DNA from: Flavobacteriales bacterium
GTDB lineage: Bacteria > Bacteroidota > Bacteroidia > Flavobacteriales_D > CAJJDF01
DNA length: 64,000 nucleotides
Assembly (NCBI GenBank): GCA_020630395.1
Contig: JAHDBM010000010.1
Location: 5,054 to 69,053 of the forward strand
Direction: 5' to 3'
Under the pieces are notes generated by a model that ran no database searches, was not told the origin of the DNA, and saw nothing but the letters and a program-made list of their open reading frames with translations. Within the stretch, counting starts at the first letter, position 1; every line of letters starts with the position of its first letter. Shown here piece by piece: positions 1-64,000 of the stretch. The translations under genes were made by a program, and so were the position numbers.

Positions 1-34
1 TAGTGGAAAGTGTTTATTGGAGTGTTACAAATTA

Positions 35-1561
35 TTAAATAAGCTCTCCTTTTTTGTCAAATAATTTAAAATCAAGTAAGTCTTTAGAGGTAACCCCCTC
101 TATTTTCACCCATTTTTTGTGTTTCAACCAAAGTTTAATTTGCCTAGAAATTAATCCCTTTTTAAAATAGGCTTCTACAAATGGATGAACCCTAAGCACT
201 ATTCCATTAGACTTATCAGCATTTTCAATAGCAGATCTTATTTGGTCAGTGACTAATATAGTCGCTTGAACTTCCCCACTACCATGACATGTAGGGCATG
301 CTTCAGCAGTTTCATAAGAAGTTTCTGGTCTCATTCTTTGTCTGGTAATTTCTACCACACCAAATCTACTCGGAGGAATAAGATTATGCTTTGCACGATC
401 TGTGCTCATTTTTTCTTTCAGGAACTTATATAACTTTTGGTTGTTTTCGTTCTTATGCATATCAATAAAATCGACAGCAATTATACCGCCCATATCTCTT
501 AATCGGAGTACTCGAGCTATTTCTTCGGCAGCAGCAAGATTTACTTGAAGCGCATTATCTTCATGGTTGTTTTCTTTTCCTTTTCGGTTACCACTATTTA
601 CATCAATAACATGCATAGCCTCTGCATGGTCAATAATCAAATAACCCCCACCAGGAATATTAACTTTTCTACCAAAAGCACCTTTAATTTGCCTATGGAT
701 GCCATATTCTTGAAAAATATCTAGTTTACCTTTATAAAGCTTTAATATTTTAGATTTTTCAGGCGCAACTTTATTGATGTACTCCTTGAGTTGATTGTAT
801 ATAAGTACATCATTTACAACAATAGAGTTAAAATCTTTATTTAATGTATCTCTAACAATAGCAGAAGCTTTGTTAAGTTCTCCATGTATTTTTTTAGGAG
901 GTAATGTATTTCCTATATTTTGAAAAATGGCATCCCATTTTTCAACTAATTCGGATAAATCGGTATTAAGTTCAGCTACTTTTTTTCCGCTAGCAACAGT
1001 ACGAATTATAACCCCAAAGTTTTTAGGTTTAATACTTTCTATTAATCTAGATAAACGTTTTCTTTCTTCTTTATCTTCTATTTTTTGAGATATCGAAACT
1101 TTATCCGAAAAAGGGATTAACACTAAATATCTACCTGGCAAACTAATTTCAGTAGTAATTTTAGGACCTTTAGATGATATGGGTTCTTTAGTTACTTGAA
1201 CAGCCAATATTTGCCCGCCATTAACTTGATCTTTTATTTTTCCATCTTTAGCAATTAATGGCTCGATTTTCAACTCTTTAGGAAGTTGATTAGCCATTGC
1301 CTGCTTTGTATATTTAGCAAAAGATTTGTAGTTAGCGCCTAAATCCGAATAATGAAGAAATGCATCTTTTTCATAGCCAACATCAACAAATGCGGCATTT
1401 AAGGCAGTATGTATTCTCTTTGCTTTGGCCAAGAAAACATCTCCTGCAACATAAGAAACTGCTTCGTTATCTTCTTTATGGATTTCAATAAGCTTTTTAT
1501 TGTCCAATAAAGCAGTAGTTACCTCTTCATTTTTAGATGATATAATTAATTCTAAACTCAA
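35..1561 (-). CDS. rng: Rne/Rng family ribonuclease (RNase G/E)
   Basis: 508 aa; S1-like N-terminus, IIDHAEAMHVIDVNSG and IAVDFIDM catalytic-type motifs, CPTCHGSG zinc-link motif; TTG start. Confidence 0.95.
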   Translation of the reverse strand: MSLELIISSKNEEVTTALLDNKKLIEIHKEDNEAVSYVAGDVFLAKAKRIHTALNAAFVDVGYEKDAFLHYSDLGANYKSFAKYTKQAMANQLPKELKIEPLIAKDGKIKDQVNGGQILAVQVTKEPISSKGPKITTEISLPGRYLVLIPFSDKVSISQKIEDKEERKRLSRLIESIKPKNFGVIIRTVASGKKVAELNTDLSELVEKWDAIFQNIGNTLPPKKIHGELNKASAIVRDTLNKDFNSIVVNDVLIYNQLKEYINKVAPEKSKILKLYKGKLDIFQEYGIHRQIKGAFGRKVNIPGGGYLIIDHAEAMHVIDVNSGNRKGKENNHEDNALQVNLAAAEEIARVLRLRDMGGIIAVDFIDMHKNENNQKLYKFLKEKMSTDRAKHNLIPPSRFGVVEITRQRMRPETSYETAEACPTCHGSGEVQATILVTDQIRSAIENADKSNGIVLRVHPFVEAYFKKGLISRQIKLWLKHKKWVKIEGVTSKDLLDFKLFDKKGELI

Positions 1562-1658
1562 GTGTTATGGATTGAATGTATAGAAGGATTGCGTATAAAC
1601 ACGAAAAACAAGATGCACAGTGCTCTTGCTTTAATGTGTTATTAAATAAGTATTTAAC

Positions 1659-1751
1659 TTATTTTTTCTTTTTGTGACGATTTTTTCTCAATCTTTTCTT
1701 TCTCTTATGAGTCGCCATCTTATGTCTTTTTCTTTTCTTTCCGCTTGGCAT
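1659..1751 (-). CDS. Short basic AURKAIP1/COX24-domain (bS22/mS38-like) ribosomal protein, 30 aa (MPSGKKRKRHKMATHKRKKRLRKNRHKKKK)
   Basis: Translated by eye on the minus strand; below the ORF-track length cutoff; matches the typical KRRKRMxxHKxRKxLRxxRxxxK family pattern. Confidence 0.8.
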   Translation of the reverse strand: MPSGKKRKRHKMATHKRKKRLRKNRHKKKK

Positions 1752-1757
1752 AATGCT

Positions 1758-2234
1758 TTATTTTTTATTTAATATTTCTATTCTTTGATCTATCTCAATC
1801 AAGTATTTTTCATCTTTGGTGCTTTTCTTTGCTTCCGTTAAAGCTTCAAAAGCTTTGTCTTTTTGGTTGCTAAGAAAATAAGCGTCAGCTAAATAAATTA
1901 ATCCGCTTGTTTTGTCATTACCATCAGTAATGGAAACAAATTTTTCAAATCTGTTAACTGCTTTTTCATATTGGCTAGATTGCATAGATAAATTACCTAA
2001 TTGCCATATAGCATCAATATTATTTTCATCTTTTTTAAGAACGTTTTTCAACATTGTTACACCCTCCATAACTTTTCCGTCATTAATTAACTGTGTAGCT
2101 ATTTTAACATCAACCGCTTCTTCATCAATTGAAGGGGTTTTAGGAAGGAGGAGCAAAGATATAAAAAAAAGAACAGCTCCCAACATAACAATTGAAATTG
2201 TTACTGTTTGAGAGCTATTAGTGTGTGTTTTCAA
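1758..2234 (-). CDS. Membrane-anchored tetratricopeptide repeat protein
   Basis: N-terminal TM helix (IVMLGAVLFFISLLLL), then TPR-like helices (DAIWQLGNLSMQSSQYEKAVNRFEKFV). Confidence 0.75.
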   Translation of the reverse strand: MKTHTNSSQTVTISIVMLGAVLFFISLLLLPKTPSIDEEAVDVKIATQLINDGKVMEGVTMLKNVLKKDENNIDAIWQLGNLSMQSSQYEKAVNRFEKFVSITDGNDKTSGLIYLADAYFLSNQKDKAFEALTEAKKSTKDEKYLIEIDQRIEILNKK

Positions 2235-2244
2235 TAAAAGGTAG

Positions 2245-2541
2245 TTATTTTACTTTTACTTTAGCTTTAACATTTTCAGTAAAAACCTTTGCTGGTTTAA
2301 ATGCTGGAATGTTATGAGCTGGTATTTGAACAGGAGTATTCTTAGAAATATTTCTTCCTGTTTTTGCTGCTCTTGTTTTAATAATGAAACTTCCGAAACC
2401 TCTTAAGTAAACATTTTCTCCTTTTTCTAGAGAATTTTTTACTGATTTCATAAAAGTTTCAACTGTTGTTTGAACAATAGCTCTATCAATACCTGTTTTA
2501 AAAGCGATTTGTTCTACTAAGTCTGCTTTAGTCATTTTCAT
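2245..2541 (-). CDS. HU/IHF family DNA-binding protein
   Basis: MTKADLVEQIAFKTGI...LRGFGSFIIKTRAAKTGRNISKNTPVQIPAHNIPAFKPAK, classic HU fold signature. Confidence 0.95.
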   Translation of the reverse strand: MKMTKADLVEQIAFKTGIDRAIVQTTVETFMKSVKNSLEKGENVYLRGFGSFIIKTRAAKTGRNISKNTPVQIPAHNIPAFKPAKVFTENVKAKVKVK

Positions 2542-2570
2542 AATTTTAATTTATTTGTTCTTTTGCTTTT

Positions 2571-2600
2571 GTAATTTAGCTTTGCTTAAACTAATTACAA
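2571..2600 (-). promoter_or_regulatory. Bacteroidota-type promoter for HU gene (TTG-N19-TAAATTAC)
   Basis: Reverse strand TTG (2598-2600), 19-nt spacer, TAAATTAC (2571-2578). Confidence 0.5.
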
Positions 2601-2687
2601 TACTAAATTAAGGTAAAATACTTAATTGCAGGATTTATAAATTAAAATTAACTGTTAAAACACTGTTAATTAGAATTTTAATATTTA

Positions 2688-3734
2688 ATGAAAGATAACA
2701 GACTTGATTTTTATAAAGATTTTTCTATTACCTTATTTCATTGGTATAGCCATAATCAAAGAGATTTGCCATGGAGGCATACACAAGACCCCTATAAAGT
2801 TTGGCTTAGTGAGATAATATTACAGCAAACTAGAGTTGATCAAGGAATGCCATATTATTATAATTTTATAGAGTCATACCCAACAGTTAGTTCTCTTGCT
2901 AACGCACATTTAGATGATGTATATAAATTATGGGAAGGTTTAGGTTATTATTCTAGAGCTAGGAATTTGCATAAAGCGGCAAAAATTGTTGTAGAACAAT
3001 TTAATGGAGTATTCCCTAACTCATACAATGGATTAATAACATTGCCTGGTATTGGTGATTACACAGCTTCAGCTATATCATCATTTTGTTTTAATGAAGT
3101 TAGACCTGTTTTAGATGGGAATGTTTTTAGAGTTATTTCAAGATTGTTCGGAATAAAAGAGCCGATCAATAAACCAGCTTCTAGAAAAATATTTAAAGAT
3201 ATTTTGAATGAATTAATAGATAAACATAGTCCAGCCTCTTTTAATCAGGCTATTATGGAATTTGGAGCTGTTCATTGTAAGCCAAAACAACCAAAATGTG
3301 ATGAGTGTATTTTTCAAGAAAAATGTTTTGCATTCTCCATGAATAAACAAAGTGATTACCCTGTTAAAGTAAAACCAAAAAAATCAATAACTAGATTTTT
3401 TAACTATTTGATAGTTGGTGAGGGAGATGATATTTGGATAAAAAAGCGATCCAATAGTGGTATTTGGAGTAACCTTCACGAATTTCCGTTAATTGAAGGT
3501 CAAGATATATTTAATACAGAATTAATAGATGAGACTGTTAAAATTATTAAGGTTAGCAAGGCAACTAAACATATCTTGTCACACCAAAATATATATGCTA
3601 AATTTTATAGGGTAAAAGATGTTGATGCTAGTTTTTTAGAGGGGTGTATCAAGGTTAAAAAATCTAGTTTACCTGATTATGCTATGCATAGATTAATGAC
3701 TAGATTTTTAGAGGAAGAGCAAAGCTTCATGTAA
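2688..3734 (+). CDS. mutY: A/G-specific adenine glycosylase
   Basis: LPWRHTQDPYKVWLSEIILQQTRV, HhH LPGIGDYTASAI, 4Fe-4S CKPKQPKCDECIFQEKC. Confidence 0.97.
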   Translation: MKDNRLDFYKDFSITLFHWYSHNQRDLPWRHTQDPYKVWLSEIILQQTRVDQGMPYYYNFIESYPTVSSLANAHLDDVYKLWEGLGYYSRARNLHKAAKIVVEQFNGVFPNSYNGLITLPGIGDYTASAISSFCFNEVRPVLDGNVFRVISRLFGIKEPINKPASRKIFKDILNELIDKHSPASFNQAIMEFGAVHCKPKQPKCDECIFQEKCFAFSMNKQSDYPVKVKPKKSITRFFNYLIVGEGDDIWIKKRSNSGIWSNLHEFPLIEGQDIFNTELIDETVKIIKVSKATKHILSHQNIYAKFYRVKDVDASFLEGCIKVKKSSLPDYAMHRLMTRFLEEEQSFM

Positions 3735-3826
3735 ATCATTAACATTGTGATAAATACATTGGCAGGAATATCTTTTATAGAGTTAAAAAAAAGAACTATT
3801 TTTACAGTTAAACTTTTTAATTAAAT

Positions 3827-4264
3827 ATGGCAGGATCTGTAAATAAAGTTATTCTTATTGGAAACTTGGGAAAAGACCCAGAAGTTCGTCACTTAGAAAA
3901 TGGGGCAACAGTTGCTAATTTTCCTATGGCAACAAGTGAATCATATAAGGACAAGAATAGTGGAGAAAGAATTACACAAACTGAGTGGCATAATATTGTT
4001 GTTTGGAGAGGATTAGCTGATGTTGCAGAGAAATATTTAAAGAAGGGTAGTTCTATTTATGTTGAGGGAAAACTAAAAACAAGAAATTGGGAAGATAAAG
4101 AAGGGAATACTCGTTACACGACAGAAATTGTTGCTGATAATTTAACTATGCTTGGAAGAGCACCAGGTCAAGATGGTAATGATAATGCTGGATCAAATAG
4201 TAGTAACGAAACAAGTTCATCATCTAACGCGTTTGATGATGATACAGATGATTTACCTTTTTAA
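3827..4264 (+). CDS. ssb: Single-stranded DNA-binding protein
   Basis: OB-fold N-terminus ([17 protein letters not shown]), acidic DDLPF C-terminus. Confidence 0.97.
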
Positions 4265-4289
4265 TTTAACCTAATAAAATAAATATAAT

Positions 4290-5630
4290 TTGGAACCTCC
4301 GAGTATCGAGCCTCTTTCGGGGCTTTTAGTATCAATAAATTCGTTTAGTTTACCAGTAATTATTGGGTTTGTAATCATGTTGTTTTTGCTGGCTTTTTCA
4401 GCTTTAGTATCTGGTTCAGAAGTTGCTTATTTCTCATTGTCACCAAGTGATAAAGATGAATTGCAAAAAAGTAAAGATAAAGCAGACTTAAGAGTAGTAG
4501 AGCTTTTAGAAAATCCAAAAACACTTTTAGCAAATATTTTAATAGCGAACAATTTTATTAATATAGCGATTGTTGTTATTTCCACTTACATAGTAGGAAA
4601 TCTATTTACGTTTAGTAATGGAGAAAAATTAATCGAAATTTTAATCACAGTAGTGGGTGTTACTTTTCTTATTTTGTTAGTCGGAGAAGTTATTCCTAAA
4701 GTATATGCCACTAATAATAGTGTAGGCCTCTCTAGATTCATGAGTAGTCCCATGATTGTTATTGGTAGAATATTTGCTCCACTAAGCAAGTTGCTAGTAA
4801 AAAGCACCTCATTTATTGATAAAAAAATTAAAAACAAAGGCACTGAGATCTCTATAAATGATTTAGAGAACGCACTAGAAATTGCCGATATTGAAGATGC
4901 AACAGAGGATGATAAAAAAATCTTAAAGGGAATAGTTAGGTTTGGAAATACTGATGTGAAGCAAATAATGAAATCAAGAGTAGATGTTATTGCTTTTGAT
5001 AAAAATAAACCTTTTAAAGAATTAATTCCAGAGATTTTGGAGGCAGGTTATTCTAGGATTCCAGTATATGAAGAGTCGTTCGATAATGTTGTAGGGATTT
5101 TGTACGTTAAAGATTTATTACCTCATATTAAGAAAAGTATATTTAATTGGAGTTCTATTGTACGTGAGCCATTTTTTGTTCCCGAAATGAAAATGATTGA
5201 TGATTTATTAAGGCAGTTTCAAGAAGGTAAAGTACACATGGCAGTTGTTGTTGATGAGTATGGAGGCACTAGTGGAATTGTAACCTTAGAAGATGTAATT
5301 GAAGAAATAATAGGAGAAATTACGGATGAATTTGATGATGATGACTTAGTTTATTCTAAATTAGATGAGCATAACTACGTCTTTGAAGGGAAAATATCAC
5401 TTGTAGATATGTATAAGGTATTAGATATCGAGGGAGATAATTTTGAGGAACATAAAGGAGAAGCCGATACATTAGCTGGGTTTTTAATTGAACAGAGTGG
5501 TAAGATTTTAAAGAAGAATGAAAAACTAAACTTCGATAATTACACGTTAATTGTAGAGGCTGCGGATAAAAGACGTATTAAGCAAGTCAAGTTAACAATT
5601 AACCAAACTGAAATAAATGAAAAAGATTAG
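4290..5630 (+). CDS. gldE: Gliding motility-associated protein GldE (CNNM/CBS/CorC domains)
   Basis: DUF21-like TM domain, CBS pair, CorC_HlyC C-terminus (AVVVDEYGGTSGIVTLEDVIEEIIGEI); synteny ssb-gldE-gldD; TTG start. Confidence 0.92.
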   Translation: MEPPSIEPLSGLLVSINSFSLPVIIGFVIMLFLLAFSALVSGSEVAYFSLSPSDKDELQKSKDKADLRVVELLENPKTLLANILIANNFINIAIVVISTYIVGNLFTFSNGEKLIEILITVVGVTFLILLVGEVIPKVYATNNSVGLSRFMSSPMIVIGRIFAPLSKLLVKSTSFIDKKIKNKGTEISINDLENALEIADIEDATEDDKKILKGIVRFGNTDVKQIMKSRVDVIAFDKNKPFKELIPEILEAGYSRIPVYEESFDNVVGILYVKDLLPHIKKSIFNWSSIVREPFFVPEMKMIDDLLRQFQEGKVHMAVVVDEYGGTSGIVTLEDVIEEIIGEITDEFDDDDLVYSKLDEHNYVFEGKISLVDMYKVLDIEGDNFEEHKGEADTLAGFLIEQSGKILKKNEKLNFDNYTLIVEAADKRRIKQVKLTINQTEINEKD

Positions 5631-6195
5631 TTTTTTTATGCTAATGGCTGTTTTTATGAATAGTTGTACTCAAGAAGTTGATTATTTTCCTAAGCCTTTA
5701 GCTTATGCTAGAATAGATTTGCCTAAAGAAAGAGGTGTTAATAAATTTACAAAATCATCTTGTGGATATTCATTTAATTATCCCGAGTATGCAGTTGTTT
5801 CAATGTCGGGAAATTGTAATCATAATATTTATTTTCCAAGGTTTAAAGCCGTTATTTATTGTACATATATAACATTGGATCCTGCTAACAAGGAGAATAA
5901 CTTTGTTCATCATTCTGAGTATTCTAGACGATTAGCTTATGAACATAGTATTAAAGCAGATGAAATAACGGAGACAAAAATCAATGTAGATTCTACAGGT
6001 GTGTATGGAATTCTTTATGGAATAGAAGGTAATGTTGCAAGTAATTGTCAGTTTTACTTGACAGATAGTATTCATAATTTTTATAGAGGTTCATTGTATT
6101 TTGAATCAGCTCCTAATATTGATTCTATTCAACCTGTTTTAGAATACTTAAGAGAAGATGTTAAAAAGATGATTAATAGTTTTAACTGGAAATAA
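5617..6195 (+). CDS. gldD: Gliding motility lipoprotein GldD
   Basis: Lipobox-like MNSC, YFPKPLAYARIDLP; 14-nt overlap with gldE. Confidence 0.92.
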   Translation: MKKISFFMLMAVFMNSCTQEVDYFPKPLAYARIDLPKERGVNKFTKSSCGYSFNYPEYAVVSMSGNCNHNIYFPRFKAVIYCTYITLDPANKENNFVHHSEYSRRLAYEHSIKADEITETKINVDSTGVYGILYGIEGNVASNCQFYLTDSIHNFYRGSLYFESAPNIDSIQPVLEYLREDVKKMINSFNWK

Positions 6196-6222
6196 AAAAG
6201 ACAGCTTGTTAAGCTGTCTTTT
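6196..6222. terminator. Bidirectional intrinsic terminator
   Basis: AAAAGACAGCTT-GTT-AAGCTGTCTTTT between convergent genes. Confidence 0.85.
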
Positions 6223-6224
6223 GA

Positions 6225-8867
6225 TTAATCTAGTATGGTGATGTGTCCAATTTTTCTTTTGTCTTCAGTGTCATTTAGTTCTTTCCACCTTATTTCATAA
6301 GAATATATCCCAATAGGAACATTTAAATCTTTAAATCTTCCATTCCATGAGAAGTTAATATCTTCAGAGTAGAACATGTTCTCTCCCCATCTGTTAAAGA
6401 TTCTAATGCTGAAATTCGATAGATCTTCATTTGTAAATACAGGTTTCCATGTATCATTTTCGCCATCACCATTTGGTGAAAAAGCATTAGGTATATAAAT
6501 TATTAATGGATTTTTAATTACGACTAATTTCGTGATCGAGTTTAAACATCCAGCCTCATTTTCAACAGTTAATGTAACAGGGTATGTATCTCCATCAGTA
6601 TTAGGAAAAGAATATGTTGGGCTATATACTGTAGATGAGCCTAAGCCTGCAAAGTCCCATAAGGAATTTAAATTGTTTCCTATAGATGTGTTTGTGAAAT
6701 CTACAGTTGTTTCAGGTACTATTGGCTCAAATGGCAAAAAGGTAAAATCAGCTGTAGGAACATCATAAGCACAAACAAAATCAGTAAGTATAGAGTCTAC
6801 GGTACAACCTTGTGGACTAGTTAGTGTGATTTTTAAGTCATAACAACCTGCATTATCATAAATGTGATTTACTGAAGCTGGGTCATTACTGGTATTTCCA
6901 TCACCTAATTCCCAATCTATTTGGCTAAACTGACTCATGTCACTATTGTTAGCGAAATTAACAGAGTTTGGGAGGCAAACCGTATCATTATCAACACTTA
7001 TATCTATGGTGTTAATTAGTTGAATAAAATCAATTAAAACAGTATCAGGATATGTTTCACACCCATTAATTTCTTCTTTTAAGATAAAGCTAAATTGACT
7101 GTATTCATCTACTGTAGGGTTTGATGCATAAATAGTTGAACTAGAACCTGTAAAATTTGCAGTTCCTGTACCAGATACAGAATAGTATGTCCATGAAGGA
7201 TTTATTGCAGTAGCTGTAGGAGTTGGATTTAAAATATAATCTAAATTACAAGTATTGTCATCCAAACCTGCATTAGATTTAGGCCTTGCTTTAACATGAA
7301 TTTCAACAGTTGTGTCATGAGAACATCCCCAGCTGTCTGTTACATTAAACGTGTAATTATGATTACCAGCAGTTAAAGGAAGAACAGTTATGGTTGAGTC
7401 ATCTGGATTAGCAGTAATAGAAGGGTCAGGAGTCCATGATTTAGAAGTTATCGTAGGTAATACACTATTAGCACTTGTATCAGGTAATACCATTTGATTA
7501 AAATTCATTCCCCAACTAAAAATATAACCATCATCAATAGTTAAGTGGTCAGTTACTTCTAACGTCCAATTTCCATTAAGAGGACAGCCAATTAAGCTAC
7601 CGTTAATGTCGTTAAAAGGCTCGTAACTTCCTGCTGGTAAATAACTTTGATTTACATAAGGGTTCCCTAAAATATCAGTATAAGAATATTGATAATTTCC
7701 CGATTCGTTTGTCATTGTACTGTAAGTAGGATTAACAGTGTTGAAGGAATAAACATAACCTACACCAGGGGCAGTGCTGGCTCCAACATCAATAGGTTCT
7801 CCTAAATGAGTTCCACCACCACCAGGATATTCTTTTAAAGTGGCTCTTTGATTATTTGGACATATTATCGTCATTTCTAAATCCCCAAGATAAGAATGTT
7901 CAATATCCATAAATACTTCATCTAAAAAGCCAGCTTGAAAAACTGCTGCGGGGTCAAATGAATTTACAGCAATTGATGAAGTGTATGATATACCACTACC
8001 GTCAGGTAAGAAAGTAGTCCCGGCAACACCCATTGGGGGTACATTAATAGGATTTGGCTTAGCAGCCATTGATATAGTTACATCTTCTTCAAGACATATT
8101 GTGTCATTACTAACAAAGGTAAGGTCGCTAAAATTTGGCTTTAGTGCTACACTAGCTCGTCCAACTTTAACTGTATCTGTACATCCTTGTGTGTCTTCAA
8201 CTACAAGGAAAATGCCGTTTCTTCCGCTATTATTGTATGTTATATTTGCATTTTGCCCAGTTTGAACTAATCCGCCACCTATAAACCATTTGAATGTAGA
8301 ACTAGCTAGTGATTGAGCATAATATGTATTGTTTTGAGGAAAGTTTGCACTACCCGAAAGTTGTACTTGCCCACCCAAACAAAGTTGAATATCATTATCA
8401 GCACCAACTGGTGCAGGTGTCACAGAAGATATTATTGGTGTAATTGCTTGGCAAGGTGCTTTACAATATATAGTTGCCGCCCAACCAGGTCTATTAACAC
8501 TACCATCTGAAGTGAAGTTAAATGTTAGACAGCTTCCAGATGCTAAAATACTTTGCCCATTTAAACTTGTGCCACTAAAGCAACCTAATAGAGGAGATCC
8601 AGTACTGTTACCATCATAAATACACAGTTCATCAAACCCGCTTTCTGTATCAAATGCTGTGAATAATAATTGCATTTTAAATGCTGGATTATTAGAACAT
8701 ATGGTGTAGGTATTGTTTGAATTATTGGCATAGTTCCCTCCAGAGCCACCATTATCATAAAAAGTGCCCGAACATGTAGATACATTTCCATTTCCCATGT
8801 TGTAGGTTTGAGATAGTCCCATTATCCCTAAACACATGCTTAATGTTATGAGTAGTAAATGCTTCAT
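6225..8867 (-). CDS. Secreted CUB / proprotein convertase P-domain / PKD protein with gliding motility-associated (T9SS type B) C-terminal domain
   Basis: Signal peptide; CUB-like start (TCSGTFYDNGGSGGNYANN); P-domain (DIEHSYLGDLEMTIICPN...GNWTLEVTDHLTIDDGYIFSWGMNF); PKD; FSPNGDGENDTWKP...WNGRF C-terminus. Confidence 0.88.
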   Translation of the reverse strand: MKHLLLITLSMCLGIMGLSQTYNMGNGNVSTCSGTFYDNGGSGGNYANNSNNTYTICSNNPAFKMQLLFTAFDTESGFDELCIYDGNSTGSPLLGCFSGTSLNGQSILASGSCLTFNFTSDGSVNRPGWAATIYCKAPCQAITPIISSVTPAPVGADNDIQLCLGGQVQLSGSANFPQNNTYYAQSLASSTFKWFIGGGLVQTGQNANITYNNSGRNGIFLVVEDTQGCTDTVKVGRASVALKPNFSDLTFVSNDTICLEEDVTISMAAKPNPINVPPMGVAGTTFLPDGSGISYTSSIAVNSFDPAAVFQAGFLDEVFMDIEHSYLGDLEMTIICPNNQRATLKEYPGGGGTHLGEPIDVGASTAPGVGYVYSFNTVNPTYSTMTNESGNYQYSYTDILGNPYVNQSYLPAGSYEPFNDINGSLIGCPLNGNWTLEVTDHLTIDDGYIFSWGMNFNQMVLPDTSANSVLPTITSKSWTPDPSITANPDDSTITVLPLTAGNHNYTFNVTDSWGCSHDTTVEIHVKARPKSNAGLDDNTCNLDYILNPTPTATAINPSWTYYSVSGTGTANFTGSSSTIYASNPTVDEYSQFSFILKEEINGCETYPDTVLIDFIQLINTIDISVDNDTVCLPNSVNFANNSDMSQFSQIDWELGDGNTSNDPASVNHIYDNAGCYDLKITLTSPQGCTVDSILTDFVCAYDVPTADFTFLPFEPIVPETTVDFTNTSIGNNLNSLWDFAGLGSSTVYSPTYSFPNTDGDTYPVTLTVENEAGCLNSITKLVVIKNPLIIYIPNAFSPNGDGENDTWKPVFTNEDLSNFSIRIFNRWGENMFYSEDINFSWNGRFKDLNVPIGIYSYEIRWKELNDTEDKRKIGHITILD

Positions 8868-9295
8868 TATTTAATTAATTCTTTGTGAGCATGAATAGTT
8901 AATACTTTATTCGTATTGCCTAATCTATATATTAATCTTTTATCAAATTTTCTTTCGATTGATGAAAGTAAGATGTTAAAAGATTTGTTTTCAATTTGTG
9001 TTATGATTTCGTTTACCGTTAAAGTAGTTTGTGATTTGTCTTTACTAGTAATGGTAATAGATGATAAGACAGGTAAGCTGTTAGGTTTTAATTTACCTGC
9101 AGGATATGTATTTAATTCAAAAGAATTAGTTAAAACAGTTGTGTAATATGCTTTCGTTTGAGGGTTATTTAAAATCGCATGAACTTTATCTTCTGAGAAT
9201 GCTTGATGTAATTTGTTCTCAATGTCCTGGCTCATTAATGAGGTGGAACATACTAAAATTGTAATAATATAAATAATATATAAGATCGTTTTCAT
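8867..9295 (-). CDS. Hypothetical exported protein (start moved to MKTILYIIYIITILVCSTSLMSQ)
   Basis: ORF track begins at 9325; the signal peptide begins at internal Met 11 (9295). Stop overlaps the downstream ATG (TAATG). Confidence 0.7.
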   Translation of the reverse strand: MKTILYIIYIITILVCSTSLMSQDIENKLHQAFSEDKVHAILNNPQTKAYYTTVLTNSFELNTYPAGKLKPNSLPVLSSITITSKDKSQTTLTVNEIITQIENKSFNILLSSIERKFDKRLIYRLGNTNKVLTIHAHKELIK

Positions 9296-9349
9296 TCTGT
9301 GTTTTACATGAACTAGGCAGATCACTAATTAGTAACCTGCCCATTTTCA

Positions 9350-9380
9350 CAAATTTATGTTATTTAGTTAAATTTATCAA
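9350..9380 (-). promoter_or_regulatory. Bacteroidota-type promoter (TTG-N20-TAAATTTG)
   Basis: Reverse strand TTG at 9378-9380, TAAATTTG at 9350-9357, upstream of the exported/T9SS-B gene pair. Confidence 0.5.
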
Positions 9381-9384
9381 GTTT

Positions 9385-10749
9385 TTATTTGCTTGCTTTT
9401 GTAAGGTTACCTTTGTAAACTTCATCATGACCAAGTTCATTTTTAAGTGTAACGATCCAAACATATGCTCCAAATGGAGCCATACTACCTGTTTTAATGT
9501 CGATTCCATCCCATGGTTTGTCTACACTGTTAGTTTGATATACTATTTGTTTGGTAGTAGCACTATAAATTGTCATTTCAATTGGTTTGTCGATCATTTT
9601 TAACTCAGCTGGCATAAATAAATCTAATGAACCATCTCCATCAGGAGAGAAGCCAAAGTCTCTTCTAATATTATAATATCCATCAATGGTAACTTTTTGG
9701 GATAAAGTAGCTGTACATCCATTTGCAGATTCAACAACACAGTTTAAGTTATAGTTTCCTTGCTTTGGATACGTATGAGCTATACTTGTTTCATTACTCA
9801 CAGCACCATCACCAAAATTCCATGTTACATTCTTATAGTCATCATTTAATTCAAATGTTTGTTTGTTAATTAATGAATAGTCATCATTAACAGTAGCTAA
9901 TGTAGGATTAGGAACATTATTTACTTGAATAGTTTTAGTTTTAGTCGAAACAATTTTCCCATTATCATTTTTAGCAACTAATCTAATTTGTTTTTTTCCA
10001 TTAGTAGGCTTATATAAATAATCTCTATCATTAGAAATAAATTTGCCATTAACCATCCATGAAATCGATTTGATGTCTTTTCCTAAATCAGCTTTTAAAG
10101 CTACTTCAGTGCCTTCGCATATTTGTTGTGTTACATCAAAATTTGCAAGATAATCTCTCTCAACAGGTGTTGGAGTATGAGTATTGTAATCTCTTTCCTT
10201 ATCGTCTTTTATCTCAGTAGCAGAATTTTCTTCATTATTTTTATGCTCTTCTGTTATATAATCTCTAGGAGTTTCACTCTGTGTTGGATTGATGTTTGGT
10301 GAAGAATTATGTTCTTGATTAGTTAAGGAATTGTTTTCATTCGTTTTGTTATCATCAGAAATTGCTTCAGTTAGGTTGTCATGCTGAGTCAAATAATCTC
10401 TATCATTATCGTTATTAACAACTACATTATTGTCAACACTGCTATTAATAGGATTGTTGTTATTATCGGTAGGTGTATGGGTAGAGTTGTTTTGAGTAAT
10501 ATAATCTCTAGGTGATTCATTGTTATTGTTAGGATTAGATTTTTCATCTTTTGGTGTAGAAAGAAAAATAGTGCTAGCTATTATTATAGCGGCAGCACCT
10601 GCAATAAACCCTTTGGTTTTATAAAAAGGTTTTTTTGCACCATCTAAAGCCTTACTAACTGACGCCCATGACGCAGCATTGTATGGTGCTTCATGATTGT
10701 CAAGCGATTGCTTGATGAATGATTCGAAGTTGTCTAGTTTGTTTTCCAT
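9385..10749 (-). CDS. Anti-sigma-like single-TM protein with PKD domain and gliding motility-associated (CHU_C-type) C-terminal domain
   Basis: Cytosolic N-terminus then TM (GFIAGAAAIIIASTIFL); six RDY repeats; PKD (VTWNFGDGAVSNETSIAHTYPKQGNY); C-terminus FGFSPDGDGSLDLFMP...DKPWDGID; 9 nt downstream of an ECF sigma gene. Confidence 0.75.
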   Translation of the reverse strand: MENKLDNFESFIKQSLDNHEAPYNAASWASVSKALDGAKKPFYKTKGFIAGAAAIIIASTIFLSTPKDEKSNPNNNNESPRDYITQNNSTHTPTDNNNNPINSSVDNNVVVNNDNDRDYLTQHDNLTEAISDDNKTNENNSLTNQEHNSSPNINPTQSETPRDYITEEHKNNEENSATEIKDDKERDYNTHTPTPVERDYLANFDVTQQICEGTEVALKADLGKDIKSISWMVNGKFISNDRDYLYKPTNGKKQIRLVAKNDNGKIVSTKTKTIQVNNVPNPTLATVNDDYSLINKQTFELNDDYKNVTWNFGDGAVSNETSIAHTYPKQGNYNLNCVVESANGCTATLSQKVTIDGYYNIRRDFGFSPDGDGSLDLFMPAELKMIDKPIEMTIYSATTKQIVYQTNSVDKPWDGIDIKTGSMAPFGAYVWIVTLKNELGHDEVYKGNLTKASK

Positions 10750-10758
10750 CCTTCGTGT

Positions 10759-11334
10759 TTATTTAAAGTTTCTTGCTATTGCAAAACGATTTTGAAGAAT
10801 TTGTTTCAAGTTCGCTTTAGCTTTAGCATAATTTGATTTTGATGTACCTACATTAATATTTAAAATCTCTGCAATTTCATTGTGTGTGTAATTTTCAATG
10901 GCGTATAAGTTAAAAACCGTTTTATAAGCAGGAGATAATTCTTCCATTGCTTTTAAAATGTCATCAGGCTTGATAGTTGTATATATGCTTTCATTATCAT
11001 TATCCTCTTGATAGTCTTCATCTTTTACGTTTGCTTCATCTTCAATATTAAATTTGTTTTTATTTTTTCTGTAATGATCTATTGCTGTGTTTACAAAAAT
11101 TCGTCTAACCCAACCTTCGATCGATCCTGTTACTTTATATTTATATAAATTATCAAATACTTTTATAAAACCTTCTTGAACTACATCTTCAGCTTCATCA
11201 GCATCTCTAGCATAACGATTGCATATCGCTTTCATCTTGCCATAAAAGTACTTGAAGAAAGCTTCTTGACTTTCTCTTTTCCTTTTTGTGCATCCTTCAA
11301 TAATATCATGTAGCTGTTCTTTGGTCAAATTCAT
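10759..11334 (-). CDS. ECF RNA polymerase sigma factor (sigma-70 family)
   Basis: Sigma region 2 (YARDADEAEDVVQEGFIKVFDNLYKYKVTGSIEGWVRRIFVNTAIDHYRKNK) and region 4 (LSPAYKTVFNLYAIENYTHNEIAEILNINVGTSKSNYAKAK). Confidence 0.95.
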   Translation of the reverse strand: MNLTKEQLHDIIEGCTKRKRESQEAFFKYFYGKMKAICNRYARDADEAEDVVQEGFIKVFDNLYKYKVTGSIEGWVRRIFVNTAIDHYRKNKNKFNIEDEANVKDEDYQEDNDNESIYTTIKPDDILKAMEELSPAYKTVFNLYAIENYTHNEIAEILNINVGTSKSNYAKAKANLKQILQNRFAIARNFK

Positions 11335-11460
11335 GTTATTTTCACTATTAAGACGACATTAAAAATGATTGGTTGCCTTTGTTAAAGATATTTTTAAGTT
11401 CACTATAAAATTCTTATTTTTAACTGGAAATAAAAACATTAATCTAAATAAATAATTTTT

Positions 11461-12396
11461 ATGAAAGTTACAGTAGTAGGAGCAGGTGCAGTAGGTGCAA
11501 GTTGTGCTGAATATATTGCAATGAAAGATTTTGCTTCAGAAGTAGTTTTAGTTGATATCAAAGAAGGGTTTGCTGAAGGTAAAGCAATGGATTTGATGCA
11601 AACTGCATCTTTAAATGGGTTTGATACAAAAATTACTGGTTCTACTAGTGATTACAGTAAAACTGCGGGTACAGATGTTGCAGTTATTACGAGTGGTATT
11701 CCAAGAAAGCCAGGAATGACTAGAGAAGAATTAATTGGTATTAATGCTGGTATTGTAAAGTCAGTTTCTTCTAGTATAATTGAGCATTCTCCAAATGCTA
11801 TTATAATAGTAGTGAGTAATCCAATGGATACTATGACATATTTAGTTCATAAATCAACAAATCTTCCTAAAAACAAAATTATAGGAATGGGAGGTGCTTT
11901 AGATAGTGCTAGATTTAAATATAGATTAAGTGAAGCACTAGATTGTCCTGCATCTGATATAGGTGGGATGGTAATTGCTGCTCATAGTGATAAAGGAATG
12001 TTACCGCTAACAAGATTGGCGACAAGAAATGGTGTGCCGGTTAATCAATTTGTATCTGATGAAAGATTAGAGCAAGTATCTGCAGATACTAAAGTAGGAG
12101 GTGCCACGCTTACAGGATTATTAGGAACTAGTGCATGGTATGCTCCAGGAGCAGCTGTTTCAGCAATGGTTCAAGCTATTGCTCAAGATTCTAAAAAGAT
12201 GTTCCCTTGTTCAACTCTATTAGAAGGAGAATACGGATTAAATGATCTTTGTATTGGTGTTCCAGTTTTATTAGGTAAAAACGGAATAGAAGAAATAGTT
12301 AAACTTGATCTTAATGAGGCTGAAATGGCAAAATTAAATGAAAGTGCAGAAGGTGTAAAGAAAACAAATGCTTTGTTAGAAACACAAACGGCTTAA
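11461..12396 (+). CDS. mdh: Malate dehydrogenase
   Basis: GAGAVGASCAEYIA Rossmann motif, VVSNPMDTMTYL, MGGALDSARFKYRL. Confidence 0.95.
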   Translation: MKVTVVGAGAVGASCAEYIAMKDFASEVVLVDIKEGFAEGKAMDLMQTASLNGFDTKITGSTSDYSKTAGTDVAVITSGIPRKPGMTREELIGINAGIVKSVSSSIIEHSPNAIIIVVSNPMDTMTYLVHKSTNLPKNKIIGMGGALDSARFKYRLSEALDCPASDIGGMVIAAHSDKGMLPLTRLATRNGVPVNQFVSDERLEQVSADTKVGGATLTGLLGTSAWYAPGAAVSAMVQAIAQDSKKMFPCSTLLEGEYGLNDLCIGVPVLLGKNGIEEIVKLDLNEAEMAKLNESAEGVKKTNALLETQTA

Positions 12397-12416
12397 TTAA
12401 AAACTTAAAAGATGTT

Positions 12417-12447
12417 AAAGCGTTAAGGTTATCTTAACGCTTTTTTT
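12417..12447 (+). terminator. Intrinsic terminator after mdh
   Basis: AAAGCGTTAAG-GTTAT-CTTAACGCTTTTTTT. Confidence 0.85.
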
Positions 12448-12515
12448 ATGCTCAAACTTACTGTATATGCTAGTTAAGCATAGGCCTTACATAATGAAGT
12501 CTATTAAGTTATGGG

Positions 12516-12545
12516 TTGTGTGAGTCGATTTTTTTTATAACTTCG
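12516..12545 (+). promoter_or_regulatory. Bacteroidota-type promoter (TTG-N19-TAACTTCG)
   Basis: TTG 12516-12518, TAACTTCG 12538-12545, 9 nt before the ATG of the L,D-transpeptidase gene. Confidence 0.5.
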
Positions 12546-12553
12546 GCATTCCT

Positions 12554-13321
12554 ATGAAAAAAGTATTCTTAATAATAACGGTTGTTTCGGCTGTAATTAG
12601 TGTTTCTTTTTATAATGAAACTCCATTGGTAAATGCTGGGAAAAAAATAGTTGAATCCAATGAAAGCATTGCAGCTAATTCAATAGAATCCAGAGAAAAA
12701 AAGTTTTATAATCATGCTCAGTCTATCTTTTCCTGTATTGATGACTCTACTCTTAGTTTTGAAGCGTTTCATTTTGCATTAAAAGGATATCATTCATTAA
12801 AAAATAGAGGAAAGCTAAATGAAAAGGAACAACTTATTGTAGTTGATTTCAATATGAGCAGTGCATTGGAACGATTTTTTCTTATTGATTTAGAAAATGA
12901 ACAAGTAGTTTATAAAAAATTGGTTGCACATGGAAAAAACTCTGGAGAAGTATTTCCAGATGAATTTTCTAATATTAAAGAGTCAAGGCAAAGTAGTTTA
13001 GGATTTTACGTTACTGGCAATACTTATGATGGTAAATACGACAACTCATTATTAATACATGGGCAAGAATGGACAAATAGTAGAGCGCAAGAAAGAGGGG
13101 TAGTTATTCATGCAGCTGATTATGCAACTAAAGAGTTTTTAAAGAAAAATGGTAGACTAGGCAGGAGCTTTGGTTGTCCTGCACTCCCACATGAGGACTA
13201 TGAAGAGATTATAGATCAAATAAAAGATGGTACAGCTATGTTTATATACTATAAAGACAAGAAGTATTTGTCTAGATCTAAATTTTTAAAGCGTAGGAGT
13301 TATTTAGCAGAGTTTTATTAA
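12554..13321 (+). CDS. Murein L,D-transpeptidase catalytic domain family protein
   Basis: Signal peptide; VVIHAADYA...LGRSFGCPALP catalytic Cys motif. Confidence 0.85.
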   Translation: MKKVFLIITVVSAVISVSFYNETPLVNAGKKIVESNESIAANSIESREKKFYNHAQSIFSCIDDSTLSFEAFHFALKGYHSLKNRGKLNEKEQLIVVDFNMSSALERFFLIDLENEQVVYKKLVAHGKNSGEVFPDEFSNIKESRQSSLGFYVTGNTYDGKYDNSLLIHGQEWTNSRAQERGVVIHAADYATKEFLKKNGRLGRSFGCPALPHEDYEEIIDQIKDGTAMFIYYKDKKYLSRSKFLKRRSYLAEFY

Positions 13322-13324
13322 AAC

Positions 13325-13354
13325 AAAAGGAGGATGTTAACATCCTCCTTTTTT
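13325..13354. terminator. Bidirectional intrinsic terminator
   Basis: AAAGGAGGATGTTAACATCCTCCTTTTTT. Confidence 0.85.
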
Positions 13355-13359
13355 GTTTG

Positions 13360-13557
13360 TTAGTTTAATACCATCTCAATTGATCCTATTATGTTGGATT
13401 TTTTTATGCTTAACACTTTCGAATAATTTTTAATATTTCGAATCGAAGCAGCAGATGGTAAAGGTTTTGCTTTTTTTGCCACAAAAATTGCGTCAAGAAT
13501 TTCTTTTTCTTGTTGGTAAAATGTAGCTAAATCGTTAAGAGTAGAATTTTTATTCAT
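13360..13557 (-). CDS. Hypothetical small protein (65 aa)
   Basis: ORF between a terminator and a divergent gene; no recognised domain. Confidence 0.55.
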   Translation of the reverse strand: MNKNSTLNDLATFYQQEKEILDAIFVAKKAKPLPSAASIRNIKNYSKVLSIKKSNIIGSIEMVLN

Positions 13558-13653
13558 AGATTATTTTTGTGTTATTAGTTTGTTAACGGCTTATTGTTTT
13601 ACATATTTTGTTGGAACATGAAAAATATGCTTTTTTTTGGTAATTTTATTCAT

Positions 13654-14274
13654 ATGAATTTTCTAGCTCATCAGTATTTATCATTTCTTAACCCTAAAAT
13701 TAGCATGGGGAATTTTATGGCTGATTTTGTTAGAGGGAAAGAGATAACATTATTAGATGATGATTTATTAATGGGTGTTAAGCTTCATAGAGAGATAGAC
13801 GCTTTTACCGATCATCATAAATTAGTAGATGAAGCAGTTAGTATACTCTCATCAAAACAAGGTAAATACTCCTCAGTAATAATTGATATATACTTTGATT
13901 ATTTTTTAGCAAACAATTGGAGTGCTTTTTCATCTCTACCTCTTAAAGAATTTAATAAATATCAATATGGAATATTTAATGATAATATTAATGGGTTTCC
14001 GCAAAAAATGATTCCAGCAGTAAAATCACTAACAACTCATGATTGGTTTTATAATTATAAATATGAGTACGGAATAAAAAAGGCTTTAAGCAATATTGAA
14101 AGAAGAGCAACTTTTGAAAACGAAATTAAAAATGCTGTTCCTCATCTTTTAGAATTAAAAGATCAGTTAGAGCCTCTTTTTATGAAGTTCTTTCCCGATT
14201 TAATTAATACAGCAATTAATTTTTTTAACGAACACAACCTTGCAATGCAAGACTATACAATAGTAAATAAATGA
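13654..14274 (+). CDS. Acyl carrier protein phosphodiesterase family (DUF479)
   Basis: MNFLAHQYLSFLNPKISMGNFMADFVRG...GVKLHREIDAFTDHH; the family N-terminus is internal Met 21, so the start is 13654 rather than 13594. Confidence 0.88.
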   Translation: MNFLAHQYLSFLNPKISMGNFMADFVRGKEITLLDDDLLMGVKLHREIDAFTDHHKLVDEAVSILSSKQGKYSSVIIDIYFDYFLANNWSAFSSLPLKEFNKYQYGIFNDNINGFPQKMIPAVKSLTTHDWFYNYKYEYGIKKALSNIERRATFENEIKNAVPHLLELKDQLEPLFMKFFPDLINTAINFFNEHNLAMQDYTIVNK

Positions 14275-14364
14275 AATCCCCATGATGGGGCATAATAACC
14301 GATAACACCAATCGCCATGATTAACAAGGTTCATAATATCAATTAATTACCCAATTTTAAACGT

Positions 14365-15141
14365 ATGAAGCATATTAAATTTGAAGTAAAAGATAGTGTA
14401 GGAATTATTACACTTAATAGGCCAGAGGTTTATAACAGTTTTAATATTCCAATGGCTCTAGAAGTACAAGATGCATTAAAGTCTTGCGAAGAGAATAAAG
14501 ATGTTCGAGCAATTATTTTAACTGCTGAAGGAAAAGGATTTTGTGCAGGTCAAGATTTAAAAGAAGCAACAGGGCCAGATGCTCCAACAATAGAGCATAT
14601 AGTTGATACAACTTATAATCCAATCATTAAATTATTAAGAAGTATTGAAAAACCAATAGTTGGCGCGATAAATGGAGTGGCTGCTGGAGCTGGAGCAAAT
14701 ATAGCATTAGCTTGTGATATTACCTTTGCTAGCGATAAAGCTTCCTTTATACAATCGTTTAGCAGCATTGGTTTAGTGCCTGATAGTGGAGGTACATTTT
14801 TTCTGCCAAGGCTAATAGGTATGCAAAGAGCTGCAGCCCATATGTTTTTAGCTGATAAATTCTCAGCAGCAAAAGCAAAAGAACTAGGAATGATCTATGA
14901 AGTGGTTGATGCAGATAAATTAATGGAAGAAGCATTTAGTTTTGCAAAACATTTAGCATTAAGACCTACTAAAGGAATAGGATTAACGAAAAGAGCTTTA
15001 AATAAAGCACTATATAATACCTTACAAGATCAATTAATTGTTGAAAGAGATTTGCAAGCTATTGCTGGTAAAACATATGATAACAAAGAAGGGATTGATG
15101 CTTTTTTAGAAAAGCGTAAACCAGTATTCAAAGGAGAGTGA
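14365..15141 (+). CDS. Enoyl-CoA hydratase/isomerase family (PaaG-like)
   Basis: ITLNRPEVYNSFN, AEGKGFCAGQDLKEA, GAINGVAAGAGANIALACDI. Confidence 0.9.
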   Translation: MKHIKFEVKDSVGIITLNRPEVYNSFNIPMALEVQDALKSCEENKDVRAIILTAEGKGFCAGQDLKEATGPDAPTIEHIVDTTYNPIIKLLRSIEKPIVGAINGVAAGAGANIALACDITFASDKASFIQSFSSIGLVPDSGGTFFLPRLIGMQRAAAHMFLADKFSAAKAKELGMIYEVVDADKLMEEAFSFAKHLALRPTKGIGLTKRALNKALYNTLQDQLIVERDLQAIAGKTYDNKEGIDAFLEKRKPVFKGE

Positions 15142-15158
15142 TTAATTAGTTTTTAGTA

Positions 15159-15192
15159 TGAGTTTAAAGTTTGTAGACTTACTTTAAACTCA
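15159..15192 (+). repeat. Intergenic 12-bp inverted repeat
   Basis: TGAGTTTAAAGT-N10-ACTTTAAACTCA, no T-tract after it. Confidence 0.75.
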
Positions 15193-15217
15193 AAACTTTA
15201 AACCCAAAACTATACAA

Positions 15218-16372
15218 ATGAAAGTAGGAATTGTAGGATGTGGTTCAATGGGATCTGGAATTGCACAAGTGGCTGCTACAGCTAAAGAAACAGTTGTTGT
15301 ATACGACACAAATGCTAATGCTTTAGAAAAAGCTGAGTCAAGTCTTAGAAAGATATTTAATCGTTTAATCGAAAAAGGAAAGTATACCGAGCAAGAGGCT
15401 AATGATATTATAGGTAGAATTGAATATACCAATACATTAGAAAAACTATCAGGTGCAGATATTGTTATAGAGGCTATAATTGAGAGTTTAGAAATAAAGC
15501 AATCTGTTTTTAAGCAATTGGAAGGATTGGTTTCTAAAGATGCAATATTAGCATCTAACACGTCTTCTTTATCTATAGCTTCAATTGCAGCTAGTTGTGA
15601 ATTTTCTAGTAGAGTAGTAGGGATACACTTTTTTAATCCGGCTCCATTAATGAAATTAGTTGAAATTATTCCAGCAGTTTCTACCTCTTCCGCTATTTTA
15701 ACTAAAGCAAAAGAGATAATAGATTCTTGGGGTAAGACAACCGTACTAGTAAAAGATACTCCAGGATTTATAGTAAATAGAGTAGCAAGACCATTTTATG
15801 GTGAAGCCTTAAGAATATATGAAGAGGGGATAGCCAATTTTGCGACTATAGATGCTGCAATGAAACAAGTAGGTGGTTTTAGAATGGGACCATTCGAATT
15901 AATGGACTATATCGGTAATGATATTAATTATACGGTAACCGAAACAGTATTTAAAGCTTTTTATTACGATCCTAGATACAAACCGTCATTTACTCAAAAA
16001 AGAATGAGCGAAGCTGGATATTTGGGAAGAAAATCTGGCAAAGGATACTATGATTATAGTGATAACGCTAATTCACAAGGAGAAATTAGCGAAGAGGTAT
16101 TAGAAGAAATTTTTAATAGAATATTAGCTATGCTAATTAATGAGGCAGCTGATGCTTTGTTTTGGAATATTGCCAGTAAAGAAGATATTGACCTTGCCAT
16201 GAGATTTGGAACTAATTATCCTAAAGGACTATTAGCTTGGGCAGATGAAATTGGTATAGAGACGATATTGAATAGATTAAATAGTCTATACGAGACTTAT
16301 TGCGAAGACAGATATAGACCAAGTCCGTTACTAAGAAAAATGGCAAAAGAAGGTTCTACTTTTTTTAGCTAA
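15218..16372 (+). CDS. 3-hydroxyacyl-CoA dehydrogenase
   Basis: GCGSMGSGIAQVAA, SNTSSLSI, HFFNPAPLMKLVEII, KDTPGFIVNRVARPF. Confidence 0.93.
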   Translation: MKVGIVGCGSMGSGIAQVAATAKETVVVYDTNANALEKAESSLRKIFNRLIEKGKYTEQEANDIIGRIEYTNTLEKLSGADIVIEAIIESLEIKQSVFKQLEGLVSKDAILASNTSSLSIASIAASCEFSSRVVGIHFFNPAPLMKLVEIIPAVSTSSAILTKAKEIIDSWGKTTVLVKDTPGFIVNRVARPFYGEALRIYEEGIANFATIDAAMKQVGGFRMGPFELMDYIGNDINYTVTETVFKAFYYDPRYKPSFTQKRMSEAGYLGRKSGKGYYDYSDNANSQGEISEEVLEEIFNRILAMLINEAADALFWNIASKEDIDLAMRFGTNYPKGLLAWADEIGIETILNRLNSLYETYCEDRYRPSPLLRKMAKEGSTFFS

Positions 16373-16380
16373 TTATTTTT

Positions 16381-16410
16381 TTGTGGATATTGAACTTTCG
16401 TTTATATTTG
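16381..16410 (+). promoter_or_regulatory. Bacteroidota-type promoter of tRNA-Ser (TTG-N19-TATATTTG)
   Basis: TTG 16381-16383, TATATTTG 16403-16410, 12 nt before tRNA 5' end. Confidence 0.75.
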
Positions 16411-16421
16411 CAATCCATTTA

Positions 16422-16504
16422 GGAGAGGTGGCAGAGTGGTAATGCAGCAGATTGCTAATCTGTAGCCCGTAAAGGGCTCCAGGGTTCGAGTCCCTGTCTC
16501 TCCG
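16422..16504 (+). tRNA. tRNA-Ser(GCT)
   Basis: Acceptor GGAGAGG/TCTCTCC, anticodon loop TTGCTAA, long variable arm AGCCC-GTAAA-GGGCT, TPsiC GGTTCGAGTCC, discriminator G; CCA not encoded. Confidence 0.95.
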
Positions 16505-16514
16505 CAAATAAAAC

Positions 16515-16546
16515 AAAAGCCAACTAATTATTTAGTTGGCTTTTTT
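16515..16546 (+). terminator. Intrinsic terminator after tRNA-Ser
   Basis: AAAAGCCAACTAA...TTAGTTGGCTTTTTT. Confidence 0.85.
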
Positions 16547-16645
16547 GCTACATAAACATTACTTATGTAAATATTCTTTAGGTATTTGTGCAAGAGTTGT
16601 TATATTTACTTCCAAATCATTATTAATCAATTAAATTAAAAAAAA

Positions 16646-17074
16646 ATGTTATTTGGAATTACACTTATTATTTTAGGTCTATTGGCAGCACCATCATTGG
16701 TATTATCTAAACATGCTCATGCTGGTGAATTACTCAGTAGAATTGCACCATATCAAGGTTGGACTGGTCTCGTTTTTTGTTTATGGGGAACATGGGGTGT
16801 AATAAGTTGTATACTTAATATTGGTATTTTAAGTTGGTCTCCTATATGGTGGATAACTTGGTTAGCAACATGTGTAGTAATGGCATTGCTTGGTTTTTTA
16901 TTAGGATATGGTATGATTAGTAAATTAATACTTGGAAAAAATGAAGAAGCTCAAGCTAAAGGAGAAAAAATATTAAAAAAATTAGCTCCATGGCAAGGTA
17001 CTTTAGGTATAGCAGCTGTAATTATTGGTGGTTGGTTAATTGTATGTAGATTTTTGTTTTATTCTATCGTTTAA
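16646..17074 (+). CDS. Hypothetical multi-pass membrane protein
   Basis: 142 aa with about four hydrophobic helices; directly upstream of the SPOR gene. Confidence 0.7.
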   Translation: MLFGITLIILGLLAAPSLVLSKHAHAGELLSRIAPYQGWTGLVFCLWGTWGVISCILNIGILSWSPIWWITWLATCVVMALLGFLLGYGMISKLILGKNEEAQAKGEKILKKLAPWQGTLGIAAVIIGGWLIVCRFLFYSIV

Positions 17075-17091
17075 TTTAATCTTTTAGAATA

Positions 17092-18918
17092 ATGTCTAAT
17101 CAAGAAAATAAAAAATCAGCAAAAGATGCTTCTTTTTGGGAGTTATTATCTGATAAAAAAGGAGAAAAATTTATTCCTAGTGGAAAAATGATTACTTCAG
17201 AAAATAATGAAGAGGGAGATAGTATTGATAATTCTAAACTTAATAATGAAGTCCCTGTTTCTAATACTCAAAATACAGTACAACAAACAGAAAAAAAATC
17301 AGGTGCAAATGTTGTTTCTAATCAAATAGAAGGAAATGATTCGCTAAAAGATGTTTCTTTTTGGGAATTGTTAAAAGATAAAAAGGGAGAAAAATTTGCT
17401 TCGAATAATCCAAAGTTTAATAAAAACCTGAAAGGCAATAAAACTTCTGCTAATAAGTTAACTAATGAGAATAATATTGTAGAAAACAAAACTACAGTTA
17501 CTCCTGTTGATAATTCTTCTGTTTCAAATGAAACAAATAATAAAGCAGAAGTAGAGTCTAATAAAAATGTTGTTTCTAATCAAATAGAAGGAAATGATTC
17601 ATTAAAGGATGTGTCTTTTTGGGAATTATTAAAAGATAAAAAAGGAGAAAAGTTTGCTTCTAGTAATCCCAAGTTCAATAAGAATTTAAAGTGTAATAAT
17701 AATATTGATAAAAAAGAGGTTACTTCTTCTAATAATACTAGTAGTAATCTAAAGCAAGATGTTGGATCGAATGATTCTGGCGTTAAACCAGTTGTTAATC
17801 AGACGGATTCTCAAAGTAATAACCAGGCCAATGTCTCATCACCTATTACAAACCAGAGTAGTGTAGTTAGTTCTTCATCAAATTCTGGAATTAATTCATC
17901 AAATGAGTCTGAGTCATTAAAGAGAAAGGGCAGTGTTACACCTGTTGCAGTTAGTAAGCCTGTTGGTTCAGGTGGTAAAACGAATAGAAAAGGAGCAGTT
18001 ACTAAGAAAAAGAAAGGGAAAACGAAATGGATTGTTTTAATAATACTATTTATACTCTTAGCTGGAGGTGGAACTTTTGTAGGTATAAAATGGCAAGAAA
18101 CCAAAGCATGGGTTAGTTCGTTATTTGGAGGTGCAAGCAATGATATTGCATCAAATGATATAAGTAACTTATCCCTTGAAGAGGCTCAAGCTAGGGCTCA
18201 AGCAATTGCAGATTCTATAGCTGAGGCTAATGGTATTGTTACAGATGATACCACTGAAGAAGATATTGAAACTGATACAACTACAAATGAAGATATTGCT
18301 ATGACTGATGATGTTATTGCAGATGATGTAGTTGATGATTCTGATGTCGATACTGACACTGATGATGATTCTAGTACAGAAGAAGATGATATTGATGATA
18401 CAGAAACTGTAGAGGATGATGTTGAAACTCAAACAGAAGATGTAGAAGTTGATGATGATGTAACAGAAGATAACACCACTGATGATGTTGTGGATGAGCC
18501 AGTAAATGGTGATAATGATGAATTAGTAGCTCAAATAAAATCCTTAAAAGAAGAATTAAAAGAACAAAAGCGAATTAATGCAGATAATAAAAAAACTATT
18601 TTAGCATTAAAGAGTAAAATTAAAAAGCTAGAGGCAAGTCAGTCATCTGGTAAATCAGTTGTCTCAATTGATGATGCTGTTACTAAGTCTTCTACAGGAA
18701 AGTATAATGTTGTGGTTGGTTCTTATGGGAAACAATCTAGCGCTAAAAGAAAAGCAACTAAAGTAACAGATATGGGATATGACGCTTATATTTTAGATAC
18801 TAAGGTTGGAGGTTTATATGTTGTTTGTATAGGTTCATTTGATTCTAGATCAGCTGCTAACGAATTAAAAGACAAATATAAAGAAACAGGTAAAAGTGCT
18901 TTCGTTAAAACCTTATAA
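17092..18918 (+). CDS. Bitopic SPOR-domain protein (FtsN-like architecture) with repeated cytoplasmic motif
   Basis: Long N-terminal region, TKKKKGKTKWIVLIILFILLAGGGTFVGIKW TM, acidic linker, coiled coil, C-terminal SPOR (YNVVVGSYGKQSSAKRKATKV...GLYVVCIGSFDSRSAANELKDKYK). Confidence 0.85.
   Translation: MSNQENKKSAKDASFWELLSDKKGEKFIPSGKMITSENNEEGDSIDNSKLNNEVPVSNTQNTVQQTEKKSGANVVSNQIEGNDSLKDVSFWELLKDKKGEKFASNNPKFNKNLKGNKTSANKLTNENNIVENKTTVTPVDNSSVSNETNNKAEVESNKNVVSNQIEGNDSLKDVSFWELLKDKKGEKFASSNPKFNKNLKCNNNIDKKEVTSSNNTSSNLKQDVGSNDSGVKPVVNQTDSQSNNQANVSSPITNQSSVVSSSSNSGINSSNESESLKRKGSVTPVAVSKPVGSGGKTNRKGAVTKKKKGKTKWIVLIILFILLAGGGTFVGIKWQETKAWVSSLFGGASNDIASNDISNLSLEEAQARAQAIADSIAEANGIVTDDTTEEDIETDTTTNEDIAMTDDVIADDVVDDSDVDTDTDDDSSTEEDDIDDTETVEDDVETQTEDVEVDDDVTEDNTTDDVVDEPVNGDNDELVAQIKSLKEELKEQKRINADNKKTILALKSKIKKLEASQSSGKSVVSIDDAVTKSSTGKYNVVVGSYGKQSSAKRKATKVTDMGYDAYILDTKVGGLYVVCIGSFDSRSAANELKDKYKETGKSAFVKTL
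17308..17439 (+). repeat. 44-aa repeat copy 1 within SPOR gene
   Basis: NVVSNQIEGNDSLKDVSFWELLKDKKGEKFASNNPKFNKNLKGN. Confidence 0.95.
17566..17697 (+). repeat. 44-aa repeat copy 2 within SPOR gene (258-nt offset)
   Basis: NVVSNQIEGNDSLKDVSFWELLKDKKGEKFASSNPKFNKNLKCN. Confidence 0.95.
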
Positions 18919-18939
18919 GGTTTAATAATACTCTTATAG

Positions 18940-18973
18940 AAGTCGATTTAGCATGGTTGAATCGACTTTTTTT
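18940..18973 (+). terminator. Intrinsic terminator after SPOR gene
   Basis: AAGTCGATT-N11-AATCGACTTTTTTT. Confidence 0.8.
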
Positions 18974-19241
18974 GTATAGAATAATAGCTTGCCTTCAATT
19001 TAAAAGAACTGTCTAATAAAAGTGCTGTGAAGATGAATTCAGGTGTCTAAAAAAAGTAAAATTCATCACTCAGTAAACAATTCAAATCATAGCCATATAG
19101 CAAGTAATAATATTAGAATTATAATTGAGTAGATGCAATACCTTATCTAAGAATGGTTAATGTTATTTTGCTTGGTAATTAAACTTATATTTAGTTGATG
19201 ATGATTGTGAAAAATACATTACATATAAATGTTTAAAGCAT

Positions 19242-19274
19242 AAAAAAACCAGAAGTGAAACTTCTGGTTTTTTA
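19242..19274 (-). terminator. Intrinsic terminator of rpsF-rpsR-rplI operon (bidirectional)
   Basis: AAAAAAACCAGAAGTGAAACTTCTGGTTTTTTT. Confidence 0.9.
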
Positions 19275-19292
19275 ATAATATTGATAAAAAGG

Positions 19293-19739
19293 TTATTCAC
19301 CTTTAACTTCAAATTCAACTTCGCCAACTACTTGCTTGTGTAGTTTAACCGTAGCATTATACTTACCAATTGATCTAATTGGTTCGTTATGAATTTTAAT
19401 GTTTTTTCTTTCAATGTTAAAACCTGCAGCAACAAAAGCCTCAGCAACTTGAACAGAAGTAACAGATCCGAAAATCTTTCCATTTTCTCCAACTTTAGCA
19501 ATAACGCTAACTGTTGATTTTTCAAGCTTAGCTAAATTAGATGTAGCCTCTTCAATAGCAGCTTTATCTTTATGCGCTCTTTGTTTTACGTTTTCAGCAT
19601 GCACTTTCTTCATAGAAGGTGTAGCTAAAACAGCATATCCTTTAGGGATTAAGAAGTTTCTTCCGTATCCAGGCTTAACCGATACCATTTCACCTGCATC
19701 TCCTAAATTATCTACGTCTTTTTTTAATATAATATCCAT
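19293..19739 (-). CDS. rplI: 50S ribosomal protein L9
   Basis: MDIILKKDVDNLGDAGEMVSVKPGYGRNFLIPKGYA. Confidence 0.97.
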   Translation of the reverse strand: MDIILKKDVDNLGDAGEMVSVKPGYGRNFLIPKGYAVLATPSMKKVHAENVKQRAHKDKAAIEEATSNLAKLEKSTVSVIAKVGENGKIFGSVTSVQVAEAFVAAGFNIERKNIKIHNEPIRSIGKYNATVKLHKQVVGEVEFEVKGE

Positions 19740-19753
19740 TTGTATTGCCTTTT

Positions 19754-20023
19754 TTACTTTAATAAATCACCAACATAAGGCATTAAAGCTAAGTGTCTAG
19801 CTCTTTTTACAGCCTGAGATACCTTCTTTTGGTACTTTTGCTTGGTTCCAGTTAATCTTCTTGGTAATAATTTACCTTGCTCGTTTACTAGGTACATTAA
19901 AAAATCAGCATCTTTATAATCGATATATTTGATTCCTTTTTCAGTAAAACGACAATATTTTTCTTTTTTAACTTCAATATCAATTGGAGTTAAATATTTA
20001 ATTTCTGATGTATTTCCTGCCAT
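19754..20023 (-). CDS. rpsR: 30S ribosomal protein S18
   Basis: YIDYKDADFLMYLVNEQGKLLPRRLTGTKQKYQKKVSQAVKRARHLALMPY. Confidence 0.97.
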   Translation of the reverse strand: MAGNTSEIKYLTPIDIEVKKEKYCRFTEKGIKYIDYKDADFLMYLVNEQGKLLPRRLTGTKQKYQKKVSQAVKRARHLALMPYVGDLLK

Positions 20024-20049
20024 CTTTATAAATGTTTAATAAGTTAAAA

Positions 20050-20403
20050 TTAAGCTTTAGCTTTTGCCTTAGCTTTTAAATTCTCTCTTCTTGTTTTTGC
20101 CCAAGCAACAGCATGCTTGTCTAATTTTACCGTTAAGAATCTAAGAATCTTTTCGTCTCTTTTTAATGCTAATTCTAAATCAGCAATTAATTGTCCATTT
20201 TCAGCAGTAAATTCGATTAAGTTGTAAAAACCGGTAGATTTTTTTTGAATTGGATAAGCCAATTTCTTTAATCCCCAATTTTCTTCACTAACAATCTTTG
20301 CGCCCTTACCCTTAATAAGGTCAACATATTTACCTACTGCTTCCTTTATCTGAGCCTCAGATAAAACGGGAGTTAAAATGAAAACAGTTTCGTAATTTTT
20401 CAT
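20050..20403 (-). CDS. rpsF: 30S ribosomal protein S6
   Basis: [23 protein letters not shown]; gene order rpsF-rpsR-rplI. Confidence 0.97.
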
Positions 20404-20426
20404 GTTTGTTTTTTTAATTTGGACTG

Positions 20427-20434
20427 CAAATGTA
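20427..20434 (-). promoter_or_regulatory. Candidate -7 element (TACATTTG) of rpsF operon
   Basis: TACATTTG on the reverse strand about 24 nt upstream of rpsF ATG; no clear -33 TTG. Confidence 0.4.
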
Positions 20435-20526
20435 ACGGTATTTTATCGGAAAACCATGACTTTCATTGAAAAATGCCACTTTATTTTTACCTTACAGCTT
20501 CATTTTAAGAATTAAGCTTACACAAC

Positions 20527-21270
20527 ATGCTAAATAAGTTAGATACAACTCCACCAGAATCATTAGATAAAAAAGAAGTTAAAAAGGAAAATAAAAAGCT
20601 GCTTGAAGAAATCATTACACTTCAAAAGAAAATGAATGGAGAAGGGAAGAAGAGTTTACTTATTATTTTACAAGGATTAGATGCTGCTGGTAAAAGTGGT
20701 GCGGCAAGGGTATTGGCAGGTGTTAATCCAAGTGGTATTAAAGTGAAGAGTTTTAAAAAGCCAACTGATGAAGAATTTGCACATGATTTTTTATGGAGAG
20801 TCCATAAGCATGTGCCTGCTAAAGGAATGATTCAAATATTTGATCGATCTCATTACGAAGACATATTGGTTCCTTCGGTTATGGGGTATATTGACGAAAA
20901 GACTATTAACGAACGATACGAAATCATTAATAATTTTGAGAAGCTTATTCAACACAATGACACTACCATATTAAAGTTTTATTTGCATGTGTCCAAAGAT
21001 GCTCAAAAAGAACGTTTAATGGAGCGTGTTGAAAACCCAGAAAAACATTGGAAGCATAATGATGGTGATTGGGAAACAAGAGAGCATTGGGATAAATATA
21101 TGGACGTATACGAAAACTTATTTGCCAAGTGTAATGATATTCCTTGGCAAATAATTCCATCTGATAAAAATTGGTACAAAGTAAACTTAATTAGTAAAGC
21201 GATCATTAAAGCATTTAATGATATGGATTTAGAATGGCCAGCTTTAGAAACCGAACTTTTTATTAAATAA
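20527..21270 (+). CDS. Polyphosphate kinase 2 family protein
   Basis: LIILQGLDAAGKSGAARVLAGVNPSG Walker A, FDRSHYEDILVPSV Walker B-like region, HWKHNDGDWETREHWDKYMDVYE. Confidence 0.92.
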   Translation: MLNKLDTTPPESLDKKEVKKENKKLLEEIITLQKKMNGEGKKSLLIILQGLDAAGKSGAARVLAGVNPSGIKVKSFKKPTDEEFAHDFLWRVHKHVPAKGMIQIFDRSHYEDILVPSVMGYIDEKTINERYEIINNFEKLIQHNDTTILKFYLHVSKDAQKERLMERVENPEKHWKHNDGDWETREHWDKYMDVYENLFAKCNDIPWQIIPSDKNWYKVNLISKAIIKAFNDMDLEWPALETELFIK

Positions 21271-21272
21271 TT

Positions 21273-22667
21273 ATGAATATTAACGAAATTAATAATGACA
21301 CACCTTTTATAACCAATGACGCAGTTGTTTTAGGCTTGTTAATTGCCTTGTTGGGACTTATTTTTCATACGGCAAGTCAATCTACTTTTAAAGGATTTTA
21401 TAAAGTTATTCCAGCTTTATTACTGTGCTATTTTTTGCCTTCCATATTTACTTCGTTAGGGATATTTGCTCCTCAATGGGTAGATGTTGCAGATGCAAAA
21501 TTAGCCTTAGCTAATGATGGTTTCAATGTATCCAATATTATTAATTTAAAAGACCTAAAAAGTTTTATTGAAACCAACAATGTCGAAGAATCATTTTACC
21601 AGCCTTTTGTTGTAAAATCTAAGTTGTACTATATGGCATCAAGGTATTTGTTGCCAGCTAGTTTAGTGTTATTAACTATCAGTATAAGTCTTAAAGAAGT
21701 ATTTAAATTAGGGCCAAAAGCACTTATTATGTTTGGTACAGCCACATTGGGAGTTGTAATTGGTGGACCATTAGCTATCTTATTTTTTCAGTGGATTAAT
21801 CCAGAAATGCTAGCTGATGTTAACGGGAGTGAAGTTTGGAGAGGACTTTCTACTGTTGCAGGTAGCTGGATTGGAGGTGGAGCAAACCAAACCGCTATGA
21901 AAGAAATGTATGAAGTAGGAGATGGACTGTTTTCGGTTATGGTTACTGTAGATATTATTGTAGCAGAAGTATGGATGGCATTTTTGTTGTTAGGTGTTGC
22001 CAATGCTAAAAAGATAGATAAATACTTCAAAGCAGATACTTCTGCGGTAGATAATTTAAAAGATAAAATGCAAGATTTTAGTCAAAAAAGTGCTCGTATT
22101 GCAAGTTTTAATGATTTTATTATGATATTAATGATCGGTTTAGGTATAACGGGATTATCTCATTTCTTAGCCGATTACATAGGTCCTTTTATTGGAGAAC
22201 ATGCTCCAGGTTTAGCAGCTTATGGTTTGGCCAGTAAGTTCTTTTGGTTAATTGTGCTAGCTACGCTATTTGGTATATTGTTATCCTTTACAAAAGTTAA
22301 GAATTACGAAGGAGCTGGAGCTTCTAAAATTGGAAGTGTGTTTATCTATATTCTTGTAGCGACTATAGGTATGAAAATGAATATTGGGGCTATTTTTGAT
22401 AATCTCGGTTTGTTTGCAATTGGTGGAGTATGGATGTTGGTTCACGTGGGCTTGTTATTTCTTGTTGGGAAAATTATTAAAGCACCTTTTTTCTTTTTGG
22501 CTGTAGGTAGTAAAGCAAATATTGGAGGTGCAGCTTCTGCTCCTGTAGTAGCTGGGGCATTTCATCCTAGCTTAGCTCCTGTTGGCGTATTGCTTGCTGT
22601 ACTTGGTTATGGTTTAGGAACGATAATGGCTATTGTATGTGCTACCATGATGAATTGGGTGAGTTAA
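21273..22667 (+). CDS. DUF819 family membrane protein
   Basis: Multi-pass; GSWIGGGANQTAMKEMY, GSKANIGGAASAPVVAGAFHPSLAPVGVLLAVLGYGLGT. Confidence 0.88.
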   Translation: MNINEINNDTPFITNDAVVLGLLIALLGLIFHTASQSTFKGFYKVIPALLLCYFLPSIFTSLGIFAPQWVDVADAKLALANDGFNVSNIINLKDLKSFIETNNVEESFYQPFVVKSKLYYMASRYLLPASLVLLTISISLKEVFKLGPKALIMFGTATLGVVIGGPLAILFFQWINPEMLADVNGSEVWRGLSTVAGSWIGGGANQTAMKEMYEVGDGLFSVMVTVDIIVAEVWMAFLLLGVANAKKIDKYFKADTSAVDNLKDKMQDFSQKSARIASFNDFIMILMIGLGITGLSHFLADYIGPFIGEHAPGLAAYGLASKFFWLIVLATLFGILLSFTKVKNYEGAGASKIGSVFIYILVATIGMKMNIGAIFDNLGLFAIGGVWMLVHVGLLFLVGKIIKAPFFFLAVGSKANIGGAASAPVVAGAFHPSLAPVGVLLAVLGYGLGTIMAIVCATMMNWVS

Positions 22668-23251
22668 AAAGGAATAATCCATAAATACAATCCTATTAGT
22701 ACAGTCTCACCAATAAAAAGAGCAGTAATAAATGGGATATATCTCATTTTAGTAATACCGGCAACATAACATATTAAATCTGTAGGAACCAAAGGGAAAA
22801 ATGCCCAACCAAGTACTACCCAAAAGCCATATTGATTAATTTTTTTCTTAATGGTTTCAAAACGATTTAATTTAGATTTTACCAATTGATCTAATGCTAA
22901 ATAATCAGTAGAAAAATATACCAAAGAGGCTGAAAATAAAATGCCTATTATAGATATAATGAAAACTATCATTAAATTATCAGGAAGAGCCAAAGCACCA
23001 GCCAACACAAAGGGGGTGCTTGGAATTAAGAACACTCCTCTAATTATAGAAACTAAGGCGTAAATCCATATTAACGAAGATTTTTGGTCTACTAGAAAAG
23101 CTTTTATAGCCTGCGGAGTAAACTTATCCATATTAAAAAAATAGAACAATAAACCTCCTGTCAATAAGATAATCCAAAACACCAATATCACTCGCTTTAC
23201 TTTCTTGCTCTGTAAAGCTGCAAACCAATTGTTATGTTTAGATTCTGTCAA
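22664..23251 (-). CDS. TVP38/TMEM64 (VTT domain) family membrane protein
   Basis: VFLIPSTPFVLAGALALP...YGFWVVLGWAFFPLVPTDLICYVAGITKMRYIPF. Confidence 0.85.
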   Translation of the reverse strand: MTESKHNNWFAALQSKKVKRVILVFWIILLTGGLLFYFFNMDKFTPQAIKAFLVDQKSSLIWIYALVSIIRGVFLIPSTPFVLAGALALPDNLMIVFIISIIGILFSASLVYFSTDYLALDQLVKSKLNRFETIKKKINQYGFWVVLGWAFFPLVPTDLICYVAGITKMRYIPFITALFIGETVLIGLYLWIIPF

Positions 23252-23261
23252 ATGTTTGGTA

Positions 23262-23292
23262 TAAAAAAAGCACCAGCCTTATGACTGATGCG
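23262..23292 (-). terminator. Intrinsic terminator after ferredoxin
   Basis: Reverse strand GCATCAGTC-N5-GGCTGGTGCTTTTTTT. Confidence 0.65.
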
Positions 23293-23316
23293 ATAAAATT
23301 AGTATTTGAATTAATT

Positions 23317-23670
23317 TTATTCTGCTAAGTGCAGAGAATCTTTCTTTTTAAGTAAAGTTGCTTCATCTTCTACAATATCCTCATTAGGGACACAACAATC
23401 AACCGGACATACAGCAGCACATTGTGGCTCTTCATGGAACCCAACACATTCTGTACATTTATCAGGAGCAATATAGTATACATCCATATCTACAGGTACT
23501 TGGTATGCATCTGCATCTACTTCTCTATCATCAAAAAGAGTTACCATTCCTGTTAAACCAGTTCCATCCGAATATTTCCATTCAGCTCCTCCTTCGTATA
23601 TTGCATTGTTAGGACACTCTGGTTCACAAGCCCCACAATTTATACATTCATCTGTTATTATAATTGCCAT
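23317..23670 (-). CDS. 4Fe-4S dicluster ferredoxin
   Basis: [28 protein letters not shown] ... [22 protein letters not shown]; start moved from 23700 because a TAACTTTG -7 element sits at 23689-23696 inside the longer ORF. Confidence 0.93.
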
Positions 23671-23772
23671 AACGTCACTTAATTTATACAAAGTTAACAC
23701 TTATCGTGCAAAATTATTGTCTTAATAAAAGGTTTAAATGGTGTTTCTTAAATTTTTTATTAGCGAATACCC

Positions 23773-23802
23773 TTAAACATTTGATTTCAAAAGGTATATT
23801 TG
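23773..23802 (+). promoter_or_regulatory. Bacteroidota-type promoter (TTA-N19-TATATTTG)
   Basis: TTA 23773-23775, TATATTTG 23795-23802, upstream of acyl-CoA reductase gene. Confidence 0.55.
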
Positions 23803-23822
23803 CACCATCAAAAAAGATATAG

Positions 23823-24869
23823 ATGAATCTTCTAGATAGAATTAACGCTTTTGACAAACTAGGACAAATCATGAACCTGTTTTCTGCAGAGATAAATTGG
23901 CCTGGATTTGAAACCGGTTTAAATGAACAGGAGTATAATGATTTTAATGGTTTAATTAAAAAAACTAAGCAATATAACGGTTGGTTTACTGAAGGTAATA
24001 TTCGGTTTACGCTTGCCCAGTGGGGAGAAGTATTAAGCAGTGATAAGTTAACCAATTGGTTAAGTTCTTATGATTCCAATTTATTTAATAAAAATAAAAA
24101 AGTAGCCATTATTATGGCTGGAAATATACCCCTAGTAGGTTTTCATGACTTACTTACCGTTTTATTAAGTGGAAATCATGCAATGATTAAATTATCATCT
24201 AATGATGATAAACTTTTACCGGAGATTTTAAATTGGTTGGTATTATTAGAGCCTAGATTTAAGTCTCAATTTTCTATTGTTCCTAAGTTATCAAATTTTG
24301 AGGCTGTTATAGCTACAGGAAGTGATAACTCAGCCATGTATTTTGAGAGTTATTTTGCTAAATACCCTCATGTAATTAGAAAAAACAGAACTTCTGTTGC
24401 TGTATTAACGGGAGAAGAAACAGAAGAAGAACTATTGGCTCTTGGTAGTGATATATTCCAATATTTTGGTTTAGGATGCCGAAATGTTACGAAACTATAC
24501 GTTCCAAAAGGATATGATTTAGATAATGTTTTTAAAGGATTATTCCCTTGGAAAGATATTATTCATCACAATAAATACGCCAACAACTACGACTATAACA
24601 AGGCAATTTACATGATGAACCAAAATGAATTAATAGAGAATGGCTTTATCCTCTTTAAAGAAGATAAAGCGCTACATTCTCCATTAGGAGTTTTGTTTTA
24701 TGAATACTATAATGCCAAAGAAGACATAGACAATATTATAAAAGAAAATGAAACTAAAATTCAAGCTGTAGTTTCTTCAGCTCATATTCCATTTGGAGAA
24801 GCCCAAAAACCTAAGCTTAACGACTATGCAGATGGAGTTGATATAATGGATTTTTTACTTAATCTTTAA
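23823..24869 (+). CDS. Acyl-CoA reductase (LuxC-like) family protein
   Basis: KKVAIIMAGNIPLVGFHDLLTVLLSGNHAMIKLSSND; FGLGCRNVTKLYVPKGYD. Confidence 0.88.
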   Translation: MNLLDRINAFDKLGQIMNLFSAEINWPGFETGLNEQEYNDFNGLIKKTKQYNGWFTEGNIRFTLAQWGEVLSSDKLTNWLSSYDSNLFNKNKKVAIIMAGNIPLVGFHDLLTVLLSGNHAMIKLSSNDDKLLPEILNWLVLLEPRFKSQFSIVPKLSNFEAVIATGSDNSAMYFESYFAKYPHVIRKNRTSVAVLTGEETEEELLALGSDIFQYFGLGCRNVTKLYVPKGYDLDNVFKGLFPWKDIIHHNKYANNYDYNKAIYMMNQNELIENGFILFKEDKALHSPLGVLFYEYYNAKEDIDNIIKENETKIQAVVSSAHIPFGEAQKPKLNDYADGVDIMDFLLNL

Positions 24870-24988
24870 CAACATTAAACATTTTTTTAACACATATTTA
24901 ACCAATTTTAAAGGCTCAAAACAGCATATTACAAGACAATTGGCACGGTTATAGTTCATATAATCGAAACCCATAAAAACAACAGGTT

Positions 24989-27900
24989 ATGAAAACACTA
25001 CTACACTTAAAAATGATGATGATATCCCTTATTATAGGGACATCCACATTCTCTCAGTTTGTTGATTACGAACGAGACACGAAATGGAACTTTGGACTAA
25101 ACATAGGCGGAACATGGCAAGATGCAGATATTAATCTGCAAAGACCAGGACTTGGATATGGTTTTACGTTTGGTAGAGCTATATATGAACAGCCTAACAG
25201 TATGTTTGGTTTAGATCTTAGATTTAGATATTTAAGAGGTAAAACATTTGGATTAGATCCAGATCGTTACTTAGTAGATTCTGCTACTGATGGTGGGTAT
25301 TATGCAGATAATGCTCCTTCTATAGTAGATAGTGGATATACTTACTTGAATAATGAAACAGATCTTCATGACTTTTCTTTAGAAGCTGTTTTAAAATTTC
25401 ATAGACTTAGAGAACGTACTGGAATTTTATTTCACGTTTTTGGTGGTGTTGGAATCACTGATTTTGGAACTAAAACAAACCTAACAGATGCTAATGGTTT
25501 TAATTACGATTATAGTAGTTTACCTGTTACTGGTGCTGATCCAACATTTGATCATGAAAACATATTGGATGAAGATTATGAATCTAATGCTGCATATCAT
25601 GAAGAAAGGCAAGTGAAATTCATGCCGTCTTTAGGTATTGGTATTGGTTATCAAATAACACCTAGTTTTTCTATTGGATTAGAACATAGAACTACGTTTA
25701 CGTTATACGATCAATTTGATGGTGTTGAGCAACCTGGAAGTGAATTTTTAAACTTAGAAAGTGGTAATGATATTTACCATTACAGTGCATTGAATTTAAG
25801 ATGGAACTTATTTAGAGGTAAAGCATCCCAAGAAGAAGATACATATGACCCACAAGATCCTTTTCCTTGTGATAAGCCTTATGTAAGTTTTGTTACACCA
25901 AGAGCAAACGAAAAGTTTGAAACGCAATATATTTCTATTTCAGCTAAGGTTGCCCGAGTATTAAGTAATAATGATATTGTTGTTAAAGTAAATAATATTG
26001 TTGTTGCCACTCAATATTCACTTTCAACTGAATTAGTTACTGCCAATGCTACTTTATTAAAGGGTAATAATACGATTGAGATAATAGCATCTAATAAATG
26101 TGGAAGAACTGTAGTTAAACGTAATGTTTCATTCCAAGAAAAAGAATGTTTAAAGCCTTATGTTAAAGTTAATAGCCCTTTAGCTACTGCTGTTAACCAA
26201 AGAACACAAAAATTAAATGCTACTGTAATTCATTTAAATCAAGGAACAGTTAATGTTACATTAAATGGACAAACTACTCCGCATACGTTAAATGGGCAAT
26301 CATTAAATGCTACTTTAAATTTAGTAGAGGGAAATAACTCAGTTGCTATTAAAGCTCAAAATGAATGTGGTGATACTACTTTGTTTATCAATTTACAATA
26401 TAAAGATGAACCTTGTTTAAGCCCTGTTATTAGCATACAAACTCCTCAAAATAATAGTAGACTTACAAGGAAATCAGTTACTTTATCTGCTAGAATAGAT
26501 AATATGCTATCTAATGATAGTTATACAGTTAAACTTAATGGTGTAACTCAGCAAGCTAGTTTTAGTCCGTCATCTAATATGTTAACTGCTGGCTTACAAC
26601 TTACAGGTGGTAACAACAGTATAGTGGTAACTGCTACTAATAAATGTGGTACAGATACAAAGGTTATTAATGTTATTGTAGAGAAAGAACCGTGTTTGGC
26701 TCCTGTAATATCTATTCTTAACCCCAGTAATGGTATAAAAGTATCAAGTCCTACGGTTAATTTAAGTGCAACTATCAATAATGTTGTATCAGCAAATCAA
26801 GTATCTGTTTCAGTTAATGGAAGAATTAATGCGAGTTCATTTAATAGTGCTAGAGGTAATTTAAGTTCATTATTAAAATTACAAGAAGGAACAAATACAA
26901 TAACAATCAATGCACAGAATGAGTGTGGTAATGATGTTAAAACAATTACGGTAATATATGAAAAACTACCTTGTTTAGCTCCTGTTATTAGTATCATAGC
27001 TCCTCAAAATGGACAGGTGTTTAATAACAATTCTACTGCGATAAGTGCTTCAATTTCAAATATAGTATCGGGTAGTCAAGTAACATGTTTAGTTAATGGT
27101 AATAGAGTGGCATCTTCCTATAATGCTTCTACAAGAATGTTAACTGCTAATACTGTTCTTAATAAAGGAAATAATACAGTGTCTATAACGGCAACTAACG
27201 ATTGTGGAAGTGTAACTGAAACAGTAGTTGTAACTTACCAATGTCCTACACCTGTTATTACTGTTTATGGCCCAACAACAGGTAGTGTTGTTAATGTTGC
27301 AAATGTTTCATTAAATGCTGCTGTAAGTGGTGTTAGTAATAAGAATGAGATTGTAGTATCATTAAATGGTAGTAATGTGCCTTTTAACTTTAACACACAA
27401 ACAGGAAGTATTACTGGTTCATTTTCGTTAAGAAATGGAGTTAATACGATTCGTATTTCTGTTAATACAGCATGTGGTGTTGCTAACAAGAGTATAGATG
27501 TTACGTATAACAAGCCATGTGACAAACCTGTAGTAACAATAACAAGTCCTATTAATAGTCAAGTTACTAGTAATTCTCAAATTACTATTGCTGGATCTGC
27601 AACTAATGTTACTAATAGATCTCAAATAAGTGTTACACTAAATGGTAACCCTGTAAATGTTAATGTAAGTGGTAATGGAACATTATCAATTAGTGGATCT
27701 GCAACATTAACTCAATCGGGTAATAATACGATTGTAATTACAGCAACAAATAGTTGTGGAGCAGATGCGAAGTCTGTATTGGTTAATTATAAAGCAAATG
27801 TACCTTGCCCTAAACCTGTATTAAGTATTATTACTCCGGTTGATGGTAAAACATATACAACTAAAAATGTAACGTTTAGCACAGTAGTTGCAAATATTAC

Positions 27901-30679
27901 TAGTAGTTCACAAGTAGTTGTTAAACTTAACGGAAGAACAATTTCAAGTTCTTTTAATAGTAGAACAAATCAAGTTACAGCTTCATTATCTTTAATAGAA
28001 GGAAATAATGCTATTGAAGTTGTTGCAACTAATTCTTGTGGAAATGCTCAGCAATCTATTAATGTTACGTTTAGATGTGATAAGCCAAAAATTAATTTCA
28101 TCAACCAAAATGGTATTAATAGAGCAGCTGCGACTGCTACAACAACTATAGTTGCTAGGGTAACAAATGTTACAGCTACTAGTCAGATAACGGTTAAATT
28201 AAATGGGAATGTAATTCCTCATAATTTTGCAACATCTACAGGAGTGTTAACGATTACAACTACCCTTAAAAAAGGCAAAAACACGATTGATGTTATGGCT
28301 AATAATGCTTGTGGAAGTGATAATCAAAATTTAGTTATTGATTTTAATCCTCCATGTGCAAAGCCAACTGTTAGTATTGCAGCACCTAGAAATGGAGCAC
28401 AATTAACTTCTCCTACAGTTAAATTAGTAGGTTCTGCATTAAATATTACAAGTAATAATCAATTAACTGTTAAGTTAAATGGCAAAGTACAGTCAACAAC
28501 TTTTACTTCGTCTAATAATAGCTACCAAAGTACATTATCATTGATAAGTGGTAATAATACGATAGAAGTTACTGCTACTAATTCTTGTGGTACTGCAACT
28601 AAAACAATTACGGTAAATTATAAAAAGCCTTGTGTTGCTCCAGCTGTTACAATTACAAGTCCTGCAAAAGGTAGTGCTATTAGTAGTTCTACTGTTAATT
28701 ATACTGCTAGAGTAACGGGTTCTGTAATAAAGTCGAATATTACGGTTCGTTTAAACGGAACATTGTTAACCAATTTTAGCTATAATGCGTCAACTGGAAT
28801 TGTTAGTGGTACAGCAAATGTAACACAAACGGGAACTAATAGAATAGCTGTATTTGCAATGAATGATTGTGGACAAATAGAATCTGCTAATGAGTTTACC
28901 AAAAAAGCCCCATGTGTTAAACCTATTATTACAGTAGGAAGTCCAACTAATGGTTCTACAGTTAATACTGGTACTATAAAAATTGATGGATATGCTAGAA
29001 ATGTTTCTCAAGCTCAAATTACGATTAAAGTAAATGGGCAAAGCAAAACATTTAACTACAGTTCTAAGTCAAATATTTATAGTTTAAACACGAGTTTAAT
29101 ATCAGGGACTAATACAATTGTTATTACTGCTACTAATGCTTGTGGTTCGGTAACTAAAACGATTATGGTTAATTATAATAAGCCATGCGTTAAGCCAACT
29201 GTTTCTATAAGCACACCTGCGGGTGGAGCTAAAGTTACACGAGCTGCACAAAGATTAACAGGGTCAGTAACTGAAATTACATCAGGATCACAACTTACGG
29301 TTAAACTTAATGGGGTTACTCAGCAGGCATCTTATAATGCATCTAGTAAATCTTTTGAAGCTGATTTAATATTAAATAATGGGTCTAATACCATTATGGT
29401 TTCTGCTCAAAATAATTGTGGAAATGCAATTAAAACCATTACGGTTACTTATAATCAGCCATGTGTTAAGCCTGGTGTAACTATCAGTACTCCTGCTAAA
29501 GGAGCAAACGTTTCGACTTCTAGAGTAAATTATTCGGCAAGGATTACTGGTACAGTTATAAAGAATAATATTTCTGTAAGTTTAAATGGAAATAGCTTAA
29601 GTACTTTTAATTATAATGCATCTACTGGTATTGTTAGTGGAACAGCTACTGTAACACAAACAGGTAATAATAGACTTGCCATATTTGTGATAAACGATTG
29701 CGGACAAATTGAAGTTGCTAATGAATTTACTAAGGCTGCTCCATGTGTTAAACCAAATGTGAGTTTGATTAGTCCAGCTAATGGTTCTCAAGTTAATGTT
29801 GCGAATGTTAAAATAGATGGATATGCTAGAAATGTTTCGCAAGCCCAAATAACAATTACGGTTAACGGGAAAGCAAAAACATTTAACTATAGCTCTAAGT
29901 CTAATATTTACAGTTTAAATACAAGTTTAATTGAAGGAAAAAACACAATTGTTGTTAAAGCTACAAATGCTTGTGGTACAGTTACTAAAACTAGTGTTGT
30001 AACATATAAGAAGCCTTGTAGTAATCCAAGTGTAGCTATAGCTGCTCCTAAAAATGGTTTTAAGCCAAAGAAAAATGTAGTAAACTTTAGTGCAGCTATT
30101 GAGAATATTAAGACTTCTAGAGATGTTGTTGTTAAGCTTAATGGTAAAACCGTTAAATTTACATTAATAGGTAATAAAGTAAGTGGTTTAGTAACCTTAA
30201 CCAAAAAGGGAAATAATAAATTAGAGATCATTGCTACAAATACTTGTGGTAAAGTTACCAAGAGTGTTAATATATTATATTCTCCTATAACTCCTATTAT
30301 AAAAGTCTCATTCCCAACTACAAACCCAACAAATGTGGGGAGTACAGGGTCTAAGATTAGTGGTAATGTTAGTGGTATCACATCTCCTAGTCAATTTGTA
30401 ATAAAAATTGGTAAAGATATTCAAAAAGGAGTGTCATTAACTAGACAGAAAAATGGGAGCTATAATTTTAATGCTGAAGTAAGGTTGCAAAAAGGTGAAA
30501 ACACAGTAGTTCTTGAAGCGATTAATAATTATAAGGTTAAGGCAACAAAATCTCTTGATTTTGTAGTTGGAAATGTGAAAGGCGGGACAAAAACCAATAA
30601 TACAACTCCTAATGTTAAAGCCGGTTCGATTAAAGGTGTAAAACCTGGGGGAGGTAAAGTTTCAAACCCTAGGAGGTAA
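24989..30679 (+). CDS. Giant surface/envelope protein: signal peptide, predicted N-terminal outer-membrane beta-barrel, about 17 tandem Ig-like domains
   Basis: Amphipathic beta strands in the first ~290 aa (FGLDLRFRYLRG, ILFHVFGGVGITDFG, SLGIGIGYQITPSFSIGLEHRTTF, SALNLRWNLFRG), then repeats PCxKPxVxIxxPxNG...VKLNG...GNNTIxIxATNxCGxxTKxIxVxY. Confidence 0.85.
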   Translation: MKTLLHLKMMMISLIIGTSTFSQFVDYERDTKWNFGLNIGGTWQDADINLQRPGLGYGFTFGRAIYEQPNSMFGLDLRFRYLRGKTFGLDPDRYLVDSATDGGYYADNAPSIVDSGYTYLNNETDLHDFSLEAVLKFHRLRERTGILFHVFGGVGITDFGTKTNLTDANGFNYDYSSLPVTGADPTFDHENILDEDYESNAAYHEERQVKFMPSLGIGIGYQITPSFSIGLEHRTTFTLYDQFDGVEQPGSEFLNLESGNDIYHYSALNLRWNLFRGKASQEEDTYDPQDPFPCDKPYVSFVTPRANEKFETQYISISAKVARVLSNNDIVVKVNNIVVATQYSLSTELVTANATLLKGNNTIEIIASNKCGRTVVKRNVSFQEKECLKPYVKVNSPLATAVNQRTQKLNATVIHLNQGTVNVTLNGQTTPHTLNGQSLNATLNLVEGNNSVAIKAQNECGDTTLFINLQYKDEPCLSPVISIQTPQNNSRLTRKSVTLSARIDNMLSNDSYTVKLNGVTQQASFSPSSNMLTAGLQLTGGNNSIVVTATNKCGTDTKVINVIVEKEPCLAPVISILNPSNGIKVSSPTVNLSATINNVVSANQVSVSVNGRINASSFNSARGNLSSLLKLQEGTNTITINAQNECGNDVKTITVIYEKLPCLAPVISIIAPQNGQVFNNNSTAISASISNIVSGSQVTCLVNGNRVASSYNASTRMLTANTVLNKGNNTVSITATNDCGSVTETVVVTYQCPTPVITVYGPTTGSVVNVANVSLNAAVSGVSNKNEIVVSLNGSNVPFNFNTQTGSITGSFSLRNGVNTIRISVNTACGVANKSIDVTYNKPCDKPVVTITSPINSQVTSNSQITIAGSATNVTNRSQISVTLNGNPVNVNVSGNGTLSISGSATLTQSGNNTIVITATNSCGADAKSVLVNYKANVPCPKPVLSIITPVDGKTYTTKNVTFSTVVANITSSSQVVVKLNGRTISSSFNSRTNQVTASLSLIEGNNAIEVVATNSCGNAQQSINVTFRCDKPKINFINQNGINRAAATATTTIVARVTNVTATSQITVKLNGNVIPHNFATSTGVLTITTTLKKGKNTIDVMANNACGSDNQNLVIDFNPPCAKPTVSIAAPRNGAQLTSPTVKLVGSALNITSNNQLTVKLNGKVQSTTFTSSNNSYQSTLSLISGNNTIEVTATNSCGTATKTITVNYKKPCVAPAVTITSPAKGSAISSSTVNYTARVTGSVIKSNITVRLNGTLLTNFSYNASTGIVSGTANVTQTGTNRIAVFAMNDCGQIESANEFTKKAPCVKPIITVGSPTNGSTVNTGTIKIDGYARNVSQAQITIKVNGQSKTFNYSSKSNIYSLNTSLISGTNTIVITATNACGSVTKTIMVNYNKPCVKPTVSISTPAGGAKVTRAAQRLTGSVTEITSGSQLTVKLNGVTQQASYNASSKSFEADLILNNGSNTIMVSAQNNCGNAIKTITVTYNQPCVKPGVTISTPAKGANVSTSRVNYSARITGTVIKNNISVSLNGNSLSTFNYNASTGIVSGTATVTQTGNNRLAIFVINDCGQIEVANEFTKAAPCVKPNVSLISPANGSQVNVANVKIDGYARNVSQAQITITVNGKAKTFNYSSKSNIYSLNTSLIEGKNTIVVKATNACGTVTKTSVVTYKKPCSNPSVAIAAPKNGFKPKKNVVNFSAAIENIKTSRDVVVKLNGKTVKFTLIGNKVSGLVTLTKKGNNKLEIIATNTCGKVTKSVNILYSPITPIIKVSFPTTNPTNVGSTGSKISGNVSGITSPSQFVIKIGKDIQKGVSLTRQKNGSYNFNAEVRLQKGENTVVLEAINNYKVKATKSLDFVVGNVKGGTKTNNTTPNVKAGSIKGVKPGGGKVSNPRR
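28352..29182 (+). repeat. 831-bp three-domain supermodule, copy 1
   Basis: Domain starts (Pro codon of PC) at 28352, 28628, 28910. Confidence 0.92.
29183..30013 (+). repeat. 831-bp three-domain supermodule, copy 2
   Basis: Domain starts at 29183, 29459, 29741; next unit at 30014; each is exactly +831 nt from copy 1. Confidence 0.92.
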
Positions 30680-30704
30680 ACGATTAAATAATGCTTATTA
30701 GCTT

Positions 30705-30739
30705 AAATGCCATTCGATTAATCGAATGGCATTTTTTAT
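30705..30739. terminator. Bidirectional terminator with 30-nt perfect palindrome
   Basis: AAATGCCATTCGATTAATCGAATGGCATTTTTTAT. Confidence 0.85.
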
Positions 30740-30948
30740 ATTACATATATTTGAAAATTGTCGAACTCAATGATGTCGCCCTTTCTCACTTTTAATCTTT
30801 TTCGATAGTCAACTTCACCATTATACTTTACCAACCCGTCTTCAACAACCATTTTTCCTATACCACCAGAAGGTAATATGTTGGTAGCTTTTAATAGTTG
30901 TATTAAATGAATATAATCTGTGGTTAATGTAAAGTTGATTTTTTCCAT
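30736..30948 (-). CDS. S4-domain RNA-binding protein (YaaA/YbcJ-like)
   Basis: YIHLIQLLKATNILPSGGIGKMVVEDGLVKYNGEVDYRKRLKVRKGDIIEF. Confidence 0.88.
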   Translation of the reverse strand: MEKINFTLTTDYIHLIQLLKATNILPSGGIGKMVVEDGLVKYNGEVDYRKRLKVRKGDIIEFDNFQIYVI

Positions 30949-30955
30949 AGGTAAA

Positions 30956-31396
30956 TTAATTAATCATATCAATATGTTCTACTCCTGCATCTAAATAAGG
31001 ATCACCTATTCTTTTAAATCCATAGCCTTCATAAAATTGTTGAAGATATTTCATAGCAGAAATTTTTAATGGTGCATTGTACTTTTTAGAGGTGAAATTA
31101 AGTATTGTTTTAATAATTTCATGCCCATGTTTTTTACCTCTAATAGAGGGATGTATAACAACTCTGCCAAAAGAAGCTTCTGTGTATTTTACTCCCGGAG
31201 GAACAATTCTTGAAGTTAATACGATTTTGTTATTAAGATCAGTGCCAATTAAATGCCAGCATTGTTTGTCGTAACCATCCAAGTCGTTATATATAGACTG
31301 TTGCTCAACAATAAAAACACCAATACGTAAAGATATTATATCATGAAATTCGTCAAGAGTAAGATCTTTATAATGTTTAATAACTAACTTAAGCAT
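30956..31396 (-). CDS. GNAT family N-acetyltransferase (ElaA-like)
   Basis: LRIGVFIVEQQSIYNDLDGYDKQCWHLIG...ASFGRVVIHPSIRGKKHGHEII. Confidence 0.9.
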   Translation of the reverse strand: MLKLVIKHYKDLTLDEFHDIISLRIGVFIVEQQSIYNDLDGYDKQCWHLIGTDLNNKIVLTSRIVPPGVKYTEASFGRVVIHPSIRGKKHGHEIIKTILNFTSKKYNAPLKISAMKYLQQFYEGYGFKRIGDPYLDAGVEHIDMIN

Positions 31397-31401
31397 GTAG
31401 C

Positions 31402-32952
31402 TTATCTAACAATTAATTTTGTTCTAAAAATAGAACCTTCATTATTTACTAATTGCACAAAATATACTCCATTAACTTTAGGAGCATAAACAACTGAATG
31501 CTGTAAGTTGAGGTTTTGATGAACTATTTTACCACTTACATCTATTATTTTTATTGATAATATATCGTTATCTATATTAAGAATATCACCTCTAGTAATA
31601 GGATTAGGATATAACGTATACGGTTTTTTCTTGATATTGTGAATGGAAGTAGAAGATGGATTAAGTTTTACCAACCAACTATCTGAACCACCAATATTTA
31701 ATGATACATCATTAGTGTCAGAAGATGAGCGTCCAATAAAAACTAGATCATTTGTATTGTTTTCGATAATTTCTATTCCTTGATCATAACTATCTCCTCC
31801 ATAATTTTTTTCAAATAATAAATTTCCATTGTTTGGATTAATATTTATAAGCCATACATCATTACCTCCGTAATTATTGCTTACTTGACCATCATTAGAG
31901 GAGGTGCTACCAATACCATAAACTTCTCCATTACTTAACTCAATTAAGTTAAGCAAAATGTCATCATCACTTCCTCCATACACTTCTTTCCAATTAATAT
32001 TACCATTTTTATCATAATTAATAATCCATATATCAATATTATCATATACAGAGTCAACATCAAAGTCTTTAGAGTATGAATATCCTCCTATGATTATGGA
32101 GCTATCAGATAAAGGGAGAATGCTCTCAGCAAAGTCTAAACTACTACCACCAATAGCATCACTCCAAATTACAGCACCTGTGTCATTAAATTTAATAGTA
32201 AGATAATCATAACTACCATTGTTAGATGGCGAATCATTATTACTAGATGTGCTTAAACCAGTCATGATAAAATTACCATCTAATAAAGGTTTTATATCTC
32301 TAATTTGTTCAGTTCCTGTTCCTCCATAATTTTTTTCCCACAATACATTTCCAGCTGTGTCAATTTCCATGATTAAATTATCAAAACTACCATAGTTATT
32401 AGATACATCACCATTACTGGAACTTGACATTGCACCAATTAATAGATTTCCATTTGCTTTTTGAATAATTGTTTCCCCTCTATCTCTATCAGTACCTCCG
32501 TATGTTTTTGCCCAAATTAAATTACCACTAGTAGATAATTTAACTAATAATATGTCGTCATCTCCTTTGTTAACAGTTATGTCTTGATCGTTTGACTTTG
32601 AATATCCAACAATATAAATTGCATTATCACTACCTTTTAATATTTCTTTAGGGTAATCATTAAGTGTTCCACCAATTGTTGTTTCCCAAATTATATTTCC
32701 GGCAGCATCAATATTGGCAACCCAAACATCACTTCCTCCTTTATCTACAGAAGCTGTCCCATCATTAAGGTTGTTGTCATTAGCAATTAAATAGCCTGAG
32801 CCTCCATCAGAGGTTAGTGAGTGAGATATTTCAGATAAAGATGATCCAAATGTTTTTTCCCAATCGATATCAGTAAATTGAGCATTAAGCATATATCCTA
32901 GTAAGATAAAAAGTAAAGATAGTTTCATAGTTGATTTTTTTAAAGATAACAA
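31402..32952 (-). CDS. Secreted repeat protein (predicted seven-bladed propeller) with T9SS type A sorting domain
   Basis: Seven ~59-aa repeats (WEKxYGGxxxD...GSDxWLxxxDxxGN) and C-terminus LYPNPITRGDILNI...GVYFVQLVNNEGSIFRTKLIVR. Confidence 0.87.
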   Translation of the reverse strand: MLSLKKSTMKLSLLFILLGYMLNAQFTDIDWEKTFGSSLSEISHSLTSDGGSGYLIANDNNLNDGTASVDKGGSDVWVANIDAAGNIIWETTIGGTLNDYPKEILKGSDNAIYIVGYSKSNDQDITVNKGDDDILLVKLSTSGNLIWAKTYGGTDRDRGETIIQKANGNLLIGAMSSSSNGDVSNNYGSFDNLIMEIDTAGNVLWEKNYGGTGTEQIRDIKPLLDGNFIMTGLSTSSNNDSPSNNGSYDYLTIKFNDTGAVIWSDAIGGSSLDFAESILPLSDSSIIIGGYSYSKDFDVDSVYDNIDIWIINYDKNGNINWKEVYGGSDDDILLNLIELSNGEVYGIGSTSSNDGQVSNNYGGNDVWLININPNNGNLLFEKNYGGDSYDQGIEIIENNTNDLVFIGRSSSDTNDVSLNIGGSDSWLVKLNPSSTSIHNIKKKPYTLYPNPITRGDILNIDNDILSIKIIDVSGKIVHQNLNLQHSVVYAPKVNGVYFVQLVNNEGSIFRTKLIVR

Positions 32953-32954
32953 AA

Positions 32955-35900
32955 TTAGGGCACAAGTACTACTTCTTTATGTTTTGTGTATAGCAAATAT
33001 TGATGAACATTTTCATATCCCATTTCTCTTAATATAGTACCATATATTGTAATTTGCTTTTTATGTTTGTTTTCTTTTTCTCCTGTTTTAAAATCTATTA
33101 CATAAGTTTTGTTGTTATATAATATAATTTTATCAGGTCTTAATGATTTTCCCTTATTCGTTATAATTTCATGTTCATTTTTAACAATTCCATTACCGTC
33201 AAACCATTCAGAAACTGACGGGATATTAAAGATTTCGGATACTTCTTTTTTTAATTCTTCCGTGTTATGATAATTAATGGCACCTTCACTTGATAACCTA
33301 TCAATGATTTTATTAGTATCAGTTGTAGTTTCTATTTTTGATAAGATAAGGTGTATCGTATTTCCTTTTTCAATTGATTCTCTATAAGTGCCTTCTGTCC
33401 AATTCTTTTTGTAGAGCTCACTCAGGTGCACTTTATCTTTCCAATTGGTGCTTAATATGTTATTAATACTAAGTAAATTAATGACCTGTTGATCTTTATT
33501 AAGTTGTTCTATAGGTTTGTTTTCGCCTACCAATATAGTGTTGTCAATAAAATTAGGGTGAGTTTGACATATATCATACAAATAAGAAGAAATCAATCCT
33601 TTTTTAAGATTTCCTTTTTTATCTGTGGTATTGGTATCAGATATAATATGAAGTTGCTTTTCTGGTCTGGTTAATGCAACATACAAGAGGTTTATATTAT
33701 CTAACAGGTTAGACTCTTCTTCTCTTTCAAGTAAGCTAGAAAAAGGAGTATGTTTTATCGCTTTTTTTAATGGTATTAAGCCCACTGGTAAGTCTAAGCC
33801 TAAATCAGTATTAATATTTACCCATTCTAGAGTTGATTTTCTGCTTTTTAACTCCCAGTTTACAAAAGGACATATTACAACAGGAAATTGAAGCCCTTTA
33901 GATTTATGGATGGTCATAATGGTTACTGCATTTGTCCCTTCAGGTGTAGAGATGGAAATTTTATGCCCATGCTCGTTCCACCACTCTAAAAAACTGCCAA
34001 TATCATTTTGTTTAAAAGTAGCTTCTTGTATTTTGTCTAGTAAACAAATTAAAAACGGATTTGGAGCTCCATTATTTAATTGAAACGTCCTGATAATATG
34101 TTCTGCTAAGTCATAAATAGAAACATCTAATGTGATGATGTCATTTAATGCTTTATTAAAGCTATTTAATATGCCTTTAAGGTCTATCGAATTACCAAAT
34201 TTTTCTTTCTTAACATTAGACAAAAATAGTTTGTTCAAGGTTTTTTGCTCAGCAAGATAAGTAGTAATCGCAATTTTAGCTTGGTTATTATTAGGTTGAT
34301 GAATATAGGATAAGAAATTAATTAAAAAGTTAACTTCTTTATTGGTGTGAATGACTAAACTTTCTGATGTGATGACCTCAATTTGATGTTCTAGTAAATA
34401 GTCAGCAAGAAGTGAACTCTTTTTATTATCTCTTACTAGAATGCAAATATCCTTATGGCTAAATCCATTTTGATTAACATCTTTTATTTGTTGAAGTGTA
34501 GATGCTAAATAAGCATTATTTAATTCCTCTTTATCGGTTTCCTCTATAAACTTTATATGAACAATTCCTGTAGATTTTTCTTCGATAGGTATTTGTTTAA
34601 CAGAGTTATATATTGATTTATATTGACTAGGTAGGAAATTGGTAATAGCCTCAAAAAACCAATTGTTAAACTCCACTACTTGACTATGAGATCTAAAATT
34701 AAATTCAAGAAGTTGTTCTTTAAAATTATTAACCAAAGAAGTTTCTCTTTCTAACAGTAAATCGTCTTGGTTATGATCAATAATGGCAGGAAGAGAATCA
34801 AATTGTTCTACTTTTCCTCCTCTAAATCGATAAATAGCTTGTTTGGCATCACCAACTATCAATGTTTGTTCGCCAGTAGATAAGGAATTGTCAACTAGTG
34901 GTAATAAATTATGCCATTGTAATATGGAGGTATCTTGAAATTCATCAACCATGATGTTTTTATATCTTTCACCAATTTTTTCATAAATAAAAGGAGCTGG
35001 TTGATCTTTTATTTCTTCAGAGATTAGCTGATTAAAATCACTTATTAAGAGTATTCCAGAAGTTTCCTTTAGATCATTTAATTTGCTGTAAAGTTCGTTT
35101 GCTAAAATAATATTAAAGCTATTTTCTTCTAATAATTGATAGGTGAAATAATCGGGTCTTAATTTCAAGATGTTACCATAGCAACCTCTTATTTTTTGTT
35201 TAATATGGTCTAATGATTGTTTAGCATATTCTGGAGCTTTGGTAGTAAGCCATTTGTCAATTGAAGGGTCAATTGCATTGGTAATCGTTACGCCTATTTC
35301 TATTAATTTTTCTAGTTTTCCTTCTCTTATATCGTTAAAAAAATTATAGAAGGTACCCCTCGAAAAAAAAGATTTTTCAATTTGATGCTTATTTAGTAGA
35401 TCAATAATATGTTTAGCCTCTTTTATTATTTCCTCTTCTACATGTTGTCTTTTTTTAGCCAATGTATGAGCAGCATCATGTAAATCTTTAACAGAAAATC
35501 CTTTTAATTGATCTAAAAAGGGAGCGTTTTCTTCTCTAATAATTGTTTTGGCAAACTCAAAAATTCCATGCTCTATATTCCAACTTTTTTCATTATCAAT
35601 TTGTTTGTCTAACAACTTTAATAATATAGAGGAGATTGTTTTTTTAGTTCCAGCTTCATCAACAAGAGCGTTTATGGCACTTTTTAGTAACGTATCTACA
35701 TCCATTTCAATTTCAAAATCAGGTTGTAAAGAAAGGTCTTTAGCAAATGCTCTAATGATTTTGTGTGTAAACTTATCTATTGTTGATACTTTTAAATCAG
35801 AATAATTATGTAAAATAGATTGAAAAACAATCCAAGATTTTTCTTTAAGAGTTTCTTTGTCAAGTTTAAAAGAAGAGCTGTAGTCATCAATTAATTGTGG

Positions 35901-36119
35901 GTTATATTGAGCATCATTTTCATTAAGCGAAAGAAGTTTTAGATTCTCTAGAATTCGTTCTTTCATTTCATTAGCCGCCTTGTTAGTAAATGTTATGGCT
36001 AATATATTTCTATATCGAGTTGGATTAGGATCACACAAAGCTATCTTAAGAAACTCCTTAACTAGGGTATAGGTTTTACCTGATCCTGCAGATGATTTAT
36101 ATACTAAAAAAGATTCCAA
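32955..36119 (-). CDS. UvrD/AddA-like helicase with C-terminal PD-(D/E)XK nuclease domain
   Basis: YKSSAGSGKTYTLVKEFLKIAL Walker A, ITFTNKAANEMKERI, IMVDEFQDTSILQW, IMTIHKSKGLQFPVVICPF, nuclease RPDKIILYNNKTYVIDFKTGE. Confidence 0.92.
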   Translation of the reverse strand: MESFLVYKSSAGSGKTYTLVKEFLKIALCDPNPTRYRNILAITFTNKAANEMKERILENLKLLSLNENDAQYNPQLIDDYSSSFKLDKETLKEKSWIVFQSILHNYSDLKVSTIDKFTHKIIRAFAKDLSLQPDFEIEMDVDTLLKSAINALVDEAGTKKTISSILLKLLDKQIDNEKSWNIEHGIFEFAKTIIREENAPFLDQLKGFSVKDLHDAAHTLAKKRQHVEEEIIKEAKHIIDLLNKHQIEKSFFSRGTFYNFFNDIREGKLEKLIEIGVTITNAIDPSIDKWLTTKAPEYAKQSLDHIKQKIRGCYGNILKLRPDYFTYQLLEENSFNIILANELYSKLNDLKETSGILLISDFNQLISEEIKDQPAPFIYEKIGERYKNIMVDEFQDTSILQWHNLLPLVDNSLSTGEQTLIVGDAKQAIYRFRGGKVEQFDSLPAIIDHNQDDLLLERETSLVNNFKEQLLEFNFRSHSQVVEFNNWFFEAITNFLPSQYKSIYNSVKQIPIEEKSTGIVHIKFIEETDKEELNNAYLASTLQQIKDVNQNGFSHKDICILVRDNKKSSLLADYLLEHQIEVITSESLVIHTNKEVNFLINFLSYIHQPNNNQAKIAITTYLAEQKTLNKLFLSNVKKEKFGNSIDLKGILNSFNKALNDIITLDVSIYDLAEHIIRTFQLNNGAPNPFLICLLDKIQEATFKQNDIGSFLEWWNEHGHKISISTPEGTNAVTIMTIHKSKGLQFPVVICPFVNWELKSRKSTLEWVNINTDLGLDLPVGLIPLKKAIKHTPFSSLLEREEESNLLDNINLLYVALTRPEKQLHIISDTNTTDKKGNLKKGLISSYLYDICQTHPNFIDNTILVGENKPIEQLNKDQQVINLLSINNILSTNWKDKVHLSELYKKNWTEGTYRESIEKGNTIHLILSKIETTTDTNKIIDRLSSEGAINYHNTEELKKEVSEIFNIPSVSEWFDGNGIVKNEHEIITNKGKSLRPDKIILYNNKTYVIDFKTGEKENKHKKQITIYGTILREMGYENVHQYLLYTKHKEVVLVP

Positions 36120-36192
36120 TTATTTAACGGTAGTAATGTTTTACTAAATATAGGCATCCTTTTAAAATCTAACGCGTTATTGCATTGGTTTG

Positions 36193-36223
36193 TTGATATT
36201 ATTAATAAAACGAGTTACTTTTG
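36193..36223 (+). promoter_or_regulatory. Bacteroidota-type promoter (TTG-N20-TACTTTTG)
   Basis: TTG 36193-36195, TACTTTTG 36216-36223. Confidence 0.5.
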
Positions 36224-36237
36224 TATCTGTAAAGAAT

Positions 36238-39200
36238 ATGTTGTTCATGCGGAGTAAATATCTATTGCTTGTATTTTTAAGTGTTATGGCACACTTTTCT
36301 TTCTCACAAAGAGGAAAAGATGGATCGTATACGGTTACTGGTACAACTGTTGTAAATGAATATACTAGATTAATTGCTACAGCAATAAGTGCATCAACAA
36401 CTATAACAATTCAGTCAACTACATTAAACGCAAATAGTCGATTTTCTGGAAATCTTCAACCCGGAGATTTATTATTTATTATGCAAGTTCAAGGGGTGGA
36501 AATTACAGGGGCAGTAGATCCTTCTCAAGCAAATGCAGGTATACCCAACAATAATACATGGGGTAATATTATAGATTACAGAAATGTTGGATTATATGAA
36601 TATGCTGAAGTCAAATCAATAATTTCTGGTTCCCAGATTGAACTTACCTGTGGTTTACAACATGATTATACATTAGGTAATTTTAGTGAAAAAGTTATTG
36701 TTGTTAGAGTTCCGAGATATAATGATTTAACGATTAGTAATGGGGCAACTTTAACAGCTGATGCATGGGATGGACAAACGGGAGGTGTTGTGGTTGTAGA
36801 AGTTTTGGGTAATACAGTTGTTAATGGAACTATTGATGTGTCAGAGAAAGGGTTTAGAGGAGGAGACTTAAATACTAATACTGGAAATTACGAGTGGCAT
36901 TTTACAGGAAGTGATGCAACATTTGGAGGGGAAAAAGGAGAAGGGATAGCAGGTTATAAAACAGAATTAAATATTTTTGGAGGTATGTATGGTATGGGAG
37001 CTCCTGCCAATGGTGGTGGTGCCGGAAACTCTCATAATGGTGGTGGTGCTGGTGGAGCAAATGCTTCTAAACCTACTTTAACATGGACAGGGAAAGGAAT
37101 ACCTCAAATTACTAATCCAGCATGGGCAAACGCATGGAATGTAGAACAAGCAGGTTTAGCGACATCACATTCTTCGGGAGGAGGTAGAGGAGGATATTGT
37201 TGGAGTACATCTAATGGTGATGCATTAACTCAACCTCCAGGAGATGCAGTTTGGGGAGGTCACAATAGAGCAAATTACGGAGGTGTAGGTGGTCGACCTT
37301 TAGATTATTCTGCAGGTAGAATATTTTTTGGTGGAGGTGGAGGTGCCGGGCATCAAAACGATAGTGAAGGAGGAAAAGGAGGAAGTGCTGCTGGTATCGT
37401 TATGTTAAACACCTATGGACCTGTAACTGGAGTGGGTTCTATTACAGCTAACGGTCAAGAAGGAACAGGTTCAGATCAATTGTCAGCTCCATTTTCTGGT
37501 CAAGTTAATCGAGATGGAAGTGGAGGAGGTGGAGCCGGAGGTACTATTTTAATTAAAAATATTGGGGGGATTAGTATTGGATCAATTGAAGCTAAAGGTG
37601 GAGATGGCGGAAATCAAGTTATTAGAACAGGTTTATTTGGAGGCAGCCTAGCAGAAGCTCAAGGACCAGGAGGTGGTGGAAGTGGAGGTTATGTGGGGTT
37701 ATCTACTTTAGGAGTTATTAGTGATCTTGAAGGCGGAATAAACGGCACAACTAATTCTTCTAGTATTACAGAGTTTCCTCCTAATGGAGCAACAAAAGGG
37801 GATACTGGTTATTTAGAACAAATTAATTCTAATTATAATATTATTGTTGATAACGACACAATATGTGGAGGAGGAACTGTTACGATTTCACCAACTATTG
37901 TTGGAGTTTTGCCTACAACTGGCGGACAATTAGATTGGTACGATAGTTATTTTTCTCAAACGTCATTACATACAGGGAACACATTTACTACTCCAATATT
38001 AAATACAACAACTACCTATTACTTTGGAGGTTGTAATATCCCGTTTAGAGATAGTGTAACTATTGTCGTTTCTCCACCTATTGTTATTGATAGCTCATCA
38101 ATATCTATAACGCATGAATCATGTGATGGAAATGATGGGTCAATTACCGGAATAACAGCTAGTGGTGGTTTGGGAGCACTTGAATATTACTGGAATAATA
38201 CACTTTCTACATCTATTGACACAATAAACCTTTCAGGAGGAACATTTGAATTAATTGTATTTGATTCTATTGGATGTTCTGATACATTATCAAACTTAGT
38301 TGTAAACGGCACATTTGTTCCTACTATAGATACTTCTTTTATGGTGAAAGTTAAAGATACTTGTGCTAGAGTTACTGGAGAACTTAATGGAGTTATAGTT
38401 ACTGGCGGTAGCGGAAGTTACCTTTATGAGGTAAATGGAATAATAGTACCAAGTCTTAATGTCAATAATTTATCAGCAGGTATTCATCAAGTGGTTGTAA
38501 TTGATAATAATAGTGGGTGTACTGATACTATGGATATTCCAATTGGTTTAATTTCACCTCCATCTTTATTTTTAGGAAACGATACAACTATTTGTACGGG
38601 ACAGAGTTTATTGCTAGATGGAACAACAACTGGAGTTACCTATTTATGGCAAGACGCAAGTACAAACGCTAATTTTAATGTTGTTTCTCCTGGATTATAT
38701 TGGTTAGAGATTGATGCTGGAGGATGCACAGCTAGAGACAGTATAAATGTTGCCTTTACTAATGGAACACCTGTTAATCTTGGAAACGACACAACACTTT
38801 GTGCAGGGCAATCTTTGTTATTAGATGCAACTGTTGCTGGAGCAACTTATGAGTGGCAAGATTTCTCTACAAATTCAACTTTTTTAGTTACTACTGCTGG
38901 ACAATATTATGTTGAAGTTGATGAAGGCGGTTGTATTAATAGGGATACAATTAATGTTACTTATTCTAACACATCACTTTCGTTAGGAAATGATACTAGT
39001 TTATGTGATTTAGATAGTTTGGTTTTCGATATATCTCAACCAGGTGCAACTTATCTTTGGAGTGATGCATCAACAAACGCAAAATTTTCTATTACCGGTC
39101 CTGGTTTATATTGGGGAGAAATTAAAATAGGGAATTGTACCGCAAGAGATTCAATTAATGTTACCTATGGTGTTTCTCCAAATCCAAACTTTGGAAATGA

Positions 39201-40077
39201 TACTACAATATGCTCAGGTGAAACATTATTATTAGAGGCAACTGTTCCTGGAGCTACATACGAATGGCAAGACTTATCAACTAATGCAACTTATACAGTT
39301 AGTTTTGCAGGACAATACCATGTAGAGGTGAATAATAACGGATGTTTAGGTAGGGATACTATAGATGTTACTTATCAAAATGTTCAAGTAGATTTAGGAA
39401 GTGATGTTGTGTTATGTGATGCTCAAACGTTAACATTAGATATAACTGAACCAGGAGCTACATACTTATGGAGTGATGCCAGTACAAATGCTACATTAAC
39501 TATAGCTAATCAAGGTTTATATTGGGGAGAAGTAACAATTGGTAATTGTTCTGATAGAGATTCCATTAATATTACTTATGAAGTAACACCTGTTGTTTAC
39601 ATTGGAAATGACACGCTAATATGTGATGATCAAGAGTTATATTTAGATGCATCAGTTCCTGGAGCAACATATTTGTGGGATGATGGTACCATGTTGCCAA
39701 ATAGAACAATTGATGAAGAAGGACAATATTATGTTAGGGTTACGAATGGATGTGGAGTGGATAACGATACCATAAATATTAATACAAAAGATTGTTCGTG
39801 TAATATATTTATGCCAAATGCTTTTTCTCCTAATGGAGATGGATTTAATGATGTTTATATACCTCAAATATCATGTGAGTTTCATCAGTTTGAGTTAAGA
39901 ATATATAATAGACAAGGAATTCTAGTATATTACAGTGAAGATCCAAAAGAAACTTGGGATGGTAATCATAAAGGTGGGGTTAATGAATCTGAAGTTTATG
40001 TATGGACACTTAAGTATCGTATTATAGGTGATGTTGAAATTCAAGTTAAGAGAGGTCACTTAACAATGGTTAGGTAA
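36238..40077 (+). CDS. Secreted Gly-rich repeat protein with gliding motility-associated (T9SS type B) C-terminal domain
   Basis: Signal peptide MRSKYLLLVFLSVMAHFSFSQ; PNAFSPNGDGFNDVYIP...YSEDPKETWDGNHKGG C-terminus. The ORF-track start 36190 overlaps a promoter, so ATG 36238 or 36247 is preferred. Confidence 0.87.
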   Translation: MLFMRSKYLLLVFLSVMAHFSFSQRGKDGSYTVTGTTVVNEYTRLIATAISASTTITIQSTTLNANSRFSGNLQPGDLLFIMQVQGVEITGAVDPSQANAGIPNNNTWGNIIDYRNVGLYEYAEVKSIISGSQIELTCGLQHDYTLGNFSEKVIVVRVPRYNDLTISNGATLTADAWDGQTGGVVVVEVLGNTVVNGTIDVSEKGFRGGDLNTNTGNYEWHFTGSDATFGGEKGEGIAGYKTELNIFGGMYGMGAPANGGGAGNSHNGGGAGGANASKPTLTWTGKGIPQITNPAWANAWNVEQAGLATSHSSGGGRGGYCWSTSNGDALTQPPGDAVWGGHNRANYGGVGGRPLDYSAGRIFFGGGGGAGHQNDSEGGKGGSAAGIVMLNTYGPVTGVGSITANGQEGTGSDQLSAPFSGQVNRDGSGGGGAGGTILIKNIGGISIGSIEAKGGDGGNQVIRTGLFGGSLAEAQGPGGGGSGGYVGLSTLGVISDLEGGINGTTNSSSITEFPPNGATKGDTGYLEQINSNYNIIVDNDTICGGGTVTISPTIVGVLPTTGGQLDWYDSYFSQTSLHTGNTFTTPILNTTTTYYFGGCNIPFRDSVTIVVSPPIVIDSSSISITHESCDGNDGSITGITASGGLGALEYYWNNTLSTSIDTINLSGGTFELIVFDSIGCSDTLSNLVVNGTFVPTIDTSFMVKVKDTCARVTGELNGVIVTGGSGSYLYEVNGIIVPSLNVNNLSAGIHQVVVIDNNSGCTDTMDIPIGLISPPSLFLGNDTTICTGQSLLLDGTTTGVTYLWQDASTNANFNVVSPGLYWLEIDAGGCTARDSINVAFTNGTPVNLGNDTTLCAGQSLLLDATVAGATYEWQDFSTNSTFLVTTAGQYYVEVDEGGCINRDTINVTYSNTSLSLGNDTSLCDLDSLVFDISQPGATYLWSDASTNAKFSITGPGLYWGEIKIGNCTARDSINVTYGVSPNPNFGNDTTICSGETLLLEATVPGATYEWQDLSTNATYTVSFAGQYHVEVNNNGCLGRDTIDVTYQNVQVDLGSDVVLCDAQTLTLDITEPGATYLWSDASTNATLTIANQGLYWGEVTIGNCSDRDSINITYEVTPVVYIGNDTLICDDQELYLDASVPGATYLWDDGTMLPNRTIDEEGQYYVRVTNGCGVDNDTININTKDCSCNIFMPNAFSPNGDGFNDVYIPQISCEFHQFELRIYNRQGILVYYSEDPKETWDGNHKGGVNESEVYVWTLKYRIIGDVEIQVKRGHLTMVR
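38575..39807 (+). repeat. Six ~68/69-codon tandem repeats (A-B-A-B-A-B)
   Basis: GNDTT-type unit starts at 38575, 38782, 38986, 39193, 39397, 39604. Confidence 0.93.
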
Positions 40078-41475
40078 CTACTTCTTCCTATACACATTAT
40101 ACTCAACAGTTCTATGCTCATCAATTTTATTACATTGTATAAGTTGCTCAAACAGTAACGTATCACTAAAACGATCTTTATTAATCCCTTCCTCTAAAGG
40201 AGCAAACCAATTTTCCCAAATAATAATATCATTTGATTTTATGAGATTTAGATTTAACCTGTCTTTACTTGTTCTATTAAATGGATCATGATCTAATACT
40301 AAACTTAAATAGGGGTGTGCATAATGTAAAGTATGTTTTTCTAAAGAAAGTTGTTTCATTTTATCAGCTATTTCAATCGCACAAATTTGATCGGGTATTA
40401 GAGATAAATCTTTCTTCCAATGAATAGCAGTATGGTTACTAGTGAATTGGAAAACAATTATTCCAGTCATAAGTATGCTTTTAAATATTAATGTCCCTCT
40501 CTTAATTTGGTTACTATAAAGCAATATAATCGCATTAAAACCTTCAAGAGCTACTAATGCAATTAATGGTGTTATGGCAATAAGTACGCGTTTTAATCCC
40601 ATAGAATTAAATATGCCGTATACCCAAAAAATCGAATGAGCAGTAATAAAAACAACTACACACCCAATGATAAGAATAGTCCATTCCGTATTTGTCTTTT
40701 TAATAATTAACTTGTAAATAAAAGAAGCAATTCCAATAAAAAACAAGATGTAAACAGGTAGTCCTACAACATATTGAAGTTGTTCTACAAAATGGAAAGC
40801 ATTACCACTACCATATGTGCTACTTAATCTTGCATAGGGGTTTTGAGTAAACAACCATAGTATATCTTGAAAAACTACACCTCCAATTATAGAATAGATT
40901 ACATGTCCAGTTAATATGAATGGAATATTTTTAAATTGTCTTTTATATAAAAGGTATAAACCAATAATGCCTAATATAATCATACCCTCACTTCGTATAA
41001 AAGGAAGAAAAGAAAGCAAAATCAAAGCAATAACTGTTTTGTCTTTTAGTAATAAATAGATTCCTAATATTAAAAAGAAAGCAAAAAGAGGTTCAGTTAA
41101 ACTTGAGAATGTTAATACAAAGAAAAGCGAAGAACTTAATAATAGTAGTGAGGCAAGTAAAGGCAGTCGTAGTTTAAAATGATCAGCAACTTTAAACGTA
41201 AAATGTAAAGAACCTAAACCAACAAGGACATTAAACACTTTAATACCAATAAAACCAAACTGAGCAAAAGGACTTGCAAGTAATGTGAAAATGGGCTTTC
41301 CCCAATGGTCAAAATACAGCTCAGGATGAACAGGAGCATATTTAGCAATTAAAAAATGTTGTATACTGTCACCAGCATCACCTGTTCCATTATAAATAGA
41401 GATAATTACAGCCGAAATGACTAAATATAGAACTCCAAATAACCAAAAAGGTATTGAAGCTTGTTTAATATTCAT
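40078..41475 (-). CDS. Multi-pass membrane protein, glycosyltransferase family 39/87-like
   Basis: About ten TM helices, SIQHFLIAKYAPVHPELYFDHWGKPIFTLLASPFAQFG early luminal motif. Confidence 0.65.
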   Translation of the reverse strand: MNIKQASIPFWLFGVLYLVISAVIISIYNGTGDAGDSIQHFLIAKYAPVHPELYFDHWGKPIFTLLASPFAQFGFIGIKVFNVLVGLGSLHFTFKVADHFKLRLPLLASLLLLSSSLFFVLTFSSLTEPLFAFFLILGIYLLLKDKTVIALILLSFLPFIRSEGMIILGIIGLYLLYKRQFKNIPFILTGHVIYSIIGGVVFQDILWLFTQNPYARLSSTYGSGNAFHFVEQLQYVVGLPVYILFFIGIASFIYKLIIKKTNTEWTILIIGCVVVFITAHSIFWVYGIFNSMGLKRVLIAITPLIALVALEGFNAIILLYSNQIKRGTLIFKSILMTGIIVFQFTSNHTAIHWKKDLSLIPDQICAIEIADKMKQLSLEKHTLHYAHPYLSLVLDHDPFNRTSKDRLNLNLIKSNDIIIWENWFAPLEEGINKDRFSDTLLFEQLIQCNKIDEHRTVEYNVYRKK

Positions 41476-41483
41476 TTCAATGA

Positions 41484-43913
41484 TTAAGCTGGGTAATCAT
41501 TAGGATTGTATTCGTGCATCATATTATAGGCAGCATCTATAATGTCATCAATACTAGGTTTTGAGAAATAATCTCCATCAGTACCGTAAGCTGGCCTATG
41601 TTCTTTTGCCGTTAAAGTTTGTGGTTTACTGTCTAAATACTCAAATCCGTTTTGCTCTACAAGAATTTTATCTAACATAAATCCTGCAGCTCCTCCAGGA
41701 ACATCTTCATCCACAATAAGTAGCTTGTTAGTTTTCTTTAAAGACTCAACAATCGCATGATGTATATCAAAAGGCAATAATGTTTGTACATCTATTAGTT
41801 CAACATTAATTCCAAGCGTTAATAATTCTTTTGCAGCTTCTGTACATAAATTAAACGTAGAACCGTATGATACAATAGTAATATCGTTTCCTTCTTTTGT
41901 TATTTCAGGAACACCTAGTGGTTCTTTAAATAAGCCTAAGTTATTTGGAGCTTTTTCTTTTGTCCTGTAACCATTAAGTGGTTCTATAACTAGAGCAGGA
42001 TCTTCACTTGCTAATAGTGTATTGTAAAACCCAGCAGCTTTAGTCATGTTTCTTGGTACACAAACATGCATTCCTCTTAACGAATGAATAATCATTCCCA
42101 TGGGAGATCCAGAATGCCAAATTCCTTCTAGTCTATGACCTCTAGTTCTTACAATTAAGGGAGCCTTTTGTGTTCCTTTAGTTCTGTAATGCAAGGTGGC
42201 TAAATCATCACTTAATGTTTGTATTCCATACAATAAATAATCTAAGTATTGAATTTCTGCAATTGGCCTTAGTCCTCTTAATGCTAAACCAATTCCTTGT
42301 CCAATAATGGTAGCTTCTCTAATTCCGGTATCTGTAACCCGCAGTTCACCATACTTTTCCTGCATGCCTTCCATGCTCTGGTTTACTCCACCAATAAAAC
42401 CAGTATCTTCCCCAAAAGTTAATACCAATGGGTTGTTTTTAAGATGATAATCGAAATTTTCTCGTAAAATAATTCTTCCATCTACCATCTCAGTATTGTC
42501 AGCATAAGTTGGTTCTGTAGAATTTACATTTAAAGCATTATTAGCATGCTCATTTAATAAATAAGCACTATATCTTTGCTGATTTTCATTGTTTTGATTC
42601 GACAACCAGTTTGTCGCTTGAACAACAGAAGAAAGATTTTCTCCATTAGCTAAACGAATTGCTTTTTTAATAGCACTATAAATATCTTTTCTCTGAGGTT
42701 CGCCATTGCTTTTTAATTCATTTAACTCCTTTTCAATAAAAACCTTATTACTGCTTTCTTTTGCAATATCAGTAATAAGAGCAATTGCTTCTTGGTGTTC
42801 TTTTTTTATTGGTTCAAGAAAATTAGACCAAGCCGTTTTTTTAGCTTCTCTAACTTCTTTTTTAGTTTCTTTTTCAATAGCAACTAGTTCTTCTTCAGTT
42901 GCTAATTCTTTTCCGTATTCTTTTTTATAATCAAGAATCCATTTTCTAAATTGATTAATTCCATCATACTCTTTCTCCCAAGCCAATCTTTCTTCCGATT
43001 TATATCGCTCATGAGACCCAGAAGTTGAGTGTCCTTGTGGTTGTGTTACTTCTTCTACGTGTATTAATACAGGAGTGTGATGCTCTCTGGCATAAGCTGT
43101 AGCATCTAAATATGTTTGGCATAAACCTGGATAATCCCAACCTTTAACTTTGTATATTTTAAAACCAGCTTCAGTTTCGGTCTCTTCAAATCCTTTAAGG
43201 ATAGTAGAGATGCTTTCTTTTGTAGTTTGATATTTTTTAGGAACAGATATTCCATGACCATCATCCCAAACCGACATCACCATAGGAACTTGTAACACAC
43301 CAGCAGCATTAATGGTCTCAAAAAATAACCCTTCAGACGTAGAAGCATCTCCAATAGTACCAAAAGCAACTTCATTTCCTTTGTTGGTAAATTGATCGTA
43401 AGAATGTAAGTCGTTATTGTTTCGATATAATTTAGAAGCTAATGCTAATCCTAAAAGTCTAGGCATTTGCGAAGCAGTAGGAGAAGCATCAGCACTAGAG
43501 TTTTTTTGCTTCATTAGGTTTTTCCAACTACCATCAGGGTTTATGTTTTGTGTACTAAAATGACCACCCATTTGTCTACCGCCCGAAAATGGTTCGTTTT
43601 CTAAATTCGTATCAGCATATAAACCTGCAAAAAATTGAGTGGGAGTTAAATGACCAATTGCCATCATAATGGTTTGGTCTCTGTAGTACCCACTTCTAAA
43701 ATCCCCATCCTTAAATTGTTTAGCAAGTGCAATTTGAGCAAGTTCTTTTCCATCACCAAAAATCCCAAATTTTGCTTTGCCAGTAAGTACTTCTCTTCTA
43801 CCTAAAAGAGAAAGCTCTCTACTTAAATGTATCAGACGATAATCTTGAAGAATTTCATTTTTAAAATCTTCAAAAGTAACCTCTTTAGCGTTTTGCTCTT
43901 TTGTTTCTTGCAT
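41484..43913 (-). CDS. Fused alpha/beta subunit branched-chain 2-oxoacid (2-oxoisovalerate) dehydrogenase E1
   Basis: E1-alpha motifs (GGRQMGGHFS, GTIGDASTSEGLFFETINAAGV) followed by E1-beta (VLTFGEDTGFIGGVNQSMEGMQEKYGELRVTDTGIREATIIGQGIGLAL). Confidence 0.92.
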   Translation of the reverse strand: MQETKEQNAKEVTFEDFKNEILQDYRLIHLSRELSLLGRREVLTGKAKFGIFGDGKELAQIALAKQFKDGDFRSGYYRDQTIMMAIGHLTPTQFFAGLYADTNLENEPFSGGRQMGGHFSTQNINPDGSWKNLMKQKNSSADASPTASQMPRLLGLALASKLYRNNNDLHSYDQFTNKGNEVAFGTIGDASTSEGLFFETINAAGVLQVPMVMSVWDDGHGISVPKKYQTTKESISTILKGFEETETEAGFKIYKVKGWDYPGLCQTYLDATAYAREHHTPVLIHVEEVTQPQGHSTSGSHERYKSEERLAWEKEYDGINQFRKWILDYKKEYGKELATEEELVAIEKETKKEVREAKKTAWSNFLEPIKKEHQEAIALITDIAKESSNKVFIEKELNELKSNGEPQRKDIYSAIKKAIRLANGENLSSVVQATNWLSNQNNENQQRYSAYLLNEHANNALNVNSTEPTYADNTEMVDGRIILRENFDYHLKNNPLVLTFGEDTGFIGGVNQSMEGMQEKYGELRVTDTGIREATIIGQGIGLALRGLRPIAEIQYLDYLLYGIQTLSDDLATLHYRTKGTQKAPLIVRTRGHRLEGIWHSGSPMGMIIHSLRGMHVCVPRNMTKAAGFYNTLLASEDPALVIEPLNGYRTKEKAPNNLGLFKEPLGVPEITKEGNDITIVSYGSTFNLCTEAAKELLTLGINVELIDVQTLLPFDIHHAIVESLKKTNKLLIVDEDVPGGAAGFMLDKILVEQNGFEYLDSKPQTLTAKEHRPAYGTDGDYFSKPSIDDIIDAAYNMMHEYNPNDYPA

Positions 43914-44115
43914 ATGGCTGGAAATTTAGAAGGTTAAAGATAGGTAAAATTTACATTTTATCCCTTGGGGGTATCTAATTTCACGAGACATAATTTGAAT
44001 AAATCAATCTAGATTAATTTGCTATGCATAATACTACAACATACCAGATGCGAATAACTGTTTTCTATTGTGTATGAAGTATTGTTTTTAGGCATATTTC
44101 ATTAACTTAGCTTTT

Positions 44116-45258
44116 GTGAATTTGAATAATAAAAAAATAGGAATACTTGGTGGTGGTCAGCTAGGTAGAATGTTTATCGAAGAGACAATAAAGTTCGATT
44201 TAAATATCTCTATATTAGACCCTAATGAAGAATGTCCAAGTAGGCACTTGGCTACTAAATATGTTAAAGGCAACTTTAACAATTATGAAGATGTTTTAGC
44301 ATTTGGTAGGGAGGTAGATCTCATTACAATAGAAATAGAACATGTCAATACAGAAGCATTATATCAATTAGTAAAAGAAGGAAAGGAAGTATATCCTCAG
44401 CCTAATGTAATTGAATTAATAAAAGATAAGGGGACTCAAAAACAGTTTTATGCAACTCATGATATTCCAACAAGCTCATTTAAATTAATAGATAATAATC
44501 AAGATTTAAAAAGTATTGCTATCCCTTTTGTAGCCAAAAAGAGAACCGGAGGTTATGATGGTAATGGAGTAAAAGTGGTAAGAAGCTTAGCGGATTTAGA
44601 TGATGAGTTTTTTAATGCGGCAATTCTTGTAGAAGAACTTATTCCATTTGAAAAAGAATTATCAGTCATAATAGGAAGAAATAAAAAAGGAGAAGTTACT
44701 ACTTATGATATGGTAGAGCAAGAGTTTAACACTGAAGCTAATTTAGTAGAGTTTTTATTTGCTCCTGCAGATGTAAATGAAGATATTAAAAAGAGAGGAA
44801 TTGAAATAGCAGAGAAGATAATTTCTAAACTTGACATGGTTGGTATTTTGGCAGTTGAGTTATTTCTAACTAAAGATGGAGAGTTGCTAGTAAATGAGAT
44901 GGCGCCAAGGGCACACAATAGCGGACATCACACTATTGAAGCAAATGAGGTGTCTCAATTTGAATTACATGCAAGAACAATATTAAATCTCCCACTAGGA
45001 AACACTAAAACCGTATTAGCAGGTGTAATGATTAATTTGCTCGGAGATAAAAGTTATCAAGGAGAGGTTGTTTATGAAGAAATTGAAAAGGCTATGAATA
45101 CTAATGGAGCCTTTATACATTTGTATGGTAAAAAAATGACAAAGCCTTTTAGAAAGATGGGGCACCTTACGGTTGTAAGTGATGATTTAGATGAAGCAAA
45201 ATCAAAAGCCTTGTTATTGAAAGAATTAGTAAAAGTTAAAGGGAATAAGAAGATATGA
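44116..45258 (+). CDS. purK: 5-(carboxyamino)imidazole ribonucleotide synthase
   Basis: [50 protein letters not shown] start. Confidence 0.96.
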
Positions 45259-45734
45259 GTGCTCAAGTAGGAATTATAATGGGAAGTAAGTCAGACTTGC
45301 CAGTTATGCAAGATGCAATTGATGTATTAAAAGAACTAGGAGTTGAGACAGAAGTTTCAATTGTTTCTGCTCATAGAACACCAGATTTAATGTTTTCTTA
45401 TGCTAAAGAAGCTAAGCAAAATGGACTTAAAGTTATTATAGCTGGTGCAGGAGGTGCAGCTCATCTTCCTGGTATGACGGCAAGTTTAACAACATTACCT
45501 GTAATAGGAGTGCCTGTGAAATCAAGAAACTCCATTGATGGGTGGGATTCTATACTTTCTATATTACAAATGCCTAATGGAGTACCAGTTGCAACTGTTG
45601 CTTTAAATGCGGCAAAGAATGCGGGTATATTAGCAGCTCAAATTATTGGAGCTAATGATGAATTAGTATCTGATAAACTAGAGAGATTTAAGACAGAAAT
45701 GAGAGATAAAGTTTTATCAACTTTTAAGCTTTAA
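45255..45734 (+). CDS. purE: 5-(carboxyamino)imidazole ribonucleotide mutase
   Basis: [50 protein letters not shown] overlap with purK. Confidence 0.97.
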
Positions 45735-45742
45735 TTGAAAAA

Positions 45743-46033
45743 ATGAACAAGTTATATAAGTACATACCAAAAAAAATAAGGAACAAATGGATATTAGCTC
45801 CATTGGTATTGTTTGTATGGTTATTGTTTTTTGAGGATATAAACATTATTTCTCTTATTAGTACTAAGTCTAAGATCTCTCAGTTAGAAAAAGAATGGAG
45901 TTATAAAGAGGAAAAGATTAAAGAGTCTAAAGAGAAAAAAGCCCTCATCATTAAAGATGTCGAAAAATATGCTAGAGAAACATATTGGATGAAAAAGCCA
46001 AATGAGGAAATTTTTATTTTCTCAGAAAAATAA
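45743..46033 (+). CDS. FtsB/DivIC-like septum formation initiator family protein
   Basis: Single TM followed by coiled coil (ISQLEKEWSYKEEKIKESKEKK...VEKYARETYWMKKPNEEIFIF). Confidence 0.85.
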   Translation: MNKLYKYIPKKIRNKWILAPLVLFVWLLFFEDINIISLISTKSKISQLEKEWSYKEEKIKESKEKKALIIKDVEKYARETYWMKKPNEEIFIFSEK

Positions 46034-46121
46034 TTCCCGGCTCTAAAACACTTATTCGCAAGGCTTCAAGAAGTTTTCAAAAGAAAAATGTGAATAAAAG
46101 CAGAAATCTCTCCCAAATTCA

Positions 46122-46151
46122 TTGGAAATTTAAAATAATAATGTAAATTTG
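46122..46151 (+). promoter_or_regulatory. Bacteroidota-type promoter of ribosomal supercluster (TTG-N19-TAAATTTG)
   Basis: TTG 46122-46124, TAAATTTG 46144-46151, 33 nt before rpsL ATG. Confidence 0.75.
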
Positions 46152-46184
46152 CACCCCAATAAAGTGTGAAGAAATAAGAAAAAT

Positions 46185-46559
46185 ATGCCTACAATTCAAC
46201 AACTAGTAAGAAAAGGAAGGGTATCCAAAACGAAAGTTAGTAAGTCAATAGCGCTTGCTTCATGTCCGCAAAGAAGAGGTGTTTGTGTAAGAGTTTACAC
46301 AGCAACTCCAAAGAAACCAAATTCAGCAATGAGAAAAGTTGCAAGGGTAAGGTTAACAAACGGAAAAGAGGTGAATGCATATATAGGAGGAGAAGGACAT
46401 AACCTACAAGAACACAGTATAGTGTTAGTGAGAGGAGGAAGAGTGAAAGATTTACCTGGTGTAAGATATCATATTGTAAGAGGAGCTCTAGATACAGCAG
46501 GAGTAGAAGGAAGAACTCAAAGAAGATCAAAATACGGAGCGAAAGCACCTAAAAAATAA
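46185..46559 (+). CDS. rpsL: 30S ribosomal protein S12
   Basis: [12 protein letters not shown]...[17 protein letters not shown]. Confidence 0.99.
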
Positions 46560-46590
46560 TTCTAAGTAAGAATAATATTCATTAGTAAAG

Positions 46591-47061
46591 ATGAGAAGAA
46601 GAAAAGCCAAACAGCACAGAATATTACCTGATCCTAAATTTAAGGATGTATTGGTAACGAAGTTTGTAAACAACCTTATGATGCATGGTAAGAAAGATAA
46701 AGCTTTCGCCATATTTTATGATGCATTGGATATTGTAGCAGAAAAGGTAGAAGAAGAAGAGCCGTTAGAGGTTTTTAAGAAAGGATTGATAAATATTACT
46801 CCTTCTGTTGAGGTTAGAAGTAGAAGAGTTGGTGGTGCTACTTATCAAATTCCTGCTCCAATTAGAGAAGGAAGAAAAGAGTCTTTAGGGATGAAGTGGT
46901 TAATCGGATTCGCAAGAAAAAGAAACGACAATTCAATGGCTCAAAAATTAGCTTCTGAAGTTATTGCTGCATACAAAGAAGAAGGTGGGGCATTTAAAAA
47001 GAAAGAAGATACATTAAGAATGGCTGAGGCAAACAAAGCATTCTCTCATTTTAGATTTTAA
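46591..47061 (+). CDS. rpsG: 30S ribosomal protein S7
   Basis: [17 protein letters not shown]. Confidence 0.98.
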
Positions 47062-47073
47062 TAAGTATTACTG

Positions 47074-49176
47074 ATGGCTAGAGATTTAACATTAACAAGA
47101 AATATTGGTATTGCTGCGCATATTGATGCTGGTAAGACTACAACTACAGAGCGTATCCTTTTTTACACAGGTATGACTCATAAAATTGGAGAAGTACATG
47201 ATGGTGCTGCTACAATGGACTGGATGGAGCAAGAGCAAGAAAGAGGTATTACAATTACTTCTGCTGCTACTAAAACATTTTGGCCTTTCGAAGGTACAAA
47301 GTATCAAGTGAATATTATTGATACTCCAGGTCACGTAGATTTTACTGTTGAGGTAGAGCGTTCATTAAGAGTTCTTGATGGTGTTGTTGCTTTATTTAGT
47401 GCTGTTGATGGTGTTGAGCCTCAATCAGAGACTGTTTGGAGACAAGCGGATAAGTACAGAGTTCCAAGATTAGGTTTTGTAAATAAAATGGATAGACAAG
47501 GAGCAAACTTTTTACAAGTTTGTGATCAAGTAAGAGATATGCTTGGTGGTAATCCAGTTCCACTACAGATTCCAATTGGTGATGAAGATAACTTTAGAGG
47601 AGTTGTTGATTTAATTGCAATGAAAGGAATTGTTTGGAATGAGGCTGATAAAGGAATGACTTTTGAAGAAGTTGAAATTCCTGCAGACTTACAAGATCAA
47701 GTTACTGAGTACAGAGCTAAATTAATAGAGTCTGTAGCTGAATATGATGATACGTTAATGGAGAAATTCTTCGAAGACGAAACATCAATTACAGAAGATG
47801 AGGTTATTGAGGCATTAAGAAAAGCAACTATTGATATGTCTATCATACCAATGATGTGTGGTTCTGCTTTTAAAAATAAAGGTGTTCAAACTATGCTTGA
47901 TGCGGTTATCCGTTTCTTACCTTCACCAATGGATGTTGAAGCTATTGAAGGATATAACCCAAAGACTGATGAGCCAGATTCAAGAAAGCCAGATGTTAAT
48001 GAGCCATTTTCAGCTTTAGCATTTAAAATTGCTACTGATCCTTTCGTAGGAAGATTATGTTTTATTAGAGCATATTCTGGTAAATTAGATGCTGGATCTT
48101 ACGTTAGAAATACAAGGTCTGGTAACAAAGAGAGAATTTCTCGTATATACCAAATGCACTCTAACAAGCAAAATCCAGTTGATTCATTAGAAGCTGGAGA
48201 TATAGGGGCAGTTGTTGGATTTAAAGATATTAGAACTGGTGATACATTATGTGAAGATGGTAAATTGATTGTATTAGAATCAATGTCTTTCCCAGAGCCA
48301 GTAATTGGTGTTGCTATTGAGCCAAAAACTCAAGGTGACATGGATAAATTAGGGGTTGGTTTAGGTAAACTAGCTGAAGAGGATCCAACTTTCCAAGTTA
48401 GAACTGATGAAGAAACTGGTCAAACAGTTATATCAGGAATGGGAGAGTTACACCTAGAGATTTTGATCGATCGTTTAAAAAGAGAATTTAACGTAGAAGT
48501 TAATCAAGGGGCACCTCAAGTTTCTTACAAAGAAGCAATTAGAGGTTCTGTTGATCATAGAGAAGTTTATAAGAAACAATCTGGAGGTAGAGGTAAATTT
48601 GCTGATATAGTTGTTACTATCGAGCCAAGAGAAGATGAGAAGGAAGGATTAGAGTTTGTAAACATTATTAAGGGTGGTAATATTCCTAAAGAATTTGTTC
48701 CTTCTGTAGAGAAAGGTTTCAAAGAGGCTATGAAAAATGGTGTGATGGCTGGATTTACTGTTGACTCTTTAAAAGTAACGCTTAAGGATGGTTCTTTCCA
48801 CGCAGTAGATTCTGATCAGCTTTCTTTTGAAATAGCGGCTAAAATGGCATTTAAGAATGCTTGTAAGCAAGCTAATCCAGTTATTTTGGAGCCAATTATG
48901 AAATTGGAGGTTATTACGCCAGAAGCTAGTATGGGGGATATAATCGGAGATTTAAGTAGAAGAAGAGGTCAAGTTGAAGGGCAGGATGATAGAAACGGAG
49001 CAAAAGTGATCAAAGCAAAAGTTCCATTATCTAACATGTTTGGATATGTTACTCAATTAAGAACAATGTCTTCTGGTAGAGCTACTTCAACAATGGAGTT
49101 TTCACATTACCAAGACACTCCTAGAGATGTGTCTGAAAAAGTAATGGCAGAAGTTAAAGGTAAATTAGAAGCTTAA
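47074..49176 (+). CDS. fusA: Elongation factor G
   Basis: [24 protein letters not shown]. Confidence 0.99.
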
Positions 49177-49188
49177 TTTTTAGAGAAG

Positions 49189-49500
49189 ATGAGTCAGAAA
49201 ATTAGAATAAAGTTAAAGTCGTACGATCATAATTTAGTAGATAAATCTGCTGAAAAGATTGTAAAAACAGTAAAAGCAACAGGTGCTGTTGTTAGTGGGC
49301 CAGTTCCGTTACCTACGCACAAAAGAATTTATACAGTTCTTAAGTCACCTCACGTAAATAAAAAAGCGAGAGAGCAGTTTGAATTAAATTCTTACAAGAG
49401 ATTGCTTGATATATATAGTAACTCAAATGCAGCTAAAACAATTGATGCATTAATGAAGTTAGAGTTACCAAGTGGAGTTAATGTTGAAATTAAAGTGTAA
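49189..49500 (+). CDS. rpsJ: 30S ribosomal protein S10
   Basis: [21 protein letters not shown]. Confidence 0.98.
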
Positions 49501-49508
49501 TTAGAGTT

Positions 49509-50132
49509 ATGGCTACAGGTTTAATAGGAATAAAAAAAGGTATGACTAGCATCTTTGACGAGAATGGTAAAAATTTACCATGTACCGTTATTGAGATGGG
49601 TCCTTGTTTTGTTACTCAAATCAAGACTGAAGAAACTGATGGATATAATGCAGTTCAAGTTGGATTAGGAGAGAAGAAAGAAAACAAAACTTCAGCAGCC
49701 TTAAACGGACACTTTAAAAAAGCTAAAGTAAGTCCAAAAAGAAAATTAGTTGAATTTTCTCATTTCGATAAAGAAATTTCTTTAGGGGATACAGTTGCGG
49801 TAGCAGATGTATTTGCAGAAGGTGAATTTGTTGATGTAATTGGAACTTCTAAAGGTAAAGGTTTTCAAGGTGTTGTTAAAAGACATGGTTTTGGTGGAGT
49901 AGGTCAAGCAACACATGGTCAGCATAACAGGTTAAGAGCTCCAGGATCGATTGGTGCGGCTTCATATCCTGCAAGAGTTTTTAAAGGAATGAAAATGGCT
50001 GGTCAAACTGGTAATGTTAGAGTTAAGATGCAAAATCTTAAAGTGCTTAAGGTTCTAGAAGATAAAAATGTAATAGTTGTTAAAGGAGCAATTCCAGGAC
50101 ACAATGGTAATTACGTAATAGTAGAGAAGTAA
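49509..50132 (+). CDS. rplC: 50S ribosomal protein L3
   Basis: [33 protein letters not shown]. Confidence 0.98.
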
Positions 50133-50761
50133 TGAGTTTAGAAGTTCAAAATATAGAAGGTAAGTCAACTGGAAAAAAAGTTGATTTAAATAAAGAAATT
50201 TTTGGTATTGAGCCAAATGATCATGTTATATATTTAGATGTGAAATGGTATTTAGCTCACAAGAGACAAGGTACTAGCAAATCTAAAGAAAGAGCTGAGA
50301 TCAAAGGAAGTACTAGAAAGATTAAGAAGCAAAAGGGTACTGGTACTGCCAGAGCAGGTAGTATTAAGAATCCATTGTTTAGAGGCGGAGGTACAGTTTT
50401 TGGACCCAAACCAAGAAACTATGACTTCAAACTAAACAAGAAAGTTAAGAGATTAGCTAGAAAGTCTGCTTTAGCATATAAAGCTCAAGAAGGTAATATT
50501 ATAGTACTTGAAGACTTTAATATGGAGGAGCCTAAAACTAAGGAGTTTAAAAGTATTTTGGAAAAAATAGGAGTTTTAACAGAAAAATCATTATTTTTGT
50601 TGCCCGCTAAAAACGAGCAGATTGAGCTTTCTGCAAGAAACTTAAAGAAAGCAAATGTACGTTTAGCTGATACAATTACGAGTTATGAAGTATTGCATGC
50701 TGATAAATTAATTGTTACAGAAAGCGCATTAGAAACATTGAATAACTATTTAGTAAGATAG
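50132..50761 (+). CDS. rplD: 50S ribosomal protein L4
   Basis: GTSKSKERAEIKGSTRKIKKQKGTGTARAGSIKNPLFRGGGTVFGPKPR. Confidence 0.98.
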   Translation: MSLEVQNIEGKSTGKKVDLNKEIFGIEPNDHVIYLDVKWYLAHKRQGTSKSKERAEIKGSTRKIKKQKGTGTARAGSIKNPLFRGGGTVFGPKPRNYDFKLNKKVKRLARKSALAYKAQEGNIIVLEDFNMEEPKTKEFKSILEKIGVLTEKSLFLLPAKNEQIELSARNLKKANVRLADTITSYEVLHADKLIVTESALETLNNYLVR

Positions 50762-50763
50762 AA

Positions 50764-51060
50764 ATGATCGATATTTTAAAAAAACCTGTGATCACTGAGA
50801 AATCAGAGCAAATGATCGAAAAGTATAACACATATACTTTTGAAGTAGATCCTAAAGCGACTAAAGTTGATATTAAATCAGCTATCGAAGGCATGTATGA
50901 TGTTAAAGTAGCAAAGGTTAATACGATTAAATCGGGAGGTGGAAAGAAAGAGATGAAGTATACCAATAAAGGTGTTGTTCATCAAAAAAGAAAGATTGTA
51001 AAGAAAGCACTTATTACTCTTGAAGAAGGTGATGAGATTGACTTTTATAGTAATATATAG
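50764..51060 (+). CDS. rplW: 50S ribosomal protein L23
   Basis: [31 protein letters not shown]. Confidence 0.98.
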
Positions 51061-51065
51061 TAACA

Positions 51066-51887
51066 ATGGCAGTAAGAAAATTAAAACCAACTACGCCTGG
51101 ACAAAGGCATAAAGTAGCAAGTGATTTCTCTGAAATTACTACAAGCAAACCTGAGAAAAGTTTACTAGCTCCGATTAAAAAATCGGGTGGTAGAAATAAT
51201 CAGGGTAGAATGACTATGCGTTATAGAGGAGGAGGTCATAAAAGACGTTACCGTATAATGGACTTTAAAAGAGATAAGTTTGGTTTAAATGCTGAAGTTA
51301 TGTCTGTTGAGTATGATCCAAATAGAAGCGCTCGTATTGCTTTAGTTAAATATACTGATGGAGAAAAAAGATATATTATCGCTCCAGCAGGACTTAAAGT
51401 TGGTCAAATTTTACAATCAGGTAAAGGGGTTGAGCCAAACACAGGTAATGCACTTTATTTAAGTGAAATACCATTTGGTACATTTATACACAATATTGAA
51501 TTGCACCCAGGTCAGGGAGGAATCTTAGCAAGAAGTGCAGGAGCTTATGCTCAGTTAGCCGCTAGAGATGGAAAATATGCTATTGTTAAATTACCTTCAG
51601 GGGAAACTAGAATGATTTTACAAACTTGTATGGCAACTGTTGGAGTAGTTTCTAACGCGCAACACAACTTAGTAAGATCAGGAAAAGCAGGTAGAACGAG
51701 ATGGTTAGGAAGAAGACCAAGAGTTAGAGGTGTAGCAATGAATCCAGTTGATCACCCAATGGGTGGTGGTGAAGGTAAATCTTCAGGAGGTCACCCAAGA
51801 TCAAGAAATGGTATTCCAGCTAAAGGATATAAAACAAGAGATAAGAATAAATCTTCGAATAGATTAATAATTGAAAGAAGAAAATAA
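51066..51887 (+). CDS. rplB: 50S ribosomal protein L2
   Basis: [43 protein letters not shown]. Confidence 0.99.
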
Positions 51888-51892
51888 TTGTT

Positions 51893-52165
51893 ATGAGTAG
51901 ATCATTAAAAAAACCACCGTTTGTATATTACAAACTTGAGAATAAGGTTGTAAAATCTAAAGAGTCAGGAAAAAAGGAAGTGATAAAAACTTGGTCAAGA
52001 GCAAGTACTATTACACCTGATTTTGTTGGAATGACATTTGCAGTTCACAATGGAAATAAGTTTATACCAGTTTTTTGTACTGAAAATATGGTAGGACACA
52101 AGTTAGGGGAATTTGCTCCTACTAGAAATTTCCGTGGGCATGGTGGAAAAAAAGGTAAAAAATAA
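51893..52165 (+). CDS. rpsS: 30S ribosomal protein S19
   Basis: [11 protein letters not shown]...[23 protein letters not shown]. Confidence 0.98.
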
Positions 52166-52185
52166 TTAAATAATAAAATTTTCTC

Positions 52186-52572
52186 ATGGGGGCTAGAAAA
52201 AGGTTAATGGCGGAAAGGTTAAAGGAAGAAAGAAAATCTATAGCAAATGCTAAGTTGATTGGATGTCCTATACCACCTAGAAAAATGAGATTAGTAGCTG
52301 ATATGATCAGAGGACAGGAAGTAGCTAAAGCGCTTGTTGTTTTAAAGCATAATCCTAAGTTAGCTTCTAATTATTTGGAAAAGTTGTTACTATCAGCTGT
52401 TTCAAATTGGCAAAATAAAAATGAAGGAGGAGATCCTGATGGTTTATATATTAGTGAAATCATGGTTGGACCAGGACCTTCATTAAAAAGAATTAAAGCT
52501 GCTCCTCAGGGAAGAGCTCATAGAATTAGAAAGAGATCGAATCACGTTACACTTACAGTAGATAAAATTTAA
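52186..52572 (+). CDS. rplV: 50S ribosomal protein L22
   Basis: [16 protein letters not shown]...[28 protein letters not shown]. Confidence 0.98.
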
Positions 52573-52573
52573 T

Positions 52574-53284
52574 ATGGGACAAAAAACAAATCCTATTGGA
52601 AACAGATTAGGCTTCATCAGAGGATGGGATTCTAATTGGTATGGTGGAAAAAACTATGTTGAAAAGATAGTTGAAGACGATAAGATTAGAACTTATATAA
52701 GTGCTAGACTTAGAAAAGCTAGTGTTGCAAAAGTTGTAATTGAAAGAACACTAAAATTTGTAACGGTAACAATTCATACTGCTAGACCAGGTGTTATTAT
52801 TGGTAAAGGAGGATCAGAAGTTGACAAGTTAAAAGAAGAGCTTAAGAAGCTTACAGGGAATGAAATTCAAATTAATATTTTTGAAGTTAAAAGACCTGAA
52901 TTAGATGCAAGATTAGTAGCGGAAGGAATTGCTAGACAAGTTGAAGCAAGAATATCTTATAGAAGAGCTACAAAAATGTCTATAGCATCTACTATAAGAA
53001 TGGGAGCAGAAGGTATTAAAGTTAAAGTTAGTGGTAGACTAAATGGAGCTGAGATGGCAAGAAGTGAACTGTATAAAGAAGGAAGAACACCATTACATAC
53101 GTTTAGAGCTGATATTGATTATGCAGTTGCTGAAGCTCATACTACCTATGGTAGAATAGGTATTAAAGTATGGATCTGTAAAGGTGAAGTATATGGTAAG
53201 AGAGATTTATCACCTAATATTGTTAAAGGAGGTAAAGGTGGAGATAATAGAGGTGGAGGAAAAAGAAAGCCAAGAAGAAGATAA
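52574..53284 (+). CDS. rpsC: 30S ribosomal protein S3
   Basis: [25 protein letters not shown] domain. Confidence 0.98.
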
Positions 53285-53310
53285 GGTTTAAGTTTTAAAA
53301 ACAAGGTATA

Positions 53311-53730
53311 ATGTTACAACCAAAAAGAGTTAAAAGAAGAAATGCCCAAAAAGGGAAAATGAAAGGTCTTGCCTACAGAGGTAGTGAAGTAACTTTCGGT
53401 TCTTTTGGACTAAAAACGTTAGAGCAAGGTTGGATTACATCTAGACAAATAGAAGCAGCTAGGATTGCAGTTACTAGATATATGAAGAGACAAGGTCAAG
53501 TATGGATACGTATTTTTCCAGACAAGCCGGTAACTTCTAAGCCAGCAGAGGTAAGGATGGGTAAAGGTAAAGGTGCTCTGAGTCATTATGTTGCTCCTGT
53601 TAAGCCAGGTAGAATAATGTTTGAGTGCGAAGGGGTAGATCATGAAACTGCTAAAGAAGCAATGAGATTGGCAGCTCAAAAATTACCTGTTAAAACTAAA
53701 TTTGTAGTAAGAAGAGATTACGTAATCTAA
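53311..53730 (+). CDS. rplP: 50S ribosomal protein L16
   Basis: [30 protein letters not shown]. Confidence 0.98.
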
Positions 53731-53743
53731 TTGATTTATTAAA

Positions 53744-53944
53744 ATGACTAATCAAGAAATAAGAGATTTATCCGATAAAGAATTATCAGCAGAGTTAATA
53801 GAAACTAAAACACATTTAACTCGATTGAAATTAAATCATAAGGTTTCGGATATAGAAAATCCAATGATAATTCGTTCAACTAGGAGAAAAGTTGCTAGAA
53901 TTAAAACGGAGATAAGCAGTAGAAAGAATAATAAAGTTCAATAA
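53744..53944 (+). CDS. rpmC: 50S ribosomal protein L29
   Basis: IRDLSDKELSAELIETKTHLTRLKLNHKVSDIENP. Confidence 0.97.
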   Translation: MTNQEIRDLSDKELSAELIETKTHLTRLKLNHKVSDIENPMIIRSTRRKVARIKTEISSRKNNKVQ

Positions 53945-53953
53945 TCTTTTGAG

Positions 53954-54208
53954 ATGGAAAGAAATTTAAGAAAAGAGCGTGTTGGGATTGTTTCTAGTAA
54001 CAAGATGGATAAAACCATTTCTGTGCTTGTAGAAAGAAGGGTAAAGCATGCTATGTATGGTAAATACTTAAAGAAATCTAGAAAATTCATGGCTCATGAT
54101 GAAGAGAATACATGTAATGCTGGTGATTTAGTACGTATCATGGAGACAAGACCAATGAGTAAGAACAAGTGTTGGAGATTAGTAGAAGTTTTAGAAAGAG
54201 CTAAATAA
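53954..54208 (+). CDS. rpsQ: 30S ribosomal protein S17
   Basis: [30 protein letters not shown]. Confidence 0.98.
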
Positions 54209-54214
54209 TTAGAG

Positions 54215-54583
54215 ATGATACAACAAGAGTCAAGACTAAGAATTGCTGATAACAGTGGAGCTAAAGAAGTACTTTGTATAAGAGTTCTTGGTGGTACTGG
54301 TAGAAGATACGCTTCAATTGGTGATGAAATAGTTGTTACTGTTAAGGACGCAGCTCCGAATGGTAATGTTAAAAAAGGAACTGTTTCAAGAGCGGTTGTC
54401 GTAAGAACAAAAAAAGAAATCAGAAGACCTGATGGATCATACATTAGATTTGATGACAATGCAGCTGTATTATTAAATGCAACTGGAGAAATGAGAGGGA
54501 CTAGGATATTTGGCCCAGTAGCAAGAGAATTGAGAGATAAACAATACATGAAAGTTGTTTCTCTAGCACCTGAGGTACTTTAA
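54215..54583 (+). CDS. rplN: 50S ribosomal protein L14
   Basis: [27 protein letters not shown]. Confidence 0.99.
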
Positions 54584-54595
54584 AATATATTTGAA

Positions 54596-54967
54596 ATGTT
54601 AAAACACAAGAAGTTACATATTAAAGTTGGAGACAAAGTTTATATCTCAACTGGTGTTTCTAAAGGAAAAAAAGCTGAAGTTATTAGTATCAATAGAAAA
54701 AATGCTAGAGCTACAGTTAGAGGTTTAGAAGGTGAGAATCTTAATATGATAAAAAAACATGTTAAGCCTAATAGTGATAAGGAATTTCCTGAAGGTGGAA
54801 TTATTGAAAAGGATCCTACAATCCATATTTCAAACCTTATGGTATTAGATCCTTCAACTAATGAGCCAACAAAAACAAAGATTGTAAGAAAAGAAGTTAC
54901 GATTAGTGGTAAAACTAAGACTATACCAGTAAGAGTTTCTAAGAAAACGGAACAAGAAATAGATTAA
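54596..54967 (+). CDS. rplX: 50S ribosomal protein L24
   Basis: [30 protein letters not shown]. Confidence 0.97.
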
Positions 54968-54968
54968 G

Positions 54969-55514
54969 ATGGAGTATACACCTAGATTAAGAAAGCAATA
55001 TTCGGACGAAGTAGTCCCTGCGCTAAAGGAGAAGTTCGGTTACAAAAATGTAATGGAAATTCCTAAGTTGACAAAGATTTGTCTGAGTCAAGGTTTAGGA
55101 GCTGCCGTAGCTGATAAGAAATTAGTTGACTCTGCTGTTGAAGAGATGACTATTATTTCTGGTCAAAAAGCTGTACCTACTTACTCAAAGAAAGATATAT
55201 CTAACTTCAAGCTAAGAAAGGGAATGCCTATTGGAGCAAGAGTGACATTAAGAGGAGATATGATGTATGAGTTTTTAGATCGATTAATTTCTGTATCTTT
55301 GCCGAGAACTAGAGATTTTAGAGGTGTGTCTGCAAAAGGAGATGGTAGAGGAAACTTTACAATTGGAATTAAAGAGCAGATTATATTTCCAGAAATAGAT
55401 ATAGATAAAGTAAAAAATATTAACGGAATGGATATTTCTTTTGTTTCAACTGCTAAGACAGATGAAGAGGCTAAAGAATTATTAACACAATTCGGTTTAC
55501 CATTTAAAAAGTAA
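54969..55514 (+). CDS. rplE: 50S ribosomal protein L5
   Basis: [42 protein letters not shown]. Confidence 0.98.
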
Positions 55515-55518
55515 AGAT

Positions 55519-55788
55519 ATGGCTAAAGAGTCAATGAAAGCAAGAGAAAGAAAAAGAGCAAAAATGGTTGCTAAATATGCAGCTAAAAGAAAAGCTCTTT
55601 TAGAAGCGGGTGATTACGAAGGGTTACAAAAGTTGCCAAAAAATGCATCTCCAGTTAGGTTACATAACAGATGTCAATTAACAGGAAGACCAAGAGGTTA
55701 TATGAGACAATTTGGTATTTCAAGGGTAACATTTAGAGAAATGGCATTAGAAGGAAAAATACCAGGTGTTAAAAAAGCAAGTTGGTAA
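55519..55788 (+). CDS. rpsN: 30S ribosomal protein S14 (zinc-independent form)
   Basis: [17 protein letters not shown]...[27 protein letters not shown]; no CxxC pairs. Confidence 0.98.
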
Positions 55789-55811
55789 AATTATATTAAG
55801 AAGAAATTATT

Positions 55812-56210
55812 ATGGTAACTGATCCAATAGCAGATTATTTAACGAGAATTAGAAATGCAGTAAAAGCTAAACATAGAGTGGTAAGCATACCATCTTCTAA
55901 GTTGAAAGTAGCTATTACTAAAATTTTAATGGAGAAAGGATATATCCTTAACTACAAAGTAGAAGAGGATAATAAACAAAATGTAATTAAAATTGCATTA
56001 AAATATGATCCTAGGTCAAGCAAATCTTCTTTTACTAAATTAAAGAGGGTGAGTAGACCGGGATTAAGAAGATATGTTGATGTAGAAAGTTTGCCTCGTG
56101 TACTGAATGGTTTAGGTATAGCTATTATGTCTACTTCAAAAGGAGTTATCACTAATAAGGAGGCGAAAAACCTAAATGTTGGTGGAGAGGTTTTATGTTA
56201 CATTTATTAA
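55812..56210 (+). CDS. rpsH: 30S ribosomal protein S8
   Basis: MVTDPIADYLTRIRNAVKAKH. Confidence 0.98.
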   Translation: MVTDPIADYLTRIRNAVKAKHRVVSIPSSKLKVAITKILMEKGYILNYKVEEDNKQNVIKIALKYDPRSSKSSFTKLKRVSRPGLRRYVDVESLPRVLNGLGIAIMSTSKGVITNKEAKNLNVGGEVLCYIY

Positions 56211-56223
56211 ACACTAAACAGAG

Positions 56224-56775
56224 ATGTCTAGAATTGGAAATGCCCCTGTAAGTATAGTTGATGGAGTTACAGTATCATTTAATGATGGTGTAGTTACTGT
56301 AAAAGGAAAAAAGGGAGAATTAACACAGAAAATTGATAAAAGAATTTCTGTTGAAATTGAAGGTGACTCAATAAACTTTAAAAGATCTGATGATCAAAAA
56401 GAAAGTAGATCTTTACATGGTTTATACAGAGCGTTAGTTGCTAATATGATTGAGGGAGTTACTAATGGGTACAAAACTGAACAAGAATTGGTAGGTGTTG
56501 GTTACAGAGCTAACGTTAAAGGAAATCTTTTAGAATTAGCATTAGGATATTCACATCCTATTGTTATTGAAATACCAAGCGAAGTTAAAGTTACTGCTGA
56601 AACTGTGAAAGGTCAGCCACCTGTTGTTACTTTAGAATCACATGACAAACAATTAGTTGGTCAAGTGGCAGCTAAAATAAGATCACTTAGAAAGCCAGAG
56701 CCATATAAAGGTAAAGGTATTAAGTTTAAAGGTGAAGAACTAAGAAGAAAAGCAGGTAAAACTGCAGCTAAATAA
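56224..56775 (+). CDS. rplF: 50S ribosomal protein L6
   Basis: MSRIGNAPVSIVDGVTV; RKPEPYKGKGIKFKGE. Confidence 0.98.
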   Translation: MSRIGNAPVSIVDGVTVSFNDGVVTVKGKKGELTQKIDKRISVEIEGDSINFKRSDDQKESRSLHGLYRALVANMIEGVTNGYKTEQELVGVGYRANVKGNLLELALGYSHPIVIEIPSEVKVTAETVKGQPPVVTLESHDKQLVGQVAAKIRSLRKPEPYKGKGIKFKGEELRRKAGKTAAK

Positions 56776-56796
56776 TAAGTTAAAGCTTAATATAAG

Positions 56797-57147
56797 ATGG
56801 GTTTAAGTAAAGTTGAAAAAAGAATTAGGATTAAAAAGCGTGTACGTAAAAACATACATGGTACAGCTGACAAACCAAGACTTTCAGTATTTAGAAGTAA
56901 TAAAGAAATTTATGCTCAACTAATTAATGATGATAAGTCTGAAACGATTGTCTCAGCTTCATCTAGAGTTAAAGGTTTTCCTAAAGGAAATAAAATTGAA
57001 CAAGCTAAAGAAGTTGGTTCTATTTTAGCCAAAAAGGCAGTTGAATTAGGTGTTGATACGGTTGTGTTTGATAGAAATGGTTATGTTTATCACGGTAGAG
57101 TTAAATCTTTAGCTGAAGGTGCTCGTGAAAATGGACTTAAATTTTAA
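56797..57147 (+). CDS. rplR: 50S ribosomal protein L18
   Basis: [33 protein letters not shown]-type sequence. Confidence 0.98.
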   Translation: [116 protein letters not shown]

Positions 57148-57165
57148 TTTGGTAATAAAACAAAG

Positions 57166-57672
57166 ATGAGTAAACAAATTAAATCAGGAGATTTAGAGCT
57201 TAAAGATAAAGTTGTTGCAATAAATCGTGTAACTAAAGTTACTAAGGGTGGTAGACATTTTAGTTTTTCTGCTATGGTTGTAGTAGGTAATGAGAATGGG
57301 ATAGTTGGTGAAGGTCTTGGTAAGGCAAATGAAGTGACTGAAGCGATCACGAAGGCAATTGATAAAGCAAAGAAAAACTTAGTTAAAGTTCCAGTGTTTA
57401 ATGGTACTATACCACATGAGCAATTATCCAAATACGGAGGAGCAAAGGTTTTATTAAAACCTGCAACAAATGGTACAGGAGTTAAGGCAGGAGGTGCAAT
57501 GCGTGCTGTATTGGAGAGTGTTGGTGTCCATGATGTACTTGCTAAGTCTCAGGGTTCGTCTAATCCTCACAATTTAGTTAAAGCTACTATCAAAGCACTT
57601 TCAGAAATGAGAAGTCCTTTAGAAGTTGCTCAACAGAGAGGAGTTTCATTAGATGTTGTTTTTAACGGTTAA
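57166..57672 (+). CDS. rpsE: 30S ribosomal protein S5
   Basis: [32 protein letters not shown]. Confidence 0.98.
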
Positions 57673-57685
57673 TAAAATTTATAAA

Positions 57686-57862
57686 ATGGCTACTATAAAA
57701 ATTAAGCAAGTAAGAAGTGTTATTGGTAAACCTCAAAGACAAAAGGATACTATTAAGGCTTTAGGTTTCAAAAGAAATCAACAAATTATAGAAAAAGAAG
57801 ATACTCCAGCTGTTTTAGGCATGATTAGAAAAGTATCTCATTTAGTAGAAGTATTAGATTAA
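57686..57862 (+). CDS. rpmD: 50S ribosomal protein L30
   Basis: MATIKIKQVRSVIGKPQRQKDTIKALGFKRN; ATG at 57686 preferred over track start 57653. Confidence 0.96.
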   Translation: MATIKIKQVRSVIGKPQRQKDTIKALGFKRNQQIIEKEDTPAVLGMIRKVSHLVEVLD

Positions 57863-57868
57863 ATTATT

Positions 57869-58318
57869 ATGAAATTACATACATTAAAACCTGCTGAAGG
57901 TTCAAATAAAAGTAGTAAGGTAAGAATTGGTAGAGGTGAAGGTTCTGGAAAAGGAGGTACTGCTGCAAGAGGTCACAAAGGAGCTAAATCTAGATCAGGT
58001 TATTCTAGGAAAAAAGGTTTTGAAGGTGGTCAAATGCCACTTCAAAAGAGAGTTCCTAAATTTGGATTTACTAACAGAAACAGAGTTGAATACAAAGGCG
58101 TTAATTTAGATACCCTACAATTGTTATCTGAAAAAACTGGATCAAATGACATTACGTTAGAATTGTTATTAGATAATGGTTTAGTAAGTAAGAATGATAA
58201 TGTTAAAATTTTAGGTAGAGGAGAATTAAAAGCAAAGCTTAACATTACAGTACATCAGTATAGTAAAACTGCAAAAGTAGCAATTGAAGCTAACGGAGGT
58301 ACAGCAAACGAATTATAA
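57869..58318 (+). CDS. rplO: 50S ribosomal protein L15
   Basis: MKLHTLKPAEGSNKSSKVRIGRGEGSGKGGTAARGHKGAKSRSG. Confidence 0.98.
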   Translation: MKLHTLKPAEGSNKSSKVRIGRGEGSGKGGTAARGHKGAKSRSGYSRKKGFEGGQMPLQKRVPKFGFTNRNRVEYKGVNLDTLQLLSEKTGSNDITLELLLDNGLVSKNDNVKILGRGELKAKLNITVHQYSKTAKVAIEANGGTANEL

Positions 58319-58346
58319 TTAAACCATAAAAGGGCTTAATAATAGC

Positions 58347-59675
58347 ATGAAAGCATTAATAGATAAAGTAAAACAAATTTGGAGTATAGATGAATTAAGA
58401 ACTAGAATTGTTCTTACACTAACTCTTATTTTGGTTTATAGAATTGGTTCCCATGTAGTGTTACCAGGAATAGATCCTGATAAAATTGGTGATCCATCAG
58501 GTATATTTGGTTTATTAGATATTTTTGTAGGTGGTGCTTTTTCTAGAGCATCTATTCTTGCATTAGGTATTATGCCTTACATATCTGCCTCTATTATTAT
58601 GCAGTTAATGGGAATAGCAGTTCCTGCAATTCAAAAAATGCAAAGTGAAGGAGAAAGTGGTCGTAAGAAGATTAATCAATGGACAAGAGTCTTAACAATT
58701 ATTATTTGTTTATTCCAAGCTCCAAGTTATTTAGCAACATACGCAGGTGATGCCATACCGGCTGGTGCTGGGACAATGTGGTGGGTTACTTCAGTAACGC
58801 TATTGGTAGCAGGTACTATGTTTGCTATGTGGTTAGGTGAAAAAATTACGGATAAAGGTATAGGGAATGGTATATCAATCCTTATTATGATTGGTATAAT
58901 AGCAGGTTTACCTGGTGCTTTTGTTCAAGAAATTACAAGTAGATTAGGAAATGGTGGTTTAGTTATATTATTGATAGAAATTGTATTCCTAGTTGTTGTA
59001 ACTATATTTTCAATATTATTAGTTCAAGGAACTAGGCGTATACCTATCCAGTCAACCAAAAGAGTTGTCGGGGCTAGAGGTAATAGCCAAACTGTTGGAG
59101 GAGGAGCTAGAAGTTATATTCCTCTAAAAGTTAACTCTGCTGGGGTTATGCCAATAATTTTTGCTCAAGCACTTATGTTTATTCCTGCATTAATTCCGTC
59201 ATTTAGTACTTATTTTAGTGATATAAATGGATTCTGGTATAACTTCATTTTTGCTTTAATGATAATTATATTTACATATTTTTATACTGCGATAACTGTT
59301 AATCCTAATAGAATTGCAGAAGATTTAAATAGAAGCGGAAGCTTTATACCTGGTATTAAGCCAGGGGTCGCAACTGCAAATTTCATTGATACATTACTTT
59401 CAAGGATTACATTACCTGGATCAATATTTTTGGCTTTAGTTGCAATACTTCCAGCTTTTGCTGTTACCTTTGGTATTAAACAACAATTTGCATTATTTTA
59501 TGGAGGTACATCATTATTAATTTTAGTTGGTGTTATGTTAGATACTTTACAACAAGTGGAAAGTCATTTATTGAGTAGACATTATGACGGACTTATGAAA
59601 ACAGGAAAAGTTAAAGGTAGGTCTACAGGTGGTAATGCATTTGTTAGTAGTGGAAACGTAGGAAGTACAATTTAG
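58347..59675 (+). CDS. secY: Preprotein translocase subunit SecY
   Basis: Ten TM segments; LTLILVYRIGSHVVLPGID; GIGNGISILIMIGI. Confidence 0.99.
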   Translation: MKALIDKVKQIWSIDELRTRIVLTLTLILVYRIGSHVVLPGIDPDKIGDPSGIFGLLDIFVGGAFSRASILALGIMPYISASIIMQLMGIAVPAIQKMQSEGESGRKKINQWTRVLTIIICLFQAPSYLATYAGDAIPAGAGTMWWVTSVTLLVAGTMFAMWLGEKITDKGIGNGISILIMIGIIAGLPGAFVQEITSRLGNGGLVILLIEIVFLVVVTIFSILLVQGTRRIPIQSTKRVVGARGNSQTVGGGARSYIPLKVNSAGVMPIIFAQALMFIPALIPSFSTYFSDINGFWYNFIFALMIIIFTYFYTAITVNPNRIAEDLNRSGSFIPGIKPGVATANFIDTLLSRITLPGSIFLALVAILPAFAVTFGIKQQFALFYGGTSLLILVGVMLDTLQQVESHLLSRHYDGLMKTGKVKGRSTGGNAFVSSGNVGSTI

Positions 59676-59682
59676 TTATTGT

Positions 59683-60462
59683 ATGGGTATATATTATAAG
59701 TCGGAAGAGGAGGTTGAGTTAATAAGAAAGAGTTCTTTACTTGTTGGAAAAACTTTAGCAGAGGTTGCTAAACATTTAGAACCTGGTGTAACTACTAAGC
59801 AATTAGATAAAATTGCGGAAGAGTTTATTAGGGATCATCGGGCTAAACCTACATTTAAAGGATATGGTGGTTTTCCTGCTTCATTATGTACTTCAATTAA
59901 TGAAGTTGTAGTGCATGGAATACCAAATACAGTTCCATTAGAAAATGGAGATGTTGTATCTATTGATTGTGGTGTTTTTATGAATGGCTTTAATGGTGAT
60001 TCAGCTTACACATTTGAAGTTGGAGAAGTTGATAGAGAGGTTAAACAGTTATTAGAAGTAACAAAAGAATGTTTAAATCGATCAATCGAAGCTGTTAAAC
60101 TTGGAGGAAGAATGGGAGATGTAGGATATGCATGTCAGTCACATGCTGAGAGTTATGATTATGGTGTAGTTAGAGAATTAGTTGGGCATGGATTAGGTAA
60201 AGAATTACATGAAAAGCCTGAAGTTCCTAACTATGGTTATGCGGGTAAAGGATTAAAGTTGAGAGAAGGGTTGGTTTTGGCAATTGAGCCAATGATTAAC
60301 TTAGGAGATAGAAGAGTAAAACAATTAAATGATGGATGGTCGATTGTCACAATAGATAATAAGCCATCAGCTCATTTTGAACATGATGTGGCAATTATTA
60401 ATGGTAAAACTGAAGTTTTGTCAACATTTAAATATATTGAAGAAGTAATTAAAAATAGATAA
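59683..60462 (+). CDS. map: Methionine aminopeptidase type I
   Basis: [39 protein letters not shown]. Confidence 0.97.
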
Positions 60463-60677
60463 TGGTAAAACAAGCATCTATAGAACAAGATGGAGTAATT
60501 ATTGAAGCCCTTTCTAACGCGAAATTTCGTGTTGAGTTAGAAAACGGTCATGTAATTACTGCGCATATCTCAGGTAAAATGAGAATGCATTATATAAAAA
60601 TATTACCAGGAGATAAGGTAAAGGTTGCAATGTCTCCGTATGATTTAACGCAAGGAAGAATTGTTTTAAGATACTAA
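60462..60677 (+). CDS. infA: Translation initiation factor IF-1
   Basis: [51 protein letters not shown]. Confidence 0.98.
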
Positions 60678-60682
60678 TAAGA

Positions 60683-60799
60683 ATGAAAACAAGAGCATCA
60701 ATAAAAAAGAGATCTGCCGATTGTAAGATCGTTAGAAGAAAGGGAAGACTTTACGTTATTAATAAGAAGAACCCTAGGTTTAAACAAAGACAAGGTTAA
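60683..60799 (+). CDS. rpmJ: 50S ribosomal protein L36 (38 aa)
   Basis: [38 protein letters not shown]; below ORF-track cutoff. Confidence 0.97.
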
Positions 60800-60809
60800 T
60801 TTATAGACT

Positions 60810-61187
60810 ATGGCAAGAATTGCAGGAATTGATTTACCAAAGAATAAAAGAGGAGTTATTGGACTTACTTATATTTTTGGTATTGGAAAAAGCTCAGCTA
60901 AAGAGATTTTAAAGAAAGCTGGCGTAAGTGAGGATATCAAAGTAATGGATTGGAATGACGATCAGCTTGGTAGTATCCGTAGTATTATTAGTGAAGAAGT
61001 TAAAGTTGAAGGAGCACTTCGTTCAGAAATTCAATTAAACATTAAACGTTTAATGGATATAGGTTGTTATAGAGGGATTAGACACAGAAATGGTTTACCA
61101 TTAAGAGGTCAAAGAACGAAGAACAACTCAAGAACTAGAAAAGGAAGAAGAAAAACAGTTGCAAACAAAAAGAAAGCAACTAAATAA
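60810..61187 (+). CDS. rpsM: 30S ribosomal protein S13
   Basis: [34 protein letters not shown]. Confidence 0.99.
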
Positions 61188-61199
61188 TAGTATACTAGG

Positions 61200-61586
61200 A
61201 TGGCAAAGTCTAATGTAAAAAAGAAAAAAAATGTTAAAGTTGAAGCTTTAGGTCAAGCACATATTCAAGCTTCATTCAATAACATTATTATATCATTAAC
61301 AAACAACAGTGGTCAAGTTATATCTTGGTCATCTGCTGGGAAGATGGGATTTAGAGGGTCTAAAAAGAATACTCCTTATGCTGCTCAAATGGCTGCTGAA
61401 GATTGTTCAAAGGAAGCTTTTGAATTCGGTTTAAGAAAAGTAAAGGTTTATGTGAAAGGTCCTGGTTCAGGTAGAGAATCTGCAATTAGATCAATTCACA
61501 ATAGTGGAATAGTAGTTACAGAAATTATTGATGTAACACCAATGCCACACAATGGATGTAGACCTCCAAAGAGAAGAAGAGTATAA
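61200..61586 (+). CDS. rpsK: 30S ribosomal protein S11
   Basis: [46 protein letters not shown]. Confidence 0.99.
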
Positions 61587-61613
61587 TAATTTATAAGCGG
61601 AAAAAGAAGAGTT

Positions 61614-62219
61614 ATGGCAAGATATACTGGCCCAAAATCAAGAATTGCAAGAAGATTTAAAGATCCAATCTTTGGTCCTGATAAGGCATTAGATAGAAGA
61701 TCTTATGGTCCTGGACAACATGGACCAAATAAAAGGAGACCAAAAGTTTCTGAATATGGAATGCAACTTGCTGAAAAGCAAAAAGCAAAATATACGTATG
61801 GTATTTTAGAAAAGCAATTCCGTAATATATTTAAGAAAGCTTCTGCAGCTAAAGGTATTACAGGTGAAATCTTACTTCAATTTTGTGAAAGAAGATTAGA
61901 TAATGTAGTTTACCGTTTAGGAATTTCGCCAACTAGAAGCGGAGCTAGACAATTAGTTTCTCACAAACACATTACTGTTAATGGAGGTATAGTAAATATA
62001 CCATCATATACTTTAAAAGAAGGAGATGTAATTAGTGTAAGAGAGAAATCAAAATCATTACAAGCAATTACAAGTTCTTTAGCAAATAATGCTAAGGCAT
62101 GGGATTGGATGGAATGGGATGGTGTTACAATGAAAGGTAAATTTGTTGCGATACCAGAAAGAACACAAATTCCTGAGAATATCAAAGAACAATTAATAGT
62201 AGAATTATATTCTAAATAA
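61614..62219 (+). CDS. rpsD: 30S ribosomal protein S4
   Basis: [22 protein letters not shown]4 domain [28 protein letters not shown]. Confidence 0.99.
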
Positions 62220-62245
62220 TCAATAGTTAAAACCTAAGTTTTAAA

Positions 62246-63235
62246 ATGGCAATATTAGATTTTCAAAAACCTGATAAAGTAATTATGCTAGAGTCTGATG
62301 ACCTAGCTGGAAAATTCGAATTTCGTCCACTGGAACCAGGATATGGTATCACAGTTGGTAACGCTTTAAGAAGAATATTACTTTCATCATTAGAAGGTTT
62401 TGCAATTACATCTTTACACATAGAAGGTGTAGATCATGAATTTTCTTCTATAGAGGGAGTTGTTCAAGATGTAACAGACATTATTCTTAACCTTAAACAA
62501 GTTCGTTTTAAGCGTCAAATCGAAGATACTGATGCTGAAACTGTAAACTTCACTATTTCGGGACAAACTAAATTTACAGCTGGAGATATAGGAAAAGCAA
62601 CTTCTGCTTTTCAAGTATTAAATACTGATTTAGTTATTTGTGAAATGGATAAAGGAGTTAGCTTAAATATTGAGTTAACTATCAATAAAGGAAGAGGATA
62701 TGTTCCTGCTGATGAGAATAAAAACGAAAGTGCCAAAATGGGAACTATCGCTATTGATTCTATTTATACTCCAATCAAGAATGTAAAATATACAATCGAA
62801 GATTACAGAGTTGAGCAAAGAACAGATTACGAAAAACTTTTATTGGAAATAGATACTGATGGTTCTATTGATCCAAAAACTGCATTAAAAGAAGCGGCAA
62901 GAATTTTAATTCACCACTTTATGTTATTCTCTGATGAGAAAATCACACTTGATGTAGATAGTAAAAAAGAAGAAGAAGAATTTGATGAAACTTCTTTACA
63001 CATGCGTCAGTTGCTTAAAAAGCGTTTAGTGGATATGGATTTATCTGTGCGTGCACTAAATTGCTTAAAATCAGCAGATGTTGAAACACTTGGAGAGTTA
63101 GTTTCTTATAACAAGAGTGATTTATTAAAATTCAGAAACTTTGGTAAGAAATCTCTTACTGAGCTTGAAGAATTAATTGAATCAAAAGGATTAACTTTTG
63201 GAATGGATGTTTCAAAATACAATTTAGATAAGTAA
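62246..63235 (+). CDS. rpoA: DNA-directed RNA polymerase subunit alpha
   Basis: [40 protein letters not shown]-terminal domain [30 protein letters not shown]. Confidence 0.99.
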
Positions 63236-63258
63236 GACATTTTTAGAAGACAGGAATA

Positions 63259-64000
63259 ATGAGACACGGGAAGAAATTTAAAAGTTTAAGTAGAACTAAA
63301 GGGCATAGAAAAGCTTTATTAGGAAACTTAGCTTCTGAGCTTATTAAGCACAAAAGAATTAAAACAACATTAGCAAAAGGAAAAGAGCTAAGAAAATATG
63401 TTGAACCAATTCTTACTAAAGCAAAACACGATACTACTCACTCAAGAAGAGTTGTATTTAAGTCTTTATTAAATAACGAGCAAGCTAAAGGTTTAGTGAA
63501 TGAGTTATTTAGAGAAATAGGACCTAAAATTGCTGATAGACCGGGAGGATATACAAGAATTATTAAATTACCTCCAAGACAAGGTGATAATGCAGATATG
63601 TGTTATATCGAATTAGTTGATTACAATGAGTTATTATTAAATGACAAAGGTACGGCTAAGAAAAAGACAAGAAGAAGTAGAAGAAGCTCTAGTAAATCTA
63701 AAGCGACAAATACCTCTACTGATAATAAAGCTGATGATCTTAAAAAGATTGAAGGTGTTGGACCTAAAATTGCAGATGTACTTACAGCTGCAGGTTTAGC
63801 TACATTCTCAGATGTTGCTAATTCATCTGCTGAAGATATCAAGAAAATTCTTGATGAAGCAGATGGTAATTTTGGAAGTCATGATCCTTCAACTTGGGCT
63901 GATCAAGCTAAGCTTGCTGCTGATGGAAAGTGGGATGAGCTTAAGAAGTGGCAAGATGAGTTAGATGGTGGTAAACCAGCTGCAAAAAAAGATAACGAAG
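63259..64000 (+). CDS. rplQ: 50S ribosomal protein L17 with C-terminal HhH-like extension (truncated by window end)
   Basis: [56 protein letters not shown]; extension [31 protein letters not shown]...[40 protein letters not shown]; no stop before 64000. Confidence 0.95.

Follow-up and report, generated by a model that had tools for sequence, protein, structure and literature searches.

Gene and domain layout

The window, a stretch of 64,000 nucleotides of DNA from a Flavobacteriales bacterium, contains an open reading frame on the forward strand (24989-30679) that encodes the Ig-barrel protein, of 1,896 residues. The parent assembly contains the same frame, intact and without differences, and no second copy of the gene was found there. 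A preliminary description of this DNA had claimed a signal peptide and an N-terminal outer membrane barrel, some 17 Ig-like domains, and a basic tail without a type IX secretion system (T9SS) sorting domain, and this layout was recovered in each of its parts.

The putative signal peptide (24989-25054, forward strand; residues 1-22) ends at a predicted cleavage site between GTSTFS and QFVDY, as judged from the sequence and from the aligned N-termini of homologues, which have in common a hydrophobic stretch ending in [AS]Q. It is followed by a predicted 8-stranded beta-barrel of the OmpA/PorG type (25076-25813, forward strand; residues 30-275), assigned by AF2, Foldseek and Pfam/NCBIfam, with AF2 strands at residues 30-45, 54-66, 74-89, 121-136, 146-163, 208-222, 227-237 and 262-275. 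A flexible linker (25814-25867, forward strand; residues 276-293), with low pLDDT at residues 278-291, connects the barrel to the first Ig-like domain.

Sixteen Ig-like domains of the Big_7/Glucodextran_B type, with one cysteine pair each, occupy positions 25868-30289 (forward strand; residues 294-1767), and a seventeenth domain (30290-30559, forward strand; residues 1768-1857) is free of cysteine and the most divergent. The 16 domains are defined by the spacing of the 33 cysteines in the array, of which the paired ones lie 73-79 residues apart (294/371, 387/460 and so on to 1677/1753) and Cys 700 is an extra one; in the AF2 model of the barrel region the first domain spans residues 298-382. 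Both Glucodextran_B (E 4e-37) and Big_7 (E 1.5e-26) match the array above their Pfam cut-offs, and a four-domain segment folds in AF2 at a pLDDT of 94.5, with the placement of the domains relative to each other loosely constrained (pTM 0.52) and with a titin Ig string as its best Foldseek match; the array thus consists of tandem Ig-like beta-sandwich domains as found in Big_7/Glucodextran_B proteins. Domains 11-12 (28631-29185, forward strand) and 14-15 (29462-30016, forward strand) are the two copies of a two-domain tandem duplication, with an identity of 70-74% at the protein level and 71-77% at the DNA level.

The protein ends in a basic, disordered-looking tail (30563-30676, forward strand) with eight Lys or Arg residues, no Asp or Glu, and the terminus GGGKVSNPRR. 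Neither a type A (TIGR04183) nor a type B (TIGR04131) T9SS sorting domain was detected with NCBIfam at E<=0.1, and an identity as T9SS cargo was rejected for lack of such a domain. Elsewhere in the window, a 516-residue protein with delta-60-like repeats (31402-32952, reverse strand) carries a type A sorting domain, and a 1,295-residue protein (36190-40077, forward strand) combines an AgmC-like N-terminus (NF047640, E 7e-43, below cut-off) with a type B domain.

The barrel and its orientation in the membrane

Profile matches to the barrel region are weak. The Pfam families OMP_b-brl (E 2e-4) and DUF6089 (E 8e-4) both remain below their curated cut-offs, and the best named model is PorG (NF052316, E 5e-8), with 33 bits against a cut-off of 130. 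The AF2 model, built on an alignment of 19 rows, nevertheless contains exactly eight barrel strands, most of them at pLDDT 85-95, and its top Foldseek match is the membrane domain of Escherichia coli OmpA (E 7e-9, TM 0.70 by target), with OmpX, Ail, NspA and OprF next in rank. The eight OmpA-like strands that the preliminary description had considered as a possibility are therefore what structure prediction gives. No solved sequence relative of the protein was found in the PDB.

In 8-stranded barrels such as OmpA, the side with the short turns is the periplasmic one. Long loops, all on one side, join strands 3-4, 5-6 and 7-8 of the predicted barrel, with a variable loop 1-2 that several homologues have in a longer form; strands 2-3, 4-5 and 6-7 are joined by short turns, which lie, together with the termini, on the opposite side. 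Both termini would thus face the periplasm, being on the short-turn side. In the Aureispira-type homologues L069, L072 and L074, moreover, the last strand and the first Ig-like domain are no more than about 8-10 residues apart (about eight in L074; alignment A3), a linker too short to thread back through the barrel.

The relatives of the barrel point the same way. The genome that includes the window encodes four other PorG-like barrels, namely PorG itself, two proteins combining barrel, TSP3 and OmpA domains, and one with a barrel and a SPOR domain (the SPOR match being just below its cut-off). OmpA and SPOR domains bind peptidoglycan, so that the C-termini of the barrel+OmpA and barrel+SPOR proteins are periplasmic. 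For PorG, a periplasmic C-terminal tail that is disulfide-bonded to the periplasmic GldK has been described (PMC12635249). The Ig-barrel protein shares with PorG an 8-stranded barrel of the same superfamily (NF052316/DUF6089), but it has no simple cysteine tail; it was rejected as a PorG orthologue, as it scores below the cut-off and a true PorG is present elsewhere in the genome (G000:C28). On the basis of loops, linker, barrel relatives and PorG, we strongly infer that the array, C-terminal to the predicted barrel, lies on the periplasmic side, and consider this placement well supported.

In bacteria, a long Ig array is as a rule taken for a surface adhesin, and the inverse autotransporters intimin and invasin likewise combine an N-terminal barrel with an Ig stalk, a likeness pointed out in the preliminary description, which had recognised none of their signature domains. 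Such domains were likewise absent from our searches, with no match to the Pfam inverse-autotransporter domain (PF11924) at E<=1 and no intimin or invasin among the top 50 Foldseek folds for the barrel. Inverse autotransporters also have 12 strands instead of the eight predicted here, where there is neither room nor linker to thread a stalk, and membership of that group was rejected on these grounds. A surface adhesin in a wider sense, with the barrel as anchor and the array brought outside by an inverse-autotransporter-like or unknown route, would accord with the variable repeat number and internal duplications common in Ig-array adhesins, with a weak match to the NCBIfam adhesin repeat Ca_tandemer (E 1e-4, below cut-off), and with the type B C-terminal domain (CTD) surface protein among the neighbours of relatives. 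We regard it as improbable, given the absence of threading room and of inverse-autotransporter features, the periplasmic C-terminal domains of the non-Ig relatives, and the 16 cysteine-paired domains, which would be expected to hinder unfolded passage.

An Ig domain is about 4 nm long, and 17 straight domains exceed the radial depth of the periplasm, so that the array must bend, lie along the wall or take another path. It had been argued from this length that the array cannot fit the periplasm and must fold back, run along the envelope or be exported by an unknown route. The excess over the radial depth holds for a straight array, but the objection assumes a straight radial rod; the array could be bent or run parallel to the envelope. 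The idea of a surface system that uses an unknown route of export is unsupported, as loop alternation, linker length, the non-Ig relatives and the sister clade in the barrel tree (see below) point to the periplasm. Gliding Bacteroidota have been observed to contain periplasmic filaments (PMC9870892), without any link to the Ig-barrel protein.

Distribution, ancestry and tails of the family

Matches were found in 31 of 60 relatives, most with the same architecture, which is therefore not a product of chance. Within the order, 162 of 299 genomes contain a match to the barrel model, usually a single one, a count that includes weak matches to related barrels. In one Flavobacteriales family (f9) the Ig barrel is present in 127 of 150 genomes; of the 114 good ones, 105 have it, as a single copy. 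Genus g195 of this family has no Ig-barrel gene. The contig scan was run with a narrow barrel alignment (A2), and the carriers, by named contig, are Crocinitomicaceae, other Flavobacteriales, a Saprospiraceae MAG and Aureispira. In a phylum-wide sample, any barrel match occurs in only 24 of 297 genomes, and these are mostly OmpA-type or PorG-like, with few of the Ig type. One contig record (L056) is labelled Saccharospirillaceae, probably a taxonomic mislabel, as it corresponds to the same-genus relative G001 of a Flavobacteriales-like group. No paper on the combination of barrel and Ig array was found in the literature collection searched. The Ig-barrel proteins thus constitute a real, conserved and apparently undescribed family, and to this extent the earlier suggestion of an undescribed system stands.

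The 62 full-length members range from 1,086 to 2,981 residues, with 6-24 detected Ig domains and tails of 21-842 residues. Arrays of 18-24 domains, in reading frames of 2,400-3,000 residues, occur in several genera (L031, L118 and L121-L126). In L037, L116 and L119 the Ig array is followed by cysteine-containing repeats (e.g. ...ICVEENGVKVTKVINKVEWANYKRKGATEGACEE in L037).

In a tree of 50 barrels, those of the Ig type group together as a single clade (support 99/99), with a clade of barrel+OmpA proteins as its sister (100/98; both joined at 99/96). The simplest history suggested by this tree is a single exchange in an OmpA-type linker, with an Ig array taking the place of the wall-binding domain; the tree was midpoint-rooted, and the reverse exchange is compatible with it. 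Like the OmpA family, including the barrel+TSP3+OmpA proteins of Bacteroidota, the Ig-barrel proteins have a signal peptide, an N-terminal 8-stranded barrel and a C-terminal extension predicted to face the periplasm; they differ in having Ig domains and a variable tail in place of PF00691. In another family, the genes for the sister barrel+OmpA proteins (L079-L084) are often flanked by a polyprenyl-synthetase-like gene on one side and a bamD-like lipoprotein gene on the other (assigned by eye), possibly a conserved neighbourhood of outer membrane assembly.

The tails cannot be aligned across the family. Some are helices rich in Ala, Lys and Glu, some are proline-rich, a few contain TPRs and some are disordered. 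Many look like segments that could span the periplasm, and in composition some resemble TolA and TonB, although the Ig-barrel proteins would be anchored in the outer and not the inner membrane; one tail matches the TolA model (E 1e-13), a compositional match below cut-off. No OmpA domain (PF00691) or other known wall-binding domain was detected with Pfam in the protein or in ten homologue C-termini, and a hidden wall-binding domain in the family tails was rejected, none having been found. What does recur is a glycine/basic, acid-free C-terminus: an acidic residue is present in the last five positions of 2 of the 62 family members compared with 98 of 264 control reading frames (Fisher p ~1e-8, kinship ignored), and a glycine in the last six positions of 52 of the 62 compared with 58 of the 264 (Fisher p ~1e-19, kinship ignored).

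Gene neighbourhood and possible role

The Ig-barrel gene is divergent, in about half of the loci (some 30 of 61), from the genes for a type B CTD protein and a PorP/SprF barrel, both families being confirmed by NCBIfam in the examples tested, and in some loci a gene for an OmpA lipoprotein comes next. In the genome that includes the window, the type B and PorP pair is located on another contig (C93), unlinked to the Ig-barrel gene. Of the tested genomes, 23 of 24 with an Ig barrel and 6 of 17 lacking one encode a type B protein, kinship being ignored in this comparison. Most of the neighbouring PorP proteins have two cysteines near the C-terminus; the tail cysteines of SprF and PorG bond the gliding track component GldK (PMC12635249), and the two-cysteine PorP tails may be taken, by analogy, as a lead towards bonding to the gliding track.

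These observations could also be explained by a component of the T9SS or gliding machinery, in which the array would bind the moving GldJKN track, PorP/SprF or the translocon instead of the wall and might, for instance, lend elasticity or serve as a guide. The PorG model as nearest named relative of the barrel, the divergent PorP/type B genes, the PorP tail cysteines and the co-occurrence with type B proteins all argue for such a role, which we nevertheless consider unlikely: no gldJKN gene was seen adjoining, the array cysteines pair within their Ig domains, and the sparse distribution across the phylum means that the protein cannot be a general part of the T9SS.

We favour, with somewhat more confidence than doubt, an envelope linker of OmpA/PorG-type descent that serves as a periplasmic Ig tether or spacer at the PorP/type B station. 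The protein would be exported by Sec and its 8-stranded barrel inserted by BAM; the C-terminus would leave the barrel on the periplasmic side. There the 17 Ig domains, of which 16 probably contain a disulfide, would form a long string, and the glycine/basic tail would touch the cell wall or some other structure of the periplasm. Array and tail would stand in for the OmpA domain that binds peptidoglycan in the sister clade, and the protein would serve the same envelope station as the PorP/SprF barrel and the type B CTD protein, as suggested by gene order. The tether function is deduced, and binding to peptidoglycan is proposed by analogy with the relatives and from the basic tail; for contact of the tail with the wall and joint action with PorP/type B our confidence is moderate. 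In Porphyromonas gingivalis, PorP joins the type B protein PG1035 to the wall-binding PorE (PMC9143113). PorE supplies there the periplasmic wall link that the Ig-barrel protein might provide here, but it is a lipoprotein with TPR, propeller and OmpA domains, and has neither barrel nor Ig array.

A purely structural protein of the OmpA-like kind, with Ig repeats that have no specific partner and merely set the distance or stiffness between outer membrane and wall, would suit a gene that is single-copy and nearly universal in its family and tolerates so wide a range of lengths; the conserved divergent pair and the C-terminal residue bias suggest specific partners, however, and make this reading quite improbable. 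More speculatively, and with a rather low probability, a giant periplasmic Ig string of tens of nanometres with an OmpA-type anchor might mechanically couple the PorP-held type B protein to the wall or to the moving T9SS/gliding track in Crocinitomicaceae-like and Saprospiraceae bacteria, acting like titin as a spring or guide. If the linker reading is true, a component would be added to the much-studied type IX secretion/PorP surface-anchoring machine, and a linker between outer membrane and wall would have acquired a long Ig tether at the cost of the domain that binds the wall. Topology and ancestry point to an array inside the envelope, in a protein kept at one copy per genome across its family, a warning that annotation of barrel plus Ig-array proteins as adhesins from architecture can mislead.

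Several points count against the linker reading. The array is longer than the periplasm is deep, its repeat variation and internal duplication are also typical of surface adhesins, the tail lacks any known wall-binding domain, the barrel was modelled from only 19 aligned rows, and the partner genes are unlinked in the genome under study. Nor is the partnership obligatory: all six type B genomes without an Ig barrel belong to genus g195, which keeps the partner without the Ig-barrel gene, and strict dependence on a type B partner was rejected. Two loci of this genus (L174, 11384-14676; L175, 1095-4389) retain the cluster of type B, PorP and OmpA lipoprotein genes, and the divergent position is filled there by a gene for a 959-residue protein that by eye resembles M16-type peptidases.
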